DNA from: Methylonatrum kenyense
GTDB taxonomy: Bacteria > Pseudomonadota > Gammaproteobacteria > Nitrococcales > Aquisalimonadaceae
Reading direction: 5' to 3'
Length of the DNA: 64,000 nt
NCBI RefSeq assembly: GCF_023195885.1
Contig: NZ_JALPKO010000004.1
Coordinates: forward strand, 186,001-250,000
How positions within the stretch are numbered: the stretch's first letter is position 1; each line of letters begins with the position of its first letter. Made by a program: the position numbers and the translations under genes. The notes beneath the pieces were generated by a model that was given only the letters and a program-made list of their open reading frames with translations, was not told where the DNA came from and did not search any database. Below are positions 1-64,000 of the stretch, in pieces.

Positions 1-1328
1 ACCCGCTCCGGATCGATGCCCTTGTCATCCCACCAGTTCAGGTTGCCGCTCAGGCGTTCGATCTGGTCCTCCGCCAGGTCCAACGCCCGCCCCATGTCGC
101 GGATCGCGCTGCGCGGCCGGTAGCTGATCACGGTGGCGGCCAGGGCGGCGCGCTGGCGGCCGTACTTGCGATAGATGTACTGGATGACCTCTTCACGCCG
201 CTGGTGTTCGAAATCGACATCGATGTCCGGCGGTTCGTCGCGTGCACGGGAGATGAAGCGCTCGAACAGCAACTGGCTGGTGGCCGGGTCGACCTCGGTA
301 ATGCCAAGGCAGTAGCAGACTGCCGAGTTGGCGGCGGAACCGCGTCCCTGGCAGAGGATGTCCCTGCTGCGGGCATAGCGAACAATGTCGTGCACGGTCA
401 GGAAGTAGGCCTCGTAACGCAGTTCCGCGATCAGGTTCAGTTCCCGCGCGAGTTGCTGCCGGACCACTGCAGGCGCGCCTTCCGGCCAGCGCCAGCGTGC
501 CCCCGCCTGCACCAGGCAACGCAGATGGGCGTCGGCGGTCATGCCGGCGGGGACCAGTTCCTCGGGATACTCGTAGCGCAGTTCGTCCAGCCGGAACCGG
601 CAGCGCTCGGCGATCCGCAAGGTCTCCTGCAGCAGGCTGGCGGGATAGAGGCCGCGCAGGTGCCTCAGGCTGCGCAGGTGGCGTTCACCATTGGACTGCA
701 ATTGCAGGCCCAACGCCGTCAGTGGCTTGCGCAGGCGGACGGCGCTCAGGCTGTCCTGCAGGGCGCGTCGTCCGCGACGGTGCATGTGGACATCGCCGGC
801 AGCAACCAGCGGCAAGTCCAGTTCTTCGGCCAGTTGCTGCAGATGTTGCAAGTGGCCCGCGTCGTCAGGGCCATGAAAGCATTCGACGGCGATCCAGCCA
901 CGACCGCGAAAATGCCGCGCGAACCAGTCGGCGCTCGCGTGATCGGGTGTCGACCCCGGAACCAGCAGTGCCAGGCAGGCGGGTACCGCCTGTTCCAGAT
1001 CATCCCGGAACACGCGGTAGCGCCCCTTGTCGGCGCGGGTGCGTGCCCGGGTGATCAGCGCACAAAGCTGACCGTAGGCGGCCCGGTCCGGCGCCAGCAG
1101 GACCAGGGTCGGTCCGTCGGTCAGCCGCAACTCGCTGCCGACAATCAGTTTCAGCCCGGTTTCCCGTGCCGCCCGCCAGGCCCGTACGACCCCGGCCAGC
1201 GAACATTCGTCGGTCAGCGCCAGGGCCTGATAGCCCAGGGCATGGGCCCGCCTGACCAGCTCACCCGGATGGGAGGCGCCGCGCAGGAAGGTGAAGTTGC
1301 TCAGGCAATGGAGTTCCGCATAGGACAT
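1..1328 (-). CDS. dnaE2: Error-prone DNA polymerase DnaE2 (ImuC), N-terminal part, runs off left edge
   Basis: C-family DNA polymerase alpha subunit used for translesion synthesis in the SOS response. The reading frame is open from the ATG at 1328 to the window edge (about 442 residues of the roughly 1050 usual). The N-terminus reads [21 protein letters not shown], followed by [16 protein letters not shown]; this is the DnaE2 form of the PHP domain and differs from replicative DnaE1. Later blocks [10 protein letters not shown] and [20 protein letters not shown] are the start of the polymerase active-site region. A LexA box lies 5 nt upstream of the ATG, leaving no room for a normal ribosome binding site, so the message may be nearly leaderless. 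The usual partners imuA and imuB are not upstream; fxsA is divergent there. Confidence 0.93.
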
Positions 1329-1333
1329 GCGAA

Positions 1334-1353
1334 TACTGTACAAATAAACAGTA
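1334..1353 (-). promoter_or_regulatory. LexA (SOS) box for dnaE2
   Basis: TACTGTACAAATAAACAGTA contains a perfect CTGT-N8-ACAG, the LexA operator consensus of gammaproteobacteria, and lies directly in front of the dnaE2 start codon. Known biology: dnaE2/imuC genes are induced by DNA damage through LexA. LexA bound here would block transcription across the start site. Confidence 0.9.
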
Positions 1354-1369
1354 TTCCTGCACAGGGCTG

Positions 1370-1472
1370 GCAGCCTGGCAGGGCCAGTGGAAGCTTTCGG
1401 CCGGCCCTGTTGAACCGGAGGTTCGTCAGGCCGGGCGAAACCTTGCATTGGCCCAACACTCCGGAGATGGCA
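1370..1472. repeat. Direct repeat copy 1 (about 103 bp)
   Basis: Begins GCAGCCTGGCAGGG and ends near GAGATGGCA. It matches copy 2 (1645-1747) at about nine positions in ten over its first 90 bases, including the shared cores AGTGGAAGCTTTCGG and CCCTGTTGAACCGGAGGTT. It is non-coding as far as I can see: overlapping open frames on both strands show no protein family. Confidence 0.85.
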
Positions 1473-1644
1473 ACGGCGGCCCGTGCCGGGTGAGGACAAG
1501 TTTTTCCCCGGACTGACGTGCCTTCGGCCCAACAGGTCCGGGTAAAAATTCTCCTCCCCCGGCACTCAGCGGCGACCGGCATGGTGGTGGTCGTCCGCAA
1601 AGCCATCGGCCGGGCGGTTTGGCGCGAGCGAAGCAACACAGTCT

Positions 1645-1747
1645 GCAGCCTGGTAGGGACAGTGGAAGCTTTCGGCTGGCCCTGTTGAACCGGAGGTTCG
1701 TCAGGCCAGGCGAAACCTTGCGCTGGCCCAACCCACTCGGGATGGCA
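1645..1747. repeat. Direct repeat copy 2 (about 103 bp)
   Basis: Same orientation as copy 1, separated from it by about 172 bp of unique sequence. Together the two copies fill most of the interval between dnaE2 and fxsA. Differences are scattered single-base changes, with the last 15 bases more diverged. No transposase or terminal inverted repeats were seen with it. Confidence 0.85.
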
Positions 1748-1831
1748 CCAGGCCCCGTCCAGATTACCCTTGTAAGCCCGCCGCCTCGCCCGCATGGTAT
1801 GAGGCACACCAAACACCGTGGACGCTCCGCC

Positions 1832-2293
1832 ATGCCCCTGCTGATCCTGCTAACCGTGCTGGTCGTCGTGCCGCTGACCGAGATCTACATCCTGATCGCG
1901 GTGGGCACGCAGATCGGCGCTCTCAGTACCATTGCCCTGTGTCTGTTGACTGCCGCCATCGGAGCTGCGCTGCTGCAGCGTCAGGGCCTGCAGACGATGC
2001 AACGGGCGCGGGACAATCTTGATCGCGGGCGTGTGCCGGCGATGGAGATGCTGGAAGGCGTGGCCCTGGCCATCGGTGGCGTGTTGCTGCTGACCCCGGG
2101 CTTCGTGACCGACGCCATCGGCCTTGCCTGCCTGATTCCGTTCACCCGCAGACTGATGGTGCTGGGCCTGATGCAGCGGGTGCGCGTGGTGCATGGTCCG
2201 ATTCAGGGTCAGTCACGGCCGGGAGCGGGTCAGGGGTCCGAGGCGGAGGGTCGGCAGACCATCGAGGGCGAGTTCAAGCGGCGCGATCCTTAA
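1832..2293 (+). CDS. fxsA: FxsA family membrane protein
   Basis: Small cytoplasmic membrane protein of 153 residues. In E. coli, overproduced FxsA relieves F-plasmid exclusion of phage T7; its normal role is unclear. The sequence shows the family pattern: an N-terminal hydrophobic segment (about 1-20, MPLLILLTVLVVVPLTEIY), a second at about 26-45 with GALSTIALCLLTAAIGAALL, a QGLQTMQRARDNLDRGRVPA linker, and a third segment with LLLTPGFVTDAIGL. The tail is hydrophilic. The ATG at 1832 is chosen because the upstream part of the open frame comes from the direct repeat. Confidence 0.9.
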   Translation: MPLLILLTVLVVVPLTEIYILIAVGTQIGALSTIALCLLTAAIGAALLQRQGLQTMQRARDNLDRGRVPAMEMLEGVALAIGGVLLLTPGFVTDAIGLACLIPFTRRLMVLGLMQRVRVVHGPIQGQSRPGAGQGSEAEGRQTIEGEFKRRDP

Positions 2294-2302
2294 GCCGCCG
2301 GA

Positions 2303-2539
2303 TCAGTCCAGATCGTCCGCGTGCTGTGTCTTGCGGAGGTCGTTCAGCATATGATTCAGCCGCCGCTCCTGGGTGGCGCGCCGCTTGGCACTGCTGATCC
2401 ACCAGATGTAGTCCCGCTGCTGTTCCAGCGAGCAGGCACGGTAGGCGTCCATCAGTTTTTGCCGCTCCAGCGCGGTACGCACGAAGTTCGGCATCGATTG
2501 CCGCTGCTGCCTGTCCAGTTCGTCAGAGCCGGATACCAT
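2303..2539 (-). CDS. Small OmdA/YdeI-like protein
   Basis: 78 residues. The segment from about 20 to 70 (ALERQKLMDAYRACSLEQQ, then RDYIWWISSAKRRATQERRL) resembles the C-terminal helical domain of the YdeI/OmpD-associated (OmdA) family, which is linked to bacteriocin or peptide resistance in enterobacteria. The N-terminal domain found in full-length YdeI proteins is absent, so this is a stand-alone short form. The ATG at 2539 has a strong GGGGAGGGG ribosome binding site 7 nt upstream. It lies downstream of the AbgT transporter on the same strand (125-bp gap) and converges with fxsA (9-bp gap). The family assignment is moderate and the function is unknown. Confidence 0.65.
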   Translation of the reverse strand: MVSGSDELDRQQRQSMPNFVRTALERQKLMDAYRACSLEQQRDYIWWISSAKRRATQERRLNHMLNDLRKTQHADDLD

Positions 2540-2664
2540 GCCAACCCCTCCCCCAGCGACACGCGCTCCGGGCGTTCGGCAGGATGGATCTGCCGCCAGA
2601 CCGATTTCTTCCAGGCGCCCTGACTCGATCCCGCAGCGGGACGCCTGGCCACAAGTATAGGAAA

Positions 2665-4185
2665 TCAGGGATAGCTGATGCCGCCGCCCGGCCCCAGCGG
2701 CAGACCCGTCGCCGCCCAAACCGCCAGCAGCAGGCTCCAGAACACGGCGAAGCCGATGGCGTAGGGCAGCATCAGGGCCAGCAGGGTGCCGATTCCGGCA
2801 TTGCGCTGCCAGCGCTGGGCAAAGGCGAGAATGATGACCCAGTACGGATTCAGCGGCGTGATCACGTTGCTGACCGAGTCTCCCACCCGGTAGGCAGCCT
2901 GGGTCAGTTCCGGGCTCAGGCCGGCCTGCATCAGCATGGGCACGAACACCGGCGCCAGCAGCGCGTACTTGGCCGAGGCGGACCCCATCAGCAGATTGGC
3001 CAGGATCACCAGGGTGATGAAGGCGGTCACCAGGACCGGCGCGGGTGCCGCGAGGGCGGCCAGCAGTTCACCACCGTGGATCGCCAGTAGGAGTCCGAGT
3101 TGACTGTAGCGGAAGGCCTCGATGAATTGCGCGGCAACGAAGGCCAGGACGATGTACGGGGCCAGCCCGCGCACCGTGTCACTGAGCATCTCGGCGATGT
3201 CGCGGTCGTTGCGAACGGTGCCCGCCCCGATACCGTAGGCCAGGCCGGTTCCGAGAAAGGTCAGGAACAGGATCGGTACCATGACCTCGATCCAGCGGGC
3301 GAACTGTTCACCATCACCGTGCAGTGGTGCGCCGGGGACCAGGATCAGCAGTGCCAGGACGAACAGCGTGACCAGTAGCGTCAGTCCGGCGGCGCGCAGG
3401 CCGCGGACCGGCTTGTCGCCGGTGCCGGATGTCTGTTCTGCGGGTGCGGCCTGGTCGTTCACGGTGTGTTGCTGGCGCGGTTCGACGAAACGCGCGGTGA
3501 GCCACCAGCCAACCAGGGTCAGCACGACCGCCGAGACGGCGGCGAAATACCAGTTCGCGGTGACGGCCACCTGCCATTCGGGGGCAATGATCCGGGCGGC
3601 ACTCTGGCTCAGGCCGGCCAGCAACGGATCCAGCGCGGTGAGGACGATATTGGCGCTGTAGCCCGCCGAAACCCCGGCAAAGGCGGCGGCAAGCCCCACC
3701 AGGGGCGGCCGGCCCGCCATGTAGTACAGGGCCGCGGCCAGCGGCGGCAGGACCACGTATCCGGCATCCACGGTCAGCGAGGAACAGATGCCGAGAAACA
3801 GCACGGTGGGCGTCAGCAGTCGCTGTGGAGCACCGCGCAGACCGCGTTCGAGGACTGCTGCCAGCAGCCCGGAGCGTTCGGCCAGGCCGATGCCGAACAT
3901 CGCCACCAGCACGATGCCGAGCGGCGGGAAGAGGACGAAATTCTCCACCATGTGCCGCAACAGCCACCAGCTGCCATCGGCCGAGAGCAGGCTCTGCACC
4001 TGCATGGTTTCGCCTTCCGGTGTGAGCGCAGACCAGTGCAGCCAGGCACCGATCTGTGACAGCAGCATCACCAGCAGCAGGGCGATCGCGAACAGGCTGA
4101 CCGGTTCCGGCAGGCGGTTTCCCAGTCTTTCCAGGGTATCCAGCCAGCGATTTCCATGGTGCGGTATGTGGGTCATCGGCTTCAT
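2665..4185 (-). CDS. AbgT family transporter
   Basis: Inner-membrane permease of 506 residues with about 11-13 hydrophobic segments. AbgT family members import p-aminobenzoyl-glutamate or act as proton-driven sulfonamide exporters. Family-typical stretches include NRLPEPVSLFAIALLLVM near the start, ENFVLFPPLGIVLVAMFGIG, FLGICSSLTVDAGYVVLPPL, MGSASAKYALLAPVFVPMLM and YRVGDSVSNVITPLNPYWV. The ATG at 4185 is chosen; another ATG three codons on (4176) is equally possible and neither has a clear Shine-Dalgarno sequence. The substrate cannot be read from sequence. No abgA/abgB amidohydrolase genes lie nearby. Confidence 0.9.
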   Translation of the reverse strand: MKPMTHIPHHGNRWLDTLERLGNRLPEPVSLFAIALLLVMLLSQIGAWLHWSALTPEGETMQVQSLLSADGSWWLLRHMVENFVLFPPLGIVLVAMFGIGLAERSGLLAAVLERGLRGAPQRLLTPTVLFLGICSSLTVDAGYVVLPPLAAALYYMAGRPPLVGLAAAFAGVSAGYSANIVLTALDPLLAGLSQSAARIIAPEWQVAVTANWYFAAVSAVVLTLVGWWLTARFVEPRQQHTVNDQAAPAEQTSGTGDKPVRGLRAAGLTLLVTLFVLALLILVPGAPLHGDGEQFARWIEVMVPILFLTFLGTGLAYGIGAGTVRNDRDIAEMLSDTVRGLAPYIVLAFVAAQFIEAFRYSQLGLLLAIHGGELLAALAAPAPVLVTAFITLVILANLLMGSASAKYALLAPVFVPMLMQAGLSPELTQAAYRVGDSVSNVITPLNPYWVIILAFAQRWQRNAGIGTLLALMLPYAIGFAVFWSLLLAVWAATGLPLGPGGGISYP

Positions 4186-4310
4186 CACTGCATGTGCGAG
4201 GCGCGCCAGCCGCGCCGCCGCCATTCTGGTGTCAGGCGGCGCTCCGCCGCAATCGGGTTGATGGCCCCGCTGGTCGGGGCCGGGGTTGCGTGCTGCCTGT
4301 GAACCCGGGC

Positions 4311-4497
4311 CCGGAAACGCTGTCCGCAAGACACAGGCAAGGGCCGGCTGATTTGTCTTTGAGTCAGCGCCGTCCTGCCGGGAGGCATCGCCTGGTTTCG
4401 GCCCCGGATGGGGTTGCGATGACAGTCCGGTCGCTTAAGCTACCGAACCGGCAACGCGCCGTACCCGTGGAACAGACGGGCTCCGGGCGCCGACGTG
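4311..4497. repeat. Degenerate dispersed repeat, related to the MITE-like element at 38951-39273
   Basis: Lies in the 399-bp gap between the AbgT gene and the exported protein at 4585. The core at 4391-4460, ending GCTACCGAACCGGCAACGCGCC, aligns with 39148-39216 of the MITE-like element, which ends ACTACCGAACCGGCACCGCGCC. The match fades out to about 4497. GGAAACGCTG at 4313-4322 equals the left tip of that element. The central palindrome of the other copy is missing here. A perfect 7-bp hairpin (4263-4281) lies just upstream. No gene was seen in the gap. Confidence 0.55.
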
Positions 4498-4584
4498 GAA
4501 AGCGTCAGGATCTCCCTGGCCCGCCTACATTTTATTCAGCGACCAAAACGGGGTGACACCGTGCAGAATTCCAAGAGCTCACGC

Positions 4585-5448
4585 ATGCGGACACTGATCT
4601 GCAGCATGACCGCCGCTCTCGCGATGGCCGTCCTGCCTTTGCAGGCGGACTGGCCGGAGCAGGTTCCGGAGGACGCCGACGGCCTGGAGGAGTTTATCAA
4701 CGCCCGTTACGACGTGCTCGATGCCGAACTTGAAGCGGCAATGAACGTGGCGCGCGAGGACGGCAAGATCGACGTTTATGCGCTGGACGAAGTGCTTGTT
4801 TACAGCATGTCGTCTGACAGCAGCGACCAGACGTATGCCCAGTTCAACCAGCGGCTGCGCCAGGCTGCCGGCAACGACGAAATCGACAACGACACGCTTC
4901 AACGCCTTGAAGAACTGGCGTCCGAGCGCAAGGCGCAGCACGAGGAGATCGGCAACGATCTGGTGGCGGCCTTGATGCAGAAGATGGCGGAAACCGGTGC
5001 CGGTGAGAACCAGCAGGCGCAGGCCTGGCTGACGGTGTTCGCGCTGTTTGCGCTGGACTTCACCGAGGCGATGAAGGCACTGGACGAAACGGCGGTCCGT
5101 GCGGCAGTGACCGGAATCGAGGGCGATTTGCCGCCGCAGGTGCTTTCCGCAGCCCGTTCCGCGCCGGAAGACGAGACCCGCGAGACGGCTTTCCTGGAAG
5201 TCATGCAATCCAGTGCCGAGGCCGCCGATGAGGTCTGCATGCTGCCGGCGCAGGAAACCGTACCGTCCGGGCGCGAGGACACCGATCATCTGCGCGGCAT
5301 GCTGGCCGAGCACTGCAAGATCATCATTGCCGGCATTGCCGTGGGTGACATGCCCAATGCCATGTTGAGCCTCTACCAGGCAGCAGGCTGGGACGAGACC
5401 ATGGGTCCTGTCATGGACGAGTGGGTGGCCCGCCTCAACGACAATTAG
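4585..5448 (+). CDS. Exported protein of unknown function
   Basis: 287 residues. The first 23 form a Sec signal peptide (MRTLICSMTAALAMAVLPLQA) with likely cleavage before DWPEQ. The mature part is acidic and helix-rich (EELASERKAQHEEIGNDLVA), with two cysteines late in the chain (VCMLP and EHCKI) that could form a disulfide in the periplasm. I do not recognise a family. ATG 4585 has AAGAG upstream; an in-frame GTG at 4561 with GGGGTGA is an alternative that would only lengthen the signal peptide. It is a single gene followed by a clear terminator. Confidence 0.8.
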   Translation: MRTLICSMTAALAMAVLPLQADWPEQVPEDADGLEEFINARYDVLDAELEAAMNVAREDGKIDVYALDEVLVYSMSSDSSDQTYAQFNQRLRQAAGNDEIDNDTLQRLEELASERKAQHEEIGNDLVAALMQKMAETGAGENQQAQAWLTVFALFALDFTEAMKALDETAVRAAVTGIEGDLPPQVLSAARSAPEDETRETAFLEVMQSSAEAADEVCMLPAQETVPSGREDTDHLRGMLAEHCKIIIAGIAVGDMPNAMLSLYQAAGWDETMGPVMDEWVARLNDN

Positions 5449-5495
5449 TACCAGGCGAGCGCGGTCTCGATCCCGCGCCTGCTGTTTAGCGAAAA

Positions 5496-5525
5496 CCGGC
5501 TGTCATCGTGGCAGCCGGTTTTTTT
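5496..5525 (+). terminator. Rho-independent terminator
   Basis: Perfect 7-bp stem CCGGCTG/CAGCCGG (5496-5502, 5512-5518) with a 9-nt loop, extended by AAAA/TTTT and followed by seven T. It ends transcription of the exported protein gene 4585-5448. Confidence 0.9.
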
Positions 5526-5616
5526 GACGGACGGTTTCCGGTTCAGTCGCCGTTCAGTTGCCCTCCGGCAAGCTCGATCCCGAGTCATGATTAACAGGCG
5601 CAAGGAGGGAAGAACC

Positions 5617-5985
5617 ATGTTCCGCAATATGCTTCTTGGAATGATGCTGACGGCCTCTCTGGTGGCTCCGATGACGGCGAGCGCCTACGACCAGAGCACC
5701 CGGGCCGCGATCGGTGGCGGCATTGGCGGTGCACTGGGCGGCTATCTGGGTTCGGAACTTGGTGGTCGCGAGGGAGCGATTCTTGGTGGCGGCCTGGGCG
5801 GTGCCACCGGCTCGGCAATCAGTACGCGTGACGCCCGGGATCGGCGTTACCAGGAGCGCCGTTACGATGACCGCTATCATCGCGGTGGCCGTTACCAGGA
5901 AAACCATCATCATTACTATCAGCAGGGGCCGCGTGGCCGCTCGGGTTTCTGCCCGCCGGGACAGGCAAAGAAAGGTCGTTGCTGA
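5617..5985 (+). CDS. Exported glycine-zipper protein
   Basis: 122 residues with a signal peptide (about 1-23, ending MTASA before YDQS). This is followed by a glycine zipper, IGGGIGGALGGYLGSELGG and ILGGGLGGATGSAI, capable of forming a membrane hairpin. The C-terminal half is rich in Arg, Tyr and His (RRYQERRYDDRYHRGGRY, a HHHYY cluster) and ends FCPPGQAKKGRC, a pattern seen in several small envelope proteins of unknown role. AAGGAGG lies 8 nt before ATG 5617, a near-perfect ribosome binding site suggesting high expression. It sits between two strong terminators, so it is a single-gene unit. Confidence 0.85.
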   Translation: MFRNMLLGMMLTASLVAPMTASAYDQSTRAAIGGGIGGALGGYLGSELGGREGAILGGGLGGATGSAISTRDARDRRYQERRYDDRYHRGGRYQENHHHYYQQGPRGRSGFCPPGQAKKGRC

Positions 5986-6011
5986 GCAGGGGTTTTCGGA
6001 AGGCGAAAAAA

Positions 6012-6035
6012 GCCGGGCATCAGGCCCGGCTTTTT
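6012..6035 (+). terminator. Rho-independent terminator
   Basis: Perfect stem GCCGGGC/GCCCGGC (6012-6018, 6024-6030), loop ATCAG, then five T; six A lie on the other side, so it could also stop transcription from the opposite strand. Confidence 0.9.
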
Positions 6036-6059
6036 CTTTCAACGACTCTCTTGTCTCAA

Positions 6060-6746
6060 TTACAAACCCGGCGGTGCGCCATGGCCCCCTTCCCCGGGAG
6101 TGCCACCCGCCCCGGGCGTACGTCCGGGATTCTGGCCGGGCAGCGGCTGAGCACCCTGTTGGCCGCCCTGGCCACCCGGTTGCTGTGGCTGCTGCTGTTC
6201 ATCCGACGGCTGGTTCGGCATGACACTCGGTCCCGCCTGGTCGCCGCGCAACTGTTCGCCCGGCATCGGCTGCCGACCACGGCCTTCCCCGGTGGCGGTT
6301 TCCGGCCGTGACGGCGCCAATTGCGAATCATCCGGTCCCATTTCCGGCAACTGCTGTTCATCAGCAGCGGGGGCCCGTTCCTCGGCCGAGGCCGGCGGCC
6401 CTGCCGGCGCCTGCGGGCTCGGTTGAGCCGGTTCGCCAGGCTGTGCCGGCTGCGCCGGTTGATCCTGCCCCGGCACGGGCTGTGCGGGTTCCGCCGGCTG
6501 CGCCGGCTGCTGACCTGCCTGACCCGCCGCCGGCGGTTCCTGCGGAACGCCTGCTTCGGGCTGCTGGGGCTGGGCTTCGGGTTGCCGGCCCTGCGGTGGC
6601 GGGGCGGGCTGTGCCTCGCCGCCCGGTGCCGCCTCACCCGGTGTAGCCGGCGGCTCGGCCTGTGGCTGCATTTCCTGGCTGGTGCCCTGAGCCACTGGAA
6701 GCATTAGTAATGCCAGTCCCAGGGCGCCTGTGCGAAGTCGAATCAT
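6060..6746 (-). CDS. Exported Pro/Gln/Ala/Gly-rich low-complexity protein
   Basis: 228 residues. A signal peptide (MIRLRTGALGLALLMLPVAQG) is followed by about 200 residues of nearly pure low complexity. Proline, glutamine, alanine, glycine and glutamate dominate, with repeated PAQP, GQP and QQP units and no Cys or Trp. There is no recognisable domain. It looks intrinsically disordered and periplasm- or surface-exposed, like a spacer or matrix protein. The AGGAGG ribosome binding site and signal peptide support a real gene, not a frame artefact of GC-rich DNA. It is convergent with 5617-5985. Function is unknown. Confidence 0.75.
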   Translation of the reverse strand: MIRLRTGALGLALLMLPVAQGTSQEMQPQAEPPATPGEAAPGGEAQPAPPPQGRQPEAQPQQPEAGVPQEPPAAGQAGQQPAQPAEPAQPVPGQDQPAQPAQPGEPAQPSPQAPAGPPASAEERAPAADEQQLPEMGPDDSQLAPSRPETATGEGRGRQPMPGEQLRGDQAGPSVMPNQPSDEQQQPQQPGGQGGQQGAQPLPGQNPGRTPGAGGTPGEGGHGAPPGL

Positions 6747-6985
6747 TCTGCGTCCCTCCTGGTAGGCCCGTGTATCGCGGCCAATCCCGGATTGCGTGTG
6801 GCACCATGCTACGGCATCGAGTTGTTATGAAAAACCGTTGCCGAACATGGCATGCGGTCAATGGGGGATTGCAAGTCGGTGATGGGTCGCAGGGTGTCAC
6901 CATGGTAAACGCCGTGGCGTTTCAGGCGGATCATCGCCTTGGAACGGCGCACGCGAATAGTGCGTAGGCACCAGGGTGGGGCGGT

Positions 6986-8143
6986 TTAGAATTCCACCAG
7001 CAGGTCCCGCGGTTGGCCATTGCGCAGGATTTCCATGGCAAGCGCGCTGCCGGGGCGTTGCTGATCGAGTAGCGCCAGCAGGTCGTCGCGACTTGCCAGC
7101 GTTCGTCCACCGGCCTTCACCAGAATATCGTCCGCCCGGAGCCCGGCACGGTCCGCCGGGCCGTCGCTGCTGACTTCGGTCACCAGCAGGCCTTCGGCTT
7201 CCGCGCTGACAGAGGCCCCCAGCCGCGGTGGCGAGACCCTGCCGTCGTGACTACCGGTCGCGATGCCGAACAGGGCGTCGGCCGGGTACGGTGATTCCGC
7301 CAGACAGGCCTGGCCCTGCCGATGGGGTAGCAGGACCACAACCTGATCGATACCCAGGTCCTCGAGCTGATGCGGGATGCCATGCCCGTATTCGGCGTGG
7401 CCGCGACCGACGATACCGATCGCTGGCCCGTCGTGGCGTTTTGTGGCCTCGGCAAGCTTCTCGGCCATGGCGCGGTCCCAGACCGTCTGCGAGCGCACGA
7501 ATTGATCCAGAAAGTCTTCCGGTTCGGCATCGTCGGGCAGGGGATGACTGGCAAGCACCTCCCGCATTTCATCGACATAGTCTGCTGGCGGCTCTGCCGC
7601 CGGACCGACGTGCTCGCGCTCGTCATCCGGCAAGGCCTCCCAGCCGCTGCGGCCGATTCGGCTGACAGTGTCCCGGTCCACGTTCAGCGCATAGCTCGGG
7701 ATCCGGTGCATGCGGGCGAACTGGAACAGCGGCATGTAGAGGGACGAGGCGTGTCCCCAGACTTCGAACCAGTTGCTCTCCTTTAGCAGTTCCTCCTCGT
7801 CGAGTTCGCCGCGGATCCAGGCATCCAGGCTCGCCTGACTGCGTCGCGGCAACATCTCGAAACCAATGCTCATCTCCGGGTGGCGGCCATGCAGGGCCGC
7901 CAGCAGGTGCAACTGCCAGCGATGATCCTGGATCCGGTCATGCGTTTCACCGAGCAGAATCACCTGCGCCGAATGGTAACGGTCCAGCAAGTCGCTGGTG
8001 CTGAACTGGCCGTTCTCGCCGGCCACCGCCCAGGTACCCGGATCCGGGCAGACCCCCTCGGTGCCTGTCCAGGCGGGAAATACGACAAGCAACAGGCAGA
8101 GCAGCAGGGGGCGGGCAGGGTGAACGGAGCATTGCATCGTCAT
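6986..8143 (-). CDS. ChaN-family haem-binding-like protein fused to a PDZ domain
   Basis: 385 residues. An N-terminal hydrophobic signal (about 9-24) is followed by a ChaN/Tiki-superfamily domain (about 45-285) with VILLGETHDRIQDHRWQL, IGFEMLPRRSQASLDAWI and GIVGRGHAEYGHGIPHQL. In this family the GETH and the late histidine correspond to the haem- or metal-binding site of ChaN. The C-terminus (about 300-385) is a PDZ domain (GLLVTEVSSDGPADRAGLRA, then DDILVKAGGRTLASRDDLL). PDZ domains bind peptide C-termini, so the fusion suggests a periplasmic protein recruited to a partner. ATG 8143 is chosen; ATG 8137 is possible. It is divergent from 8324. Confidence 0.85.
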   Translation of the reverse strand: MTMQCSVHPARPLLLCLLLVVFPAWTGTEGVCPDPGTWAVAGENGQFSTSDLLDRYHSAQVILLGETHDRIQDHRWQLHLLAALHGRHPEMSIGFEMLPRRSQASLDAWIRGELDEEELLKESNWFEVWGHASSLYMPLFQFARMHRIPSYALNVDRDTVSRIGRSGWEALPDDEREHVGPAAEPPADYVDEMREVLASHPLPDDAEPEDFLDQFVRSQTVWDRAMAEKLAEATKRHDGPAIGIVGRGHAEYGHGIPHQLEDLGIDQVVVLLPHRQGQACLAESPYPADALFGIATGSHDGRVSPPRLGASVSAEAEGLLVTEVSSDGPADRAGLRADDILVKAGGRTLASRDDLLALLDQQRPGSALAMEILRNGQPRDLLVEF

Positions 8144-8323
8144 GGGCAGGTTCCCGTGTTGTTCCTGCTTGTCCTTTGCGACCGCTGGGTGCCGTCGACG
8201 TGCTTGTGGGGGTCGGCGGAAACATGCTGCTATGATTCGCCGCCATAAAAATGCTTTTGGGTGTCCGCGCCTGCGCCGGAGTCGCCACGCCCCCGGTTCA
8301 ATTACACGCTTCCTGGAACAAGA

Positions 8324-8935
8324 ATGAAAATCCGTCCGCTTTTGTCTTCTCTGTTGTTGGGCATTGCCCTGGTCCTGCCGACCCAGTCCGCCATAGCCGA
8401 TTCCGGTTCGTCCCACGAATGGGCCGGGCCGGATCGCGAGCGCTGGGTGTTCGCCTATGCCGGTCGGCTGAGCCGCGACCGCATGGTGCGTATCCTGACC
8501 CGGCTTGAAGCCTCGTTCGAGGACTCGGAATACTATTCCGGTGGTTTCGGCTGGCATCTTGGCACCAGTTGGGAGCACCTGCGCTGGGAGGCGGAGGTGC
8601 AGGCCGGGCGCCACAGCGGTGACCAGGATCACTGGGAATTCGTCGGTGTCATCGTCGCCCGCTGGACCAGATTCCCCTGGGACAACTACCTGGACACCAG
8701 TTTCGCCTTCGGTGAGGGCCAGTCCTATGCCACCAATTCACCGGTTTCCGAGCAGCGCAAGGGCACCCAGCGGCTGCTGAACTACCTGCTGGTCGAGGTC
8801 AGCGTCACCGTGCCCGGGACGCAGAATTTCGATGTGTTCACACGGCTGCATCACCGCTCCGCGGTGTTTGGCCTGTACGGCGGGGCCAGTGGCGGCTCCA
8901 ATGTTGTCGGCATAGGCACGCGTTACCGATTCTGA
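8324..8935 (+). CDS. Small outer-membrane beta-barrel protein, unknown function
   Basis: 203 residues. A signal peptide (MKIRPLLSSLLLGIALVLPT, cleavage likely after SAIA) precedes a chain of alternating strands rich in aromatic and Gly residues (YYSGGFGWHLGTSWEHLRWE, DNYLDTSFAFGEGQSY). It ends in RYRF, the C-terminal phenylalanine signature of outer-membrane barrels recognised by the Bam machinery. It would make an 8-10 stranded barrel. It recalls lipid A deacylase-sized barrels, but I see no conserved catalytic motif and do not assign a function. A bidirectional terminator follows, shared with the convergent porin gene. Confidence 0.75.
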   Translation: MKIRPLLSSLLLGIALVLPTQSAIADSGSSHEWAGPDRERWVFAYAGRLSRDRMVRILTRLEASFEDSEYYSGGFGWHLGTSWEHLRWEAEVQAGRHSGDQDHWEFVGVIVARWTRFPWDNYLDTSFAFGEGQSYATNSPVSEQRKGTQRLLNYLLVEVSVTVPGTQNFDVFTRLHHRSAVFGLYGGASGGSNVVGIGTRYRF

Positions 8936-8961
8936 TTCTGGGGCGCCCTGGTTCGCGGATT

Positions 8962-8989
8962 AAAAAAAGGCGCCCGAAGGCGCCTTTTT
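8962..8989. terminator. Bidirectional rho-independent terminator
   Basis: Stem GGCGCC/GGCGCC (8969-8974, 8979-8984) with a CGAA tetraloop, seven A on one side and five T on the other. It sits between two convergent genes and can serve both. Confidence 0.9.
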
Positions 8990-9011
8990 CATGCGCTTCT
9001 GAAACCCGAGA

Positions 9012-10331
9012 TCAGAAGCTGTACTTGGCCGAGACCTGCACCCGGTTCATGTCACCGGAGCCGACCCTGCCGGAGCGACCATCCGCACGGGCCACGCGGC
9101 CTTCGATGTTGCGCTCGGCCCAGAGATACTCGATGCCCACGTCCAGGTTCGAGATCGGCGAATGGATCAGGTTCACGTGTACCGACTGGATCGACTTGTT
9201 CGCCGCGTCAGGCGCGCTGCTCGGGTTGTCCGCCTCGACATAGCTGTAGATCAGGCTGCTACGGGTGCGGTCGGTCCACCAGCGCTGGTAACCAACGAAG
9301 CCGCCGGTGACGGTGACCAGATCCAGCCGGCCGTTCTCATCGACGAAGGCGTCGGGGAAGGCATTCAGCGAGATGTAACGGCCCAGGGCGTTGCCGACGT
9401 TGAACTGGAACTTGAGGGTGTCCTTGCCCACGGTCTTGACGTTGGCGCTCAGGCTGGCCGCGGCACCCCACTTGTCGTCGTCGATGTCGGCACCGGCGTC
9501 GGTGGAGCTGCTGCGATCGGCCCGGATGTTCCGCGCCATCACCGCCAGCGAGCCGTTGCCCCAGTCGCCGCTGGTGTTATAGCGGGCGACGATGTCCGGG
9601 AAGCGGTCATCACGGCCGGAGCGCAACGCGCCGCCTTCTGCAATCACAGCAGATTCCGTCACGATGGGGTTGCCGTCCTCGTCAATTCCGACAGAAGTTT
9701 GTGTTCCGAGGGCGTCTTCGGCAACGAGAGTCGTGAACGGCTGCTCGAGGGCAAACATCATGTTGTTGCCCATACCCATGTCGTGGGTGTAGCGCACCTG
9801 CAGGTTGCGGTTGAAGACGGTGCCCACCGGGCCAATGAAGTCCAGTGCCTCGGGCAGCGAGGACACATCGTAGAAGGTGCCCCAGGTCTGACCCACCAGC
9901 CAGGGGCCGACGGAGACAAACGCGTGGCGCAGGCGCGGCGTGGTGTTGCCGACCAGCCGCGAGCGGGCCAGGTCGCGTTCTTCGAGGAAATCCATCTCGA
10001 TGAAGGTGCGCACCTCGCCTAGCCGGCTTGGAGTGCTGGTGCCGAAGTTGATGCGCGACTCGCGGACGCTGTAGCGGGTCACGTTGTCTGCGTCCTGTGC
10101 GCCTTCCAGCGGAATCAGCGCCGGCACGAGGAAGGACTCATTGGCGTCGTTCAGCGCGCGGTTGGTGCGGTCGGTGAACATGGCGTCGGCCTTGACGTAG
10201 CCACCTATGGAGAAGGTGGTGTCGTTGAACGTGCCGAGTTCCACTGCGGCCGCGTTCTGCGCCATCATCAAGCCTGCCACCAGGCCGAGTGCGGTCCCGG
10301 CAGTTTTTCCAGTCAGGATTTTTCTGCTCAC
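9012..10331 (-). CDS. DcaP-type trimeric outer-membrane porin
   Basis: 439 residues. A signal peptide (about 1-27, ending QNAAA before VELGTF) precedes TFSIGGYVKADAMFTDRTN, VRESRINFGTSTPSRLGEVR, TFIEMDFLEERDLARSRLVG and RLRHAFVSVGPWLVGQTWGT. These are the hallmark opening strands of the DcaP family, whose members import small dicarboxylic or aromatic acids. The chain ends in VSAKYSF with a C-terminal Phe. The GTG at 10331 is chosen because GGAGGAAG lies 6 nt upstream and the signal peptide begins there; no ATG fits. The 5' region is long and partly AT-rich. Substrate is unknown. Confidence 0.9.
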   Translation of the reverse strand: MSRKILTGKTAGTALGLVAGLMMAQNAAAVELGTFNDTTFSIGGYVKADAMFTDRTNRALNDANESFLVPALIPLEGAQDADNVTRYSVRESRINFGTSTPSRLGEVRTFIEMDFLEERDLARSRLVGNTTPRLRHAFVSVGPWLVGQTWGTFYDVSSLPEALDFIGPVGTVFNRNLQVRYTHDMGMGNNMMFALEQPFTTLVAEDALGTQTSVGIDEDGNPIVTESAVIAEGGALRSGRDDRFPDIVARYNTSGDWGNGSLAVMARNIRADRSSSTDAGADIDDDKWGAAASLSANVKTVGKDTLKFQFNVGNALGRYISLNAFPDAFVDENGRLDLVTVTGGFVGYQRWWTDRTRSSLIYSYVEADNPSSAPDAANKSIQSVHVNLIHSPISNLDVGIEYLWAERNIEGRVARADGRSGRVGSGDMNRVQVSAKYSF

Positions 10332-10615
10332 GGTTCTTCCTCCGTTATCTGAAATCGCGTGCCCGGGCGGCGAGGGGTAGCCGCGCAAGCTTCTTCTTGG
10401 TGCATCGCTGGCCTCGTTCCGTCGAATCCCTTGGTCTTCTGGTGTCTGCCCTGAGTGGCGACGGAGGAGGCCGTGACGGGACCTTTGATCAGGCACGGTC
10501 CCACGTACGCATTGCATTTCGCTTGTTCCGGCGTTGCCTCCAATCGTTTGTTGGAGTTTCGCGACACCTGCGTCAGTGTCGGCCGGGTTTGTTGGTGAAA
10601 TGCAACGACACTGGA

Positions 10616-10644
10616 AAGATCGCCGCTATCCGGCATTTTGTCAA
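10616..10644 (-). promoter_or_regulatory. Possible sigma-70 promoter for the porin gene
   Basis: On the minus strand a perfect -35 hexamer TTGACA (10644-10639) is followed by a 17-nt spacer and a weak -10, GATCTT (10621-10616). It would give a 5' leader of roughly 280 nt. The poor -10 may mean activator dependence or that the true promoter is elsewhere in the AT-rich tract. Confidence 0.3.
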
Positions 10645-10988
10645 TTTTTCGAAGATGTTTTTCTCGGCTGTATGCCGCGTCAAATAAGGAAAAATGCCTA
10701 TTTGTTATGAAAGGAAAAATTAAAAATTAACAGAACAAATGAAAGCCGTTGGGGGTTTTTCGTTGTTTTTTCACAACGCATATGAGGCCGTGCGGGTCTT
10801 TGCGGACCGGGCAGGCAAGCAGCCTCGCTGCTTTCCGAGGCATTTCCTGGCGGTGTCCCGGAGCGGTGCAGCCCGATGCCGGGATTTACTGAGGAATGGC
10901 TCCAATCAGGCGTAGGAACCGTGATCGGGGCGGGTGTTACCAAATAACCCAGGCTTCCGGGGTGATTGTTTTCCTGGCGGGAACCGAC

Positions 10989-11012
10989 AAAAAAGCCGGC
11001 CCGCGGGCCGGC
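10989..11012 (-). terminator. Rho-independent terminator of the phasin gene
   Basis: Perfect stem GCCGGCCC/GGGCCGGC (10995-11002, 11005-11012) with a 2-nt centre; on the minus strand it is followed by six T. It starts 22 bp after the phasin stop codon. Confidence 0.9.
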
Positions 11013-11034
11013 TTCGGATTTCCTGGGGGTCGGA

Positions 11035-11397
11035 TCAGGCAGCGCGGTCGATGGCCTTGCTGACCGTCTCGATCTGTTCGCGGCTCAGCTTGCTGGTCTG
11101 TTCCGCGTAGTCACGGCCGAAGCCCAGCAGGGTCTGGACGTCGTCGCCAACCCGCTTGCCAACGGTCTGCACGGCATCGCCGCGCCCACCCAACCACTTC
11201 TGCAGGCTCTGCGGGCTGTCGATGGCAGCCGCTTCCTTGGCATAACCGACGCCCATCAGGATGTAGTCCCGGGCCACTTCGGTCTGGAAGGCCGATACTT
11301 TCTGGGCGTGATCCAGTGCCAGTTCGGCAAACTTGCGGGCCGGGCCGGTCAACTGCTCGAGCTGCTGTTCAAACATCTTGTTCACATCGGTGCTCAT
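11035..11397 (-). CDS. Phasin family protein
   Basis: 120 residues, all predicted amphipathic helix, of the phasin type that coats polyhydroxyalkanoate granules. The pattern MFEQQLEQLTGPARKFAELA, LDHAQKVSAFQTEVARDYI and GDDVQTLLGFGRDYAEQT is typical. A perfect AAGGAGGT ribosome binding site sits 5 nt before ATG 11397, consistent with an abundant protein. It is monocistronic with its own terminator. No PHA synthase or depolymerase is in the window, so the storage role is inferred from family only. Confidence 0.85.
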   Translation of the reverse strand: MSTDVNKMFEQQLEQLTGPARKFAELALDHAQKVSAFQTEVARDYILMGVGYAKEAAAIDSPQSLQKWLGGRGDAVQTVGKRVGDDVQTLLGFGRDYAEQTSKLSREQIETVSKAIDRAA

Positions 11398-11529
11398 CTG
11401 ATACCTCCTTGCGGTATCGGTGAATGATGCGTTGCAGCATAGCGCATCGATTGCTGCGATGCAACATTTCTTTTCGTCGAGCGGCGGGCGGCGCATACTG
11501 CGGTTGCGTCCTCATGGAATCTCCGGCCC

Positions 11530-13347
11530 ATGCGATTGTTTCGAACCTCGGTTGCCGCCATCTGCCTGTCGCTGTTCGCCACCGTGATCACGGCGGAAGA
11601 GACACTGACCGTACCCCTGGACCTGAGCCCGCCGATGCTGGAGAAACTGCTGGCGCGGGATCTGGGCATGGATGCGTCCGGCCAGGTAACGCTGCGCCAG
11701 GACGGCTGCAACTGGACCCGGCTCTCCGACATGCAACTGACGCCGGGGGAAGGCGGTTTGCAGGCCAGCTTCGCGACCCGGGCGCGGATCGGAACCGAGG
11801 TCTTCGGACGCTGCATCGGCAACGGCGAGTGGCATGGCCGGGTGCAGGTCGACCTGGAACCGGCGGTTGTCGAGGCCGGACTCGCGGTTGCCTTCCGGCC
11901 CAGTCGCACCGAGCTCCGGCGCCCGGACGGTACCGACACCTTACTGACCCGGACAGCGAGTTATCTGGTGGACTCGCTGGTGGTGCCAAGACTTGGCCAG
12001 CTGCGTATCGACCTGCGTCCATCACTGGACGCGCTGGACCGCTTGCTGGCCGACCTCAGCGCCGGCGTTGATCAGGAGTCGCTTGTCGATCGTGCCCGTC
12101 TGGCGGATGTCCAGCTCCATGACGACGGGCTAGAGGCTTCGCTGGCACTGCGCGTTCGGCCGCCTGCCGGGGCCATCGCCGAACCGCCGCTGGATGAAGA
12201 GGAGTTGCTCGAATGGCAGCGGCTCGAAGACGAGCTGGATGGATTCCTCACGGTGGTGATCCTGTATTTCGCCTCGTTCGTCGAGCAGCCCGCCATGCAA
12301 CGGGATCTGTTCGCGGTGCTGCTGGATTCCCGCCACGCCATCGCCGAGGCCCTGGTCGGCGAGGATGACGGGTCGGAACCGGATCCGGTCCGCAATTTGT
12401 TCGTCGGCAGCTGGGATCGCCTGCGTCCCCATCTGCTGGCGATGGAAGACGCGGGTCTGCTACCCGACGACGAGTTGCGCATTGCCGCGTTCATGGCCGG
12501 CAGTGACGCCATCCGGGCGCTGGATGCGCTGGGTCCGGAGTATGGCTTCGAAATCACTCGCGACGGATTGCGGCGCCTGGCGCGACTGCTGCTGGCCGAC
12601 GAGGCGCCGGCACGATTCACGCCGCTTCCGCTGGACGTCGACCCGCAGATGCGACGGCTGTTTCCGCCGCTCCGCGATATTCCTCTGGATGACGAGTCCG
12701 CTTCGTCCTCATGGCCACGCCTGCAGCTGATTCGCACCGCTGTCGCGGCGGACCGCTCGGCCGCCGAGGCCCTGCGTGGCCGCGTGGCAAGGCTCTCGGA
12801 ACTGGATGAGTACCTGGGTCTGGTGGCGACGTTGCTGGATGAAGAGGCCCAGCGTCGGATCGGCGGCGGCAGCCGCATCCCGCCGGTGTTCCGTCACATG
12901 ATCGATCCGTTGATACGGGCCACGGCCTGGAAGGAGTCCTGCTGGCGGCAGTACACCGGCTCACCGGAAAACCCACGGGTGATGACTTCCCCGGTGGGCG
13001 CACTGGGCATGATGCAGGTCCATGCCCGGGTCTGGCGGGGCCTTTACGACGTGAATCGCCTGGCGAACGATGTTGCCTACAACGTCAGCGCCGGAGCCGA
13101 CATCCTGGATTATTACTTCGTCGATTACGCCCTGCGCCGGGAAGAGCATCTGCAGCCCGGCGGCATGACCAACCTGGTGCGTGCCACCTACGCTGCCTAC
13201 AACGGCGGCCCCGGACATCTCGGTCGGTATCGCCGGGAGGGTACGGCGGCCAGCCTGCGGGCCATCGACCGGGATTTCTGGCACCACTACCAGGTGATGC
13301 GCCGTGACAAGTGGCCCGATGTGGCAAGCTGTTACGCGGTTAACTAA
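11530..13347 (+). CDS. Lytic transglycosylase (SLT domain) with large N-terminal domain of unknown function
   Basis: 605 residues. A signal peptide (about 1-22, ending VITA) is followed by about 430 residues I cannot assign, including an acidic DEEELLEWQRLEDELDGF stretch. The C-terminal soluble lytic transglycosylase domain spans about 455-600. Its motifs are AWKESCW (catalytic Glu469), SPVGALGMMQVHARVW and YAAYNGGPGHLGRY. Such enzymes cleave the MurNAc-GlcNAc bond with 1,6-anhydro product in the periplasm. The PH-domain membrane protein starts 12 bp after the stop, so the two are probably co-transcribed. The N-terminal part is much larger than in MltC- or MltE-like proteins. Confidence 0.85.
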   Translation: MRLFRTSVAAICLSLFATVITAEETLTVPLDLSPPMLEKLLARDLGMDASGQVTLRQDGCNWTRLSDMQLTPGEGGLQASFATRARIGTEVFGRCIGNGEWHGRVQVDLEPAVVEAGLAVAFRPSRTELRRPDGTDTLLTRTASYLVDSLVVPRLGQLRIDLRPSLDALDRLLADLSAGVDQESLVDRARLADVQLHDDGLEASLALRVRPPAGAIAEPPLDEEELLEWQRLEDELDGFLTVVILYFASFVEQPAMQRDLFAVLLDSRHAIAEALVGEDDGSEPDPVRNLFVGSWDRLRPHLLAMEDAGLLPDDELRIAAFMAGSDAIRALDALGPEYGFEITRDGLRRLARLLLADEAPARFTPLPLDVDPQMRRLFPPLRDIPLDDESASSSWPRLQLIRTAVAADRSAAEALRGRVARLSELDEYLGLVATLLDEEAQRRIGGGSRIPPVFRHMIDPLIRATAWKESCWRQYTGSPENPRVMTSPVGALGMMQVHARVWRGLYDVNRLANDVAYNVSAGADILDYYFVDYALRREEHLQPGGMTNLVRATYAAYNGGPGHLGRYRREGTAASLRAIDRDFWHHYQVMRRDKWPDVASCYAVN

Positions 13348-13359
13348 GCGAGGAATCCC

Positions 13360-13809
13360 ATGCGTTATTCGGACCGCCCGGCCTGGCGCGGGCAATGGAT
13401 GCTGATGATCGTCGTCGCCTTCCTGCTGCTGCTGGCCCTGGCGACGACTCCCGGATTTGGCGGCGAACCGGGGGAGCGGATTCTGGCGGCCGGCCTCTGG
13501 CTGGCCATGCTGGGCAGCCTGCTGCTGTTGTTGTATCGCCACTACGCCTGGAAGTACGAGATCGACGACAGCCGCGTGTCCCGGCATTACGGGATTGTCT
13601 CGCGGAATCAGCAAAGCGTCCGCATTCGGGATATCCGCAGCGTCGAACTGAATCAGACCCTGTTCCAGCGGATCTTCAATATCGGCGATTTGCTGTTCTA
13701 CTCGGCCGGGTCGGCGGCGGCAGAGGTTGAATTCCGCGGCGTGCGCGACCCGTCCGGCGTACGTGACCAGGTGGATCGTGCCATGGACAGCCAGACCGGC
13801 GAGGCCTGA
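13360..13809 (+). CDS. PH-domain membrane protein (bPH2, YdbS-like)
   Basis: 149 residues. Two hydrophobic segments (about 13-30 and 42-58) are followed by a bacterial pleckstrin-homology type domain (about 60-145). Its pattern is YEIDDSRVSRHYGIVSRNQQ, VRIRDIRSVELNQTLFQRIF, NIGDLLFYSAG. Members are common single-copy inner-membrane proteins of unknown role. The gene follows the lytic transglycosylase by 12 bp with a GAGGAATCCC ribosome binding site, so it is probably in the same operon. Confidence 0.85.
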   Translation: MRYSDRPAWRGQWMLMIVVAFLLLLALATTPGFGGEPGERILAAGLWLAMLGSLLLLLYRHYAWKYEIDDSRVSRHYGIVSRNQQSVRIRDIRSVELNQTLFQRIFNIGDLLFYSAGSAAAEVEFRGVRDPSGVRDQVDRAMDSQTGEA

Positions 13810-13920
13810 CGCCGCCGGGAACGATGTATTTCGCACATTTCGACCCGTTCAGCCTCTGCGGGTATCATTGCCGGCTGGCCGCGGCGTAGCGCCGCAATTC
13901 AGTGACGAGAGCAGCACATC

Positions 13921-15603
13921 ATGGGTAACGACAAGAAACGGCAGTACTCCAGTCAACTGGTGGATGGACCGCGCAAGGCCCCGGGGCGGGCCATGTTGCG
14001 TGCCGTCGGTTTCGGCGATGACGACTTCAAGAAGATGCAGGTGGGTATTGCCTCCACCTGGAGCATGGTCACGCCGTGCAATATGCACATCAACAAACTG
14101 GCGGATATTGCCGCGGCCGGCGTCGATGAAGCCGGCGGCAAGGGCGTGATCTTCAACACCATCACTATCTCGGACGGCATTTCCAATGGCGCCGAGGCGA
14201 TGAAGTATTCGCTGGTCTCGCGCGAGGTGATTGCCGACTCCATCGAGACCGTGGCCGGTTGCCAGGGTTTCGATGGGCTGGTGGCCATCGGTGGCTGCGA
14301 CAAGAACATGCCTGGTTGCCTGATCGCCCTGGCACGGCTGAACCGGCCTGCGGTGTTCGTCTACGGTGGCACGATTCGCCCGGGTGCGAATCGCACCGAC
14401 ATCGTCTCGGTGTTCGAGGCGGTGGGCGCGCATGCCAAGGGCAGCATCTCCGAGGTGCAACTTGGCGAGGTGGAGCGCACGGCGATCCCGGGGCCGGGTT
14501 CCTGTGGCGGTATGTACACGGCCAACACCATGGCCTCGGCCATCGAGGCGCTGGGCATGAGCCTGCCCGGCAGCTCGGCCCAGGATGCGATCAGCGAGGC
14601 CAAGGCCGAGGATTGCCGGCGCGCCGGCGCAGCGGTACTTGCGCTGGCCGACAAGGGCATCCTGCCGCGCGACATCATGACCCGCGAGGCCTTCGAGAAC
14701 GCCATTACCGTGGTCATCGCGCTGGGCGGCTCGACCAATGCCGTACTGCATCTGCTGGCCATGGCGGACACCGCTGGCGTGCCGCTGTCGCTGAATGATT
14801 TCGTGGAAATCGGCAAGCGCGTGCCGGTCCTCGCGGACCTGCGGCCGAGCGGCCGCTACATGATGTCGGAGCTGGTGGCCATTGGCGGCATTCAGCCGAT
14901 GATGAAGATGCTGCTCGACGCCGGCCTGCTGCACGGCAGCTGCATGACCGTGACCGGTGCAACCCTGGCCGAGAACCTGGCCGCCGTCGCGCCCTATGGC
15001 CCCGATCAGGACATCATTCGCCCCCTGGACAAGCCGATCAAGGCGGAAAGCCATCTGCGCATCCTGCGCGGCAATCTGGCGCCGGACGGCGCGGTGGCCA
15101 AGATCACCGGCAAGGAGGGCACGCAATTCTCGGGCAGTGCCCGGGTGTTCCATTCCGAGGAGCAGGCACTGGATGCCATCCTCGATGGCACCGTGGTTGC
15201 GGGCGATGTGATCGTGATTCGTTACGAAGGACCGAAGGGCGGTCCCGGCATGCGCGAGATGCTGGCGCCAACCTCCGCGATCATGGGCCGTGGTCTGGGC
15301 CAGGATGTGGCTTTGATCACCGACGGTCGCTTCTCAGGCGGCAGCCACGGTTTCGTGGTCGGTCATATCAGCCCGGAGGCGATGGACGGCGGCCCGCTGG
15401 CGCTGGTGGAAGACGGCGACCGGATCACCATCGATGCCGAGCAGGACCAGATCGTGTTGCATGTCGATGATGCGGAGCTGCAGCGCCGCCGCGACGCCTG
15501 GGTTGCGCCGGAGCCGCGCTACCCTCGTGGCGTGCTGGCCAAGTATGCCCGCACGGTTACGTCCGCCTCGCTTGGGGCGATCACCGACGCGCCCGACGAT
15601 TGA
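13921..15603 (+). CDS. ilvD: Dihydroxy-acid dehydratase
   Basis: 560 residues, the short IlvD class. It catalyses the third step of valine/isoleucine synthesis, dehydrating 2,3-dihydroxy-3-methyl acids to 2-oxo acids, with an Fe-S cluster and Mg. Candidate cluster cysteines are Cys53 (VTPCNMH), Cys126 ([10 protein letters not shown]) and Cys195 (PGSCGGMYT). [19 protein letters not shown] near the C-terminus is the other signature. ATG 13921 has GACGAGAG upstream. It is monocistronic and separated by 30 kb from ilvH-ilvC in this window. The Fe-S cluster type cannot be told from sequence alone. Confidence 0.97.
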
Positions 15604-16130
15604 TCGTCCGGGGGCGGCGTACTGATCCATGCATAGTGGCGACCACAGAGTGCTGGGAGCGTCCGCTTTCCTTTGTCGCCATATTGTAGAAATCTACAAA
15701 TACGCCGAAATCGGAAAAACGGGAGGTTAAGCGATTACGTGGCCCAAGACTTTCATGAGGTTTTTGAGCACATGGAAGGATGTTCGACCCGGGCGCCCGC
15801 CCGGCCGCGTTCTGCGGCAACGCCTTGCGCTTGTTCCGCGACGTGCATCGGCAACATTCTGGCCAGTCAGATCGGTGGGCGGCCACGCCCTTCGCCACTG
15901 GGGTAGGAACAGTTGAGTTCCGTGAGCAGTGCATCCCACGGTGTCACCGCTCCGGGCCGGATATTCCACTAAATCGGAGACGCTCAATTGCATAGGTGGA
16001 ACGCTCTCGGTTTTCTGTCATAGTCATGATATCTCAACTCGGGACAGGAAGTTCAACCGCAAGGCCGAAATAAATCAGCATTTCCCTAATGGCGAGCCTT
16101 ATGCTAGATAATGCCAAAGGAGATTAGTCG
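15604..16130. other. 527-bp gene-free interval entering an AT-richer patch
   Basis: No convincing gene. The composition shifts from GC-rich (15780-15960) to AT-richer. It holds the palindrome at 15684-15699 and, at its right end, the AAAGGAG ribosome binding site for the gene at 16131. Frames longer than 60 codons on both strands show no family resemblance. Confidence 0.6.
15684..15699. promoter_or_regulatory. 16-bp palindrome, possible operator
   Basis: TTGTAGA-AA-TCTACAA: perfect 7-bp inverted repeats around a 2-bp centre. It is too short and AT-rich to be a terminator. It resembles the binding site of a dimeric repressor, but no adjacent regulator gene was seen. Confidence 0.35.
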
Positions 16131-16730
16131 ATGGGCGAATTGTTCGTGATTGCATTTGTCCTCGGTATGTTAGTGCTTGCCGTTTTGGGACTTGTTGGGC
16201 TAGCGAACCCAGGTTGGGTAGGTCTGAAGGGGCGCCTGCAATCTTCTCTAGTGTACTTCGGTTCAGCGATTTTTTGTTTTTTTTTCGCCGTCACCTTGAT
16301 TCCAGATTCTTCCAAAGAATTACACAGTGCGGAAAGTCTGGCACAAGAGAGTTCTAATGATGGGGAAGTGGCAGACGATACCGAAAATGTCGAGTACGTC
16401 GCACTTAGGAAACTAATCTCAAATTTTTCTGACTTAACAGAGGCGCAGAGGGGTCGTTGGAGGGAAGGTAATGATTGGGGGCATTGGGTTTATGGGGTAT
16501 GCGTTATTTCGGAAGTCTCCAACACCAGCTGGGTGTCCGAGATATCAGACGCCGCTTTTGAGGTTACATGTGAATTGCCTGACGGTAATCGCGCAATTCT
16601 TTTCTATGATGACGCAAGAGAAGAGAAGGTTATGGGTTTCAGTCGGGGAGATGTTTTAGATTTTCGCGGAAGACTGAAAACAATAAGGTATTGGGGGTTT
16701 TGGTCCAGCGGTTACGTTCAAGTCGATTGA
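16131..16730 (+). CDS. Two-TM membrane protein with possible OB-fold domain, unknown
   Basis: 199 residues. Two hydrophobic segments at the N-terminus (about 3-27 and 40-58) are followed by a charged linker. A soluble region from about 85 contains EVTCELPDGNRAILFYDD and GFSRGDVLDFRGRLKTIRYW, resembling the tRNA_anti-like OB-fold domains found in small stress or envelope proteins (inference). GC content is well below the rest of the window (16261-16320 holds about 22 G/C in 60, with a run of nine T), suggesting recent acquisition. The AAAGGAG ribosome binding site is good. The next gene follows after 28 bp, so the two probably form an operon. Confidence 0.75.
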   Translation: MGELFVIAFVLGMLVLAVLGLVGLANPGWVGLKGRLQSSLVYFGSAIFCFFFAVTLIPDSSKELHSAESLAQESSNDGEVADDTENVEYVALRKLISNFSDLTEAQRGRWREGNDWGHWVYGVCVISEVSNTSWVSEISDAAFEVTCELPDGNRAILFYDDAREEKVMGFSRGDVLDFRGRLKTIRYWGFWSSGYVQVD

Positions 16731-16758
16731 CACCGTTTCGAAAATAAGGAGTAATAAA

Positions 16759-17112
16759 ATGAGAAAGGCAGGCGGAATTATCGCTCTCATAGCTGGTATT
16801 TTTGGAATATTTGCAGCATTTACAACGCTCTTCGTTGGAGGCATGGGTAGCGCTTTTGAGGCTGAAGGTGCCGCCACTGTGGTTGGGTTGGGATGGGGCG
16901 GGGTTATCTTCTCGTTTCTGGTCGTTATACTCGGTGCTGTTTGTATGGGCGCGAAGTCAAAGGCGCCTGGAGTGCTGCTGATTATTGCATCAATATTCGG
17001 TGCTGTACTCGGGGGCACATTGGTAGCGCTTTTCATGGTGCTTGCCCTTATTGGAGGCATCCTCGCGCTCTTTGAAAAGGGTCAAGAACAAACGAGTCCG
17101 GCGGCAGATTAG
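16759..17112 (+). CDS. Four-TM small membrane protein (DUF4064-like), unknown
   Basis: 117 residues with four hydrophobic segments (about 5-28, 41-63, 68-88, 89-105), glycine- and alanine-rich, starting MRKAGGIIALIAGIFGIFAA. The arrangement recalls DUF4064-type proteins. The TAAGGAG ribosome binding site lies 8 nt before ATG 16759. It is AT-richer than the genome norm, like its upstream partner, and followed 150 bp later by the IS3 remnant. Function is unknown. Confidence 0.75.
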   Translation: MRKAGGIIALIAGIFGIFAAFTTLFVGGMGSAFEAEGAATVVGLGWGGVIFSFLVVILGAVCMGAKSKAPGVLLIIASIFGAVLGGTLVALFMVLALIGGILALFEKGQEQTSPAAD

Positions 17113-17260
17113 TCTAGCTACCGGGTCTCGTGTGATTGCGCACATGTCTGACGGGGAGATATGGATGGTTTTCTACCATAATTTCATGGCCTGCAGTCGT
17201 GTTGGCTGGTGTAGTGCTATCGGGTTCGCCCCCAGTTTTACGGACGCTTCCAAGAAGCCT

Positions 17261-17655
17261 TGGACTTCCCCCGGTGCAGAGGACACTCCGGCACTATGAT
17301 TCGAGCATAGTAGGAAGTCCATGAGCACCCAACGTTACAGCCCCGAATTCAAGGAAGAGGCAGTCCGTCAGATTGTCGATCGCGGTTATTCCGTGGCCGA
17401 CGTCTCCGAGCGGCTCGGTGTCTCGGCCCACAGCCTTTACAAGTGGGTCAGCGGTCAAGCCGGACCGCAGTGACCAACACGCGGCGGAGCTGATGGTGGC
17501 GAAGAGCGAGATCCTCAAGTTGTGCGCCCAGCTGCGGCGTACCGAGGAGGAGCGCGACATCCTAAAAAAGGCCGCTCGGTACTTTGCCAGGGACCCCGAG
17601 TAAAGTACCGGTTCATCAACGATCATCGTCATGAGCGCAAGGTCGCCACGATGAT
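17261..17655 (+). mobile_element. Truncated IS3-family insertion sequence
   Basis: The likely left end is TGGACTTCCCCCGGTGCAGA at 17261 (IS3-family ends begin with TG). It is followed by a frameshifted orfA (17321-17603) and about 18 codons of orfB (KYRFINDHRHERKVATM), after which homology stops near 17655. The catalytic DDE part and the right end are gone, so it cannot move by itself. It borders the AT-rich patch and may mark how that patch arrived. Confidence 0.75.
17321..17603 (+). pseudogene. IS3-family transposase orfA, frameshifted
   Basis: The first frame (ATG 17321) encodes 50 residues, MSTQRYSPEFKEEAVRQIV through the helix-turn-helix SVADVSERLGVSAHSLYKWV, then hits TGA at 17471. The +1 frame continues with AVKPDRSDQHAAELMVAKSE and RTEEERDILKKAARYFARDP, the normal leucine-zipper tail of IS3 OrfA, ending TAA at 17603. 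A small indel near 17448-17455, where YKWV should join AVKPDR, explains the break. OrfA is the DNA-binding half of the transposase; orfB is truncated too. Confidence 0.85.
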
Positions 17656-17838
17656 GCCGAAAAACCCCGTTTCAATTCCCATTCCCTGACTCCCTGATCC
17701 GTGCATTTTCGCTCCGGAACGATAGGTGACCCTTGAACAGCCCGCAAGGCGACGCCACCTCCCGACACTAGGAGTTGGAACGTTTTGTGCTCCTGCTCGT
17801 TGGACCGAATACCATGCGCAACTGCAAAGAGGTTATTG

Positions 17839-18366
17839 ATGCGCCGAATCTATTTTCTGCTGCCCGGAATCGACGATGCCCGTGAACTGGTCGACGCGTT
17901 CCGTCGCAACGGCTACCAGGACCGGGATCTGCATCTGGTCGCGCGTCAGGATGTGCCGATGGAGGATTTGCCCGAGGCCAGCCTGACCGAGCAGTCAGAC
18001 TTGTTGCCGGCGCTGAAACGTGGCACGGCGGTTGGCGGTACGGTGGGCTTGCTCGCTGGCCTGGGTGCCGTTGCCCTGCCGGGCGTCGGTGTGGCGGTCG
18101 GCGGTGGTGCCGTGGCCGCGATGACGGCCGCCGGTGCGACCTTCGGCGGCTGGTCAGCCACCCTTGTGGGTGCCGGCATGGACCGCAAGCAGATTGCCGA
18201 CTGCGAGCAGGCGTTGCAGGAGGGCAAGGTGCTGATGCTGGTCGATGTCGAGGCGCACCAGGTGGACGCCGTACGCGAGACGGTGACCAGCCACTACCCG
18301 GACGTGGAGGTCGAAGATATCGAGCGGGTCATGCCGGCACCTGACGTGCTCGCCGAAAAGGGTTGA
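17839..18366 (+). CDS. DUF1269-like protein with central glycine zipper
   Basis: 175 residues. The N-terminus MRRIYFLLPGIDDARELVDA and the C-terminal segment ALQEGKVLMLVDVEAHQVDA form a ferredoxin-like alpha/beta pair. They flank an Ala/Gly-rich double membrane segment (about 63-115, GTAVGGTVGLLAGLGAVALP and GGGAVAAMTAAGATFGGW). This pattern is shared by DUF1269 and general-stress 17M-like proteins of unknown function. ATG 17839 has AGAGG upstream. GC content is back to the genome norm, so the foreign patch ends before this gene. Confidence 0.8.
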   Translation: MRRIYFLLPGIDDARELVDAFRRNGYQDRDLHLVARQDVPMEDLPEASLTEQSDLLPALKRGTAVGGTVGLLAGLGAVALPGVGVAVGGGAVAAMTAAGATFGGWSATLVGAGMDRKQIADCEQALQEGKVLMLVDVEAHQVDAVRETVTSHYPDVEVEDIERVMPAPDVLAEKG

Positions 18367-18435
18367 TCTGGGCGCTACGTCGTCACCGAAACCGTTCCTG
18401 TTTGAACAGGCCCATCCATCGCGGTTGAGCCTGTT

Positions 18436-19464
18436 TCAAGTCAGTCCCGCGCTGGCCAGCGCATCGGCCAGTTCGTCGAGTTGTTCCAGCCCGCCGATAT
18501 CCGTTTCCAGCATTGGCAGGTGAATCGCGTCCAGCCCGCGTAGGTCATCCGCGATGGCCTGCAGGTAAACCGCTTCCTGCTGTTTGCGTCGACGCAGAAA
18601 GTCGCCGTCAGCGGCCTCGGGCAGGACCCGGTTGACGATTGCCCCCAGCACCGGAATATCGAACTGCCGCAAGGCATCGACTGCGCGCCGTGTCTCGACG
18701 ATGGGAAGCCGCTCCGGGGTCAGCACGAACACGAACGCGGTTTCGGCCGGATTGGTCAGCAGGCGACGCGTGCGATGAAACAGGCGGCGCCGTTCCAGCA
18801 GGGTTTCGGCAATGCGACGGGTCCGGGTTTCCATGCCGGCGAACGGATCGGTGTCGGGTTCGTCGAACGGCGTTGGCACCTCGGCGCGCATGCCTTCGGG
18901 CGTCAGGTGCTTCAGCACCTTGCCCAGTTGTTCCGAGCGGCGATTGTGCGAAATCAGACCGTCGGTCCAGGCGGCCATGGCCTCCGGCAGGGACAGTAAC
19001 CGCAGCGTGTGGCCGGTTGGCGCGGTATCGAAAATCAGCAGGTCGTAGTTGTCCCGCTGCTCCAGGATCAGGCGGGCGACCCGTTCCAGCAGTGCGGCCT
19101 CGGCGGCACCGGGCGAATGCGCTGCCAGTGCCATCTGCCGATCCAGTTCGGCATGCATGTCGGGCGCCGCCAGTTGCTTCATGTGCTCACTGACCGCACG
19201 AATGTGATCGCGGGCCTGTTCATCCGGATCGATTTCCAGGCCCCAGACACCGGCGGTTATCCCGGTAATGCGGTTGCCGATCGGCCGGTCCACCGCGTCA
19301 CCCAGGGAATGTGCGGGGTCGGTGGAGATGACCAGCACGCGCAGGCCGCGCCGCGCCGCGAGCACCGCGAGTGCGCTGGCGACCGAGGTCTTGCCGACCC
19401 CGCCCTTGCCGCCAACGAAGACGATCCGGCGTTCCAGCAGCTTCTGCAGCGTGCCCGGGCCCAC
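18436..19464 (-). CDS. ArsA/Get3-family ATPase
   Basis: 342 residues from the GTG at 19464, which is 2 nt past the upstream stop; an ATG at 19527 would overlap the upstream gene by about 60 bp. The deviant Walker A is GGKGGVGKTS (18-27). STDPAHSLGDAV and DTAPTGHTLRLLSLP are the ArsA/Get3 switch signatures. ArsA drives the ArsB arsenite pump and Get3 delivers tail-anchored proteins; the CxxC motif of Get3 is not evident. There is no arsB here. It is the last gene of a three-gene operon with a CstA-family transporter and a small CC-ending protein, so an ATP-driven role in that transporter's assembly or activity is plausible (inference). Confidence 0.85.
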   Translation of the reverse strand: MGPGTLQKLLERRIVFVGGKGGVGKTSVASALAVLAARRGLRVLVISTDPAHSLGDAVDRPIGNRITGITAGVWGLEIDPDEQARDHIRAVSEHMKQLAAPDMHAELDRQMALAAHSPGAAEAALLERVARLILEQRDNYDLLIFDTAPTGHTLRLLSLPEAMAAWTDGLISHNRRSEQLGKVLKHLTPEGMRAEVPTPFDEPDTDPFAGMETRTRRIAETLLERRRLFHRTRRLLTNPAETAFVFVLTPERLPIVETRRAVDALRQFDIPVLGAIVNRVLPEAADGDFLRRRKQQEAVYLQAIADDLRGLDAIHLPMLETDIGGLEQLDELADALASAGLT

Positions 19465-19465
19465 T

Positions 19466-19759
19466 TCAGCAGCAGCGGAAGTGATCCAGCGGTGAGCGCT
19501 CCATGCCCATCCGCCGATGCCAGTCATGGAAGCGTTCCAGCAACAGCGGCTGCAGTTCCATCGTGTAGTAGCTGGCCGGATTCGGCACGCCCATCATCTC
19601 CGAGTAGACCAGCAGCATGAACAGGTCTTCCTCGTCGCGGCGGGCCCGTGCAATGGTCGAGCGATAGCGTCCGAAATACAGCTCTTCCGCATAGTAGCTG
19701 GCACGACGAAGCCATTGGCGCCAGCCATCGGATTCACCATGTCGCTCATCGGACGCCAT
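19466..19759 (-). CDS. Small CC-ending protein (cory-CC-star type)
   Basis: 97 residues from ATG 19759, 10 nt after the cstA stop. It has a helical Trp/Arg/Tyr-rich region (WRQWLRRASYYAEELYFGRY) and a core DEEDLFMLLVYSEMMGVPNP. The chain ends HFRCC, two cysteines right before the stop. From memory this matches a small conserved family named cory-CC-star that occurs beside ArsA-family ATPases. The terminal CC pair could bind metal, form a redox disulfide or be a modification site; all are inference. No signal peptide or membrane segment. Confidence 0.75.
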   Translation of the reverse strand: MASDERHGESDGWRQWLRRASYYAEELYFGRYRSTIARARRDEEDLFMLLVYSEMMGVPNPASYYTMELQPLLLERFHDWHRRMGMERSPLDHFRCC

Positions 19760-19769
19760 CGCGCAAGCC

Positions 19770-21443
19770 TCAGGATGTTGCCGCGGCGTTGCGCAGGTGC
19801 TTGCGAAGGACGCCAACGGCTTCCAGCAGGACCATGACCGCGGCAACCAGGATCAGGATATCCAGGAAGAACAGGAACCAGTTGCCCGCGTCGTAGAACG
19901 TCTTCAACTGCACCAGCAGGGCCAGTGTGGTCATGAACAGCAGGAACGACAGCGGAATCAGCGTGAACCACATGCTGCGGCCCAGGCGCACGATGATCAC
20001 GGTCATGACCAGCAGGGTCAGCCCGGCCAGGAGCTGGTTGGTGGTGCCGAACAGCGGCCACAGCAGCATGCCGCCCGTGCCATCCACGCCACCGGCACCG
20101 AAAGCCAGCGCCAGGCAGGCGCCGACGGCAAGCACCGTGGCGAAAGGCAGGTTCTTCAGGATCGGCAGATTATAGATGGTGCCCCACTCCTGCATGATGT
20201 AGCGCTGCAGGCGCACACCAGTGTCCATCGTGGTGCCGGCGAACAGCACGGCCATGACGGTCAGCAGGGTGACGGCAACCGCCTCGGAGAGTCCGGTTCC
20301 GGCGGCGACGATGTTGGCACCACCGGTTACAAAGGCATTGACGCCACCGTCACCGAAGGCGCCGTAGATTTCCCGCCATTCACCCAGCGTCGCGAAGCCG
20401 GCCGTGGTCACGAGAATGGCAGCAAGGGCCAGGCAGCCCTCGCCGACGGCACCGAAGTAACCGACGAAGCGGACGTCCTTCTCGTTACTGATCTGCTTCG
20501 AGGTGGTGCCCGACGAAACCAGTCCGTGGAAGCCTGAGATGGCACCGCAGGCAATGGTCACGAACAACAGCGGGATCAACGATGGGGTGCCTGCCGGTAC
20601 ATCGGTATTGAAGGCCGGTGCGACGATGCTCGGATTGGACAGCAGGATCGCGGCATAGACCAGGCCGAGGCCGATGAACAGCTGCAGGCCGTTGATGTAG
20701 TCCCGTGGTTGCAGCAGTACCCAGACCGGCAGCAGCGAGGCGATGGCCGCGTACAGGAATAGCAGGATGATCCACTGGCTGTTAGCCGGCAGGCCAAGCA
20801 CGGATTCCGGCAGTTCCACCGGTACGCTCGGACCGATACCGATCAGCGCATAGAGCGCCACCACGCCGATGATCGAGACGGCCAACAGATTGATGCGGAA
20901 ACGGTAGATCATCTGGCCGATGATCAGCGCCACCACAATCGCGCCCCATGCCGGGACGACCGCCGACGGATTGTTGACCAGCAGGCCGGAGATGGCGACG
21001 GCAAACACCGCATTGACCATCAGCAGCACCAGGAAGATCACGATCATGAACAGCGCCCGGGCACGGGGCCCGACGACGTCGCCGGTGACGGCACCGATGG
21101 AGCGCGCCTTGTGTCGGACGCTGGCCCAGATGGCACCCGCGTCATGCACGCCGGCAAAGAAGATGGTGCCGAGGATGACCCAGGCGAAGGCCGGTCCCCA
21201 GCCCCAGATGACGGCGATCGCCGGCCCGATGATCGGGGCCGCACCGGCCACCGAGGTGAAATGGTGTCCCCAGAGAATGAACTTGTTGGTCGGCACATAA
21301 TCGACGCCGTCCTCGAGTTCGTGGGCCGGCGTACGAAAATCCGGGTCCAGCTGAAAGATGCGCTCGGCAATGAACTTGGAGTAGACGAAGTAGCCCAGAG
21401 CCATGGCCGCGAGGCCGGACAGCAATACGAAAATGGCACTCAT
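19770..21443 (-). CDS. cstA: CstA-family carbon starvation / peptide or pyruvate transporter
   Basis: 557 residues with about 15 hydrophobic segments. E. coli CstA and BtsT import peptides or pyruvate during starvation. Family signatures are VDYVPTNKFILWGHHFTSVA, GAAPIIGPAIAVIWGWGPAF, GAIWASVRHKARSIGAVTGD, SGFHGLVSSGTTSKQI and LWPLFGTTNQLLAGL. It is shorter than the 700-residue enterobacterial form. The ATG at 21443 has GAGGAGATGTGGC in front and was preferred over an upstream extension. It is the first gene of a tight operon with the CC-ending protein and the ArsA-type ATPase. Confidence 0.92.
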   Translation of the reverse strand: MSAIFVLLSGLAAMALGYFVYSKFIAERIFQLDPDFRTPAHELEDGVDYVPTNKFILWGHHFTSVAGAAPIIGPAIAVIWGWGPAFAWVILGTIFFAGVHDAGAIWASVRHKARSIGAVTGDVVGPRARALFMIVIFLVLLMVNAVFAVAISGLLVNNPSAVVPAWGAIVVALIIGQMIYRFRINLLAVSIIGVVALYALIGIGPSVPVELPESVLGLPANSQWIILLFLYAAIASLLPVWVLLQPRDYINGLQLFIGLGLVYAAILLSNPSIVAPAFNTDVPAGTPSLIPLLFVTIACGAISGFHGLVSSGTTSKQISNEKDVRFVGYFGAVGEGCLALAAILVTTAGFATLGEWREIYGAFGDGGVNAFVTGGANIVAAGTGLSEAVAVTLLTVMAVLFAGTTMDTGVRLQRYIMQEWGTIYNLPILKNLPFATVLAVGACLALAFGAGGVDGTGGMLLWPLFGTTNQLLAGLTLLVMTVIIVRLGRSMWFTLIPLSFLLFMTTLALLVQLKTFYDAGNWFLFFLDILILVAAVMVLLEAVGVLRKHLRNAAATS

Positions 21444-21603
21444 GCCACATCTCCTCTTCTGCTTTTCTCTGGTTGACACCGCACGTGCGGGGGTGCGGCG
21501 TGCCGTTATTGCGCGGACCTCGCGGCCTTTACTGCTGTCCTAGTCTGGAAGTCCGGAGCCGGGAACACAAGGCAGAGGGCGAGAATCCGGGTCCATCGAT
21601 CCA

Positions 21604-22005
21604 TCAGCGCATCAGTTTCAATAGCTGGTCCAGCCCGGCGCGATGGACGTGATGGATTCTCTGTCGGTGCAGGTCCATCAGGCGCAGCCAGATGCGTTCA
21701 TGCCCGGCCTCGATGGGGGCACCCAGGGGCGGGGCCTGGTCCACCTGAATCAGGCAGAAGGTCTGCCGGTAACGCCAGTACTGCCGATGGCCCGTGGCGT
21801 AATAGTGGCTCTGGAACTGAATTCGGTCGGCACCGTTCAACGAGGTCGCCGGCAGGTCCACGCCAGCTTCTTCACGCAGCTCCCGTTGCAGCGCTGCCTC
21901 GGTTGTCTCGCCTCGCTCGATGCCGCCGCCGGGAAGTTCCAGCCAGTTGGCACGGGGCGCGCGGACCAGCAACACGGCATCGTCATGCCAGAGCGCGCAG
22001 TGCAC
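21604..22005 (-). CDS. NUDIX hydrolase
   Basis: 133 residues from GTG 22005. The NUDIX box GX5EX7REUXEEXGU is complete (about 27-49: GGIERGETTEAALQRELREE then AGV). These enzymes cleave nucleoside-diphosphate derivatives with Mg; the substrate is unknown. The open frame extends 26 codons upstream with protein-like sequence (LSRYFVNHYGELVHRPDDQP) to a CTG at 22083 preceded by AGGAAC, and a stop just before. A CTG or other non-standard start there is possible because no ATG/GTG/TTG lies between. Divergent from dacB. Confidence 0.85.
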   Translation of the reverse strand: MHCALWHDDAVLLVRAPRANWLELPGGGIERGETTEAALQRELREEAGVDLPATSLNGADRIQFQSHYYATGHRQYWRYRQTFCLIQVDQAPPLGAPIEAGHERIWLRLMDLHRQRIHHVHRAGLDQLLKLMR

Positions 22006-22213
22006 GCCATGGCGATCGGTGATCGGCTGATCGTCGGGCCGATGTACCAGTTCCCCGTAATGGTTGACGAAGTAACGACTCAGAACGGTTCCTCACGGCA
22101 AGGGCGGACGCGATGGCCGGCGATTGCCGGCACTGCCTGAATAAGGGCCAGAGTGTAACCCCTGTGTTGCCGTGTCGGCACCCTTGCCGCGGGCGGCGGC
22201 GGCTGTTAATTAA

Positions 22214-22232
22214 GGGAACGCTGGTTTATTCC
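22214..22232. repeat. Solo copy of the MITE-like terminal repeat
   Basis: GGGAACGCTGGTTTATTCC matches the right end of the element at 38951-39273 (read inverted: GAAAACGCTGATTTATTCC) at 16 of 19 positions. It stands alone between the NUDIX gene and dacB, 23 bp before the dacB start. Confidence 0.5.
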
Positions 22233-22254
22233 GCCTCCGGAGCTGCGCGTCCTC

Positions 22255-23655
22255 ATGAGTCGTTCACTGATCCTTTTGCTGGTCCTTCTGATGTTGCCGT
22301 CATGGCTGGCGGCGGCAATGCCGGAATCGGTGCAACAGGTGTTGAACCGCCATCAGCTGGGTGCCGGACAGGTCAGCGTGCTGGTACAGCGCGCCAGTGA
22401 CGGCGAGACCGTTCTTGAGCTGGCGCCGGACCGTCCAAGGAACCCGGCCTCGGTCACCAAGCTGCCGGTGACCTTCGCGGCACTCGAAATCCTCGGCCCG
22501 ACGCACACCTGGCGGACCGATGTGTTCGCCGAGGACGAGCCCCGGGACGGCGTGCTGGACGGCAATATCTGGCTGCGGGGGACTGGTGATCCGTACCTGG
22601 TGACCGAGGAATTCTGGAAGCTGCTCGGCGGAATTCGCAGGGCCGGTGTCGAGCGGATCACCGGTGATCTGATCCTGGATACCAGTCATTTCGCGCTCGA
22701 GCCGGAAGACCCCGGGGCCTTCGATGACCGACCGGACCGGGCGTACAACCAGACACCCCATGCCCTGCTGGTGAATTTCAACGTGGTCCGTTTCCAGATC
22801 GATGGCCAGGCAAATGGCCAGGCCCGGGTGTCAACCGATCCGCCCCTGCCGGAGCTTCGGATCAACAATCGCCTGCGTCCGGCATCCGGCGGATGTGGTG
22901 CGCACCAGGGCATGTCCTATCGCAGGTCCGGTGACCTGGAAGTCAGCCTGGATGGGCAGCATCCCGGAGGCTGTCGCGGCTTTGATCTGCTGCGGGTTGC
23001 GATGGAGCCGGAGGATTTCACCCACCAGGTCTTCTCCGGACTGTGGCGCCAGTGGGGCGGTGAGTTCCGCGGTGGCTGGCGGCGGGATATCTGGTCAGGC
23101 AGTCAGCGCCCGCTCTATACCCACCGCTCACCCCCGCTGGCCGAACTGATTCGGCCTGCCAACAAGTTCAGCAACAATGTCATGACCCGTCACTTCAAGT
23201 TGGCGGTTGCGGCCAAGGTGCATGGTGAGCCGGCGACCGTTGACGGCGGTAACCAGGCGATCATCGATTTCTTCGCCGACAAGGGGGTCAGCACCGAGGG
23301 CATGGTGATGGACAATGCCGCCGGCTTGTCCCGTAATAACCGCTTCACTGCACGCCAGGTCGCGCAGATCCTGCGCGTGGCCCAGAGCAGCCCGTTCAGC
23401 GCGGAATTCCGCTCGTCGCTGGCCTTGTCCGGACTTGATGGCACCATGCGGCGGCGGTTCAGTGATGGACCGGAGCGAGGTCGCATGCATCTGAAAACCG
23501 GCTCGCTGAATCACGTCTCGGCGGTGGCCGGCTATGTGCGCAGCCGCAGCGACGAAGACTACACCGTGGTCGTGCTGGTGAATGGCGAGAACGTGCACTG
23601 GGGGCCGGGTAGGGCGGTGCAGGATGCGGTCCTGGCCTGGGTCTATCGCCAGTGA
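22255..23655 (+). CDS. dacB: D-alanyl-D-alanine carboxypeptidase/endopeptidase (PBP4, peptidase S13)
   Basis: 466 residues with a signal peptide (about 1-21). It trims and cross-cleaves peptidoglycan stem peptides in the periplasm. The penicillin-binding active site is complete: SxxK with Ser66/Lys69 (NPASVTK), SxN with Ser306-Asn308 (NKFSNNVMTR) and KTG at Lys414 (LKTGSLN). The domain between the first two motifs is the insertion typical of class C PBP4. Only a weak GGAG lies upstream of ATG 22255. Convergent with the MATE gene, 1 bp between stop codons and no terminator visible. Confidence 0.95.
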   Translation: MSRSLILLLVLLMLPSWLAAAMPESVQQVLNRHQLGAGQVSVLVQRASDGETVLELAPDRPRNPASVTKLPVTFAALEILGPTHTWRTDVFAEDEPRDGVLDGNIWLRGTGDPYLVTEEFWKLLGGIRRAGVERITGDLILDTSHFALEPEDPGAFDDRPDRAYNQTPHALLVNFNVVRFQIDGQANGQARVSTDPPLPELRINNRLRPASGGCGAHQGMSYRRSGDLEVSLDGQHPGGCRGFDLLRVAMEPEDFTHQVFSGLWRQWGGEFRGGWRRDIWSGSQRPLYTHRSPPLAELIRPANKFSNNVMTRHFKLAVAAKVHGEPATVDGGNQAIIDFFADKGVSTEGMVMDNAAGLSRNNRFTARQVAQILRVAQSSPFSAEFRSSLALSGLDGTMRRRFSDGPERGRMHLKTGSLNHVSAVAGYVRSRSDEDYTVVVLVNGENVHWGPGRAVQDAVLAWVYRQ

Positions 23656-23656
23656 T

Positions 23657-25000
23657 TCAGTGTCTGCCCGCAAGCCAGCGCATGGCATGCTGATAAAGCA
23701 GCCAGGCGCTGATGCCCGCAGCGATGTTGCCCAGCATGGCGCCGGTCAGCAGACCGGTCATGCCGGCAAGGTGGCTGAACAGCCAGAGCGCCGGAAGATA
23801 GAACAGGAACAGACGCAGCAGCGAGATCAGCAGGGCCTGCAAGGGCATGCCCAGGGCATTGCAGACCGAGACCATCAGCATGCACACGCCCAGGGCCGCA
23901 TAGCTGAGAGGCACCCGCAGCAGATAGTCCCGCAGGATGTCGCTGACCGCCCCATCGCTGCTGAGAAACCCGGACAGGAACCCGGAACCGAGGAACAGCA
24001 GCAGCCCCACGGCGAGTTGCCAGGCAAGGACGAAACCGACCGCCAGGCGTACGACCTGCCTTATCCGTGTGATCTCCCCGGCGCCGTAGAAGCGACTGAC
24101 GATCGGCGGCAAGGACATCGTCAGGGCCAGCACCACCACCATGGAAAAGAACTCCAGACGGGTGCCGACCCCCCAGGCCGCAACGGCGGCACCGCCGTGA
24201 TAGGCCACCAGGCCGGTCGCCAGCGCGGCGGCCAGTCCGGGGGCCAACTGGCCGAGGGTTGCCGGGCCGGTGATCGCGCCCAGATCCCGCAACGCCCGGG
24301 TTAGCGGGAACGAGCTGAAATCCCGACTCAGCCAGTGGCGCAACCAGACATGCCAGTAGACGCAGACGGTTCCACTGGCGAAGGCCGCCACCGTGGCCCA
24401 GGCGGCACCCGGCAGGCCCCAGCCGAAGGAGAAGATAAACAGCGGGTCGAGCACCAGGTTGATCAGGCTGGTCACGACCATCAGCAATCCTGGCAGGCCG
24501 CTTTCGCCGCGGGCCCGGCATAGTGAGTAACCGAAATACAGCAGTCCGCCAAACCAGGCGCTCAACAGCCACGGTGCCCAATAGGCGCGAATCAGCGGCA
24601 GCAGCTCGGCTTCGGCGCCCATCGCGGTGAGCAGCAGGGCCTGACTCAGCCAGAGCAGAATGCAGACCGCTGCGATGAAGGCGGCCCCAAGCAACACCAC
24701 CAGCAGGCTGATGCAGCGGGCATCCTGATGCCGACCGGCACCCAGGGCCCGGCCGACCAGGGCCGTGGTGGCGATGCCCAGGCCAACCTGCGCGCCGATC
24801 AACAGCTGCTGGATCGGCTGGGTGAAACCGAAGGCGGCAAGCGGCTCCACACCCAGGCGGGCGATGAAGGCTGCGTCCACCAGTTGCACGCCGAGCAAGG
24901 CAACGACGCCGAACAGCATGGGCCAGGTCATGCGAAACAGCGTTGCTGCCAGGTTGTTCCGGCTCAGCTCTTCGGTGGTCGCGGAGCCAGTGCGGCTCAT
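23657..25000 (-). CDS. MATE family efflux transporter
   Basis: 447 residues with 12 hydrophobic segments in two homologous halves. It is a Na+ or H+ driven exporter of cationic drugs or metabolites. Typical stretches are TLFRMTWPMLFGVVALLGVQ, LVDAAFIARLGVEPLAAFGF and, in the second half, GVGTRLEFFSMVVVLALTMS. The start ATG overlaps the stop of the upstream permease gene by 4 bp (ATGA), indicating translational coupling. The coupling to a two-gene permease is unusual and suggests a joint transport function. Confidence 0.9.
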   Translation of the reverse strand: MSRTGSATTEELSRNNLAATLFRMTWPMLFGVVALLGVQLVDAAFIARLGVEPLAAFGFTQPIQQLLIGAQVGLGIATTALVGRALGAGRHQDARCISLLVVLLGAAFIAAVCILLWLSQALLLTAMGAEAELLPLIRAYWAPWLLSAWFGGLLYFGYSLCRARGESGLPGLLMVVTSLINLVLDPLFIFSFGWGLPGAAWATVAAFASGTVCVYWHVWLRHWLSRDFSSFPLTRALRDLGAITGPATLGQLAPGLAAALATGLVAYHGGAAVAAWGVGTRLEFFSMVVVLALTMSLPPIVSRFYGAGEITRIRQVVRLAVGFVLAWQLAVGLLLFLGSGFLSGFLSSDGAVSDILRDYLLRVPLSYAALGVCMLMVSVCNALGMPLQALLISLLRLFLFYLPALWLFSHLAGMTGLLTGAMLGNIAAGISAWLLYQHAMRWLAGRH

Positions 25001-25494
25001 GTCCGGGCAGCACCGATCAGCATGGCAAGCAGGCCGGCAATCGGTGCCAGGATCAGGCAGGCCAACAAGCGGATTCCGGTCAGGCGCCAGCCCAGTGCCG
25101 GAAGCTCGAAGGCAATGACCCGATGCAGGGCCAATACCGACCAGGCCGTGATCAGGGTCACCATCTGTGCAGTCCCGGTGCCAGCGCTGATCAGGGCCAG
25201 CGCAATCGGGAAGGTGATCATCGGGCCGCCAGGCATCACCGCGCCCAGCAGCGTGGCCAGCAGGATACCCTGCAGCCCGGAGCCGTCGCCCAGGGAGCTC
25301 GCCACCAGTTCCCTGGGCACCAGCATGGCGAGGAAGCTGCCGGCGATCAGCGCGATCGGGATACGCACCAGCAGCGGCCGCATCTGGCGCCAGCCGCCAG
25401 CGGCGATCTGTCGATGACCGGGGTCGGGCTGGGTCTGGCGCCACAGCGCCAGACCCAGCAACAGCACGGCCAGGGTGACGTAGGCGCTGATCAC
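24997..25494 (-). CDS. Predicted permease half, component 2
   Basis: 165 residues with four or five hydrophobic segments. The segment AMLVPRELVASSLGDGSGLQ, then GAVMPGGPMITFPIALAL, parallels AMVPREAMERWLGGSSGMRG and GSLTPGGPFAAFPLVLAL of the upstream protein, so the two are homologous halves. The repeated PGGP motif and PRE loop are typical of the DUF318/ArsP-like permease superfamily. The GTG start 25494 overlaps the previous stop (GTGA). The substrate is unknown. Confidence 0.75.
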   Translation of the reverse strand: MISAYVTLAVLLLGLALWRQTQPDPGHRQIAAGGWRQMRPLLVRIPIALIAGSFLAMLVPRELVASSLGDGSGLQGILLATLLGAVMPGGPMITFPIALALISAGTGTAQMVTLITAWSVLALHRVIAFELPALGWRLTGIRLLACLILAPIAGLLAMLIGAART

Positions 25495-26051
25495 GTCACG
25501 GTCCTGGAAAAGCGGTGCAGCAGACCGCGGGTCAGCAGTCCGGCGATCAACGGCAGCGGCAACGACACCAGCAATCGGGTCAGCGTGAATTCCGGGCCCA
25601 GTAGCGGCAGTTCCCAGACCAGGGCGCGGTTGATTCCCAGCACCGACCAGGAGGTGAGGTAGGTGACGCAGACCGGAACCGCCGCTCCAGAACGGTACAG
25701 GGCCAGCACCAGCGGAAAGGCCGCGAACGGACCGCCGGGGGTCAGCGAACCGGCTGCGGTGGCCAAAAGCAGGCCGCGCATGCCGCTGCTTCCGCCCAGC
25801 CAGCGCTCCATGGCCTCGCGTGGCACCATGGCCTGGACATAGGCGCCAACCAGGACCGCCGCGACCACGATGGGCATGATCAGCAGCAACAGGCCCAGCC
25901 CATCGGCCAATGCCGTATTGAACGCATCAGCGCCGCGCAACAGCAGCACGGCGAGACCCGCACCCAGGGCCAGCAGGACGAAAAAGACGGTGCTACCGTC
26001 CAGCAACGGCGGACCGTTGCGCGCAGGCTTGCCTCCGGTCTGTCCGGCCAT
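25491..26051 (-). CDS. Predicted permease half, component 1
   Basis: 186 residues from ATG 26051 (GAGG upstream; a longer frame to 26141 has no better start). About five hydrophobic segments with AMVPREAMERWLGGSSGMRG and SLTPGGPFAAFPLVLALYRS. Together with the next gene it makes one permease in two chains, which overlap by 4 bp. They lead a three-gene operon ending in the MATE exporter. Divergent from the amidase gene, 88 bp between starts. Confidence 0.75.
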   Translation of the reverse strand: MAGQTGGKPARNGPPLLDGSTVFFVLLALGAGLAVLLLRGADAFNTALADGLGLLLLIMPIVVAAVLVGAYVQAMVPREAMERWLGGSSGMRGLLLATAAGSLTPGGPFAAFPLVLALYRSGAAVPVCVTYLTSWSVLGINRALVWELPLLGPEFTLTRLLVSLPLPLIAGLLTRGLLHRFSRTVT

Positions 26052-26139
26052 GAGCGACCTCGTTTGCGGGATGGGGAGTCGGAAGCGCGCATGGTAACGC
26101 ATCGGCCGTTGAGCCGAGTCGTCGGCAAGGAGCCCGAAC

Positions 26140-27597
26140 ATGCATCACTGGAGCGCCACGCGATTGCTGCAGGGACTGGAATCCCGGCTGTTCAGTTCCC
26201 GTGAACTGGTGCAGCAGCTGCTGGCAAGGATCGAGGAGCGCAACCCGGCACTGAATGCCGTGGTCACGCTGGATGCGGAGCGGGCGTTTGCCCGGGCGGG
26301 GGCAGCCGACGCGGACCGCGCCCGCGGCCGCCGCTGGGGCGCGCTGCATGGCCTGCCCATCACCATCAAGGACACCTTCGCCACCGCCGGGCTGCGGACG
26401 ACGGCCGGGAGCCCCGATTACGCGGATTACATGCCGGCAGAGGATGCGGTCGCCGTGGCCAGGCTGCGTGCGGCCGGCGCGATTGTTCTGGGCAAGACCA
26501 ACACCGCCGAGCTGGCCGGCGACCTGCAGTGTGACAATCCGCTGTTCGGCCGCACCAACAACCCCTGGGATATGGAGCGCACCAGCGGCGGCTCATCCGG
26601 TGGTTCGGCGGCGGCCCTGGCCGCCGCCCTGACACCGTTGGAGCTGGGCAGCGATATCGGTGGTTCGATACGGTTGCCGGCGCATTTCTGCGGTGTTTGT
26701 GGGCACAAGCCGACCCATGGCCTGGTGCCGATGCGCGGCCATATACCCGGGCCGCCCGGGACCCTGGCGCGAACGGACCTTGCCGTCGCCGGTCCGATGG
26801 CGCGTTCGGTGGAAGACCTGGCGCTGGCGCTCGAGCTGTTGGCAGGCCCGGACGAGCCGGAATGCCGAGCCTGGTCATTGACGCTGCCGCAACCCGAGGC
26901 CCGTCGCGCCGGCGACTGGCGAATCGCGGTCTGGTCCGAGCAGGCCGGCTTTCCGCTGGCAGCCGGGGTGCGTGAGGGCCTTGACCGGGTGGTAAGCAGC
27001 TTGCTTGAAGCCGGGGCCAGGGTGGATTCGGCGGCGCGGCCGGCCAGTGTCGATCTCAGCGCCGCGCATGAGTTGTTCTACAGTCTGCTGGCTGCGGCCA
27101 TGAGTGGTGGGTTGACCCAGGCCGAGATTCGCGAAGGGCGGCAACTGCCCGGCAGCGGAGCCGATGATTCGGACCGGGTCCGGTTCTATCGCAGTGCCGC
27201 CATGAGCCATCGTCGCTGGCAACGGCTGCATGAGCAGCGTCTGCAACTCGCGGCGCGCTGGCAGGCATTCTTCGACGAGTGGGATGTGTTGCTGTGTCCG
27301 GTGGCGCCGGTGCCGGCGTTCGCCCATGACCTCGACCGTCCGCCCCTGGATCGGCTGGTGTCCGTTGCTGGTGTGGAACGGCCTTATTCTGACCTATCGT
27401 TATGGTGTGGGCTTGCCGGCCTGCCCTACCTGCCCGCCACCGTGGTGCCGGCAGGTCAGGACGGGAACGGCTTGCCGGTGGGCATCCAGGTCGTGGGGCC
27501 GCGATTCGGTGACAGGCTGACGCTGGCCGCGGCGGCGCTGGTCGAGGAGGTTTGCGGTGGCTTCGCGGCACCGGGTGAACCGATCTCACGGATGTGA
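26140..27597 (+). CDS. Amidase (amidase signature family)
   Basis: 485 residues. The Ser-cisSer-Lys triad is visible: Lys77 (PITIKDTF), cis-Ser152 (SGGSSGGSA) and nucleophile Ser176 (GSDIGGSIR). It hydrolyses a carboxamide bond; the family ranges from GatA to nylon or fatty-acid amidases, so the substrate is open. It is not GatA: gatB and gatC are absent, and the C-terminal part differs. A good AAGGAG lies before ATG 26140. Confidence 0.92.
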   Translation: MHHWSATRLLQGLESRLFSSRELVQQLLARIEERNPALNAVVTLDAERAFARAGAADADRARGRRWGALHGLPITIKDTFATAGLRTTAGSPDYADYMPAEDAVAVARLRAAGAIVLGKTNTAELAGDLQCDNPLFGRTNNPWDMERTSGGSSGGSAAALAAALTPLELGSDIGGSIRLPAHFCGVCGHKPTHGLVPMRGHIPGPPGTLARTDLAVAGPMARSVEDLALALELLAGPDEPECRAWSLTLPQPEARRAGDWRIAVWSEQAGFPLAAGVREGLDRVVSSLLEAGARVDSAARPASVDLSAAHELFYSLLAAAMSGGLTQAEIREGRQLPGSGADDSDRVRFYRSAAMSHRRWQRLHEQRLQLAARWQAFFDEWDVLLCPVAPVPAFAHDLDRPPLDRLVSVAGVERPYSDLSLWCGLAGLPYLPATVVPAGQDGNGLPVGIQVVGPRFGDRLTLAAAALVEEVCGGFAAPGEPISRM

Positions 27598-27662
27598 GGT
27601 CCCCCGGACTGTGGCACCCTTTTCTGAAGGGAACACTGATTGACGATTGGGAGAGTACGCGA

Positions 27663-28295
27663 ATGACTAGCAAGGATGATCGTCCGGATATCCCCCTGAC
27701 GCGGGCGGAGGCAGAGGAATTCGAGCGTCCGATCCGGCGGAGTATGTGGATTGGTATCGGCGTGGCGGTGGCGGTGCTGATCGTACTGATCGTGCTGGTC
27801 ATGGAGTCGCGGTACCGCGCCGGGCTCGCGCAGCCCCACCCCAGTGCCGTCTTCGATGGAGGCCTGCAGGAAATCGTCGATACCTATCGGCCGTTGCCGG
27901 ATGCCGAAATCAGCCTGGAATTGCGGACGGATCGTTCCGGTGACCGGGACCAGTACACGGTCAGGATTCTCGACCAGGACGGTGAAACCTTGTATCAGGC
28001 AGCCCATGATGCCGCGTACATCTACACGGTCGGGCACGGCAGCCGCGAGGGCGATTCCATCCGCTTCGAGGTGAATCTGGAGCTCGATTACGACGGCTCG
28101 CTCAGCGGCCGCTACCGGCAGGATCGGGGGGTCGCGGTGGCCGCGTATCAGGCGGCATTGCAGCGGCTGGTCAACCAGTCGCTGGCGGCGTACGTTGCGG
28201 GATCGGGTGCCGCCGTCTACCAGGATGATCCGGATGTGGAGCCCGATGCAGCCAGCATCCGGCGGGACTGGGATGCGGTCATGGATCCGAGATAG
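27663..28295 (+). CDS. Single-TM membrane-anchored protein, unknown
   Basis: 210 residues. A cytoplasmic N-terminus is followed by one hydrophobic helix (about 26-48, GIGVAVAVLIVLIVLVMESR) and a periplasmic domain with alternating strands (AEISLELRTDRSGDRDQYTV, IRFEVNLELDYDGSLSGRYR). I do not recognise a family. ATG 27663 is chosen for the GGGAGAG ribosome binding site; the frame extends upstream into the amidase end. A strong terminator follows. Confidence 0.75.
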   Translation: MTSKDDRPDIPLTRAEAEEFERPIRRSMWIGIGVAVAVLIVLIVLVMESRYRAGLAQPHPSAVFDGGLQEIVDTYRPLPDAEISLELRTDRSGDRDQYTVRILDQDGETLYQAAHDAAYIYTVGHGSREGDSIRFEVNLELDYDGSLSGRYRQDRGVAVAAYQAALQRLVNQSLAAYVAGSGAAVYQDDPDVEPDAASIRRDWDAVMDPR

Positions 28296-28322
28296 CCTGC
28301 CCGACAGCATGATTCTCCAGCG

Positions 28323-28353
28323 CGGCCGGTCACTGCCGACGACCGGCCGTTTT
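28323..28353 (+). terminator. Rho-independent terminator
   Basis: Perfect 9-bp stem CGGCCGGTC/GACCGGCCG (28323-28331, 28341-28349), 9-nt loop, then four T. It lies downstream of 27663-28295. Confidence 0.85.
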
Positions 28354-28373
28354 ACTTACGGAATCGCGAGCCA

Positions 28374-30494
28374 TTGCACGCAAGCCATGAAATTTTTGTC
28401 ACGGCCCCGGCAGGACTGGAGCCGTTGCTGTCTGACGAGCTGCGCCAGCTCGGTATCGCCGAGCCCCGGCAGCAACGCGGCGGTGTCAGCTGTTCCCTGA
28501 CGCTGGAGCAGGCCTACCGGGTTTGCCTCTGGTCGCGTATCGGCAATCGTGTGCTGTTGCCCCTGGCAACCTTTCCCGCGCCGGATCCGGAGGCCCTGTA
28601 CCAGGGGCTCCGGACGGTGACCTGGCTCGAGCATCTGGCGGCCGACGGCAGTCTGGCGATTGACGTTACCGGCGTTCGCCCGGCCATCGGTCATAGCCGC
28701 TTTGCGGCGCAGAAGGCAAAGGACGCCATCGTCGACCAGATACGCGAGGCTGCCGGTTCCCGGCCGACCGTGAACCTGGAGACGCCGGACTGCCGCCTGC
28801 ACCTGCACCTGGCCGGTGAGCAGGGCACCATCTCACTGGATTTGTCGGGTGACAGCCTGCACCGGCGGGGATACCGCGAACCGGGGACGGCGGCGCCGCT
28901 CAAGGAGAATCTGGCAGCGGCCGTATTGGTGCGCGGCGACTGGCCGGCGATCGCCGCGGCGGGAGGCAGTTTCTACGATCCGTTTTGCGGCTCCGGGACG
29001 CTGGCCATCGAAGCGGCCTGGATGGCGGCCGATGTGGCCCCGGGCCTGCTGCGGGTGCGTTACGGCCTGCATGGCTGGCGTCAGCACGACGACACCTGCT
29101 GGAAGGGCCTGCTGGACGAGGCCCTGGAGCGCCAGGAACAGGGCATGCAGCGGCTGCCGGTGCTGGTTGCCACGGATCACGATCCGCGCGCGGTGCGGCA
29201 GGCGCTGGACAATGTGCGCCGGGCGGGACTCGCCGGTCATGTGCATGTGGAGCGCCGGGAGTTGGATGAACTGGCACCGTCCGAACGGCATCGCCCCGGT
29301 CTGGTCGCGATGAATCCGCCCTACGGCGAGCGTCTGGCGCAGAACCGCGAACTGGTGCCCCTGTACGCCCGTATCGGCGACGTACTGCGCAGCCGTTTTG
29401 CTGGTTGGCAGGCGGTGTTGCTGACTGGTGCCGAGGCGGAGATCGGCCTGCGGCCGGATCGCTCCTGGAAGGTCTTCAACGGGCCGATCCGCTGTCGTCT
29501 GGAACGGTTCCTGATCGCGGACGAGGGCGGCTCGGAGCAGAACGCCGCCGCTGAACCGCTGGTCAACCGCCTGCGCAAGAATCGCCGACAATTGTCCAGC
29601 TGGTTGAAGCGGCATGGAGTGACCAACTACCGGCTCTACGATGCCGATATCCCGGAATTCGCGCTGGCGGTGGATGTGTACGGCAGCCGTGGCGGCGACT
29701 GGTTGCACGTGCAGGAATACCAGGCACCATCGACCGTGGACGCGCGCCAGTCGCAGACCCGTTTGCGGGCGGCACTGGCCGCGTTACCCGGCGCGCTTGA
29801 TGTGCCGGCCCAGCGTCTGGTCTACAAGGTTCGCAGCCGGCAGCGCGGTGACAGCCAGTATCGGCGCCAGGCCAGTGAAGGGCGCTGGCTCGAGGTCACC
29901 GAAGGCAACTGCCGCCTGCTGGTGAACCTGACCGACTACCTGGATACCGGCCTGTTCCTGGACCACCGCCCGGTCAGGCACTGGCTGGGTGGGCAGGCCA
30001 ATGGCAAGCGCCTGCTGAACCTGTTCTGTTACACCGGCGCCGCGACGGTACACGCTGCAGTTGGCGGCGCCAGCCGCAGCGTCAGCGTGGACATGTCGCG
30101 GACCTACCTGGACTGGTTGCAGCGCAACCTGGAACTGAACGGCATGGCGACGCCGGCGCACGAGATCATTCGTGCCGACTGTCGGGACTGGCTGCAACAG
30201 GATCAGGGTGAATACGACCTGATTTTCCTGGACCCGCCCAGCTTCTCCAACTCCAAGCGTATGGACGGGACGCTGGACATCCAGCGCGACCATGTGGACC
30301 TGATCCGGGCTGCGATGGCACGCCTGGCCACCGACGGCACGCTGATCTTTTCCACCAATCGTCGCCGCTTCCGACTGGATCGGGAGGCGTTGTCAGGACT
30401 GACCGTCGAGGATCGCACGGCCTGGTCGATCCCGAAGGATTTCGCCCGTAACCAGCGCATCCACCAGTGTTATTTCATTCGTCGAGCAGAGTGA
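28374..30494 (+). CDS. rlmL: Bifunctional 23S rRNA methyltransferase RlmK/RlmL
   Basis: 706 residues. It has two methyltransferase halves, making m2G2445 (N-terminal RlmL with THUMP domain) and m7G2069 (C-terminal RlmK). The RlmL catalytic motif is MNPPYGERL at about 313-321; the RlmK half has LLNLFCYTGAATVHAAVGGA and LIFLDPPSFSNSKRM near 620. Length matches E. coli RlmKL (702). The only start that keeps the N-terminal IFVTAPAGLEPLLSDELRQL is TTG 28374, with a poor ribosome binding site. It overlaps the convergent small gene by 20 bp. Confidence 0.95.
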   Translation: MHASHEIFVTAPAGLEPLLSDELRQLGIAEPRQQRGGVSCSLTLEQAYRVCLWSRIGNRVLLPLATFPAPDPEALYQGLRTVTWLEHLAADGSLAIDVTGVRPAIGHSRFAAQKAKDAIVDQIREAAGSRPTVNLETPDCRLHLHLAGEQGTISLDLSGDSLHRRGYREPGTAAPLKENLAAAVLVRGDWPAIAAAGGSFYDPFCGSGTLAIEAAWMAADVAPGLLRVRYGLHGWRQHDDTCWKGLLDEALERQEQGMQRLPVLVATDHDPRAVRQALDNVRRAGLAGHVHVERRELDELAPSERHRPGLVAMNPPYGERLAQNRELVPLYARIGDVLRSRFAGWQAVLLTGAEAEIGLRPDRSWKVFNGPIRCRLERFLIADEGGSEQNAAAEPLVNRLRKNRRQLSSWLKRHGVTNYRLYDADIPEFALAVDVYGSRGGDWLHVQEYQAPSTVDARQSQTRLRAALAALPGALDVPAQRLVYKVRSRQRGDSQYRRQASEGRWLEVTEGNCRLLVNLTDYLDTGLFLDHRPVRHWLGGQANGKRLLNLFCYTGAATVHAAVGGASRSVSVDMSRTYLDWLQRNLELNGMATPAHEIIRADCRDWLQQDQGEYDLIFLDPPSFSNSKRMDGTLDIQRDHVDLIRAAMARLATDGTLIFSTNRRRFRLDREALSGLTVEDRTAWSIPKDFARNQRIHQCYFIRRAE

Positions 30495-30666
30495 TCTCAC
30501 CGCGTGCGGCGGCCGTTCGCAGCCGCTGCACCCGTTCCTCCCAGCGCTCGAGTTGCTCGTCATGAAGTTCCAGGATGCAGGGATCGCAGCCGCCGCCGCA
30601 GCAGTCCGCGGGGTCCGGCGGTTCGGGTTTGGGCGGTAGTCGTTTTCGCGGCGGTGTCTCGGCCAT
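30475..30666 (-). CDS. Oxidoreductase-like domain small protein
   Basis: 63 residues. The core PEPPDPADCCGGGCDPCILE with four cysteines, followed by LHDEQLERWEERVQRL, matches the short Oxidored-like (PF09791 type) domain seen at the N-terminus of some oxidoreductases and as stand-alone proteins. The Cys cluster may bind metal or a cofactor (inference). GGAGG lies 10 nt before ATG 30666. Confidence 0.8.
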   Translation of the reverse strand: MAETPPRKRLPPKPEPPDPADCCGGGCDPCILELHDEQLERWEERVQRLRTAAARGEITLLDE

Positions 30667-30702
30667 CGACGGCTCGCCTCCCTGGGGATGCCGACCCCCC
30701 CA

Positions 30703-31884
30703 TCATAACGTGACCTGGATGGCGGAGACTGCCGCGCAGGCCTTGCTCCGTGCGGCATCGACGCTGTCGTCGCGGGCAATGACAACGCCCATGCGTCGGC
30801 GCCCGCGGACCTCGGGCTTGCCGAACAGGCGCAGTTCCGTGTCGGGCGCCTGCAGGGCCTGCTCCAGCCCGGAAAATACGGCGCTGTCGGAATCCCCCTC
30901 GACCAGAATCACGCAGGACGCGCTGGCACCGTGCTGGCGGATGACCGGCACCGGCAACCCGAGTATCGCGCGGGCATGCAGGGCGAATTCCGAAAGATCC
31001 TGTGACAGCAGGGTAACCAGTCCCGTGTCATGCGGCCGTGGCGAGACTTCGCTGAACCAGACCTGGTCTCCCTTGATGAACAGCTCGACACCGAACAGGC
31101 CGTAGCCGCCGAGGTTGTCGGTCACGGCGCGGGCGATCCGTTCCGCTTCGCGGCGTGCACCGTCGCTCATTGCCTGGGGCTGCCAGGACTCGCGGTAATC
31201 GCCGTCCTCCTGTCGATGCCCGATCGGCTCGCAGAAGCTGGTGCCACCGACATGACGCACGGTCAGCAGCGTGATTTCATAGTCGAAATCCACGAAACCC
31301 TCGACGATGACGCGGCCGGCACCACTGCGACCGCCTTCCTGCGCATAGCGCCAGGCCGGCTCGATATCTTCGGGGTCCCGGACCAGCGACTGGCCCTTGC
31401 CCGAGGAACTCATCACCGGTTTGACCAGGCAGGGCAGGCCGATCTCGCTCACCGCCGCCTCATAGTCGGTCACGGTTTCGGCAAAGCGATACGGCGAGGT
31501 CGGCAAGCCGAGCTCCTCGGCGGCCAGTCGCCGGATCCCTTCCCGGTCCATGGTCAGCCGTGTCGCCCGCGCCGTCGGGATAACGCGGTATCCCTCGGCT
31601 TCAAGCTCGATCAGCGTTGCCGTGGCGATGGCCTCCACCTCGGGCACGATCAGGTGCGGCCGCTCCTGTTCGACCACGCGTCGCAGCGCCTCGCCGTCCA
31701 GCATCGAGACCACATGGCAGCGGTGCGAGACTTGCATGGCCGGCGCGTCCGCGTAGCGGTCGGCAGCGATGACCTCGACGCCGAGCCGCTGCAGTTCGAT
31801 GGCCACTTCCTTGCCCAGCTCGCCGCTGCCAAGAAGCAGCACTCGGGTCGCGGTGTCGGTCATTGGGGTGCCGATCTGGCTCAT
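30703..31884 (-). CDS. purT: Formate-dependent phosphoribosylglycinamide formyltransferase PurT
   Basis: 393 residues, ATP-grasp superfamily. It makes formyl-GAR from GAR, formate and ATP, the folate-independent version of purine step 3; the folate-dependent purN is only 770 bp away. Signatures are [20 protein letters not shown] at the start, [15 protein letters not shown] (ATP loop) and [16 protein letters not shown] near the C-terminus. ATG 31884 has GAGG 12 nt upstream and gives the standard length. Divergent from dcd. Confidence 0.95.
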
Positions 31885-32077
31885 GGCGGGGACCTCGATC
31901 GATTGCTGCCGTCGTGTGCGCGGGATGCGGTCGGCTATCGTGCCGCGTGCCATGGCGGGCCGTCCAGCCCGGGGCGGACCTGCGGCGGGAGAAACCGTCG
32001 ATCAGGCTGTGTATTGCGCTGATTGGTCTGTAGAATCCCGGCTTTTCGGCGAACAACGCAGGGGTGGACCGGGGCAG

Positions 32078-32644
32078 ATGAGCATCAAATCGGATCGCTG
32101 GATTCGCCGCATGGCGGAGCAGGAAGGCATGATCGAGCCGTTCGAACCCGGACAGGTCCGGGAGACCGACCAGGGCCGGATCATTTCCTACGGTACGTCG
32201 AGCTATGGCTACGATGTGCGCTGCTCTCGGGAGTTCAAGATCTTCACCAATATCAATTCGGCGGTGGTGGATCCGAAGAACTTCGACGAGAACAGTTTCG
32301 TCGACGTGCAGAATGACGTCTGCATCATCCCGCCCAATTCCTTCGCGCTGGCCAGCACCGTGGAGTACTTCCGGATTCCGCGCAGCGTGCTGACGGTCTG
32401 CCTGGGCAAGTCCACCTACGCCCGATGTGGAATCATCGTCAACGTCACGCCGCTGGAGCCGGAATGGGAAGGCCATGTGACGCTGGAGTTCTCCAACACC
32501 ACGCCGTTGCCGGCAAAGATCTACGCCAACGAGGGTGTTGCCCAGATGCTGTTCTTCGAGTCCGACGAGGTCTGTGAAACGTCCTACAAGGACCGGGCCG
32601 GGAAGTACATGGGCCAGCGCGGGGTGACATTGCCCCGCTCCTGA
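32078..32644 (+). CDS. dcd: dCTP deaminase
   Basis: 188 residues. It converts dCTP to dUTP for dTTP supply. Signatures are [37 protein letters not shown] (with Ser112, Arg116) and the catalytic Glu137 in [16 protein letters not shown]. Length equals the family norm; ATG 32078 is the first start that gives the canonical [10 protein letters not shown]. Divergent from purT and convergent with purN (7-bp gap). Confidence 0.97.
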
Positions 32645-32651
32645 GACCGTT

Positions 32652-33305
32652 TCAGTCGGGCAGTGGGTCCCCGGCGCGAACCTGGAGCGGCCTGGCCAAT
32701 GGTTTGCCGTCCAGGATCACCGAATCGGGATTCAGTTGCAGCCGGCCGTCGGCGAACCAGCGCACCACATGGGGGTAGATCCGGTGTTCCTGGCGTAGCA
32801 CCCGCTCCGCCAGCGTCTGTTCGTCATCTTCGGCCCGCACCGCCACCCGCGCCTGCAGAATGACCGGCCCGCCATCGAGTTCCGGCGTTACCGCATGCAC
32901 ACTGCAGCCGTGTTCCGTGTGGCCTTCGGCGATTGCCCGTCGGTGTGTGTGCAGGCCGCGCAGTGCCGGCAGCAGTGAGGGATGAATGTTCAGCATGCGG
33001 TTCTGATAGCGGATCACGAAATCATCGGTGAAGATCCGCAGAAACCCGGCGAGCAGCACCAGGTCGGCCTGCCAGGCGTCGATCTGTTCGCTCAGTGCGG
33101 CATCGAACGCCGCGCGGCCCGGATAACGGGTGGCGTCGACCACGGCGACCCGGCAACCGGCGGCCGCAGCACGGCGCAGACCAGGGGCGTCATCGCGGCT
33201 GCTGATCACGCCGACGATCTTGACGCCGAGTTCGCCGCCGCGCTGGGCGGCAAGCAGGGCCTGCAGGTTGCTGCCGCGGCCCGAAATCAGGACGACTGCA
33301 CGCAT
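32652..33305 (-). CDS. purN: Folate-dependent phosphoribosylglycinamide formyltransferase PurN
   Basis: 217 residues. It transfers formyl from 10-formyl-THF to GAR. The catalytic trio is in the E. coli numbering exactly: Asn106 and His108 (MLNIHPSLLP) and Asp144 (ELDGGPVI). The N-terminal VLISGRGSNLQALL is the phosphate-binding loop. It lies 13 bp downstream of purM on the same strand, so they are one operon. The genome thus holds both GAR transformylases in this window. Confidence 0.97.
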   Translation of the reverse strand: MRAVVLISGRGSNLQALLAAQRGGELGVKIVGVISSRDDAPGLRRAAAAGCRVAVVDATRYPGRAAFDAALSEQIDAWQADLVLLAGFLRIFTDDFVIRYQNRMLNIHPSLLPALRGLHTHRRAIAEGHTEHGCSVHAVTPELDGGPVILQARVAVRAEDDEQTLAERVLRQEHRIYPHVVRWFADGRLQLNPDSVILDGKPLARPLQVRAGDPLPD

Positions 33306-33318
33306 CGCTGCGTCGGCT

Positions 33319-34383
33319 TCAGTCCGCGCTCAGCATGCGGACGCGCGGTTGCCGGTCCTGCGCCTTGACGATGCGGCCGATCTGCCAGGCCGACTCGCCG
33401 GATTCGTGCAGGCTGCGAATGGCGGCGTCGACTTCATCCTGCGACACGCAGAGCACCATGCCGACACCGCAGTTGAAGGTGCGCAGCATCTCCGCATCGC
33501 TGATGTTGCCGGCCGCCTGCAGCCACCGGAACACGGCCGGCTGATGCCAGCTGCTGAGGTGGAGCTCCGCCGCCATGTTCTCAGGTAGCACGCGCGGCAG
33601 GTTCTCGGGCAGACCGCCGCCGGTGATGTGCGCCATCGCGTTTACGCTGACGCGGTCCAGCAGTGTCTGCACCGCGCGCACGTAAATGCGGGTTGGCGCC
33701 ATCAGGGCATCGGCCAGTGGCCGATCATCCACATGCTGATCCAGAGACGCGCCGCTATGGTCGAGCACGCGACGAATCAGTGAATACCCATTGGAGTGGG
33801 GGCCGCTGGATGCAATGCCGATCAGGGCGTCGCCGGCGCTGACCCGCGAGCCGTCAATCAGATCGTCCTCATCGACCACGCCGACGCAGAAGCCGGCCAG
33901 GTCGTAATGGCCCTCGCTGTACATGCCGGGCATCTCAGCGGTTTCACCGCCGATCAGTGCGGCGCCGGCCTGCTCGCAGCCGCGGGCAATGCCCTGCACG
34001 ACGCTGGCGGCGACGTCCACGTCCAGCTGGCCGGTGGCGTAGTAGTCCAGGAAAAACAGCGGTTCGGCGCCGCAAACCAGAATATCGTTGACGCACATGG
34101 CGACCAGGTCGACGCCGATGCCATCGTGCCGGCCGGTTTCGATCGCCAGTTTGAGTTTGGTGCCAACCCCGTCGGTACCGGACACCAGTATCGGGCTGCG
34201 GTAGCGGCCTACGGGCAGCCGGAACAGGCCGCCGAAGCCGCCTAGCCCGCCCATCACCTCCGGGCGGTGGGTGCGTTTGACGAACGGCTTGATGCGCTCG
34301 ACCAGGGCGTTGCCGGCGTCGATGTCGACACCGGCGCCGCGATAGGTCAGACCGCCGTTGCGGGACTGGCTTGAATCGCTCAA
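33319..34383 (-). CDS. purM: Phosphoribosylformylglycinamidine cyclo-ligase PurM
   Basis: 354 residues. It makes AIR from FGAM with ATP. Signatures are [48 protein letters not shown] and [15 protein letters not shown]. No ATG fits the N-terminus; the TTG at 34383, with GGGGG upstream, gives the expected length (E. coli 345). It is the first gene of purM-purN. The neighbourhood with DUF2066 and hda on the other strand is typical of gammaproteobacteria. Confidence 0.95.
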
Positions 34384-34561
34384 CGGAACCCCCGTGTGCT
34401 GGCGGAGCACAGCATGGCTGTGTGAGTATCCGGGTGATGGAGCGCCGGTCCGCCAGGCCGGGCGCTTCCCCCCGCCGCGGCGCGCGAGCGGGCACGTATA
34501 GTACCGGACAGGGCGGCATTCCCGAAAGCGGCCTTGCTGCACACGGCGGAGGGTAGTGTAA

Positions 34562-35626
34562 ATGCGGAAGATCAGGGTCTGGCTGGGGCTCATTGCCCTG
34601 GCCGTTTTGGCGCCCACCGCGATGGCAAACGGCCTGTATCAGGTGGAAGTTCTGGTCGAGGACCAGTCCGAGGAAGCCCGCCAGCAGGGGGTCCGGCAGG
34701 GCCTGGCCGAGTTGATGGAACGGTTGTCCGGACGCGAGGATGCCGCCTCCGCCTCGGGTGCGTCCTCGATCATCGGTGAGTCCTCCCGTTACCTGCAGCA
34801 GTTCGATTATGGCGAGCCGGTGGAGCGCGACGGCGAGCAGCGCGAGCGGCTGCGGCTGCGCTTTGACGGCGAGATGCTGGAAGAGGCGATGCAGGAGGCT
34901 GGCATTCCCGTCTGGGCCGGCGCTGATCGGCGACCCGCCGTCAGCTGGCTGGTGGTCGAGCATCGGGGAGAACGCCAGATTGCCGGCGGTGATGTGCTGG
35001 TGGATGGACAGCAGGCCCTGCGTCGGGCCGGCGAACGTCACGGCCTGCCGTTGACGCTGCCGCTGATGGATCTTGAAGACCAGCGGGCCATGGATTCCTC
35101 CGACCTCTGGGGAGGGTTCCGCGAGCCCATCCTGGAGGCCTCGGCCCGCTACGAGGCGGACACGGTCATCGTTGGCCGGCTGGACCAGCGCGGCAGTGCC
35201 TGGCAGGGACGGTGGATCCTGTTTCGCAACGGCGATACGCAGGAACTCAGCGTCCAGGGAGAGACGCCGGCCGAGGTCGTGGATTCAGGCATTGCCGCTA
35301 TGGCTCGTCGGATGACCCGTGAGCTGGCCGCCGTCGGTGTTGGTGCGGAGGCGGATATCTACCGGGTTCAGGTGCGGGGAATAGGAAGCCTCAGCGATTA
35401 TGCCTGGGTCCAGCGCGCCATCGAGGGTCGTCGCGGTGTCGGTCGCGTCGAGCCGGATCAGGTGAATGCGGACAGCGTGGAGTTCCGGGTCAGCACCAGC
35501 CTTGACCGTGACGGTCTGGCGCGGGAGCTGGCCGATGTCCGGCGGCTGGAGCGCGAAGAGGTGGCCGAGGACCGGATGCCGGCGGAGCGCGAGCAGCGCC
35601 CAGATCTGCGGTTCAGGCTCCGGTGA
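34562..35626 (+). CDS. DUF2066 exported protein
   Basis: 354 residues. A signal peptide ([20 protein letters not shown], then MA before NGLYQ) precedes [20 protein letters not shown] and [20 protein letters not shown], the conserved start of DUF2066 proteins, which sit beside purM and hda in many gammaproteobacteria. The rest looks like repeated alpha/beta units. The function is unknown, periplasmic by signal. The GGAGGG ribosome binding site is good. Confidence 0.88.
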
Positions 35627-35671
35627 CGGCCGCGCCGCAGCCGCGGTGCGGCCCGTTTTCAACCCCTAATA

Positions 35672-35702
35672 AGCCCCGGCCGTGTTTGATGGCCGGGGCT
35701 TT
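35672..35702. terminator. Terminator hairpin between convergent genes
   Basis: Perfect 10-bp stem AGCCCCGGCC/GGCCGGGGCT (35672-35681, 35691-35700) with a 9-nt loop. The T tail is short on both sides, but the stem strength and the position between convergent stops support termination both ways. Confidence 0.75.
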
Positions 35703-35712
35703 ATCGCGCGAC

Positions 35713-36735
35713 CTACCAGCTGTAGCCAACGGTCAACAGATAGGCGGTGTCGGTGGTGGTGTTGCCGGCCGGTGGATCCCGGTCGTAATCGACATTGACC
35801 TGGGCGGTGCCGGTCATCCCCAGCACCAGCGGAAAGCGCAGCCCGGTACGGGTCAGGACCAGCAGATCCCGCGACTCTTCCAGCCCCTGGAAACCTTCCT
35901 GATTGTGGAAGAAGCGCAGTCGGCTACCGAGCAGGCGTTCCTGGTAGTCCACTGCCCAGCGGCCTGCGGCGCGACTCTCGTTGCTGGCCTCGCGAAACTC
36001 CTCGTTGACGTAGGAGAGGCCGAGTTCGGCGGACAGCACCCGTTGCGGCGTGTCGAAGAACTGATAACCGAGACCGGCACCGACGATGGTCCGCAGTTTC
36101 AGATCACGAAAGCGATCGGTGGCCAGGCTCAGGTTGCTGTTGAGGTATAGCCGTTTGCTGACGAAGTGGTCGTACCGCATGCCGCCGCGCGCGCTTTCGC
36201 GCGACAGATCGCCATCTTCCTTGGCGCGGGCGCCCTCGGCGAACAGGCGCAGACGATTGACATCGGTGCGTGCCTCGAAATCAGCGTTGATGTTGTAGGC
36301 CTCGGTGCGCGTGTTGCCGCGGGTCAGGCTGCCGCCGAACGCGATATTGCCGCTGGTGCGCACGGCCGGTGTCGGACTGGTATTGGCGCCCTCGATGGCG
36401 CTGAATTCGACGCTGGCGGGTTCTGCCAATTGGCCACTCATGAGTCGCAGCCGGCCGTCATCGCTTTCCACCGCCTGGCCCACGAGCTTGCTGCCGTCCT
36501 CAAGCCGGACGTAAAGGGTGCGGTCGGTTTCCAGGCCGACCACGCGATCCCAGCGGATATTCACCGAGTCGCTTGCCTGCTCCGGGCGAAATTCCACGGT
36601 GCTGCCATCGGCCTTGATGAACGTGCCGGTGATCCGGTCGCCGTTGTCCAGGACAAGGACATCGGCCGAGACCTTGCCTACCGATGCCAGCAAGAGCAGC
36701 AGCATCAGGCTCTGCAGAATGTGGCGTTGCTTCAT
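35713..36735 (-). CDS. DUF481 outer-membrane protein (YdiY-like)
   Basis: 340 residues. A signal peptide (about 1-24, ending KVSA) is followed by an SH3-like N-terminal part (DVLVLDNGDRITGTFIKADG). From about 120 there is a beta-barrel with GNIAFGGSLTRGNTRTEAYN, the DUF481 signature of salt-induced outer-membrane proteins, ending LTVGYSW with an aromatic residue. The GAGGAAACCGC ribosome binding site is good. It sits in reverse orientation between DUF2066 and hda, which are usually closer together. Confidence 0.85.
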   Translation of the reverse strand: MKQRHILQSLMLLLLLASVGKVSADVLVLDNGDRITGTFIKADGSTVEFRPEQASDSVNIRWDRVVGLETDRTLYVRLEDGSKLVGQAVESDDGRLRLMSGQLAEPASVEFSAIEGANTSPTPAVRTSGNIAFGGSLTRGNTRTEAYNINADFEARTDVNRLRLFAEGARAKEDGDLSRESARGGMRYDHFVSKRLYLNSNLSLATDRFRDLKLRTIVGAGLGYQFFDTPQRVLSAELGLSYVNEEFREASNESRAAGRWAVDYQERLLGSRLRFFHNQEGFQGLEESRDLLVLTRTGLRFPLVLGMTGTAQVNVDYDRDPPAGNTTTDTAYLLTVGYSW

Positions 36736-36926
36736 GCGGTTTCCTCGTTTTGTCGATGGTTTATGGTCAGACGCGCATGGCCGAGATGACAATTTCGAAA
36801 GCAAATCGTTTGCTATGCCGCGCGAAATTCGGCGGAGGAGGGTAGCAGATTTGGCCTGCGCCGGGCATGACGGCCGCCGGCGCGCCGGTTACACTCCGAC
36901 GCAACGCCCCCGCCCGGATACCCTGC

Positions 36927-37612
36927 ATGCCCTCGTCCAACGCGGATCAACTACGCCAACTTGCCCTCAGAATCGGCTGGGAGCCGGAAGCCACGCTTGA
37001 GCAGTTCGTTGCTGGCGCGAATTCGGATGCGCTGGCCGCGTTGCGGGGTGAACTTGGTTCGGACAGCGAGTCGCTGGTGATCTATGGCGCCGCCGGCACC
37101 GGCAAGACGCACCTTCTGCAGGCCGCTTGCCGGGAACTGGCCGGCGGCACCAGCAGCTATGTGCCGCTCGCTGCGGCCAGCGAACTGTCGCCGGCGTTGC
37201 TGGAGGGACTGGATGCCATGACGCTGGTCGCGCTGGATGATCTGCAGGCAATCGCCGGCCACGGTGCTTGGGAAGAGGCGGTATTCCACCTGTTTAACGG
37301 CATCAGGGCGCGCGGCGGTCGCCTGGTGTTGGCCGCCCGGCAAGCACCTTCGGCGCTCGGTCTGCTGATGCCGGATCTGACGTCCCGCCTGCAATGGGGG
37401 CTGGTCTACCGGCTGCAGCCTCTTGATGAAGACGCCCTGCTTGCGGCCCTGCAGAACCGGGCGCGGCAGCGTGGCCTGGAGTTGCCGAGCGAAGTCGGCC
37501 GCTTCCTGTTGAACCGGTTTCCACGTGATTGTCACAGCCTGTTCGGCCTCCTGGAGACGCTGGATCGGGCCGCACTCGCAGCGCAGAGGCGGCTGACCAT
37601 TCCGTTTGTCCG

Positions 37613-37634
<22 letters not shown>
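36927..37634 (+). CDS. hda: DnaA regulatory inactivator Hda
   Basis: 235 residues, AAA+ protein related to the ATPase part of DnaA. With the DNA-loaded beta clamp it stimulates ATP hydrolysis by DnaA after initiation (RIDA). The clamp-binding motif is visible near the N-terminus, QLALRI (11-16). Walker A is GAAGTGKTH (54-62) and Walker B is LVALDDLQAI. It lacks the DNA-binding domain of DnaA. ATG 36927 has no clear ribosome binding site. The 3' end overlaps the convergent DUF2069 gene by 22 bp. Confidence 0.92.
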
Positions 37635-38936
<1,302 letters not shown>

Positions 38937-38950
38937 TGCACCTCGGCTTA

Positions 38951-39273
38951 CGGAAACGCTGAATTATTCGCACGCCTGCGTAGGAGTCCGCATTTTTTCC
39001 GAGGCAAGGCGCGCTGCGCAGCGCCGCAGTCATTCTGCGGTCAAGCAGCGCAACGCAGCAATCGGGAAAAATGCGGCCCTACCGGAGGCAAGCATGCGCC
39101 GTCGCACGCCGCCGCGTGACCGTCGGATTCGCTTGCCTGTGGCCCGGCCGGTTTTGGCCCCTGGCTGTGTTGCGTCACCGGCCCGGTAGCTCAAACTACC
39201 GAACCGGCACCGCGCCTTGCCAGATGACCAAAACCGGCCTCGGGCGCAGACGCGGGAATAAATCAGCGTTTTC
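38951..39273. mobile_element. MITE-like element with terminal inverted repeats
   Basis: About 323 bp with no gene. Its ends are imperfect inverted repeats: left GGAAACGCTGAATTATTCGC (38952 on) and right, read inverted, GAAAACGCTGATTTATTCCC. TTA flanks both sides (38948-38950 and 39274-39276), a possible 3-bp target duplication. Inside is an 89-bp imperfect palindrome (38988-39076). The right half (39148-39216) has a relative at 4391-4460. It fills most of the 382-bp gap between arsC and the acylphosphatase gene. Confidence 0.6.
38988..39076. repeat. 89-bp imperfect palindrome inside the MITE-like element
   Basis: Left arm starts CCGCATTTTTTCCGAGGCAA and right arm ends CAATCGGGAAAAATGCGG; the arms pair over about 42 bp around a TCATT centre, with several mismatches. 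As RNA this would be a long hairpin. The sequence type is common in intergenic regions of GC-rich gammaproteobacteria, as far as I recall. Confidence 0.7.
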
Positions 39274-39318
39274 TTAGAAGCCGCCATTCTGAAGTTTTTT
39301 GTCGCCGGGTCCAGATCG

Positions 39319-39591
39319 ATGCGTGTTCAATGCCGCCGATTCCTCATTTCAGGCCGCGTCCAGGGCGTCTGGTTCCGAGCCGGCACCCGCGAGCAGGCTG
39401 TGTCGCTGGGGCTTGATGGTGTGGCCCGCAACCTGGATGACGGCCGCGTGGAAGTGACGGCTTTCGGACCGGCCGAGGCGCTGGAGCAATTACACGACTG
39501 GTTGCAGCGTGGAACATCCCAGGCCCGGGTCGAGGAGGTTCGTGAGGTTTCGGCACCATCGCAACCTGAAAAGGGCTTTCGGATCGCCTGA
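39319..39591 (+). CDS. acyP: Acylphosphatase
   Basis: 90 residues. It hydrolyses acyl phosphates such as carbamoyl phosphate. Catalytic residues are in place: Arg20 (VQGVWFRAGTREQA) and Asn38 (GVARNLDDGRVEV). Full family length. ATG 39319 begins 46 bp after the MITE-like element and has no clear ribosome binding site, so its promoter may lie within the element. Confidence 0.95.
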   Translation: MRVQCRRFLISGRVQGVWFRAGTREQAVSLGLDGVARNLDDGRVEVTAFGPAEALEQLHDWLQRGTSQARVEEVREVSAPSQPEKGFRIA

Positions 39592-39769
39592 CAGGCCAAC
39601 CGGGGTAACCGGGACGGTATGGTCTTTACCGGCGTGGCGATCCGTGGAACCATAACGCCCTGAAAATTTCGTATCGACTTGCTCCCAAGGCTTGCGAGTC
39701 AATAAGCCGGTCTAGGCCAGTGCTGCGGCCTGACTCGGCCTGATACCAACGCAGCAGCGAGAGAACGTG

Positions 39770-40096
39770 ATGAGACTGAAGAGTATCGTATTGGCGTCAA
39801 TCTCAGGCGCTCTACTGGCTTCCGGTGCACTCCAGGCCGAGGAGGGAGATGCGGTCCGTGGCGAAAGCCTCGCCTGGTCCTGCATGGGCTGTCATGCCGT
39901 GGAGTCGGCGCGCAACAGCTACCCGTCCTACCGCGTGCCGATGCTCGGCGGTCAGAACGAGCTGTATCTGTACCAGTCATTGGTGGCCTACAGGGAAGGC
40001 CAGCGCGAACACGCGACGATGCAGGCGCAGGTTCGCAGCCTCTCCGATCAGGATCTGCGCGATCTTGCCGCCTACTTTGCCGGCGACGACGACTGA
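39770..40096 (+). CDS. Small c-type cytochrome (c4/c5-like), copy 1
   Basis: 108 residues. A signal peptide (about 1-23, ending ALQA) is followed by one haem site, Cys38-Met-Gly-Cys41-His42. Met84 in HATMQAQ is the likely second iron ligand and the chain ends SLSDQDLRDLAAYFAG. It is a periplasmic electron carrier. It is paralogous to the next gene, 27 bp downstream, and both probably share one transcript. ATG 39770 is preferred to a GTG one codon earlier. Confidence 0.9.
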   Translation: MRLKSIVLASISGALLASGALQAEEGDAVRGESLAWSCMGCHAVESARNSYPSYRVPMLGGQNELYLYQSLVAYREGQREHATMQAQVRSLSDQDLRDLAAYFAGDDD

Positions 40097-40123
40097 TCGG
40101 GCCGCTTAGCCGAGAGATTGATC

Positions 40124-40471
40124 ATGATGAAACTTTCTACTGCAATGTTGGCGCTGGCCGGCCTGTGCATGGCCGGGAGCGCGGCCGCGATCGAGCGCGG
40201 CGATATCGAACGTGGTGAAGACCTGTCGCTGGCCTGCATGGCCTGCCACTCGGCGGATGCCACCAACAACAACCCGGAATGGCCCCGGCTCTACGGCCAG
40301 CATGGTGAATACCTGCTGCAGGCGCTCCGCGACTACAAGACCGGGAGCCGTGACAACGCGATCATGCAGCAGCAGGTGGACCACCTGTCGGACCAGGATC
40401 TGAGGGATCTCGCTGCCTACTTCTCGAAGCGGGAAGGGCAGCTTTATACCAACCGTCCGCCTCGCCGGTAA
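40124..40471 (+). CDS. Small c-type cytochrome (c4/c5-like), copy 2
   Basis: 115 residues. A signal peptide (about 1-22) and a single CMACH haem site (Cys38, Cys41, His42); Met81 in AIMQQQV is the likely axial ligand. HLSDQDLRDLAAYFSKREG matches copy 1 closely, so the pair arose by tandem duplication and now resembles the two halves of a dihaem cytochrome c4 on separate chains. GAGAG precedes ATG 40124. Partner enzymes are unknown. Confidence 0.9.
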   Translation: MMKLSTAMLALAGLCMAGSAAAIERGDIERGEDLSLACMACHSADATNNNPEWPRLYGQHGEYLLQALRDYKTGSRDNAIMQQQVDHLSDQDLRDLAAYFSKREGQLYTNRPPRR

Positions 40472-40486
40472 TCAACGCTGTCCAGT

Positions 40487-41353
40487 TCACAGATTGGGGC
40501 CGGCGTGGCCCTGGTCTAGCATGGCCCGGTAGCCGGCGCGAAAATCCGGATAGCGGAAGCTGAACCCGGAGCCTCGCAGGCGGCGATTGCAGCAACGCTT
40601 GTTGCTGCCCCTTTGATCGCCGGGTGCTCCGCACTGTCGCGGCAGGCGCGGGAGCCCCATCTCGTCCGCAAGCCAATCCAGCACTTCATGCATCGGTGAC
40701 GGCCTGTCGTCGACACCAAGGTAGATCGGCGCCGCTTGGGGCAGTGTGAGCAGATGGTCCAGCACCGCGATGCAATCGCTCTGGTGAATGCGGTTGGTGT
40801 ACGTGGGGGGGTCGGCCACTACCGGCCGGCCTTCGCGTACGCGTTTCAGCAGCCGTTCCCGCCCCAGCCCGTAAATCCCGCCCAGCCGCAGGATCACGCC
40901 CCGGTCTCCCAGGGGACGCAACAATGACTCTGCCTGCAGCAGCCGTCGGCCGGAAAAGGCCTGCGGTTGCGTCGCGCTGGTCTCGTCCACCCACGCCCCG
41001 CCGGTATCCCCATAGACCGAGGTGCTGGACACGAATATCACCCGGGCCGGGCTTTGACCGGCGTTTTCCAGCGACTGCAGCAGATTGCCGAATCCACGGA
41101 CGTAGGCCTGTTCATAGGCGGCATCGGTAAAGGTGCCGGGCGTTGCCGTAAACACCACCGCGTCCAGATCCGCCGGCAGCGAAGCGCGCAGGGATGCCGG
41201 GTCCGCCAGATCCGCGCTCAGCGGTTCAATCGGCTCAGGCAACAACGATGCCTGCCGCCGCAGGCCGAAAACCCGGTCGCCAGCGGCGGCCCGACGAAGT
41301 CCGAGTTGGGTGGCAAGCTTGCCGCAGCCGGCAAGCAGAAGTCGCTGTATCAT
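40487..41353 (-). CDS. SDR-family NAD(P)-dependent epimerase/dehydratase (YeeZ-like)
   Basis: 288 residues. The nucleotide-binding loop is AGCGKLATQLGLRR (about 8-21), a variant of the GxxGxxG motif. The catalytic-type SSTSVYGDTGGAWVDE and LRLGGIYGLGRERLLKRV place it in the extended SDR family near YeeZ. Substrate is unknown. ATG 41353 is close to the divergent trmH start (31 bp), so promoters must overlap the opposite genes. Confidence 0.87.
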   Translation of the reverse strand: MIQRLLLAGCGKLATQLGLRRAAAGDRVFGLRRQASLLPEPIEPLSADLADPASLRASLPADLDAVVFTATPGTFTDAAYEQAYVRGFGNLLQSLENAGQSPARVIFVSSTSVYGDTGGAWVDETSATQPQAFSGRRLLQAESLLRPLGDRGVILRLGGIYGLGRERLLKRVREGRPVVADPPTYTNRIHQSDCIAVLDHLLTLPQAAPIYLGVDDRPSPMHEVLDWLADEMGLPRLPRQCGAPGDQRGSNKRCCNRRLRGSGFSFRYPDFRAGYRAMLDQGHAGPNL

Positions 41354-41384
41354 GCGTGTCGCGTCTCAATTGCGGGAAGGTGGG

Positions 41385-42062
41385 ATGGTGAGTCGGGAAC
41401 GACTGTGCAGGATGCAGGCGGTGCTGGATCACCGTCAGCCCGACATGACCGTGATCATGGCGGGGGTCCACAAGGAACACAATGTTTCCGCGGTGCTGCG
41501 TACCGCTGATGCGGTCGGTGTGTTGGAGGTCCATGGCTTCGGCACGCAGTCGGTACCGGCACTCAAGCGCACGGCGCATGCCGGCGTCGGGCAGCGGGTC
41601 CGGCTGCATCACAACCCGCGGATTGCAGACGGTTGCCGCAGCCTTCGGCAGGCAGGCCTGCGCATCGTCGCCACGGCGCTGGCGCCCGGGGCCCGGGATT
41701 TCCGCGAACTCGACTACACGCGGCCGTTCGCCTTGATGCTCGGGGCCGAGCTGGAGGGGGTCCCGGACGAAGGCCTGGCGCAGGCGGACGAGGTGGTCAC
41801 CATTCCGATGCTGGGCCTGACCGACTCGCTGAATGTCTCGGTGGCGGCCGCAGTCATTCTTTACGAGGCACAGCGTCAGCGGCTTCAGGCCGGGCTGTTT
41901 GATTGCCGACGGCTGGATTCGGCGACCTGCGAGCGCCTGTTGTTCGAATGGCTGCACCCGCGCATGGCGCGGCTCTGTCTGCGGCGCGGGTACTCCTATC
42001 CAGCACTGGATGCCGATGGCGATTTGCTGCATGCGCCCGGGCAGCCGGCGCCGCAGGAATAG
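41385..42062 (+). CDS. trmH: tRNA (guanosine(18)-2'-O)-methyltransferase TrmH
   Basis: 225 residues, SpoU class. It methylates G18 in the D-loop. Signatures are VIMAGVHKEHNVSAVLRTAD, FALMLGAELEGVPDEGL and IPMLGLTDSLNVSVAAAVIL, which form the SPOUT knot. ATG 41385 is chosen over ATG 41352 because GGGAAGGTGGG precedes it and the family begins there. Length is close to E. coli TrmH (229). Confidence 0.95.
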   Translation: MVSRERLCRMQAVLDHRQPDMTVIMAGVHKEHNVSAVLRTADAVGVLEVHGFGTQSVPALKRTAHAGVGQRVRLHHNPRIADGCRSLRQAGLRIVATALAPGARDFRELDYTRPFALMLGAELEGVPDEGLAQADEVVTIPMLGLTDSLNVSVAAAVILYEAQRQRLQAGLFDCRRLDSATCERLLFEWLHPRMARLCLRRGYSYPALDADGDLLHAPGQPAPQE

Positions 42063-42084
42063 GCGACAGCCTGGCGTCGGCTGA

Positions 42085-42663
42085 TCAGGGATGCCAGCGT
42101 TCGGCCAGGGACTGGTACACCCGATCTGGATACCAGGTTTGCCCCAGGCTGCCGTTATAGCGGGCGAGGGCGCGGGTCAGGTTGCCGTTTTCCAGGTCCA
42201 GGTAATGTCGGAGGATGGTGCAACCGAAGCGTAGATTGGTGCGCACACGGAACAGGTTGTCGGTGCCATTGCCCAGAGTTTCCAGCCAGAAGGGCATCAC
42301 CTGCATCAGCCCCCTGGCGCCGGCATGGGATAACGCGAAGCGGTCGAAATTGCTTTCCACCTCGATTACCGCGAGTACCAGCTCCGGTTCCAGGTTCGCC
42401 AATCGCGCCTCCTGGTAGAGCGCCTGCAGCATGGCTTCGCGGTAATCGGACTCGGGGACCCTGTTGCGCAGACGCTCCGACATCTCGGCCAGCCATTCGG
42501 CATCGGGCTGCCGGTGATCGCCGCCGTCGCGACTGGCCGCAATGATATCCCGCATCGCCTGGTAGAGACGCTCGCTGGTCTGCTGCTGCGCCGAATAGGC
42601 CGTCGCCGACCCCGGGAGCAGGATGCCGAGCAGCAGAACGACCAGGCAGATTCGGGGATTCAT
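42085..42663 (-). CDS. Lytic transglycosylase (SLT family, short)
   Basis: 192 residues with a signal peptide (about 1-22). The SLT domain has catalytic Glu103 ([12 protein letters not shown]), [16 protein letters not shown] and [20 protein letters not shown]. It cleaves peptidoglycan glycans in the periplasm. ATG 42663 overlaps the proS stop by 4 bp (ATGA) and follows it in the same operon, an arrangement I recall from other gammaproteobacteria. Confidence 0.92.
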
Positions 42664-44369
42664 CGCGCAAGTCGCTCCTGAAGGCGATCCAGAACGCGTT
42701 CCAGCGGCCAGTCCTCGGATGTCTCGGCCTGACGTTGGCGATATTCAACATGGCCGTTTTCGAGGCCGCGGTCGCCGATCACGATGCGATGCGGGATGCC
42801 GATCAGCTCGATATCGGCGAATTTGACGCCGGGACGCAGGTCGCGATCATCCCAGCATGCATCAATGCCGGCCTCGCGCAATACATGGTAGAGCGTCTCC
42901 GAAGCGTCTCGTACCGCGTCCGATTTCTGCAGGTTGATTGACACGATGGCGACCTCGAACGGCGCGATCGGCGCGGGCCAGGCAATCCCCTTCTGGTCGT
43001 GATTCTGTTCGATGGCCGCAGCCACGATCCGGGACACGCCGATACCGTAGCAGCCCATCGGCATGGCCACGCTGCGACCATTTTCGTCCAGCACCGTGGC
43101 CCCCATCGCCTCGCTGTACTTGCTGCCAAGCTGGAACACATGACCCACCTCGATGCCGCGCGCGATAGCAAGCTGGCCTGTTCCATCCGGGCTGGGGTCA
43201 CCGGCGACGACGTCCCGCAGGTCAGCGATTTCCGGCAGCGGCACATCGCGATCCCAGTTGATGCCGAACAGATGCTGTTCATCCTGGTTGGCGCCTGCGG
43301 CGAAATCGGCAAGTACGGCAACGCTGCGATCCACGACGCACGGCAGCGGCAGCGCAACAGGCCCCAGCGAGCCGGCGCCGGCGCCGATGGCGGCGCGGAT
43401 TTCCGCGTCTTCCGCCATGGTCAGCGGTGCGGCCACCAATGGCAGTTTCTCCGCCTTCAGCGCGTTCAGGCCGTGGTCGCCGCGCACGATCAGCGCCACC
43501 AGCGGCTGTTCACTGCCGTGTACGATCAGCGTTTTCACGGTCCGTTCGATCGGCAGGTCGTGGTCCCGCACCAGATCATCGATGGTCTTCACGCCAGGTG
43601 TGTCGACCCGGCGCATCTCCTCTGCCGGCGCCGGCCGCGCCAGCTGCGGCGCGGCGGCTTCCGCCAACTCGACATTGGCCGCGTAGTCGCCGCTGTCGGA
43701 GAATGCGATCGCGTCCTCACCCGAATCCGCCAGCACATGGAATTCATGCGAGGCGGTGCCGCCGATGCTGCCGGTATCGGCATGCACGGCGCGGAAGTGC
43801 AGTCCGGTCCGCTCGAAAATGCGGGTGTAGGTATCGAACATCACCTGATAGGTCCGCGCCAGGCAATCCGCATCCAGATGGAACGAGTAGGCGTCCTTCA
43901 TCAGGAATTCGCGGGCGCGCATGACGCCAAACCGCGGTCGTACCTCGTCCCGGAACTTGGTCTGAATCTGGTAGAAATTGACCGGCAGCTGCTTGTAGCT
44001 GCGCAGTTCGCGTCGTGCCAGATCGGTGATCACCTCTTCATGGGTGGGGCCAAGGCAGAAATCCCGCTCGTGCCGGTCCTGCATTCGCAGCAACTCGGGA
44101 CCGAACTGCTCCCAGCGCCCTGACTCCTGCCACAGTTCCGCGGGTTGCACCCCGGGCATCAGCAATTCCACCGCACCGCTGCGATCCATCTCCTCGCGGA
44201 CGATGGCCTCGACCTTGCGCAATACCCGCAGCCCCAGCGGCATCCAGGTGTAAAGGCCCGATGCGAGGCGCCGGATCATACCGGCCCGCAGCATGAGTTG
44301 GTGGCTGATGATCTCTGCGTCGGCGGGTGTCTCCTTGGTCGTGGCGAGCGGGAAACGGGACAATCGCAT
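42660..44369 (-). CDS. proS: Prolyl-tRNA synthetase
   Basis: 569 residues, bacterial-type class II synthetase with inserted editing domain (about 220-405) that clears Ala-tRNAPro. Signatures are [20 protein letters not shown], the motif 2 region [40 protein letters not shown] (motif 3) and the C-terminal anticodon-binding domain. Length matches E. coli (572). Followed with 4-bp overlap by a lytic transglycosylase. Confidence 0.97.
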
Positions 44370-44428
44370 GGTTTCGGTTTTCCTTGTTGTTGCTTCTGCG
44401 CCGGGCTGAGCCTACCCGAACTGCCCGG

Positions 44429-44881
44429 TCATTCGCACCAGTCATCAATGAATGCGCGGGTCTCGGCGATCCGGCGGCTGCGCTCTTCCTCATCCAGCAC
44501 GACGACTTCATCGTCTCCCACCTGAATGCGACGCACCGCAGGGTCCTCCAGGACCGCAAGGTTTTCCTGGTAGGCCACGCAGGCTTCATCAATCTGCTGG
44601 CGGCTGGTCTGCCCGGCATCGTCAGCGGTCTCTTCCTCGGCCGCTGGCTCGGTCTCGGCTGCCTGTTCATCCGCTGCGTCATCCGGCTCGGGCTGCTCGA
44701 CGGGCCCGTCACGGGCGGGCCCGGATTCCGTTTCCAGGGGCACCGCCTCCACGCCCTCGGGCGGCAACTGGCCGTAATGCGTGCTGCCGTCGCTACCGGT
44801 CCACTTGTAAATGGTGGCGGCGTTGACGCTCCCGCTGACCAACAGGAGCAGAGCGGCAAGAATTGTCAGACACCTTTGCAT
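44429..44881 (-). CDS. DUF4124 exported protein
   Basis: 150 residues. A signal peptide (about 1-21, ending SVNA) is followed by the short DUF4124 domain (TIYKWTGSDGSTHYGQLPPE), a very acidic linker and a helical tail ending in Cys (AFIDDWCE), which may pair with the earlier Cys in EACVAYQENL. Members are common small periplasmic proteins of unknown role. It lies 59 bp upstream of proS on the same strand. Confidence 0.85.
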   Translation of the reverse strand: MQRCLTILAALLLLVSGSVNAATIYKWTGSDGSTHYGQLPPEGVEAVPLETESGPARDGPVEQPEPDDAADEQAAETEPAAEEETADDAGQTSRQQIDEACVAYQENLAVLEDPAVRRIQVGDDEVVVLDEEERSRRIAETRAFIDDWCE

Positions 44882-45106
44882 ACGGTGTTCCCCGGCGGTT
44901 GTGAGGTCGTTGTCGGCTATGGCCTGATTCTTGACCTCGTGGGTATTCCTGAGTAGTTTTGCAGCCTTTCGGCGATCCGTAGCACAGCATAACTCCGATG
45001 GCCGCGACGCTCGATGGCATCACGAAATCGGCACGCGCGCGCCCGGGTTGCTGATTGGGTCGCGATTCCACTGGCCCCTGGCGGGGCACCGGACGGTCTT
45101 CTCGCT

Positions 45107-45601
45107 ATGCGGCATATCATTTCCATACTCGTCGAGAACGAGTTCGGCGCGCTCTCCCGTATCGCCGGGCTGTTCACGGCCCGTGGCTACAATATCGAAT
45201 CCCTGACCGTCGCACCCACCGACGATCCGACCCTGTCGCGGATGACCCTGGTGACGGTCGGCAATGATCGGATCATCGAGCAGATCATCAAGCAACTGAA
45301 CAAGCTGCTGGACGTGGTCAAGGTCATGGACATGACCGAGGGTGCGCACATCGAGCGCGAGATGATGCTGGTGAAGGTGTCGGCCGCCACTGGCGACATG
45401 CGGGAAGAGATCAAGCGGCTGAGCGACATCTTCCGTGGCCGCATCCTCGATGTCACCGATCGGATCTATACCATCGAACTGACCGGTATCAGTAGCAAGC
45501 TGGATGCTTTTCTCGAGGCGCTGGGCCAGACCGCGATTCTCGAGGTCGTGCGCTCCGGGGTGATCGGCATCACCCGTGGCGAAAAGCACATGCGGATCTG
45601 A
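45107..45601 (+). CDS. ilvH: Acetolactate synthase regulatory (small) subunit
   Basis: 164 residues. It is the regulatory subunit that gives valine feedback control and activates the catalytic subunit. Its ACT domain is RHIISILVENEFGALSRIAG and LFTARGYNIESLTVAPTDDP, and the C-terminal domain ends LEVVRSGVIGITRGEKHMRI. Start 45107 gives the family N-terminus. Unlike the usual ilvI-ilvH-ilvC order, no large-subunit gene is upstream; the neighbour is a DUF4124 gene on the other strand. The ribosome binding site is poor. Confidence 0.95.
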   Translation: MRHIISILVENEFGALSRIAGLFTARGYNIESLTVAPTDDPTLSRMTLVTVGNDRIIEQIIKQLNKLLDVVKVMDMTEGAHIEREMMLVKVSAATGDMREEIKRLSDIFRGRILDVTDRIYTIELTGISSKLDAFLEALGQTAILEVVRSGVIGITRGEKHMRI

Positions 45602-45666
45602 GCGAAGGCTCGACGCCGTAGCGACCGCGGGCGGATCGACGCGGTCGGCAATCGTTTCATCTTTAA

Positions 45667-46734
<1,068 letters not shown>

Positions 46735-46766
46735 GTTAGCGCGGCTTCAACCAGTGTTTTCTGGAA

Positions 46767-46796
46767 GCCGCTGGCCTCTCGGCCAGCGGCTTTTTT
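46767..46796 (+). terminator. Rho-independent terminator of ilvC
   Basis: Perfect 10-bp stem GCCGCTGGCC/GGCCAGCGGC (46767-46776, 46781-46790), TCTC loop, six T. It separates ilvH-ilvC from pssA. Confidence 0.93.
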
Positions 46797-46877
46797 CATG
46801 GAGAACGACATGCCGTGGGCCGGGCTGCTGTGCTACTTTGTGCAGCCACTAGGGCAGCCTTGAAGATTGCGACAGCC

Positions 46878-47666
46878 ATGCAAGATGATGCGTCGCCCAC
46901 GGGGCGAAAGCCGCGCCGTGGGATCTACCTGCTACCGAATCTGCTGACCACGCTGGGCCTGTTCTTCGGTTTCTACGCAATGATCGCGGGCATCAACCAG
47001 GATTTCCGTCTTGCCGCCATCGCCATTTTCATTGCCATGGTGATGGACAGCCTGGATGGGCGTGTCGCGCGCCTGACGAACACCCAGAGTGACTTCGGCG
47101 TGCAGTACGACAGCCTGTCCGACATGGTCTGTTTCGGCCTGGCACCGGCGCTGGTGGTGCACCAGTGGATGTTGGGCGACATGGACAGCCTGGGCGGCAT
47201 CTGGAATCAGCTGGGCTGGATTGCGGCATTCACCTTCGCTGCCTGCGCAGCACTGCGCCTGGCCCGCTTCAACACCCAGGCGGGCGTGGCGGACAAACGC
47301 TATTTCCAGGGCTTGCCGAGCCCGGCTGCAGCGGCGGGGCTCGCCAGCCTGGTCTGGCTGGGCGAGCATCTCGGCGTCAGCGCCGGATACAGTGCCAGCG
47401 CCTTCGTCATCCTGGTGACCCTGTGCACCGGGCTGCTGATGGTCAGTAATGTCCGGTACTACAGCTTCAAGGAGTTCGATTTCCGCTACCGGGTGCCGTT
47501 CGTCGTGATCGTCGCGCTGGTGCTGGCCGTGGCCTTCCTGTCGCTTTACCCGCCGGTGGTGTTGTTCGCCGCGTTTCTTGTTTACGCGGTCTCCGGACCG
47601 GCCATGACCATTGCCAGCCGGCGTCGGCATCGGCTGGCGCTGCGTCGGCGGCGGGCACAGCAATAG
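46878..47666 (+). CDS. pssA: CDP-diacylglycerol--serine O-phosphatidyltransferase
   Basis: 262 residues, membrane enzyme of phosphatidylethanolamine synthesis. The CDP-alcohol phosphotransferase motif D60-G61-x2-A64-R65-x8-G74-x3-D78-x3-D82 is complete, and PNLLTTLGLFFGFYAMI is the typical first segment. About eight hydrophobic segments and a basic C-terminus (RRRHRLALRRRRAQQ). ATG 46878 is the last plausible start, as the frame upstream overlaps the terminator zone. It is the subclass-II type, different from the E. coli soluble PssA. Confidence 0.93.
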   Translation: MQDDASPTGRKPRRGIYLLPNLLTTLGLFFGFYAMIAGINQDFRLAAIAIFIAMVMDSLDGRVARLTNTQSDFGVQYDSLSDMVCFGLAPALVVHQWMLGDMDSLGGIWNQLGWIAAFTFAACAALRLARFNTQAGVADKRYFQGLPSPAAAAGLASLVWLGEHLGVSAGYSASAFVILVTLCTGLLMVSNVRYYSFKEFDFRYRVPFVVIVALVLAVAFLSLYPPVVLFAAFLVYAVSGPAMTIASRRRHRLALRRRRAQQ

Positions 47667-47721
47667 GTTTCCGGATGGCGGATTTCATCCCGACCTGGTG
47701 GCAGGGGGCAGGCTGGCAGGC

Positions 47722-48426
47722 ATGACCGTGTCCGCGCGACAGGCCCTGTATCTACGGCGTATGGGCATCGACCTGTGGCGCCAACGTGATCCGGCTGCGG
47801 CGCCCGCTGCCCCGGGCGCTCGGGTGGTAGCCGGGGAACCGGATCGTGGGCTGCCCGACGAGCAGGCCGATGACTGGACCGCCCTGCAGCAGCGCGTCAG
47901 CGGCTGCCGACTCTGCGATCTGTGCGAGAGCCGCCGGCAGACGGTGTTCGGTGTCGGTTCACCGAGCGCGGATCTGTTGCTAATCGGCGAGGCGCCGGGA
48001 GCCGAGGAAGATCGGCGGGGCGAGCCTTTCGTCGGCGCCGCCGGGAAGCTGCTGGACAACATGCTGCGGGCCATCGACCTGGACCGGCAGCGCGTGTTCA
48101 TTGCCAACGTGCTGAAGTGCCGGCCGCCGAACAACCGCGATCCCAAGCCCGAGGAAGTCCGTTCCTGCATGCCGTATCTCGAGGCCCAGATCCGGCACCT
48201 GCAGCCGCGGGTCATCCTGGCGCTGGGCAAGGTTGCTGCCCAGTCCCTGCTGGAATCCGGTGCGCCGCTGAAGGCCATGCGCGAGCGCTGGCACCAACTG
48301 GGGCCGTTACAGGTGCCGCTGCTGGTAACCTACCACCCGGCCTATCTGCTGCGGCGCCCCGAAGACAAGGCGAAGGCCTGGCGCGACCTTTGCCGGATCC
48401 GCGACCGCCTGGGTGAGCGGACATGA
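47722..48426 (+). CDS. Uracil-DNA glycosylase, family 4 (Fe-S)
   Basis: 234 residues. It removes uracil from DNA. The four cluster cysteines are Cys62 and Cys65 (GCRLCDLC), Cys133 (LKCRPPNN) and Cys149; Cys68 is extra. Motif A is LLIGEAPGAEEDRRGEPFVG and motif B is VTYHPAYLLRR. It ends in a 4-bp ATGA overlap with rimI, a common pairing in gammaproteobacteria. ATG 47722 was chosen for length and for GGCAGGC upstream. Confidence 0.94.
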   Translation: MTVSARQALYLRRMGIDLWRQRDPAAAPAAPGARVVAGEPDRGLPDEQADDWTALQQRVSGCRLCDLCESRRQTVFGVGSPSADLLLIGEAPGAEEDRRGEPFVGAAGKLLDNMLRAIDLDRQRVFIANVLKCRPPNNRDPKPEEVRSCMPYLEAQIRHLQPRVILALGKVAAQSLLESGAPLKAMRERWHQLGPLQVPLLVTYHPAYLLRRPEDKAKAWRDLCRIRDRLGERT

Positions 48427-48932
48427 GTGCGGTATCGCGCGAACCGGACATGATAGATGTCCGCCTGATGACCGATTCGGACCTTGCGGCAGTCCTGCGG
48501 ATCGAGCAGGAAAGTTATGGCTTTCCGTGGTCCGAGTCGATTTTCCGGGATTGCCTGGGTGCCGGCTATGCCTGCTGGGTAGCGGAACGGGACGCACGTC
48601 TGCGGGGGTTTCTGATCATGTCCACGGCGGCTGGCGAGGCGCATATTCTCAATCTGTGTGTCGGTGCCGATGTGCGTCGCTCGGGCGTCGGACGACGTCT
48701 GCTGGTTCATGCGCTATCCGTGGCCGTGCGCTGCGGTGTCGACAGCCTGTTTCTCGAGGTGCGGCCATCGAATGTGGCGGCGGTGCGGTTATACACGGAG
48801 AACGGCTTCCATGAAGTCGGTCTAAGACCCGGCTACTACCCGCTGCCCGGCGGTCGTCGCGAGGACGGGCTGATCATGGCCCGCACACTGCGGCAGCCCG
48901 GCTCCGAGTCCCGGGGCCACCGTGGATCGTGA
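48423..48932 (+). CDS. rimI: Ribosomal protein S18-alanine N-acetyltransferase RimI
   Basis: 169 residues, GNAT fold. It acetylates the N-terminal Ala of ribosomal protein S18. The acetyl-CoA loop is RRSGVGRRLL (85-94), and FLEVRPSNVAAVRLYTENGF and GYYPLPGGRREDGLIMARTL complete the RimI pattern. Coupled to udg by a 4-bp overlap, and GTGA at its stop may couple to the next gene. It ends with a short extra tail. Confidence 0.93.
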   Translation: MSAVSREPDMIDVRLMTDSDLAAVLRIEQESYGFPWSESIFRDCLGAGYACWVAERDARLRGFLIMSTAAGEAHILNLCVGADVRRSGVGRRLLVHALSVAVRCGVDSLFLEVRPSNVAAVRLYTENGFHEVGLRPGYYPLPGGRREDGLIMARTLRQPGSESRGHRGS

Positions 48933-48976
48933 GCATCGCCGGTAGGCTGACTATTCCGATGAGTGGGGATTCCGAG

Positions 48977-49237
48977 ATGTTTGCGAAGATATCGAAGGGG
49001 CGGGGGGACGGACCGCGGCAGGACCAGGACGAGACGAAACGTCCGGGTGTTCTTGCCGTTATCCAAAGCACACTCGCTGCTGCCTTCGGCGTCCAAAGCC
49101 AGAAGGCGCGGGAGCGCGACTTCAAGTACGGCCGGCCGCTGCCCTACATCATTGCCGGCACGATCTTCACCGTGGCGTTCATTCTGCTCCTGGTGCTGAT
49201 CGTCCGGCTGGTCCTGAGCAGTGCAGGCCTGGACTAG
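48977..49237 (+). CDS. DUF2970 membrane protein
   Basis: 86 residues. A polar N-terminal part with VLAVIQSTLAAAFGVQSQKA, then RERDFKYGRPLPYIIAG and one hydrophobic helix, is the DUF2970 pattern. ATG 48977 has GGGGA upstream; ATG 48959 and a GTG at 48929 overlapping the rimI stop are alternatives. It follows rimI and likely belongs to the same operon. Function is unknown. Confidence 0.82.
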   Translation: MFAKISKGRGDGPRQDQDETKRPGVLAVIQSTLAAAFGVQSQKARERDFKYGRPLPYIIAGTIFTVAFILLLVLIVRLVLSSAGLD

Positions 49238-49303
49238 GAATACGCAGAAGGCTGCGAGTGGTTTTCGGCTGGGTGGCCATGAGGCTCCGAGAACGATTCA
49301 GTC

Positions 49304-52075
49304 TTACAGCCGCTCAATCTTTTCGTACTGGGCCTGCAGCTTTTCCAGTGTGGCCTTGAACTCACCGAGGCGGGCCCGTTCCTTGTCGACCACCGCGGCG
49401 GGCGCCTTGTCGATGAAGTTCTGGTTCGCCAGCTTTTGTTTGGCCCGCTGCAGGTCACCGCTGGCGCGCTCCAGATCCTTGCCCAGGCGCTTGAGTTCGG
49501 CCTCCTTGTCGATCAGGCCCGCCATCGGCAGCAGCAGTTGCATCTCGCCGACCAGGGCGATGGCCGATTCCGGCGCCTCGTCCTTCGGCTCCAGCCAGGT
49601 GATGGACTCAAGGCGCGCCAGTCGTTCCAGGAACAGCCGGTACCGGGACAGACGCTGGCGATCGCTGTCGTCGCCGTTCTGCAGCAGCACCGGCAGCGGC
49701 TTGCCCGGGGCGATGTCCATCTCGCCGCGAATCCGGCGCAGGCCGAGGATGAAGGTCTGGATCCAGGCCACGTCGGCCTCGGCCTCCGCATCCTGTCGTG
49801 AAGCCTCGGCCTGCGGAAACGGTTGCAGGCTGATGCTGCTGCCGCGGACCCCGGCCAGTGGTGCGATCCGTTGCCAGATTTCCTCGGTGATGAACGGCAT
49901 GAACGGATGCGCCAGGCGCAGAATCGTCTCCAGCACCCGCACCAGCGTGCGCCGCGTGCCGCGCAGTGCTGCGGCGTCGTCGGCACCGTTGAGCACCGGC
50001 TTGGCCAGTTCCAGGTACCAGTCGCAGTACTCGCTCCAGACGAAGTCGTACAGGGCCTGCGAGGCCAGGTCGAAGCGGTAGCCGTTAATCTGTCGTTCGA
50101 CGGTTTCCTCGACGGCCTGCAGCCTGGAGATGATCCAGCGGTCGGCGACGCTCAGCGCGCAGTCGTCCCCATCCTGGCCGCAGTCCTCGCCTTCGGTGTT
50201 CATCAGCACGAAGCGCGAGGCGTTCCACAGCTTGTTGCAGAAGTTGCGGTAGCCGTCGACGCGGCCCATGTCCAGCACCACGTCGCGGCCGGTGGTGGCC
50301 AGCGACGCGAAGGTGAAACGCAGGGCATCGGTGCCGTGCGCGGCGATGCCGTCCGGGAAATGCTTGCGCGTGGCCTGCTCGATGCGTTTTGCCATCCGCG
50401 GCTGCATCAGACCGGCGGTGCGTTTCTGTACCAGGGTTTCCAGGTCGATGCCGTCGATGATGTCGATCGGGTCCAGCACATTGCCCTTGGACTTGGACAT
50501 CTTCTGGCCATCGCCGTCACGCACCAAGCCGTGGATATAGATCTCGCGGAACGGCACCTCGCCATCCATGAAGTGCATGCCCATCATGATCATCCGCGCG
50601 ACCCAGAAGAAAATGATGTCGAAGCCGGTGACCAGCACGCTGGTCGGATAGAAGGTGCGCAGCGCCTCGGTATCCTCGGGCCAGCCCAGGGTCGAGAAGG
50701 GCCATAGGGCGGAGGAGAACCAGGTGTCCAGCACATCGGCATCCTGCTGCAGCGGCACATCGCGGCCATGGTGCTCGCGTGCCTGGGCGAGGGCTTCCGC
50801 CTCGCTGCGGGCGACGAAGATGTTGCCCTCGGTGTCATACCAGGCCGGGATGCGGTGACCCCACCAGATCTGGCGTGAGATGCACCAGTCCTCGATCCTG
50901 CGCATCCAGTCGAAGTAGGTGTTCTTCCAGTTGTCCGGCACGAAGCGGACGTGGCCATCTTCCACCGCGCGAATTGCCGGCTCGGCCAGCGGCGCGGTGC
51001 GCACGAACCACTGATCGGTCAGGTATGGCTCGACCACGGCGCCCGAGCGATCGCCGCGGGGCACCATGAGCTTGTGGTCGTCAATCCGCTCCAGCAGGCC
51101 CTGGGATTCCAGTTCGGCGACAATCCGCTTGCGTGCCTCGTAACGGTCCAGGCCACGGTAGGCCGCGGGCACCGCGTCATTGAGCGCGGCGTCCACGGTC
51201 AGGATATTGATCATCGGCAGATCGTGGCGCTGACCCATCGCGTAGTCATTGAAGTCATGCGCCGGGGTGATCTTGACGCAGCCGGAGCCGAACTCGGGAT
51301 CGACGTAGTCATCGGCGATCACCGGGATCTCGCGGTCGGTCAGCGGCAGCCGCAGCGTCTTGCCGACCAGCTCCCGATACCGCGCATCCTCCGGGTGCAC
51401 CGCCACCGCGGTGTCGCCGAGCATGGTCTCCGGGCGGGTCGTGGCCACCACCAGGTGGCCGCTGCCGTCGGTCAGCGGGTAGCGCATGTGCCAGAGGTGG
51501 CCGTATTCCTCCTCCGACACCACCTCCAGGTCGGAGACAGCGGTGTGCAGCACCGGATCCCAGTTGACTAGGCGCTTGCCGCGGTAGATCAGTCCCTCCT
51601 CATGCAGGCGTACGAAGGTCTCGCGCACCGCCTCGGACAGGCCATCGTCCATCGTGAAGCGTTCCCGCGACCAGTCCACCGAGGCGCCCATGCGGCGAAG
51701 CTGATTCTGGATCGTGCCGCCGGATTCGGCCTTCCATTGCCAGACCCGGTCGATGAACGCCTCGCGTCCCAGGTCATGCCGGGTCTTGCCCTCGGCATTG
51801 AGCTGCCGCTCGACCACCATCTGTGTGGCGATGCCGGCGTGATCGGTGCCGGGCTGCCACAGGGTGTTGTCACCCCGCATCCGGTGATACCGGCTCAGGA
51901 TGTCCATGATGGTGTCCTGGAACGCATGTCCCATGTGCAGCGTGCCCGTGACATTGGGCGGCGGGATCATGATGCAGAACGGTTCGCCGGCGCCGCTGGG
52001 AGCGAAGCAGCCATCGGCTTCCCATTGCCGGTACCAGTGCTGTTCGATACTGCCGGGGTTGTAGGTCTTCTCCAT
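49304..52075 (-). CDS. valS: Valyl-tRNA synthetase
   Basis: 923 residues, class I synthetase. The HIGH motif is TLHMGHAF (45-52, within [17 protein letters not shown]) and the KMSKS motif is [16 protein letters not shown] near 523. The inserted editing domain lies between them (about 190-330), and there is a C-terminal coiled coil ([20 protein letters not shown]). Last gene of pepA-holC-(89 aa)-valS, a standard gammaproteobacterial order. Confidence 0.98.
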
Positions 52076-52215
52076 GAACTGCCTGTTCCGATCCGGGCGT
52101 CATCCTCCGGCGCCGGGGCGCGGGTTGAACGCAATGCCAATAAAAAAGGGCCGCAAAGTATACAACTCAGCGCCCCGGCGGTGAGAACGGTGGCCGGAAC
52201 GCTCCGGACGCTGCG

Positions 52216-52485
52216 TCAGTATCGACGTGGTCGCGGGTTTTTACGGGTTTCGAAAAACGTCTTCAGGGCCTGGTCAATCCGTGCCTGCACCCGATCACGC
52301 AGCGCCGCCGAGCGATGGTGCAATTCATACGGCATGGCTCGGGACCAGTCCGGATTCCGTGCCTGCCCGTCAGCGGATTCGCCCGGGGCATCCCGCAGTG
52401 GCAACCAGAGCCCGTGGTCACGCAGTTCCTCGCCGGGGCAGGCGATCCGGGTCAGGGTCGGGACATCCGTCTGGCGCCTGCTCAT
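52216..52485 (-). CDS. Small protein between holC and valS, unknown
   Basis: 89 residues. ATG 52485 overlaps the holC stop by 4 bp (ATGA), so it is translated with holC. It is polar and basic at the end (KTFFETRKNPRPRRY), with PGEELRDHGLWLPLRDAPGE in the first half. No signal peptide, membrane segment or recognised family. The coupled start supports a real gene. valS follows after 140 bp, where I see no terminator. Confidence 0.65.
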   Translation of the reverse strand: MSRRQTDVPTLTRIACPGEELRDHGLWLPLRDAPGESADGQARNPDWSRAMPYELHHRSAALRDRVQARIDQALKTFFETRKNPRPRRY

Positions 52486-52925
52486 GCCGGCGACTGCACC
52501 TTGTGGTTGGCCGGCTCGACGCCCTGGCTACGGTAATGCCGAAACCGATCCCGGGTTCGCGCCAGGCGCTGCGGTTCACGGCTGCTGATCTCGGCGATAC
52601 GCTTCCAGCTGGCGAGATCCGCGGCTGGTGCATCGTCGAGATTGACCAGCACCTCGAAGCCGGTGGTCACCGTGTCCTCGGCGCCGGCGATCAGGATGGG
52701 CGCATCGATGCCGGAGGTGGCCGTGGCATGGGGCAGGAAGCTTTCCTGGCGAAAGGTCCACAGCAGGCGATCGAGACGGGCCTGCTGTGCATCGTCCCGA
52801 CTGCGTACAAGCACCCGATGGCCGCGCGACCAGGCCTTGTCGATCAGGCTGCAGGCCACCGCCTCGGCGGCCTGCTCCGCCTGGCTGTCGACAATATAGA
52901 AGTCGATTCGGCAGTCCGCTGTCAT
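52482..52925 (-). CDS. holC: DNA polymerase III chi subunit
   Basis: 147 residues. Chi links the clamp loader to single-stranded DNA-binding protein. RIDFYIVDSQAEQAAEAVAC, SLIDKAWSRGHRVLVRSRDD and LLWTFRQESFLPHA are the conserved blocks. It starts 7 bp after the pepA stop on the same strand. Sequence conservation of chi is low in general, and the gene position strengthens the call. Confidence 0.94.
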   Translation of the reverse strand: MTADCRIDFYIVDSQAEQAAEAVACSLIDKAWSRGHRVLVRSRDDAQQARLDRLLWTFRQESFLPHATATSGIDAPILIAGAEDTVTTGFEVLVNLDDAPAADLASWKRIAEISSREPQRLARTRDRFRHYRSQGVEPANHKVQSPA

Positions 52926-52932
52926 GATCCGT

Positions 52933-54426
52933 TCAGGCTCCGGCCCGATCTTTCAGGTACTGCACCAGCAGCGGCACCGGGCGACCGGTGGCGCCTTTCT
53001 GATCACCGGATTTCCAGGCCGTGCCGGCGATATCCAGATGCGCCCATTTGTACTTGCCGGTGAAACGCGCGAGGAACTGGGCGGCGGTGATGGTGCCCGC
53101 CGAGCGGCCGCCGATATTCGCCATGTCGGCAAAGTTGCTCTTCAGCTGCTCGTCGTATTCCTCACCCAGCGGCAGTTGCCAGGCCTCGTCGGCTGCGGCC
53201 TTGCCAGCCGCCAGCAGTTTGTTGGCAACAGCCGTGTTGTTGCTCATTAGGCCGTGCTTGTGATGGCCCAGGGCGATGATGCAGGCACCGGTGAGGGTCG
53301 CGATATCCACCACACTGACAGGTTTGAAGCGTTCGGCGTAGGTCAGCGCATCACACAGGACCAGGCGGCCCTCGGCGTCGGTGTTCAGCACCTCAATGGT
53401 CTGCCCGGACATGCTGGTAATGATGTCGCCGGGTTTGGTGGCGATGCCGTCCGGCATGTTCTCCGCAGACGGTACAATGCCCACCAGGTTGATCGGCAGT
53501 TCCAGCTCCGCCACAGCCTGCACGGTGCCGAACACGCTGGCCGCACCGCACATGTCGAATTTCATCTCGTCCATGGCTGCGCCGGGCTTGAGCGAAATCC
53601 CGCCGGTGTCGAAGGTGATGCCCTTGCCGACCAGAACATGGGTGTCTGCATTCTTGCCGCCGCCCTTGTACTGCATGACGATCAGTCGGGACTCCTGGCG
53701 GCTGCCGTGCCCCACGGAAAGCAGCGAGCCCATGCCGAGCTTTTCCATTGCCTTTTCATCCAGGGCCTCGACACTCAGCGTCTTGAAACGCTTGCCCAGC
53801 TTTTTCGCCTGCTCGGCCAGGTAGACCGGGGTGCAGATATTGCCGGGCAGGTCGCCCAGCTCGCGCGCCAGATTCATGCCCCGGCCCGTGGCCAGGCCGA
53901 ACTTGCAGGCATCGCGTGCCGGCGCAACATCCGCGGTGCCGGGAACCAGGAAGGTGATCTTCTTCGCATTCGGCAGCGAATTGCCTTTCTTGCTCTTGCA
54001 GGTGTCAAAGCGGTACAGCAGCGTTTCCACCTGCTGCACGGCGTCGCGGATCGCCCAGTTCCGGTCGCGGCCCTTGGGCGCAGTTTCTCCGAGGGCGCAC
54101 AGGACATCGCGGGCACCGCTGGCCGACAGTACCCGGAACATGGTCTGCAGGGCCTGGCGGTAGGCGCGCTCGGTGAGTTCCTTCTCCTTGCCGAGCCCCA
54201 GCAACAGGACGCGTTCGGCGCTCACGCCCGGGATCCCGTGCAGCAGCAGGCTCTGGCCGGCAGCACCGTCCATGTCACCCTTGCCCAGAATGGCAGTGAG
54301 TTGCCCCTGGCTCGCGGCATCGACTTGGCTGGCGGCCTCGCTGAGGCGGCGCTTGTCGAACACACCGAGTACCAGGCAACCGGTGCGCTGGCCTTCCGGC
54401 TTGCCACTCTTGACCAGATACTCCAT
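52933..54426 (-). CDS. pepA: Leucyl aminopeptidase PepA
   Basis: 497 residues, M17 family, dimetal exopeptidase; E. coli PepA also acts as a DNA-binding regulator and in Xer recombination. NTDAEGRLVL (about 345-354) is the M17 signature, and VGKGITFDTGGISLKPGAAM and KFDMCGAASVFGTVQAVAEL carry metal and substrate residues. GAGGAGATTGTC precedes ATG 54426. Divergent from lptF. Confidence 0.97.
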   Translation of the reverse strand: MEYLVKSGKPEGQRTGCLVLGVFDKRRLSEAASQVDAASQGQLTAILGKGDMDGAAGQSLLLHGIPGVSAERVLLLGLGKEKELTERAYRQALQTMFRVLSASGARDVLCALGETAPKGRDRNWAIRDAVQQVETLLYRFDTCKSKKGNSLPNAKKITFLVPGTADVAPARDACKFGLATGRGMNLARELGDLPGNICTPVYLAEQAKKLGKRFKTLSVEALDEKAMEKLGMGSLLSVGHGSRQESRLIVMQYKGGGKNADTHVLVGKGITFDTGGISLKPGAAMDEMKFDMCGAASVFGTVQAVAELELPINLVGIVPSAENMPDGIATKPGDIITSMSGQTIEVLNTDAEGRLVLCDALTYAERFKPVSVVDIATLTGACIIALGHHKHGLMSNNTAVANKLLAAGKAAADEAWQLPLGEEYDEQLKSNFADMANIGGRSAGTITAAQFLARFTGKYKWAHLDIAGTAWKSGDQKGATGRPVPLLVQYLKDRAGA

Positions 54427-54644
54427 GACAATCTCCTCGTTGCGTGATGCGTACCGCCCGACGTGGCGGCCGACTGGTATGCTGTGGCCGCGCGGTGGAT
54501 ACCCCGAGGTATTCCGCAGCGGCCGGCGCCAGGCCGAAGTGTAAAGTATTCCCGCCGCAAGGGGCGAAACAGGCGCCCCTTGCGCCCCGATACTGCAGTG
54601 CAGACAGTATTGACCCAGAGCCGATTCAGTCCGAGGTCCGTGCC

Positions 54645-55745
54645 TTGCCGGAAAGCCTGAAGCTGTCGATCGTCAGCCGTTACCTGATCCGCGAGATTGG
54701 CCTGGCCTGGCTCGCGGTCACCGCGGTGCTGGTGGTCGTGTTGTTCGTCAACCGGCTGGTCCGTTATCTCGGTGAGGCGGCCGCGGGTAACCTGCCTGGC
54801 GACATGGTGCTGGTGCTGATGGGCTACAAGGCGCTGAGTTACACGGCGCTGGTGCTACCCGGCAGCTTCTTCCTCGGCGTCATCCTGGCACTAGGTCGCC
54901 TCAACCGGGATAGCGAGATGGCTGCATTGGGGGCTTGCGGTATCGGGCCGCGGGAGCTCTACAAGGCGCTGATCCTGTTGCTGATTCCGCTGACCCTGCT
55001 GGTGTCCTGGCTGGCCTTCGACGTCCAGCCCTGGGCCGCACGGGAGGGGCGGGTCGCCGAGCAAACGGCCCGTGAAGCGGTGGAGGTGCAGGCGATTCGC
55101 CCTGGTCGCTTCCTGCAGTCCTCGCGCGGCGACGGCATGATCTACATCGAGGGATTCAGCAGCGATGGCGAGGAGATGCGTGACGTTTTCCTTTCCATCG
55201 ACGGCGAACGTGAGCAGACCCTGATTCGATCCGAACGTGGGCGCATCGAGGTGGACGCCGAGAGTGGCGACCAGATCCTGGTGCTGAAGGACGGTTACCG
55301 CTACGACGGCATCCCCGGCCAGTCCGACTGGCGACTCACCAGCTTCGGCCGCCATGGCGCGAGAATCAGTGAAGGCGAACCGCCCGACGTCAGTACCCGG
55401 CGTGACGGCATGGCCACCCGCGAACTGATCGGTGCCAGTGATCCGCGGGAGCATGCCGAGTTGCACTGGCGGCTGGCGATGCCGGTGATGGCGCTGGTGC
55501 TCGGCTTCATCGCCATTCCCCTGAGTCGAGGGTCGCCGCGCGACGGCCGGTATGGCCGCCTGTTGCTGGCTGTGCTGATCTATGCGGTTTATTCCAACGG
55601 GCTCACGGTCACGCAGGGCTGGCTCGAGGATGGCGCATTGCCGCGCCAGGCCGGGCTCTGGCCTGCTCATCTGCTTGCGGTCGGTGTTGGTCTGGCGATG
55701 CTCTGGCACCAGGCGGGTGGTTTCCGCCGACGGAGGCGATCGTGA
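54645..55745 (+). CDS. lptF: LPS export permease LptF
   Basis: 366 residues, the E. coli length. Inner-membrane part of the LptB2FG transporter that extracts lipopolysaccharide. Six hydrophobic segments surround a periplasmic beta-jellyroll domain (about 130-290); SRYLIREIGLAWLAVTAVLV and GRLNRDSEMAALGACGIGP are typical. No ATG is available near the N-terminus; TTG 54645, with GAGG 8 nt upstream, gives the exact family length. It overlaps lptG by 4 bp. Confidence 0.95.
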   Translation: MPESLKLSIVSRYLIREIGLAWLAVTAVLVVVLFVNRLVRYLGEAAAGNLPGDMVLVLMGYKALSYTALVLPGSFFLGVILALGRLNRDSEMAALGACGIGPRELYKALILLLIPLTLLVSWLAFDVQPWAAREGRVAEQTAREAVEVQAIRPGRFLQSSRGDGMIYIEGFSSDGEEMRDVFLSIDGEREQTLIRSERGRIEVDAESGDQILVLKDGYRYDGIPGQSDWRLTSFGRHGARISEGEPPDVSTRRDGMATRELIGASDPREHAELHWRLAMPVMALVLGFIAIPLSRGSPRDGRYGRLLLAVLIYAVYSNGLTVTQGWLEDGALPRQAGLWPAHLLAVGVGLAMLWHQAGGFRRRRRS

Positions 55746-56818
55746 GGCTTTGGCCGGGAATCCTTGACCGTTACATCGCCCGGGCGGTGATCGCCGGTTC
55801 TCTGGTGGTGCTGGTGATCTTTGTCTCGCTGGAACTGGTTTTCTCCTTTGTCGAGGAAAGCGCTGACATCAGCGACGATTATTCTGCCTTGCAGGCCCTG
55901 GTGTATGTGGCCCTGAGTGCGCCGCAGCGGGCTTACGAGGCGTTTCCGGTGGCGACCCTGATCGGCAGCCTGATGACCCTTGGCGGCATGGCGGCACGCA
56001 GCGAGCTTGTGGTCATGCGGGCTGCAGGTGTCTCGGTGCTTGGAATCGGGCGCGCAGTTGCCTTGGCCGGTCTGATGCTGGCCCTGCTGGCCGCACTGTT
56101 GGGTGAACTGGTGGCGCCGCCGGCGGAACGCATGGCGAGTGATATTCGTGCCCAGGCCCGCGGCGGTGACGTCGCAATGCTCAGTGACGAGGGCTTCTGG
56201 GTAAGGGACGGTCGCCGTTTCGTGCAGGTGGGGCGGGCCGGCAGCGCCACCGAATTGCAGGATCTCAGCATCTATGAGTTCGATGGCGAGCACCGCCTGA
56301 GCAAGGTGACGTCGGCGGCGCAGGCGCGGCACCTGGAGGCTGGCGACTGGGCGCTGCGTGATGTGCGTATCGAGTCGTTCAGAGAGCGCGGTGTAGAGAG
56401 CCAGCGCGAGGATGAGGCAGTCTGGTCCGGCGGATTGACCCCGGACATTCTCGACGTGGTGGTGGTGGACCCGACCACGCTGTCGGTGCGCGATCTACTG
56501 ACCTACATCGCCTACCTGGATGCCAATGAGCTGGAGAGCGAACAGTATCGGCTGGCGTTCTGGCTCAAGCTGGTGACGCCGATCGCCACGCTGACCATGC
56601 TCCTGCTGACAATCCCGCTGGTGTTCGGCTCATTGCGTTCGGTGGGTGCCGGACAGCGGATTTTCGTCGGCATCATGCTGGGCATTGCCTTCTACCTGGC
56701 GAATCGCTTGCTGAACCATATCGGGCTGGTCTACGGTCTGCCGCCGTCGCTCAGCGCCCTGCTGCCGACCCTGCTGTTTCTCGTTGTCGCCCTGGTGGCG
56801 ACGGCACGGGTTCGCTGA
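55742..56818 (+). CDS. lptG: LPS export permease LptG
   Basis: 358 residues. Partner of LptF with the same architecture: ILDRYIARAVIAGSLVVLVI at the N-terminus, FPVATLIGSLMTLGGMAARS, ELVVMRAAGVSVLGIGRAVA, then a jellyroll domain and three C-terminal segments. GTG 55742 overlaps the lptF stop (GTGA) with GGAGGCGATC in front, so the two proteins are made in step. Confidence 0.96.
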   Translation: MRLWPGILDRYIARAVIAGSLVVLVIFVSLELVFSFVEESADISDDYSALQALVYVALSAPQRAYEAFPVATLIGSLMTLGGMAARSELVVMRAAGVSVLGIGRAVALAGLMLALLAALLGELVAPPAERMASDIRAQARGGDVAMLSDEGFWVRDGRRFVQVGRAGSATELQDLSIYEFDGEHRLSKVTSAAQARHLEAGDWALRDVRIESFRERGVESQREDEAVWSGGLTPDILDVVVVDPTTLSVRDLLTYIAYLDANELESEQYRLAFWLKLVTPIATLTMLLLTIPLVFGSLRSVGAGQRIFVGIMLGIAFYLANRLLNHIGLVYGLPPSLSALLPTLLFLVVALVATARVR

Positions 56819-56835
56819 GCTGGCAACTGCAGGCC

Positions 56836-57279
56836 TCAGCGGGCCGGTATCAGGACCACTTCGGTGCTGCTCAGCCGGTCATGCAGGGCCAGCCGGTCGC
56901 GGTCGAACAGCAGCCAGAACAGACCGATGCCGCCGAGCAGCACGGCGGGAATTGCAAACAGGAAGCGGCGCAGTGCATCCGTCAGCGTCAGGCCGGTACC
57001 ATCCGGCCGCTGCACGCGGAGCCGCCAGGCCTTCATCCCCAGGGTCTGACCACCGCGGACCCAGAACAGGGCGAAGAAGCCGAAGCTCAGGCCGGCGAGA
57101 TACAGCTGAAACAGGGGACGCCAAACACCCTCGATGGCTTCGCCGCCGGTTAACGGTAACAATACCGCCGTCCCGATCATCCAGACCGAGGCCAGCAGCA
57201 GCGTGTCGTAGATCAGGGCACCGAGACGGCGCAACAGGCCACCGCGGGGAAAACCGGTTACCGGGGCTGTATCAGGCAT
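56836..57279 (-). CDS. RDD family membrane protein
   Basis: 147 residues with about four hydrophobic segments. RRLGALIYDTLLLASVWMIG carries the Arg and Asp that name the family (RDD), and QTLGMKAWRLRVQRPDGTGL and FDRDRLALHDRLSSTEVV are the other conserved parts. Function is unknown; a few RDD proteins are ion antiporters. It is commonly found next to lptG in gammaproteobacteria. Convergent with lptG, divergent from pcnB. Confidence 0.9.
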   Translation of the reverse strand: MPDTAPVTGFPRGGLLRRLGALIYDTLLLASVWMIGTAVLLPLTGGEAIEGVWRPLFQLYLAGLSFGFFALFWVRGGQTLGMKAWRLRVQRPDGTGLTLTDALRRFLFAIPAVLLGGIGLFWLLFDRDRLALHDRLSSTEVVLIPAR

Positions 57280-57438
57280 GGTATTTCAAGGTTCTGGCAG
57301 GAGAGCAGTTTGATTTCACAGGGAAGCGCGCGCCGGTTGTCCGCAAGGGGCCTGAAAAGCCTGACCCACCTGGTCTGCAGGGCCTTCAGGCGAATGGTAT
57401 TATACGGTCAGTCAAAGACCTCTCAAGCATGGATCCCC

Positions 57439-58770
57439 GTGACGCAAGAACAGCTTCCAACGCCGCTGCCGAAGGCTCGCGTCATCCCCCGGTCGGATCA
57501 TCCAGTTTCCCGTGCCAGCATCAGTGACAACGCCCTGAAGGTTCTCTACCGGCTGAAGAACGCGGGCTACCAGGCGTATCTGGTCGGCGGCGGTGTGCGC
57601 GACCTCTATCTGGGGCGGGAGCCGAAGGATTTCGATGTTGCCACCGATGCGCACCCGGAGGATGTCCGCGAGTTGTTCCGCAACTGTCGCCTGATCGGCC
57701 GTCGCTTTCGCCTGGCGCATGTGCATTTTGGCCGCGAGATTATCGAGGTCGCGACGTTCCGGGCTCTGCACGACGGCAACGGCGACGATGTCGATGGTGA
57801 CGTCAAGATCGAGGACGGCCGCGTGCTGCGGGACAATGTCTACGGCACCGTCGAAGAAGACGCCATGCGGCGGGATTTCACGATCAATTCGCTCTACTAC
57901 AACATCGCCGACTTCTCGATTGTGGATTTTGCCGATGGCATGCCGGACCTGGACGCCGGCGTGCTGCGGCTGATCGGCGACCCGGAGGCGCGTTATCGCG
58001 AGGACGCGGTGCGCATGCTGCGCGCGGTGCGTTTCGCCGCCAAGCTGGGCTTTCGCCTTGACGAGGCTACCGCCGCGCCGATCCCGGAAATGGCCGGCAT
58101 GCTCGAACATATTCCGCAGGCGCGCTTGTTCGAGGAGGTGTTGAAGCTGTTGATGGGCGGGCATGGTGTCGCGACCTACCAGTTGCTCCGCCGCTATCAG
58201 TTGCTCGGGTACCTGTTCCCCGAGACCGAGGCCGCGTTGACCTCGGAGGCCTCAATGGTTCCCATCTGGGAACGCTTCGTGATGCGTGCAATTGAGAATA
58301 CCGACCAGCGTATTGCCGAGGACAAGCCGGTGACGCCGGCCTTCCTGTTTGCAGCGCTGTTGTGGCCCGCCATCATGCGGCGGATGGATCGTGGTGACGA
58401 TGTCACAGAGCCGCTGGCCGCCGACGAGCTGCAGGAGGCCTCCAGCGATGCCCTGGTGCAGCAGTTGCAACGCGTCTCGCTGCCCAAGCGGTTCAGTATC
58501 CCGATGCGGGAAATGCTGTTGTTGCAGGCGCGCCTGGAGCGCCCCAGGGGCAAGCGTGCAATGCGGCTGTTGTCGCATCCCCGGTTTCGCGCTGCCTACG
58601 ACTTCCTGTTGCTGCGTGCCGAGGCCGGCGAGGTCGAGACTGGGCTTGCCCAGATCTGGACGGATCGCCAAACCTCGGCCGGCGGTCCGGTTGCCGAAGG
58701 CAAGCTGGAAGAGCCGCCGGTCAGGCGCCGCCGGCGTCGGCGGCGGCCGCGCACCAGGCCCCAGGCATGA
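57439..58770 (+). CDS. pcnB: Poly(A) polymerase I
   Basis: 443 residues from GTG 57439. It adds 3' poly(A) tails that mark RNA for decay. The nucleotidyltransferase core is LVGGGVRDLYLGREPKDFDV (catalytic Asp64 and Asp66), followed by RRFRLAHVHFGREIIEVATF and RDFTINSLYYN. The C-terminus is very basic (RRRRRRRRPRTRP), fitting RNA binding. The frame opens as far as 57310, but TATTAT at 57398-57403 looks like a -10 element, which favours the downstream GTG. It overlaps folK by 4 bp. Confidence 0.94.
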   Translation: MTQEQLPTPLPKARVIPRSDHPVSRASISDNALKVLYRLKNAGYQAYLVGGGVRDLYLGREPKDFDVATDAHPEDVRELFRNCRLIGRRFRLAHVHFGREIIEVATFRALHDGNGDDVDGDVKIEDGRVLRDNVYGTVEEDAMRRDFTINSLYYNIADFSIVDFADGMPDLDAGVLRLIGDPEARYREDAVRMLRAVRFAAKLGFRLDEATAAPIPEMAGMLEHIPQARLFEEVLKLLMGGHGVATYQLLRRYQLLGYLFPETEAALTSEASMVPIWERFVMRAIENTDQRIAEDKPVTPAFLFAALLWPAIMRRMDRGDDVTEPLAADELQEASSDALVQQLQRVSLPKRFSIPMREMLLLQARLERPRGKRAMRLLSHPRFRAAYDFLLLRAEAGEVETGLAQIWTDRQTSAGGPVAEGKLEEPPVRRRRRRRRPRTRPQA

Positions 58771-59276
58771 GCGATCGGCTGGTGGCCTTTATCGGCCTGG
58801 GCAGCAATCTGGATGATCCTCACCGGCAGTTGTCACGCGCCCGTCTGTCGCTGGCCAGCCTGCCGGGCAGCCGCCTGCGTGACAGCTCACCGATTTATCG
58901 CAGCGCGCCCATGGGGCCGCGCGACCAGCCCGACTACCTGAACGCCGTTGTTGTCCTGGAGACGGTGCTGGGGCCACATGAGCTGCTGCGTGAATTGCAG
59001 TCCATTGAACAGCAGCACGGGCGGGTACGGCGGCGGCACTGGGGTGAGCGCACCCTTGATCTGGATATTCTGTTGTATGGTTCGGAGCAGATCGGCGATC
59101 CGGTGCTGACAGTGCCGCACCCCGGGATCGGGCAGCGGGAGTTCGTGCTTTACCCATTGGCGGATCTGGCGCCGGATCTCGACATTCCCGGCCTGGGCGC
59201 CGTTCAATCATTGCGGGACCGGGTCGAGGCCCAGGGGCTGCAGCGAACGGACCTGGTTTGGCTGGACGCAGGATGA
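58767..59276 (+). CDS. folK: HPPK, 6-hydroxymethyl-7,8-dihydropterin pyrophosphokinase
   Basis: 169 residues. Folate synthesis enzyme that transfers pyrophosphate from ATP. AFIGLGSNLDDPHRQL is the N-terminal signature and RTLDLDILLYG (95-105) carries the Mg-binding Asp98 and Asp100; VPHPGIGQREFVLYPLADL is also typical. Coupled by ATGA overlaps on both sides: pcnB upstream and the nucleoside kinase downstream. Confidence 0.97.
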   Translation: MSDRLVAFIGLGSNLDDPHRQLSRARLSLASLPGSRLRDSSPIYRSAPMGPRDQPDYLNAVVVLETVLGPHELLRELQSIEQQHGRVRRRHWGERTLDLDILLYGSEQIGDPVLTVPHPGIGQREFVLYPLADLAPDLDIPGLGAVQSLRDRVEAQGLQRTDLVWLDAG

Positions 59277-59938
59277 CAGGAATGGAAGACCGCAACCTGG
59301 CTGCATCGTACATCGTCGTTGAAGGCCCGATCGGCGTCGGCAAGACCAGCCTCGCGCGCCGCCTGGCCGAGAGCTTCGCCAGCGACCTGCTGCTGGAGGG
59401 TGCTGACGAGAATCCGTTTCTCGAACGCTATTACCAGAATCCGCGCGATGCCGCGTTTGCCACCCAGATGTATTTCCTGATGCAGCGTGCCGAGCAACTG
59501 GGCCGCTTGCGTCAAAGCGACCTGTTCTCGGCCACGCGCGTCGCGGATTTCCTGTTCGAAAAGGATCGCTTGTTCGCCCAGTTGACGCTGCGGTCGGAGG
59601 AATACCACCTGTATCGCAAGGTCCATGACGCCCTGGCCGTGGACCTGGTGACGCCGGACCTGGTGATCTACCTTCAGGCCCCGGTGGAAGTGCTGCTGGA
59701 GCGCATCCGGCACCGCGGTATCAGCTATGAGCAACGCATCAGCGTGGACTATCTGTCTCGCCTGTGTGATGCCTACGTTGAATTTTTCTATCATTACGAG
59801 CAGGCGCCGCTGCTGATCGTCAACGCCGCCGAGATCGATCTGGTGGGCAATGATGCCGATTACCGGCAGTTGCTGGAGCGGGTGCTGGATCTGCAGCCCG
59901 GGCGCCACTTCTTCAATCCGTCACCGATTGCGTTGTGA
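59273..59938 (+). CDS. Deoxynucleoside kinase
   Basis: 221 residues, dNK family. The P-loop is VVEGPIGVGKTSLARRL (16-32). DFLFEKDRLFAQLTLRSEEY and VIYLQAPVEVLLERIRHRGI contain the substrate and lid motifs (RIRHRG). It phosphorylates a deoxynucleoside, specificity not readable. ATG 59273 overlaps folK by 4 bp; ATG 59282 is the alternative. This placement between folK and panB is known from several gammaproteobacteria. Confidence 0.9.
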   Translation: MTGMEDRNLAASYIVVEGPIGVGKTSLARRLAESFASDLLLEGADENPFLERYYQNPRDAAFATQMYFLMQRAEQLGRLRQSDLFSATRVADFLFEKDRLFAQLTLRSEEYHLYRKVHDALAVDLVTPDLVIYLQAPVEVLLERIRHRGISYEQRISVDYLSRLCDAYVEFFYHYEQAPLLIVNAAEIDLVGNDADYRQLLERVLDLQPGRHFFNPSPIAL

Positions 59939-59992
59939 TGAGACGCTGAAATCCGGATCTCCCGACAGGATCTGTAACCGCCCCGAGGAACC

Positions 59993-60036
59993 GGAAACGC
60001 TTTCGGCCTCTGGCACGGCCTTGAGTCGGCGTTTCC
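59993..60036. repeat. Inverted repeat with GGAAACGC arms
   Basis: GGAAACGC (59993-60000) and GCGTTTCC (60029-60036) face each other across 28 nt in the 200-bp gap before panB. The arm equals the tip of the MITE-like element at 38952. It is not followed by T, so it is unlikely to be a terminator. Confidence 0.45.
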
Positions 60037-60138
60037 CGCGGCACCCGGACATCGCTTGAAAAACCCTATAACCGCATCCACTATGCGCTTCCGCCGGCCG
60101 AGCCCCGGCCTGGTCCAGGGTCTGACACGGAGTCCCGC

Positions 60139-60954
60139 ATGACACAGTCGTCGCCCCGTCGCCCACTCACCGTTGCCTCGCTTGCTGCGATGAAGCAGCG
60201 AGCGGAACCCATCGTGGCGCTGACCGCCTACGATTTCAGTTTCGCGCGCGCTTTGGATGAGGCAGGCGTGGACCTGGTTCTGGTCGGTGATTCCCTGGGC
60301 ATGGTGGTGCAAGGGCACGACACGACTCTGCCGGTGACCATGGACGAGATGATCTACCATTCCCGGTGCACCGCGGCGGGACTGGAGCGTGCCGTGTTGA
60401 TGGTGGACATGCCGTTCATGAGCCATATCAGTCCGGACGAGGCGCTGCGCAATGCCGGCCGGCTGATGAAGGAGGGCGGCGCGCAGATGGTCAAGCTCGA
60501 GGGTGGCCAGGAACAGGCGGAGGTCGTGCGTCGGCTTGCGGAGAACGGCATACCCGTGTGCGCCCATCTCGGTCTGCGGCCACAGTCGGTGCACAAGCTT
60601 GGCGGCTATCGGGTGCAGGGGCGCGAGGCCGGAACGGCGGAACGCATGTGCCAGGATGCCCTGGCGCTGCAGCAGGCAGGGGCCGACCTGCTGCTGCTCG
60701 AATGCGTGCCGGTGGAACTTGCCGGCCGCATTCGCCGCGAAATCCGCTTGCCGGTGATCGGCATTGGCGCCGGTCCGGATATCGATGGCCAGATTCTTGT
60801 ACTGCACGACATGCTTGGTTTGACACCCGGCCGGGCACCGCGATTCGTGCGTAATTTCATGCTGGATGCCAGTAGTATTCAGGAGGCTCTTGCGCGCTAT
60901 GCCGATGCCGTTCGCAACGCCGAGTTCCCGGCAGCCGAGCACTGCTTCCAGTAA
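60139..60954 (+). CDS. panB: 3-methyl-2-oxobutanoate hydroxymethyltransferase
   Basis: 271 residues. First step of pantothenate synthesis, making ketopantoate from the valine precursor 2-oxoisovalerate. [20 protein letters not shown], Mg ligand Asp51 ([12 protein letters not shown]), Asp90 (MVDMPFMSH) and [20 protein letters not shown] are intact. CGGAG precedes ATG 60139. First of panB-panC-panD. Confidence 0.97.
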
Positions 60955-60961
60955 GCCGCTG

Positions 60962-61813
60962 GTGCTGCGTGATGCGGACTCGCTGCGCGCGGCATTGCGT
61001 CGCCTGCGTCGCGGTGGCGCTCGCCTTGCCCTGGTGCCGACCATGGGCAACCTTCATGCCGGGCACCTGGAGCTGGTCCGGCTGGCCGCACAATGTGCCG
61101 ACGAAGTCGTGGTCAGCATTTTCGTCAATCCGCTGCAGTTCGGGCCGGGCGAGGATTTCGACCGCTATCCGCGCACGCTGGACGCCGACCTGGAAGCGCT
61201 GGCGGGTCTGGGTCGGCCCCTGCAGGTTTTCGCGCCGGGTACCGCCGTGCTGTATCCGGATGGTCCGGAGCTGGCCTCACAGGTCCAGGTCGGCGGGCTG
61301 TCGGATATTCTCTGCGGCGCCAGCCGGCCCGGGCATTTCACCGGCGTTGCCACCGTGGTCCTGAAGCTGCTGAATCTGGTGCAGCCCGAGGTGGCCGTGT
61401 TCGGGCGCAAGGATTACCAGCAGTTGCAGGTGATCCGGCGCATGGTCCGTGACCTGGATGTGCCGGTCGCGATCGAGGCCGGCGCGACCGTGCGTGAGGC
61501 AGACGGATTGGCCTTGAGTTCGCGCAATCGCTACCTGAATCAGGCCGAGCGGCGACAAGCACCCCGCCTTTACCGGGTGCTCGGCGAGCTGGCAGCTGCG
61601 ATGAAAGCCGGAGAAGGCGATCTGGCGGCGCTGGAACAGCGTGGTCGCGAGACCTTGATTGCTGCCGGAATGCGCCCGGATTACGTCAGCATCCGTTGCC
61701 AGCGGGATCTGCGGGTGCCGGGGGCCGAAGACCGGGATCTGGTCGTGCTTGCCGCGGCCCGGCTGGGCGAAACCCGCCTGATCGACAATCTCGAGTTCCA
61801 GCGGCCACGCTGA
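60962..61813 (+). CDS. panC: Pantothenate synthetase
   Basis: 283 residues from GTG 60962, the E. coli length; a longer frame would overlap panB by about 90 bp. It joins pantoate and beta-alanine with ATP. HIGH-like [14 protein letters not shown] (26-39), [17 protein letters not shown] and the SSRNRYL loop are the signatures. The start lies 7 bp after the panB stop; the ribosome binding site is weak, so coupling with panB is likely. Confidence 0.95.
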
Positions 61814-61893
61814 ACGAGGGTCCCTGCGCTGTTGCTTCCCAACGACGGCAGGGCATACCATGCCGCACTGCAGAAAAGATCGAGGATAGTCCC

Positions 61894-62274
61894 ATGCAGT
61901 TGACCATGCTCAAAGGTAAGCTCCATCAGGCCTGTGTGACCCAGACAGAACTGGATTACGAGGGTTCCTGTGCGATTGATGCCGAGCTGATGGATACCGC
62001 CGGACTGCTGGAGTATGAACAGATCCAAGTCTACAATCTGACCAACGGCGAGCGTTTCACGACCTATGCGATCCGTGGCGAAACAGGCTCCCGCATGATC
62101 TCGATGAACGGTGCCGCGGCCCATAAGGCCAGTGCCGGCGACCGGGTCATCATTTGCGCCTACGCTCAGGTGGACGAAACCGAACTGGCCGATTTCCGGC
62201 CGCGTCTGGTGTATTGCGATGGCGATAACCGGATCACCGGTACCCGTAGCGAGATCCCGCTGCAGGTTGCCTGA
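61894..62274 (+). CDS. panD: Aspartate 1-decarboxylase proenzyme
   Basis: 126 residues. It makes beta-alanine from aspartate. It self-cleaves between Gly24 and Ser25 (DYEGSCAID), and Ser25 becomes the pyruvoyl group. Lys9, Arg54 ([10 protein letters not shown]) and Tyr22 are in place. GAGGATAGTCCC precedes the ATG. It completes the local pantothenate set panBCD. Confidence 0.97.
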
Positions 62275-62286
62275 AACCCTCCCGCT

Positions 62287-63138
62287 TCAATCCGATGGTG
62301 TTGCCGCCGCTCGGCCGCCGCGCCGGGCGGCAATCAGTTCCCGTACCAGCGGTTTCATGAAATAGCTCTGTTCGGGTTGCAGGTCGGCGCTGATCCCGTG
62401 CCGCGCCAGGGCATCGGTGACCACCGGCCCGATCGAGGCCAGCAGCACGCGGGACAATGCCTGGCGCAGTTCCCCGACTCGGCCCGCATGCTCCGCCACC
62501 GTGAACAGGCGGCTGACCTGCGATTTGCTGGTGAAGGCGATGCAGTCCACCTCGCCGTCGCGCAGCCGATCCAGCAGGGTCAACACCGCCGGATCGTCCA
62601 GATCGTCCGTGTAGATGTAAGGTGACACCGGGTCCGCCTCGGCGCCGGCGTCCAGCAGCGCCTGCATCAGGGCGGGATTCGGCTCCTGACCGTACAATTG
62701 CACGGCAACCCGCGCTCCATCGAGTTCCAGTGTCTGCAGAGAGCGAATCACGCCGGCCGTGGTCGGTGATTCAGCCAGCAGATGGGGTTTCAGGTCCAGG
62801 GGCCGGAGGGCCCGGCCGGGTTTCGGCCCGCGCGTCAGCGTTGGCGTAGTGGCCAGTGCCTCATGAAAGGCGTCCAGCAAGCCGGCCCGCTCGGCGAAGC
62901 CGTTCAACCGTCTGAGCCCCTCGCCGGTGAGCAGAATCAGCCAGTCCGGGCGTTGCTGGATGAAACGCTGCAACCAGGCCTCGACCGCAGCCCTGTCCGG
63001 TGTGTCGCGAATCGTCACCAACGGGCACCGCAGTGTCTCTGCGCCCCGGCACCTGAGCATGTCCGCAAACAGGTCCAGCTCACGGCTTTCGGCCAGTGCC
63101 ACACGGAGGCCGGTCAAGGGTGCATCTGCTTGCGTCAT
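62287..63138 (-). CDS. Uroporphyrinogen-III synthase (HemD) family protein
   Basis: 283 residues. The two-lobed HemD fold is suggested by GLRVALAESRELDLFADMLR in the first lobe and CIAFTSKSQVSRLFTVAEHA, LASIGPVVTDALARHG in the second. HemD inverts ring D to form uroporphyrinogen III. No hemC or hemX is near, so this may be a paralogue and I leave out the symbol. It is coupled to queG by an ATGA overlap. Confidence 0.82.
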   Translation of the reverse strand: MTQADAPLTGLRVALAESRELDLFADMLRCRGAETLRCPLVTIRDTPDRAAVEAWLQRFIQQRPDWLILLTGEGLRRLNGFAERAGLLDAFHEALATTPTLTRGPKPGRALRPLDLKPHLLAESPTTAGVIRSLQTLELDGARVAVQLYGQEPNPALMQALLDAGAEADPVSPYIYTDDLDDPAVLTLLDRLRDGEVDCIAFTSKSQVSRLFTVAEHAGRVGELRQALSRVLLASIGPVVTDALARHGISADLQPEQSYFMKPLVRELIAARRGGRAAATPSD

Positions 63139-64000
63139 TGCTCGCTTCCCATCTGTTGATCAAGGCCCCAGCGCACATGCTCCCGGACCATTTCCGAGGG
63201 GTGGTCCAGCCGCTGGCGCAGCGCCTCGCGAACTGCCTCGCTGGGCGCCGCGTTACCCAGTGCCACTGCCAGGTTGCGCAACCAGCGCACATGTCCAAGC
63301 CGGCGAATGGCCGACCCCTCCGTGCGCGCCAGGAAGGTGTCCTCGGTCCAGCCGAACAGGCGCCTCAGGCTCGCCGTATCCAGGCCATGCCGTGGTGCGA
63401 AATCCGGCTCAGCGGAGAATTGCGCGTAGCGGTTCCACGGACAGACCATCTGGCAATCATCGCAGCCGAACACCCGGTTGCCCATTGCCGGGCGCAGCTC
63501 CGGCGGGATCGCCTCGTGGGATTCGATGGTGAAATAGGCGATGCAGCGTCGGGCATCCAGCACGTATGGCGCGATGATCGCTTGCGTGGGGCAGATCTGC
63601 ATGCAGGCGCTGCAGCTGCCGCAATGATTGCTGACCGGCGCGTCCACCGGTAGCGGCAGATCGGTCAGCAATTCGCCCAGGAAGAACCAGGATCCGGCAT
63701 GCCGGTTGAGCAGCAGCGTGTGCTTGCCAATCCAGCCCAGTCCGGCCTTTGCCGCCAGGGGTTTTTCCATGGCCGGCGCGCTGTCGACGATTGCGCGATA
63801 GCCGAATGCGCCATGCGTTTCGCGGATTCGGTCTGCCAGCCGTTGCAACCGCTTGCGCATCAGTTTGTGGTAATCCCGGCCCAGCGCGTAACGGGCGATG
63901 AAGGCGCGCTCGGGATTCGCCAGGGTCTCGCCGGGGTCGGCCGCCGGCGCCGGCAGGTAGTCCATGCGCACGGAGATGACGCGCCGGGTTCCTGGAACCA
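63135..64000 (-). CDS. queG: Epoxyqueuosine reductase QueG, N-terminus beyond right edge
   Basis: About 288 residues are present; the frame stays open to the edge (TRRVISVRMDYLPAP precedes the first visible methionine). The cobalamin-dependent enzyme performs the last step of queuosine synthesis in tRNA. Two 4Fe-4S motifs are present: CGSCSACMQICP and CDDCQMVCPW. AAKAGLGWIGKHTLLLNRHA is a QueG signature. A HEAT-like tail follows. Last codons overlap the HemD-family gene. Confidence 0.96.
   Translation of the reverse strand, partial: VPGTRRVISVRMDYLPAPAADPGETLANPERAFIARYALGRDYHKLMRKRLQRLADRIRETHGAFGYRAIVDSAPAMEKPLAAKAGLGWIGKHTLLLNRHAGSWFFLGELLTDLPLPVDAPVSNHCGSCSACMQICPTQAIIAPYVLDARRCIAYFTIESHEAIPPELRPAMGNRVFGCDDCQMVCPWNRYAQFSAEPDFAPRHGLDTASLRRLFGWTEDTFLARTEGSAIRRLGHVRWLRNLAVALGNAAPSEAVREALRQRLDHPSEMVREHVRWGLDQQMGSEQ

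Follow-up and report, generated by a model that had tools for sequence, protein, structure and literature searches.

Prokaryotic MITEs are dispersed elements of <500 bp that have inverted ends and lie within a duplicated target, and size variants and partial copies are described for Chunjie of Geobacter, according to the passages available from PMC10969869. REPs are palindromes of 20-40 bp tagged with GTAG or CGTC (passages of PMC3733652 and PMC3116915), and Correia elements are named in PMC4853749. The sequence family described here has one copy in the window, the stretch of 64,000 nucleotides of Methylonatrum kenyense DNA that was analysed. It has all the MITE features listed above, including size variants and partial copies, but the core structure of its interior recurs over much of the phylum with different ends, and no such case appears in the PMC10969869 passages. 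Like REP/BIME and REPIN sequences it consists of dispersed palindromic repeats, although its unit measures ~270 bp and not 20-40 bp, is bounded by inverted ends and is flanked by a target duplication. Correia elements resemble it as small, MITE-like repeats related to IS that have inverted ends; by description, their length of about 100-155 bp and their TA duplication set them apart. A YTAR duplication is the mark of the IS5 group. With IS5 family insertion sequences the MITE shares the end sequence and the YTAR duplication of an element found in genome G004, but it has no transposase gene, and only 16-20 bp at the ends are common to both (blastn). No description of these elements was found in the literature covered, including passages of PMC10969869, PMC4853749 and PMC3852290; ISfinder, the original Chunjie paper and most subscription journals lay outside that coverage, and the elements may already be described in print.

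The MITE occupies positions 38948-39277 of the window, with 322 bp between its duplications. The earlier note had described it as a gene-less element with inverted ends of about 20 bp, TTA on both flanks and an 89-bp internal palindrome. The ends are present as an 18-bp pair, GGAAACGCTGAATTATTC at 38952-38969 (+ strand) and GAATAAATCAGCGTTTTC at 39256-39273 (- strand), both of them part of a 47-nt inverted repeat that is 74% complementary. The TTA letters do flank the element, but they are three letters of a 4-bp YTAR duplication, TTAC on the left (38948-38951) and TTAG on the right (39274-39277), with one mismatch between the copies (3/4 letters shared). The palindrome lies exactly at 38988-39076 (+ strand) and is here called arm A; a second one, arm B, is a 94-bp hairpin at 39146-39239 (- strand), in inverted orientation relative to arm A. 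The R2 model, built from 51 cores of the kind described below, detects both arms, A at 39001-39061 on the + strand (E 2e-10) and B at 39223-39162 on the - strand (E 0.003). A third, small hairpin, AGGCAAGC...GCTTGCCT, is found at 39086-39138 (+ strand). Folded as a single strand with DNA parameters, the element reached -104.6 kcal/mol, compared with -72.3 +/- 3.8 for 100 shuffles (z -8.5), none of which was as good.

The element contains no recognisable gene, in line with the earlier note; the four overlapping ORFs (68, 77, 85 and 266 aa) are mechanical and 0/4 had a Pfam match at E 0.001. An identity with a known Rfam family was rejected for both the element and the core, as no family reached the curated threshold in window 38000-40500 and tRNAs alone did so in eight distant core loci. 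The neighbouring genes lie outside the element and are divergent, an ArsC-family gene (PF03960) at 38574-38936 on the - strand and an acylphosphatase gene (PF00708) at 39319-39591 on the + strand. Elsewhere in the window, positions 4193-4252 (+ strand) matched R2 weakly (20.2 bits, E 0.035 for the window), which may reflect a decayed arm or a chance hit, and single end-like sequences at 16089 (- strand), 22209 (+) and 27624 (+) have no partner end within the window.

The search for genome copies proposed in the earlier note yielded many, with matching ends. The end pattern YTARGGAAACRCTGAKYTA with a YTAR flank occurs 315 times in the 2.95-Mb genome with <=3 mismatches, and the reversed pattern 0 times. 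At least 94 matching pieces were found when the genome was searched by blastn, with the best 40 of 225 candidates scored, and 27 of the 30 best loci could be aligned over both ends. Length is 268-272 bp in 25 of these 27 copies; the window copy and locus L002 are longer because of the extra small hairpin, which among the aligned copies occurs only in these two. All four letters of the duplication are identical in 13/27 copies, and at least three in 23/27.

Under a strict version of the end pattern, 26/54 genomes of the order were positive, with 0/54 for the control. The strict pattern was counted 144 times in the genome itself, 104, 122 and 2 times in three congeners, and 132, 104 and 63 times in three genomes of another genus. 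An 800-kb sample contained 85 ends (control 0), which form 8 pairs of 255-285 bp, 6 of <=90 bp, 3 of 91-250 bp and 2 others, leaving 47/85 ends single; these single ends and short pairs indicate that much of the MITE family is decayed or reduced.

Several observations concern individual copies. Micro-elements of ~46-58 bp, hardly more than two facing ends with YTAR-like flanks, are found in G000 at C1:15237-15295, C1:131005-131063 and C24:6120-6177. At C1:59136, C1:62303 and C1:335606 of the same genome, truncated ends continue into another repeat module, GTAGGGTG...AAGCG.AGCG...CGCAC.., which suggests, from the sequence, chimeric elements. The contig ends C25, C39 and C168 of congener G002 carry several copies, so the family is probably a cause of breaks in draft assemblies, where its copies would be undercounted. 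Locus L039 (genome G034), from another family of the same order, combines this twin-hairpin body with ends of another sequence, TGTACTGCCCCATGAATAACGT...

Insertion sites were compared among the 27 aligned copies with a crude gene caller that missed the acylphosphatase gene itself. The stop codon of a neighbouring gene falls exactly in the duplication in 7 copies, the gene ends 11 nt inside the element in 2, the copy lies within 60 bp of a gene 3' end in 5, and the other 13 are elsewhere. YTAR sites in the sample numbered 552 within genes, 413 intergenic and 123 at stop codons, so that the share of copies at stop codons (7/27) is close to the YTAR expectation outside gene interiors (123/536). 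On these figures the copies look like insertions that survived because they did no harm, rather than products of a targeting preference. When the flanks were joined without the duplication, 8/27 copies were flagged as lying inside an ORF; in 7 of these 8 the stop codon either falls within the duplication or lies 11 nt inside the element, and the gene may have been truncated.

The same two neighbour genes are only 55 bp apart in congener G002, compared with 382 bp here, and both sides of the gap align. They are separated by 94 bp in G001, where the element is also absent, and by about 1.5 and 1.6 kb in G003 and G011. Of the empty site with a single TTA that the earlier note had suggested looking for, G002 shows the lack of the element; the site itself has diverged and retains no intact YTAR, so that a single intact TTA cannot be read there. 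The element ends 41 bp before the acylphosphatase ATG, and 37/41 of these bases are the same in the element-free G002, indicating that the leader is older than the insertion.

The earlier note had also proposed that the element may supply a promoter or RNA structure to the acylphosphatase gene. The promoter is not supported, as 0 sigma-70-like sites were detected in window 38850-39400 and the leader in the element-free G002 is almost identical. A terminator-like site was likewise absent at the locus, and the candidate role as donor of a promoter or a terminator was rejected. A contribution of RNA structure at this gene is possible from the sequence; no job of the element for the acylphosphatase gene is evident.

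The autonomous IS with shared ends that the earlier note had suggested looking for is present in a different genus of the family; the genome itself yielded none. Four end pairs, 1210 bp apart, are present in G004, enclosing four identical 1202-bp elements with ends GGAAACGCTGATTTATTCG / GGAAGCGCTGATCTAATGC. Their flanks are TTAG/TTAG, CTAA/CTAG, CTAA/CTAA and TTAG/TTAG, that is, YTAR at both ends in 4/4 and identical in 3/4. They encode a transposase of 327 aa that matches the IS5 family model NF033581 with 339.5 bits (cut-off 140), as well as PF01609 and PF05598. Both MITE ends match one end of this IS, 38952-38971 over 20 bp at 95% and 39256-39271 over 16 bp at 100%; nothing else in the MITE body matched the IS at E 1 (blastn).

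The genome itself has no DDE_Tnp_1 matches, and the G004-type transposase was not found in any of the four genomes of the genus, three of which are drafts. Matches to this transposase at E 1e-10 or better, fragments included, were obtained in 10/54 genomes of the order. A related IS5-type element is present in G036 (L161, L169, L174 and L178), with 10 full-length transposase matches at 50% identity, ends GGAGACTCTGAACTATTC / GGAACGTCTGAACTATTC that are related but different, and YTAR flanks in 3/4 copies examined. Two DDE_Tnp_1 transposases of G001 (L058 and L059) were considered as partners and rejected, as matching ends are absent. A search for autonomous partners with one end pattern in each of G441, G272, G294 and G246 gave no end pair 0.9-1.6 kb apart among the matches listed.

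Both ~90-bp arms have a common core layout, in which covarying stems flank an unpaired, mostly constant GGCAAGG / CAACRCAG loop, and the core GGCAAGGCGCG...TCAAGC..GCAACRCAG is retained where the outer stems vary. Alignments A2, A3 and A4 comprised 28/48, 29/33 and 24 hairpins, respectively. The mean best 14-mer pairing of the outer stem within a hairpin was 0.95 for 48 A hairpins and 0.91 for 33 B hairpins; when arms from hairpins of different genera were combined (11 representatives), pairing was mostly 0.5-0.8. Double changes were observed in 17/25 pairs of A-type hairpins (n = 28) and in 7/14 pairs of the cores, a value reached by 0/500 shuffles. B-type hairpins vary little, with double changes in 3/37 pairs. 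An alignment of 51 diverse cores (A5), from which the 14/65 cores without ends had been dropped beforehand, gave 155 double-change cells compared with 61.6 +/- 6.1 in shuffles (reached in 0/500) and a score of 0.484 vs 0.167. The number of A5 pairs with any double change (9) was no better than shuffled (307/500 reach it), and further pair types were weakly above shuffles (30/500).

Among the 27 copies, which were picked by whole-element blastn, GGCAAGG is kept in both arms in 24 and CAACRC in 25. The arms could keep their complementarity by arm-to-arm copying; arm correction alone should not, however, preserve the loop as seen in the copies picked by blastn, and recent common ancestry is a partial alternative explanation for loop constancy in these own-genome copies. 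In A2, A4 and A5 the search patterns fix core letters and leave the stems free, so that part of the loop constancy there is built in and carries no weight in this argument. At 25 loci chosen by the R2 model the loop was not invariant, with GCAAGG in 19/25 and CAACRC in 21/25.

The exact core pattern was found in at least 116 stretches of named genomes, of which 80 loci were analysed and 36 (L268-L303) left out. Taxa represented among these 80 loci include Acidovorax, Curvibacter, Janthinobacterium, Herbaspirillum, Alcanivorax, Pseudomonas, Thiobacillus, Hyphomicrobiales, Novosphingobium, Desulfobacteraceae and Myxococcota, with a few outside these taxa that are perhaps due to chance or misbinning. 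They contain 83 core matches, 18 of which were too close to a sequence end, leaving 65 to be scored for flanking ends. The core lies between inverted repeats (>=17/20 matches) at 51/65 loci and at 0/65 control positions, and the end sequences differ widely among the core-bearing elements. Folding of 14 elements showed two arms around a tiny spacer hairpin in 10 and a single arm in 3 (L189, L193 and L226), while L238 was neither clearly.

The R2 model, which includes four Ectothiorhodospiraceae cores close to that of the genome itself (L205, L207, L211 and L264), matched at least 45/398 sampled genomes of the phylum, the own genome included, and a model biased to the own genus matched at least 19; both counts are lower bounds, as filters were strict and 13-14 candidates were scored per genome. 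Among 25 R2 loci from 25 genomes, a set that excludes four short loci and the locus of the own genome and that is not strictly independent, given those four cores and the chance that its genomes include species of the named set, 24 lie between inverted repeats of >=18/20 matches, with 0/50 controls at >=17. The 75 core elements bounded by inverted repeats include 67 of two-arm size (>=225 bp), with a median of 267 bp and 56 within 255-285 bp. YTAR-like flanks at both ends were seen in 25/75 of these elements outside the own genome (controls 3/224), a proportion that does not establish an IS5 origin outside the family. Plasmids gave no match to the whole element, an Acidovorax element was found in 1 plasmid record, and the core query matched 2/72,556 plasmid records and 0/50,697 phages; the exact core pattern was also found in 10 stretches of viral contigs.

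The reading of the locus as a small non-autonomous transposon, already proposed in the earlier note, is borne out by copies with matching ends, a relative without the element and an autonomous IS with the same ends. As a member of an IS5-type MITE family, the window copy is unremarkable. The best account, which we regard as very probable, is an IS5-family MITE, presumably moved in trans, with a two-arm interior that would be old and selected. That it is a MITE is indicated by the 315 ends compared with 0 for the reversed pattern, the end-to-end copies, the YTAR duplications and the absence from G002. An IS5-family transposase, now not found in the genome, would have bound these ends and, before it was lost, moved the element in trans. 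What is unusual and new is the interior, with a shape and size conserved across much of the phylum, in contrast to the ends.

Arm correction readily occurs in palindromes. An ordinary MITE with arms that owe their symmetry solely to template switching or gene conversion, and with a core that reflects shared ancestry without function, would accordingly be expected to show double changes in the stems from correction too. Such correction should have removed the mismatched loop, yet GGCAAGG and CAACRC are kept in both arms in 24 and 25 of the 27 copies, and the outer stems vary between genera while core and size are constant, so this explanation seems unlikely. We consider it more doubtful still that the family is a regulatory or terminator-like element (REP/BIME-like) serving the host, which would retain it at gene ends for the sake of its RNA hairpins after spread by transposition. 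The copies with a stop codon in the duplication (7), a gene end 11 nt inside (2) or a gene 3' end within 60 bp (5) would fit it; the first of these shares is, however, about that expected from YTAR sites outside gene interiors, the window copy stands between divergent genes with neither a terminator- nor a promoter-like site, and many copies are reduced or cut, with 47/85 sampled ends single. The strong structure ending 41 bp before the ATG could also be taken for an ancestral leader of the acylphosphatase gene that is local and not mobile, a reading with hardly any probability left, as it is already contradicted by the 315 ends in the genome and by gaps of just 55 and 94 bp at the same genes in G002 and G001.

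Under the preferred account of a MITE moved in trans, the arms would be an old, selected part of the element that most likely forms on single-stranded DNA or RNA, where a host factor or the transposase may recognise them and help the element to move or be tolerated. In our judgement, the arms rather probably serve the element's own movement or tolerance; arms without function are an unlikely case, and arms with a host function a clearly less likely one. On the simplest account, a long-lived non-autonomous lineage would fit its ends to local transposases and retain its arms for some function. It is conceivable, and put forward tentatively, that the whole family is one old, phylum-wide lineage of ~267-bp two-arm transposons with a loop read by a widely conserved protein, whose terminal repeats were repeatedly swapped to suit the resident IS5-like transposase.

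MITEs are usually viewed as decayed insertion sequences with an unimportant interior, and here it is the interior that is conserved and the ends that vary. On the practical side, the R2 model marks this repeat family across at least 31/213 sampled genera of the phylum. If the arms are selected, they would offer a well-defined structure with which to look for the protein or process at work, and gene-less parasites could hold a structural module for a very long time and change their transposase masters.
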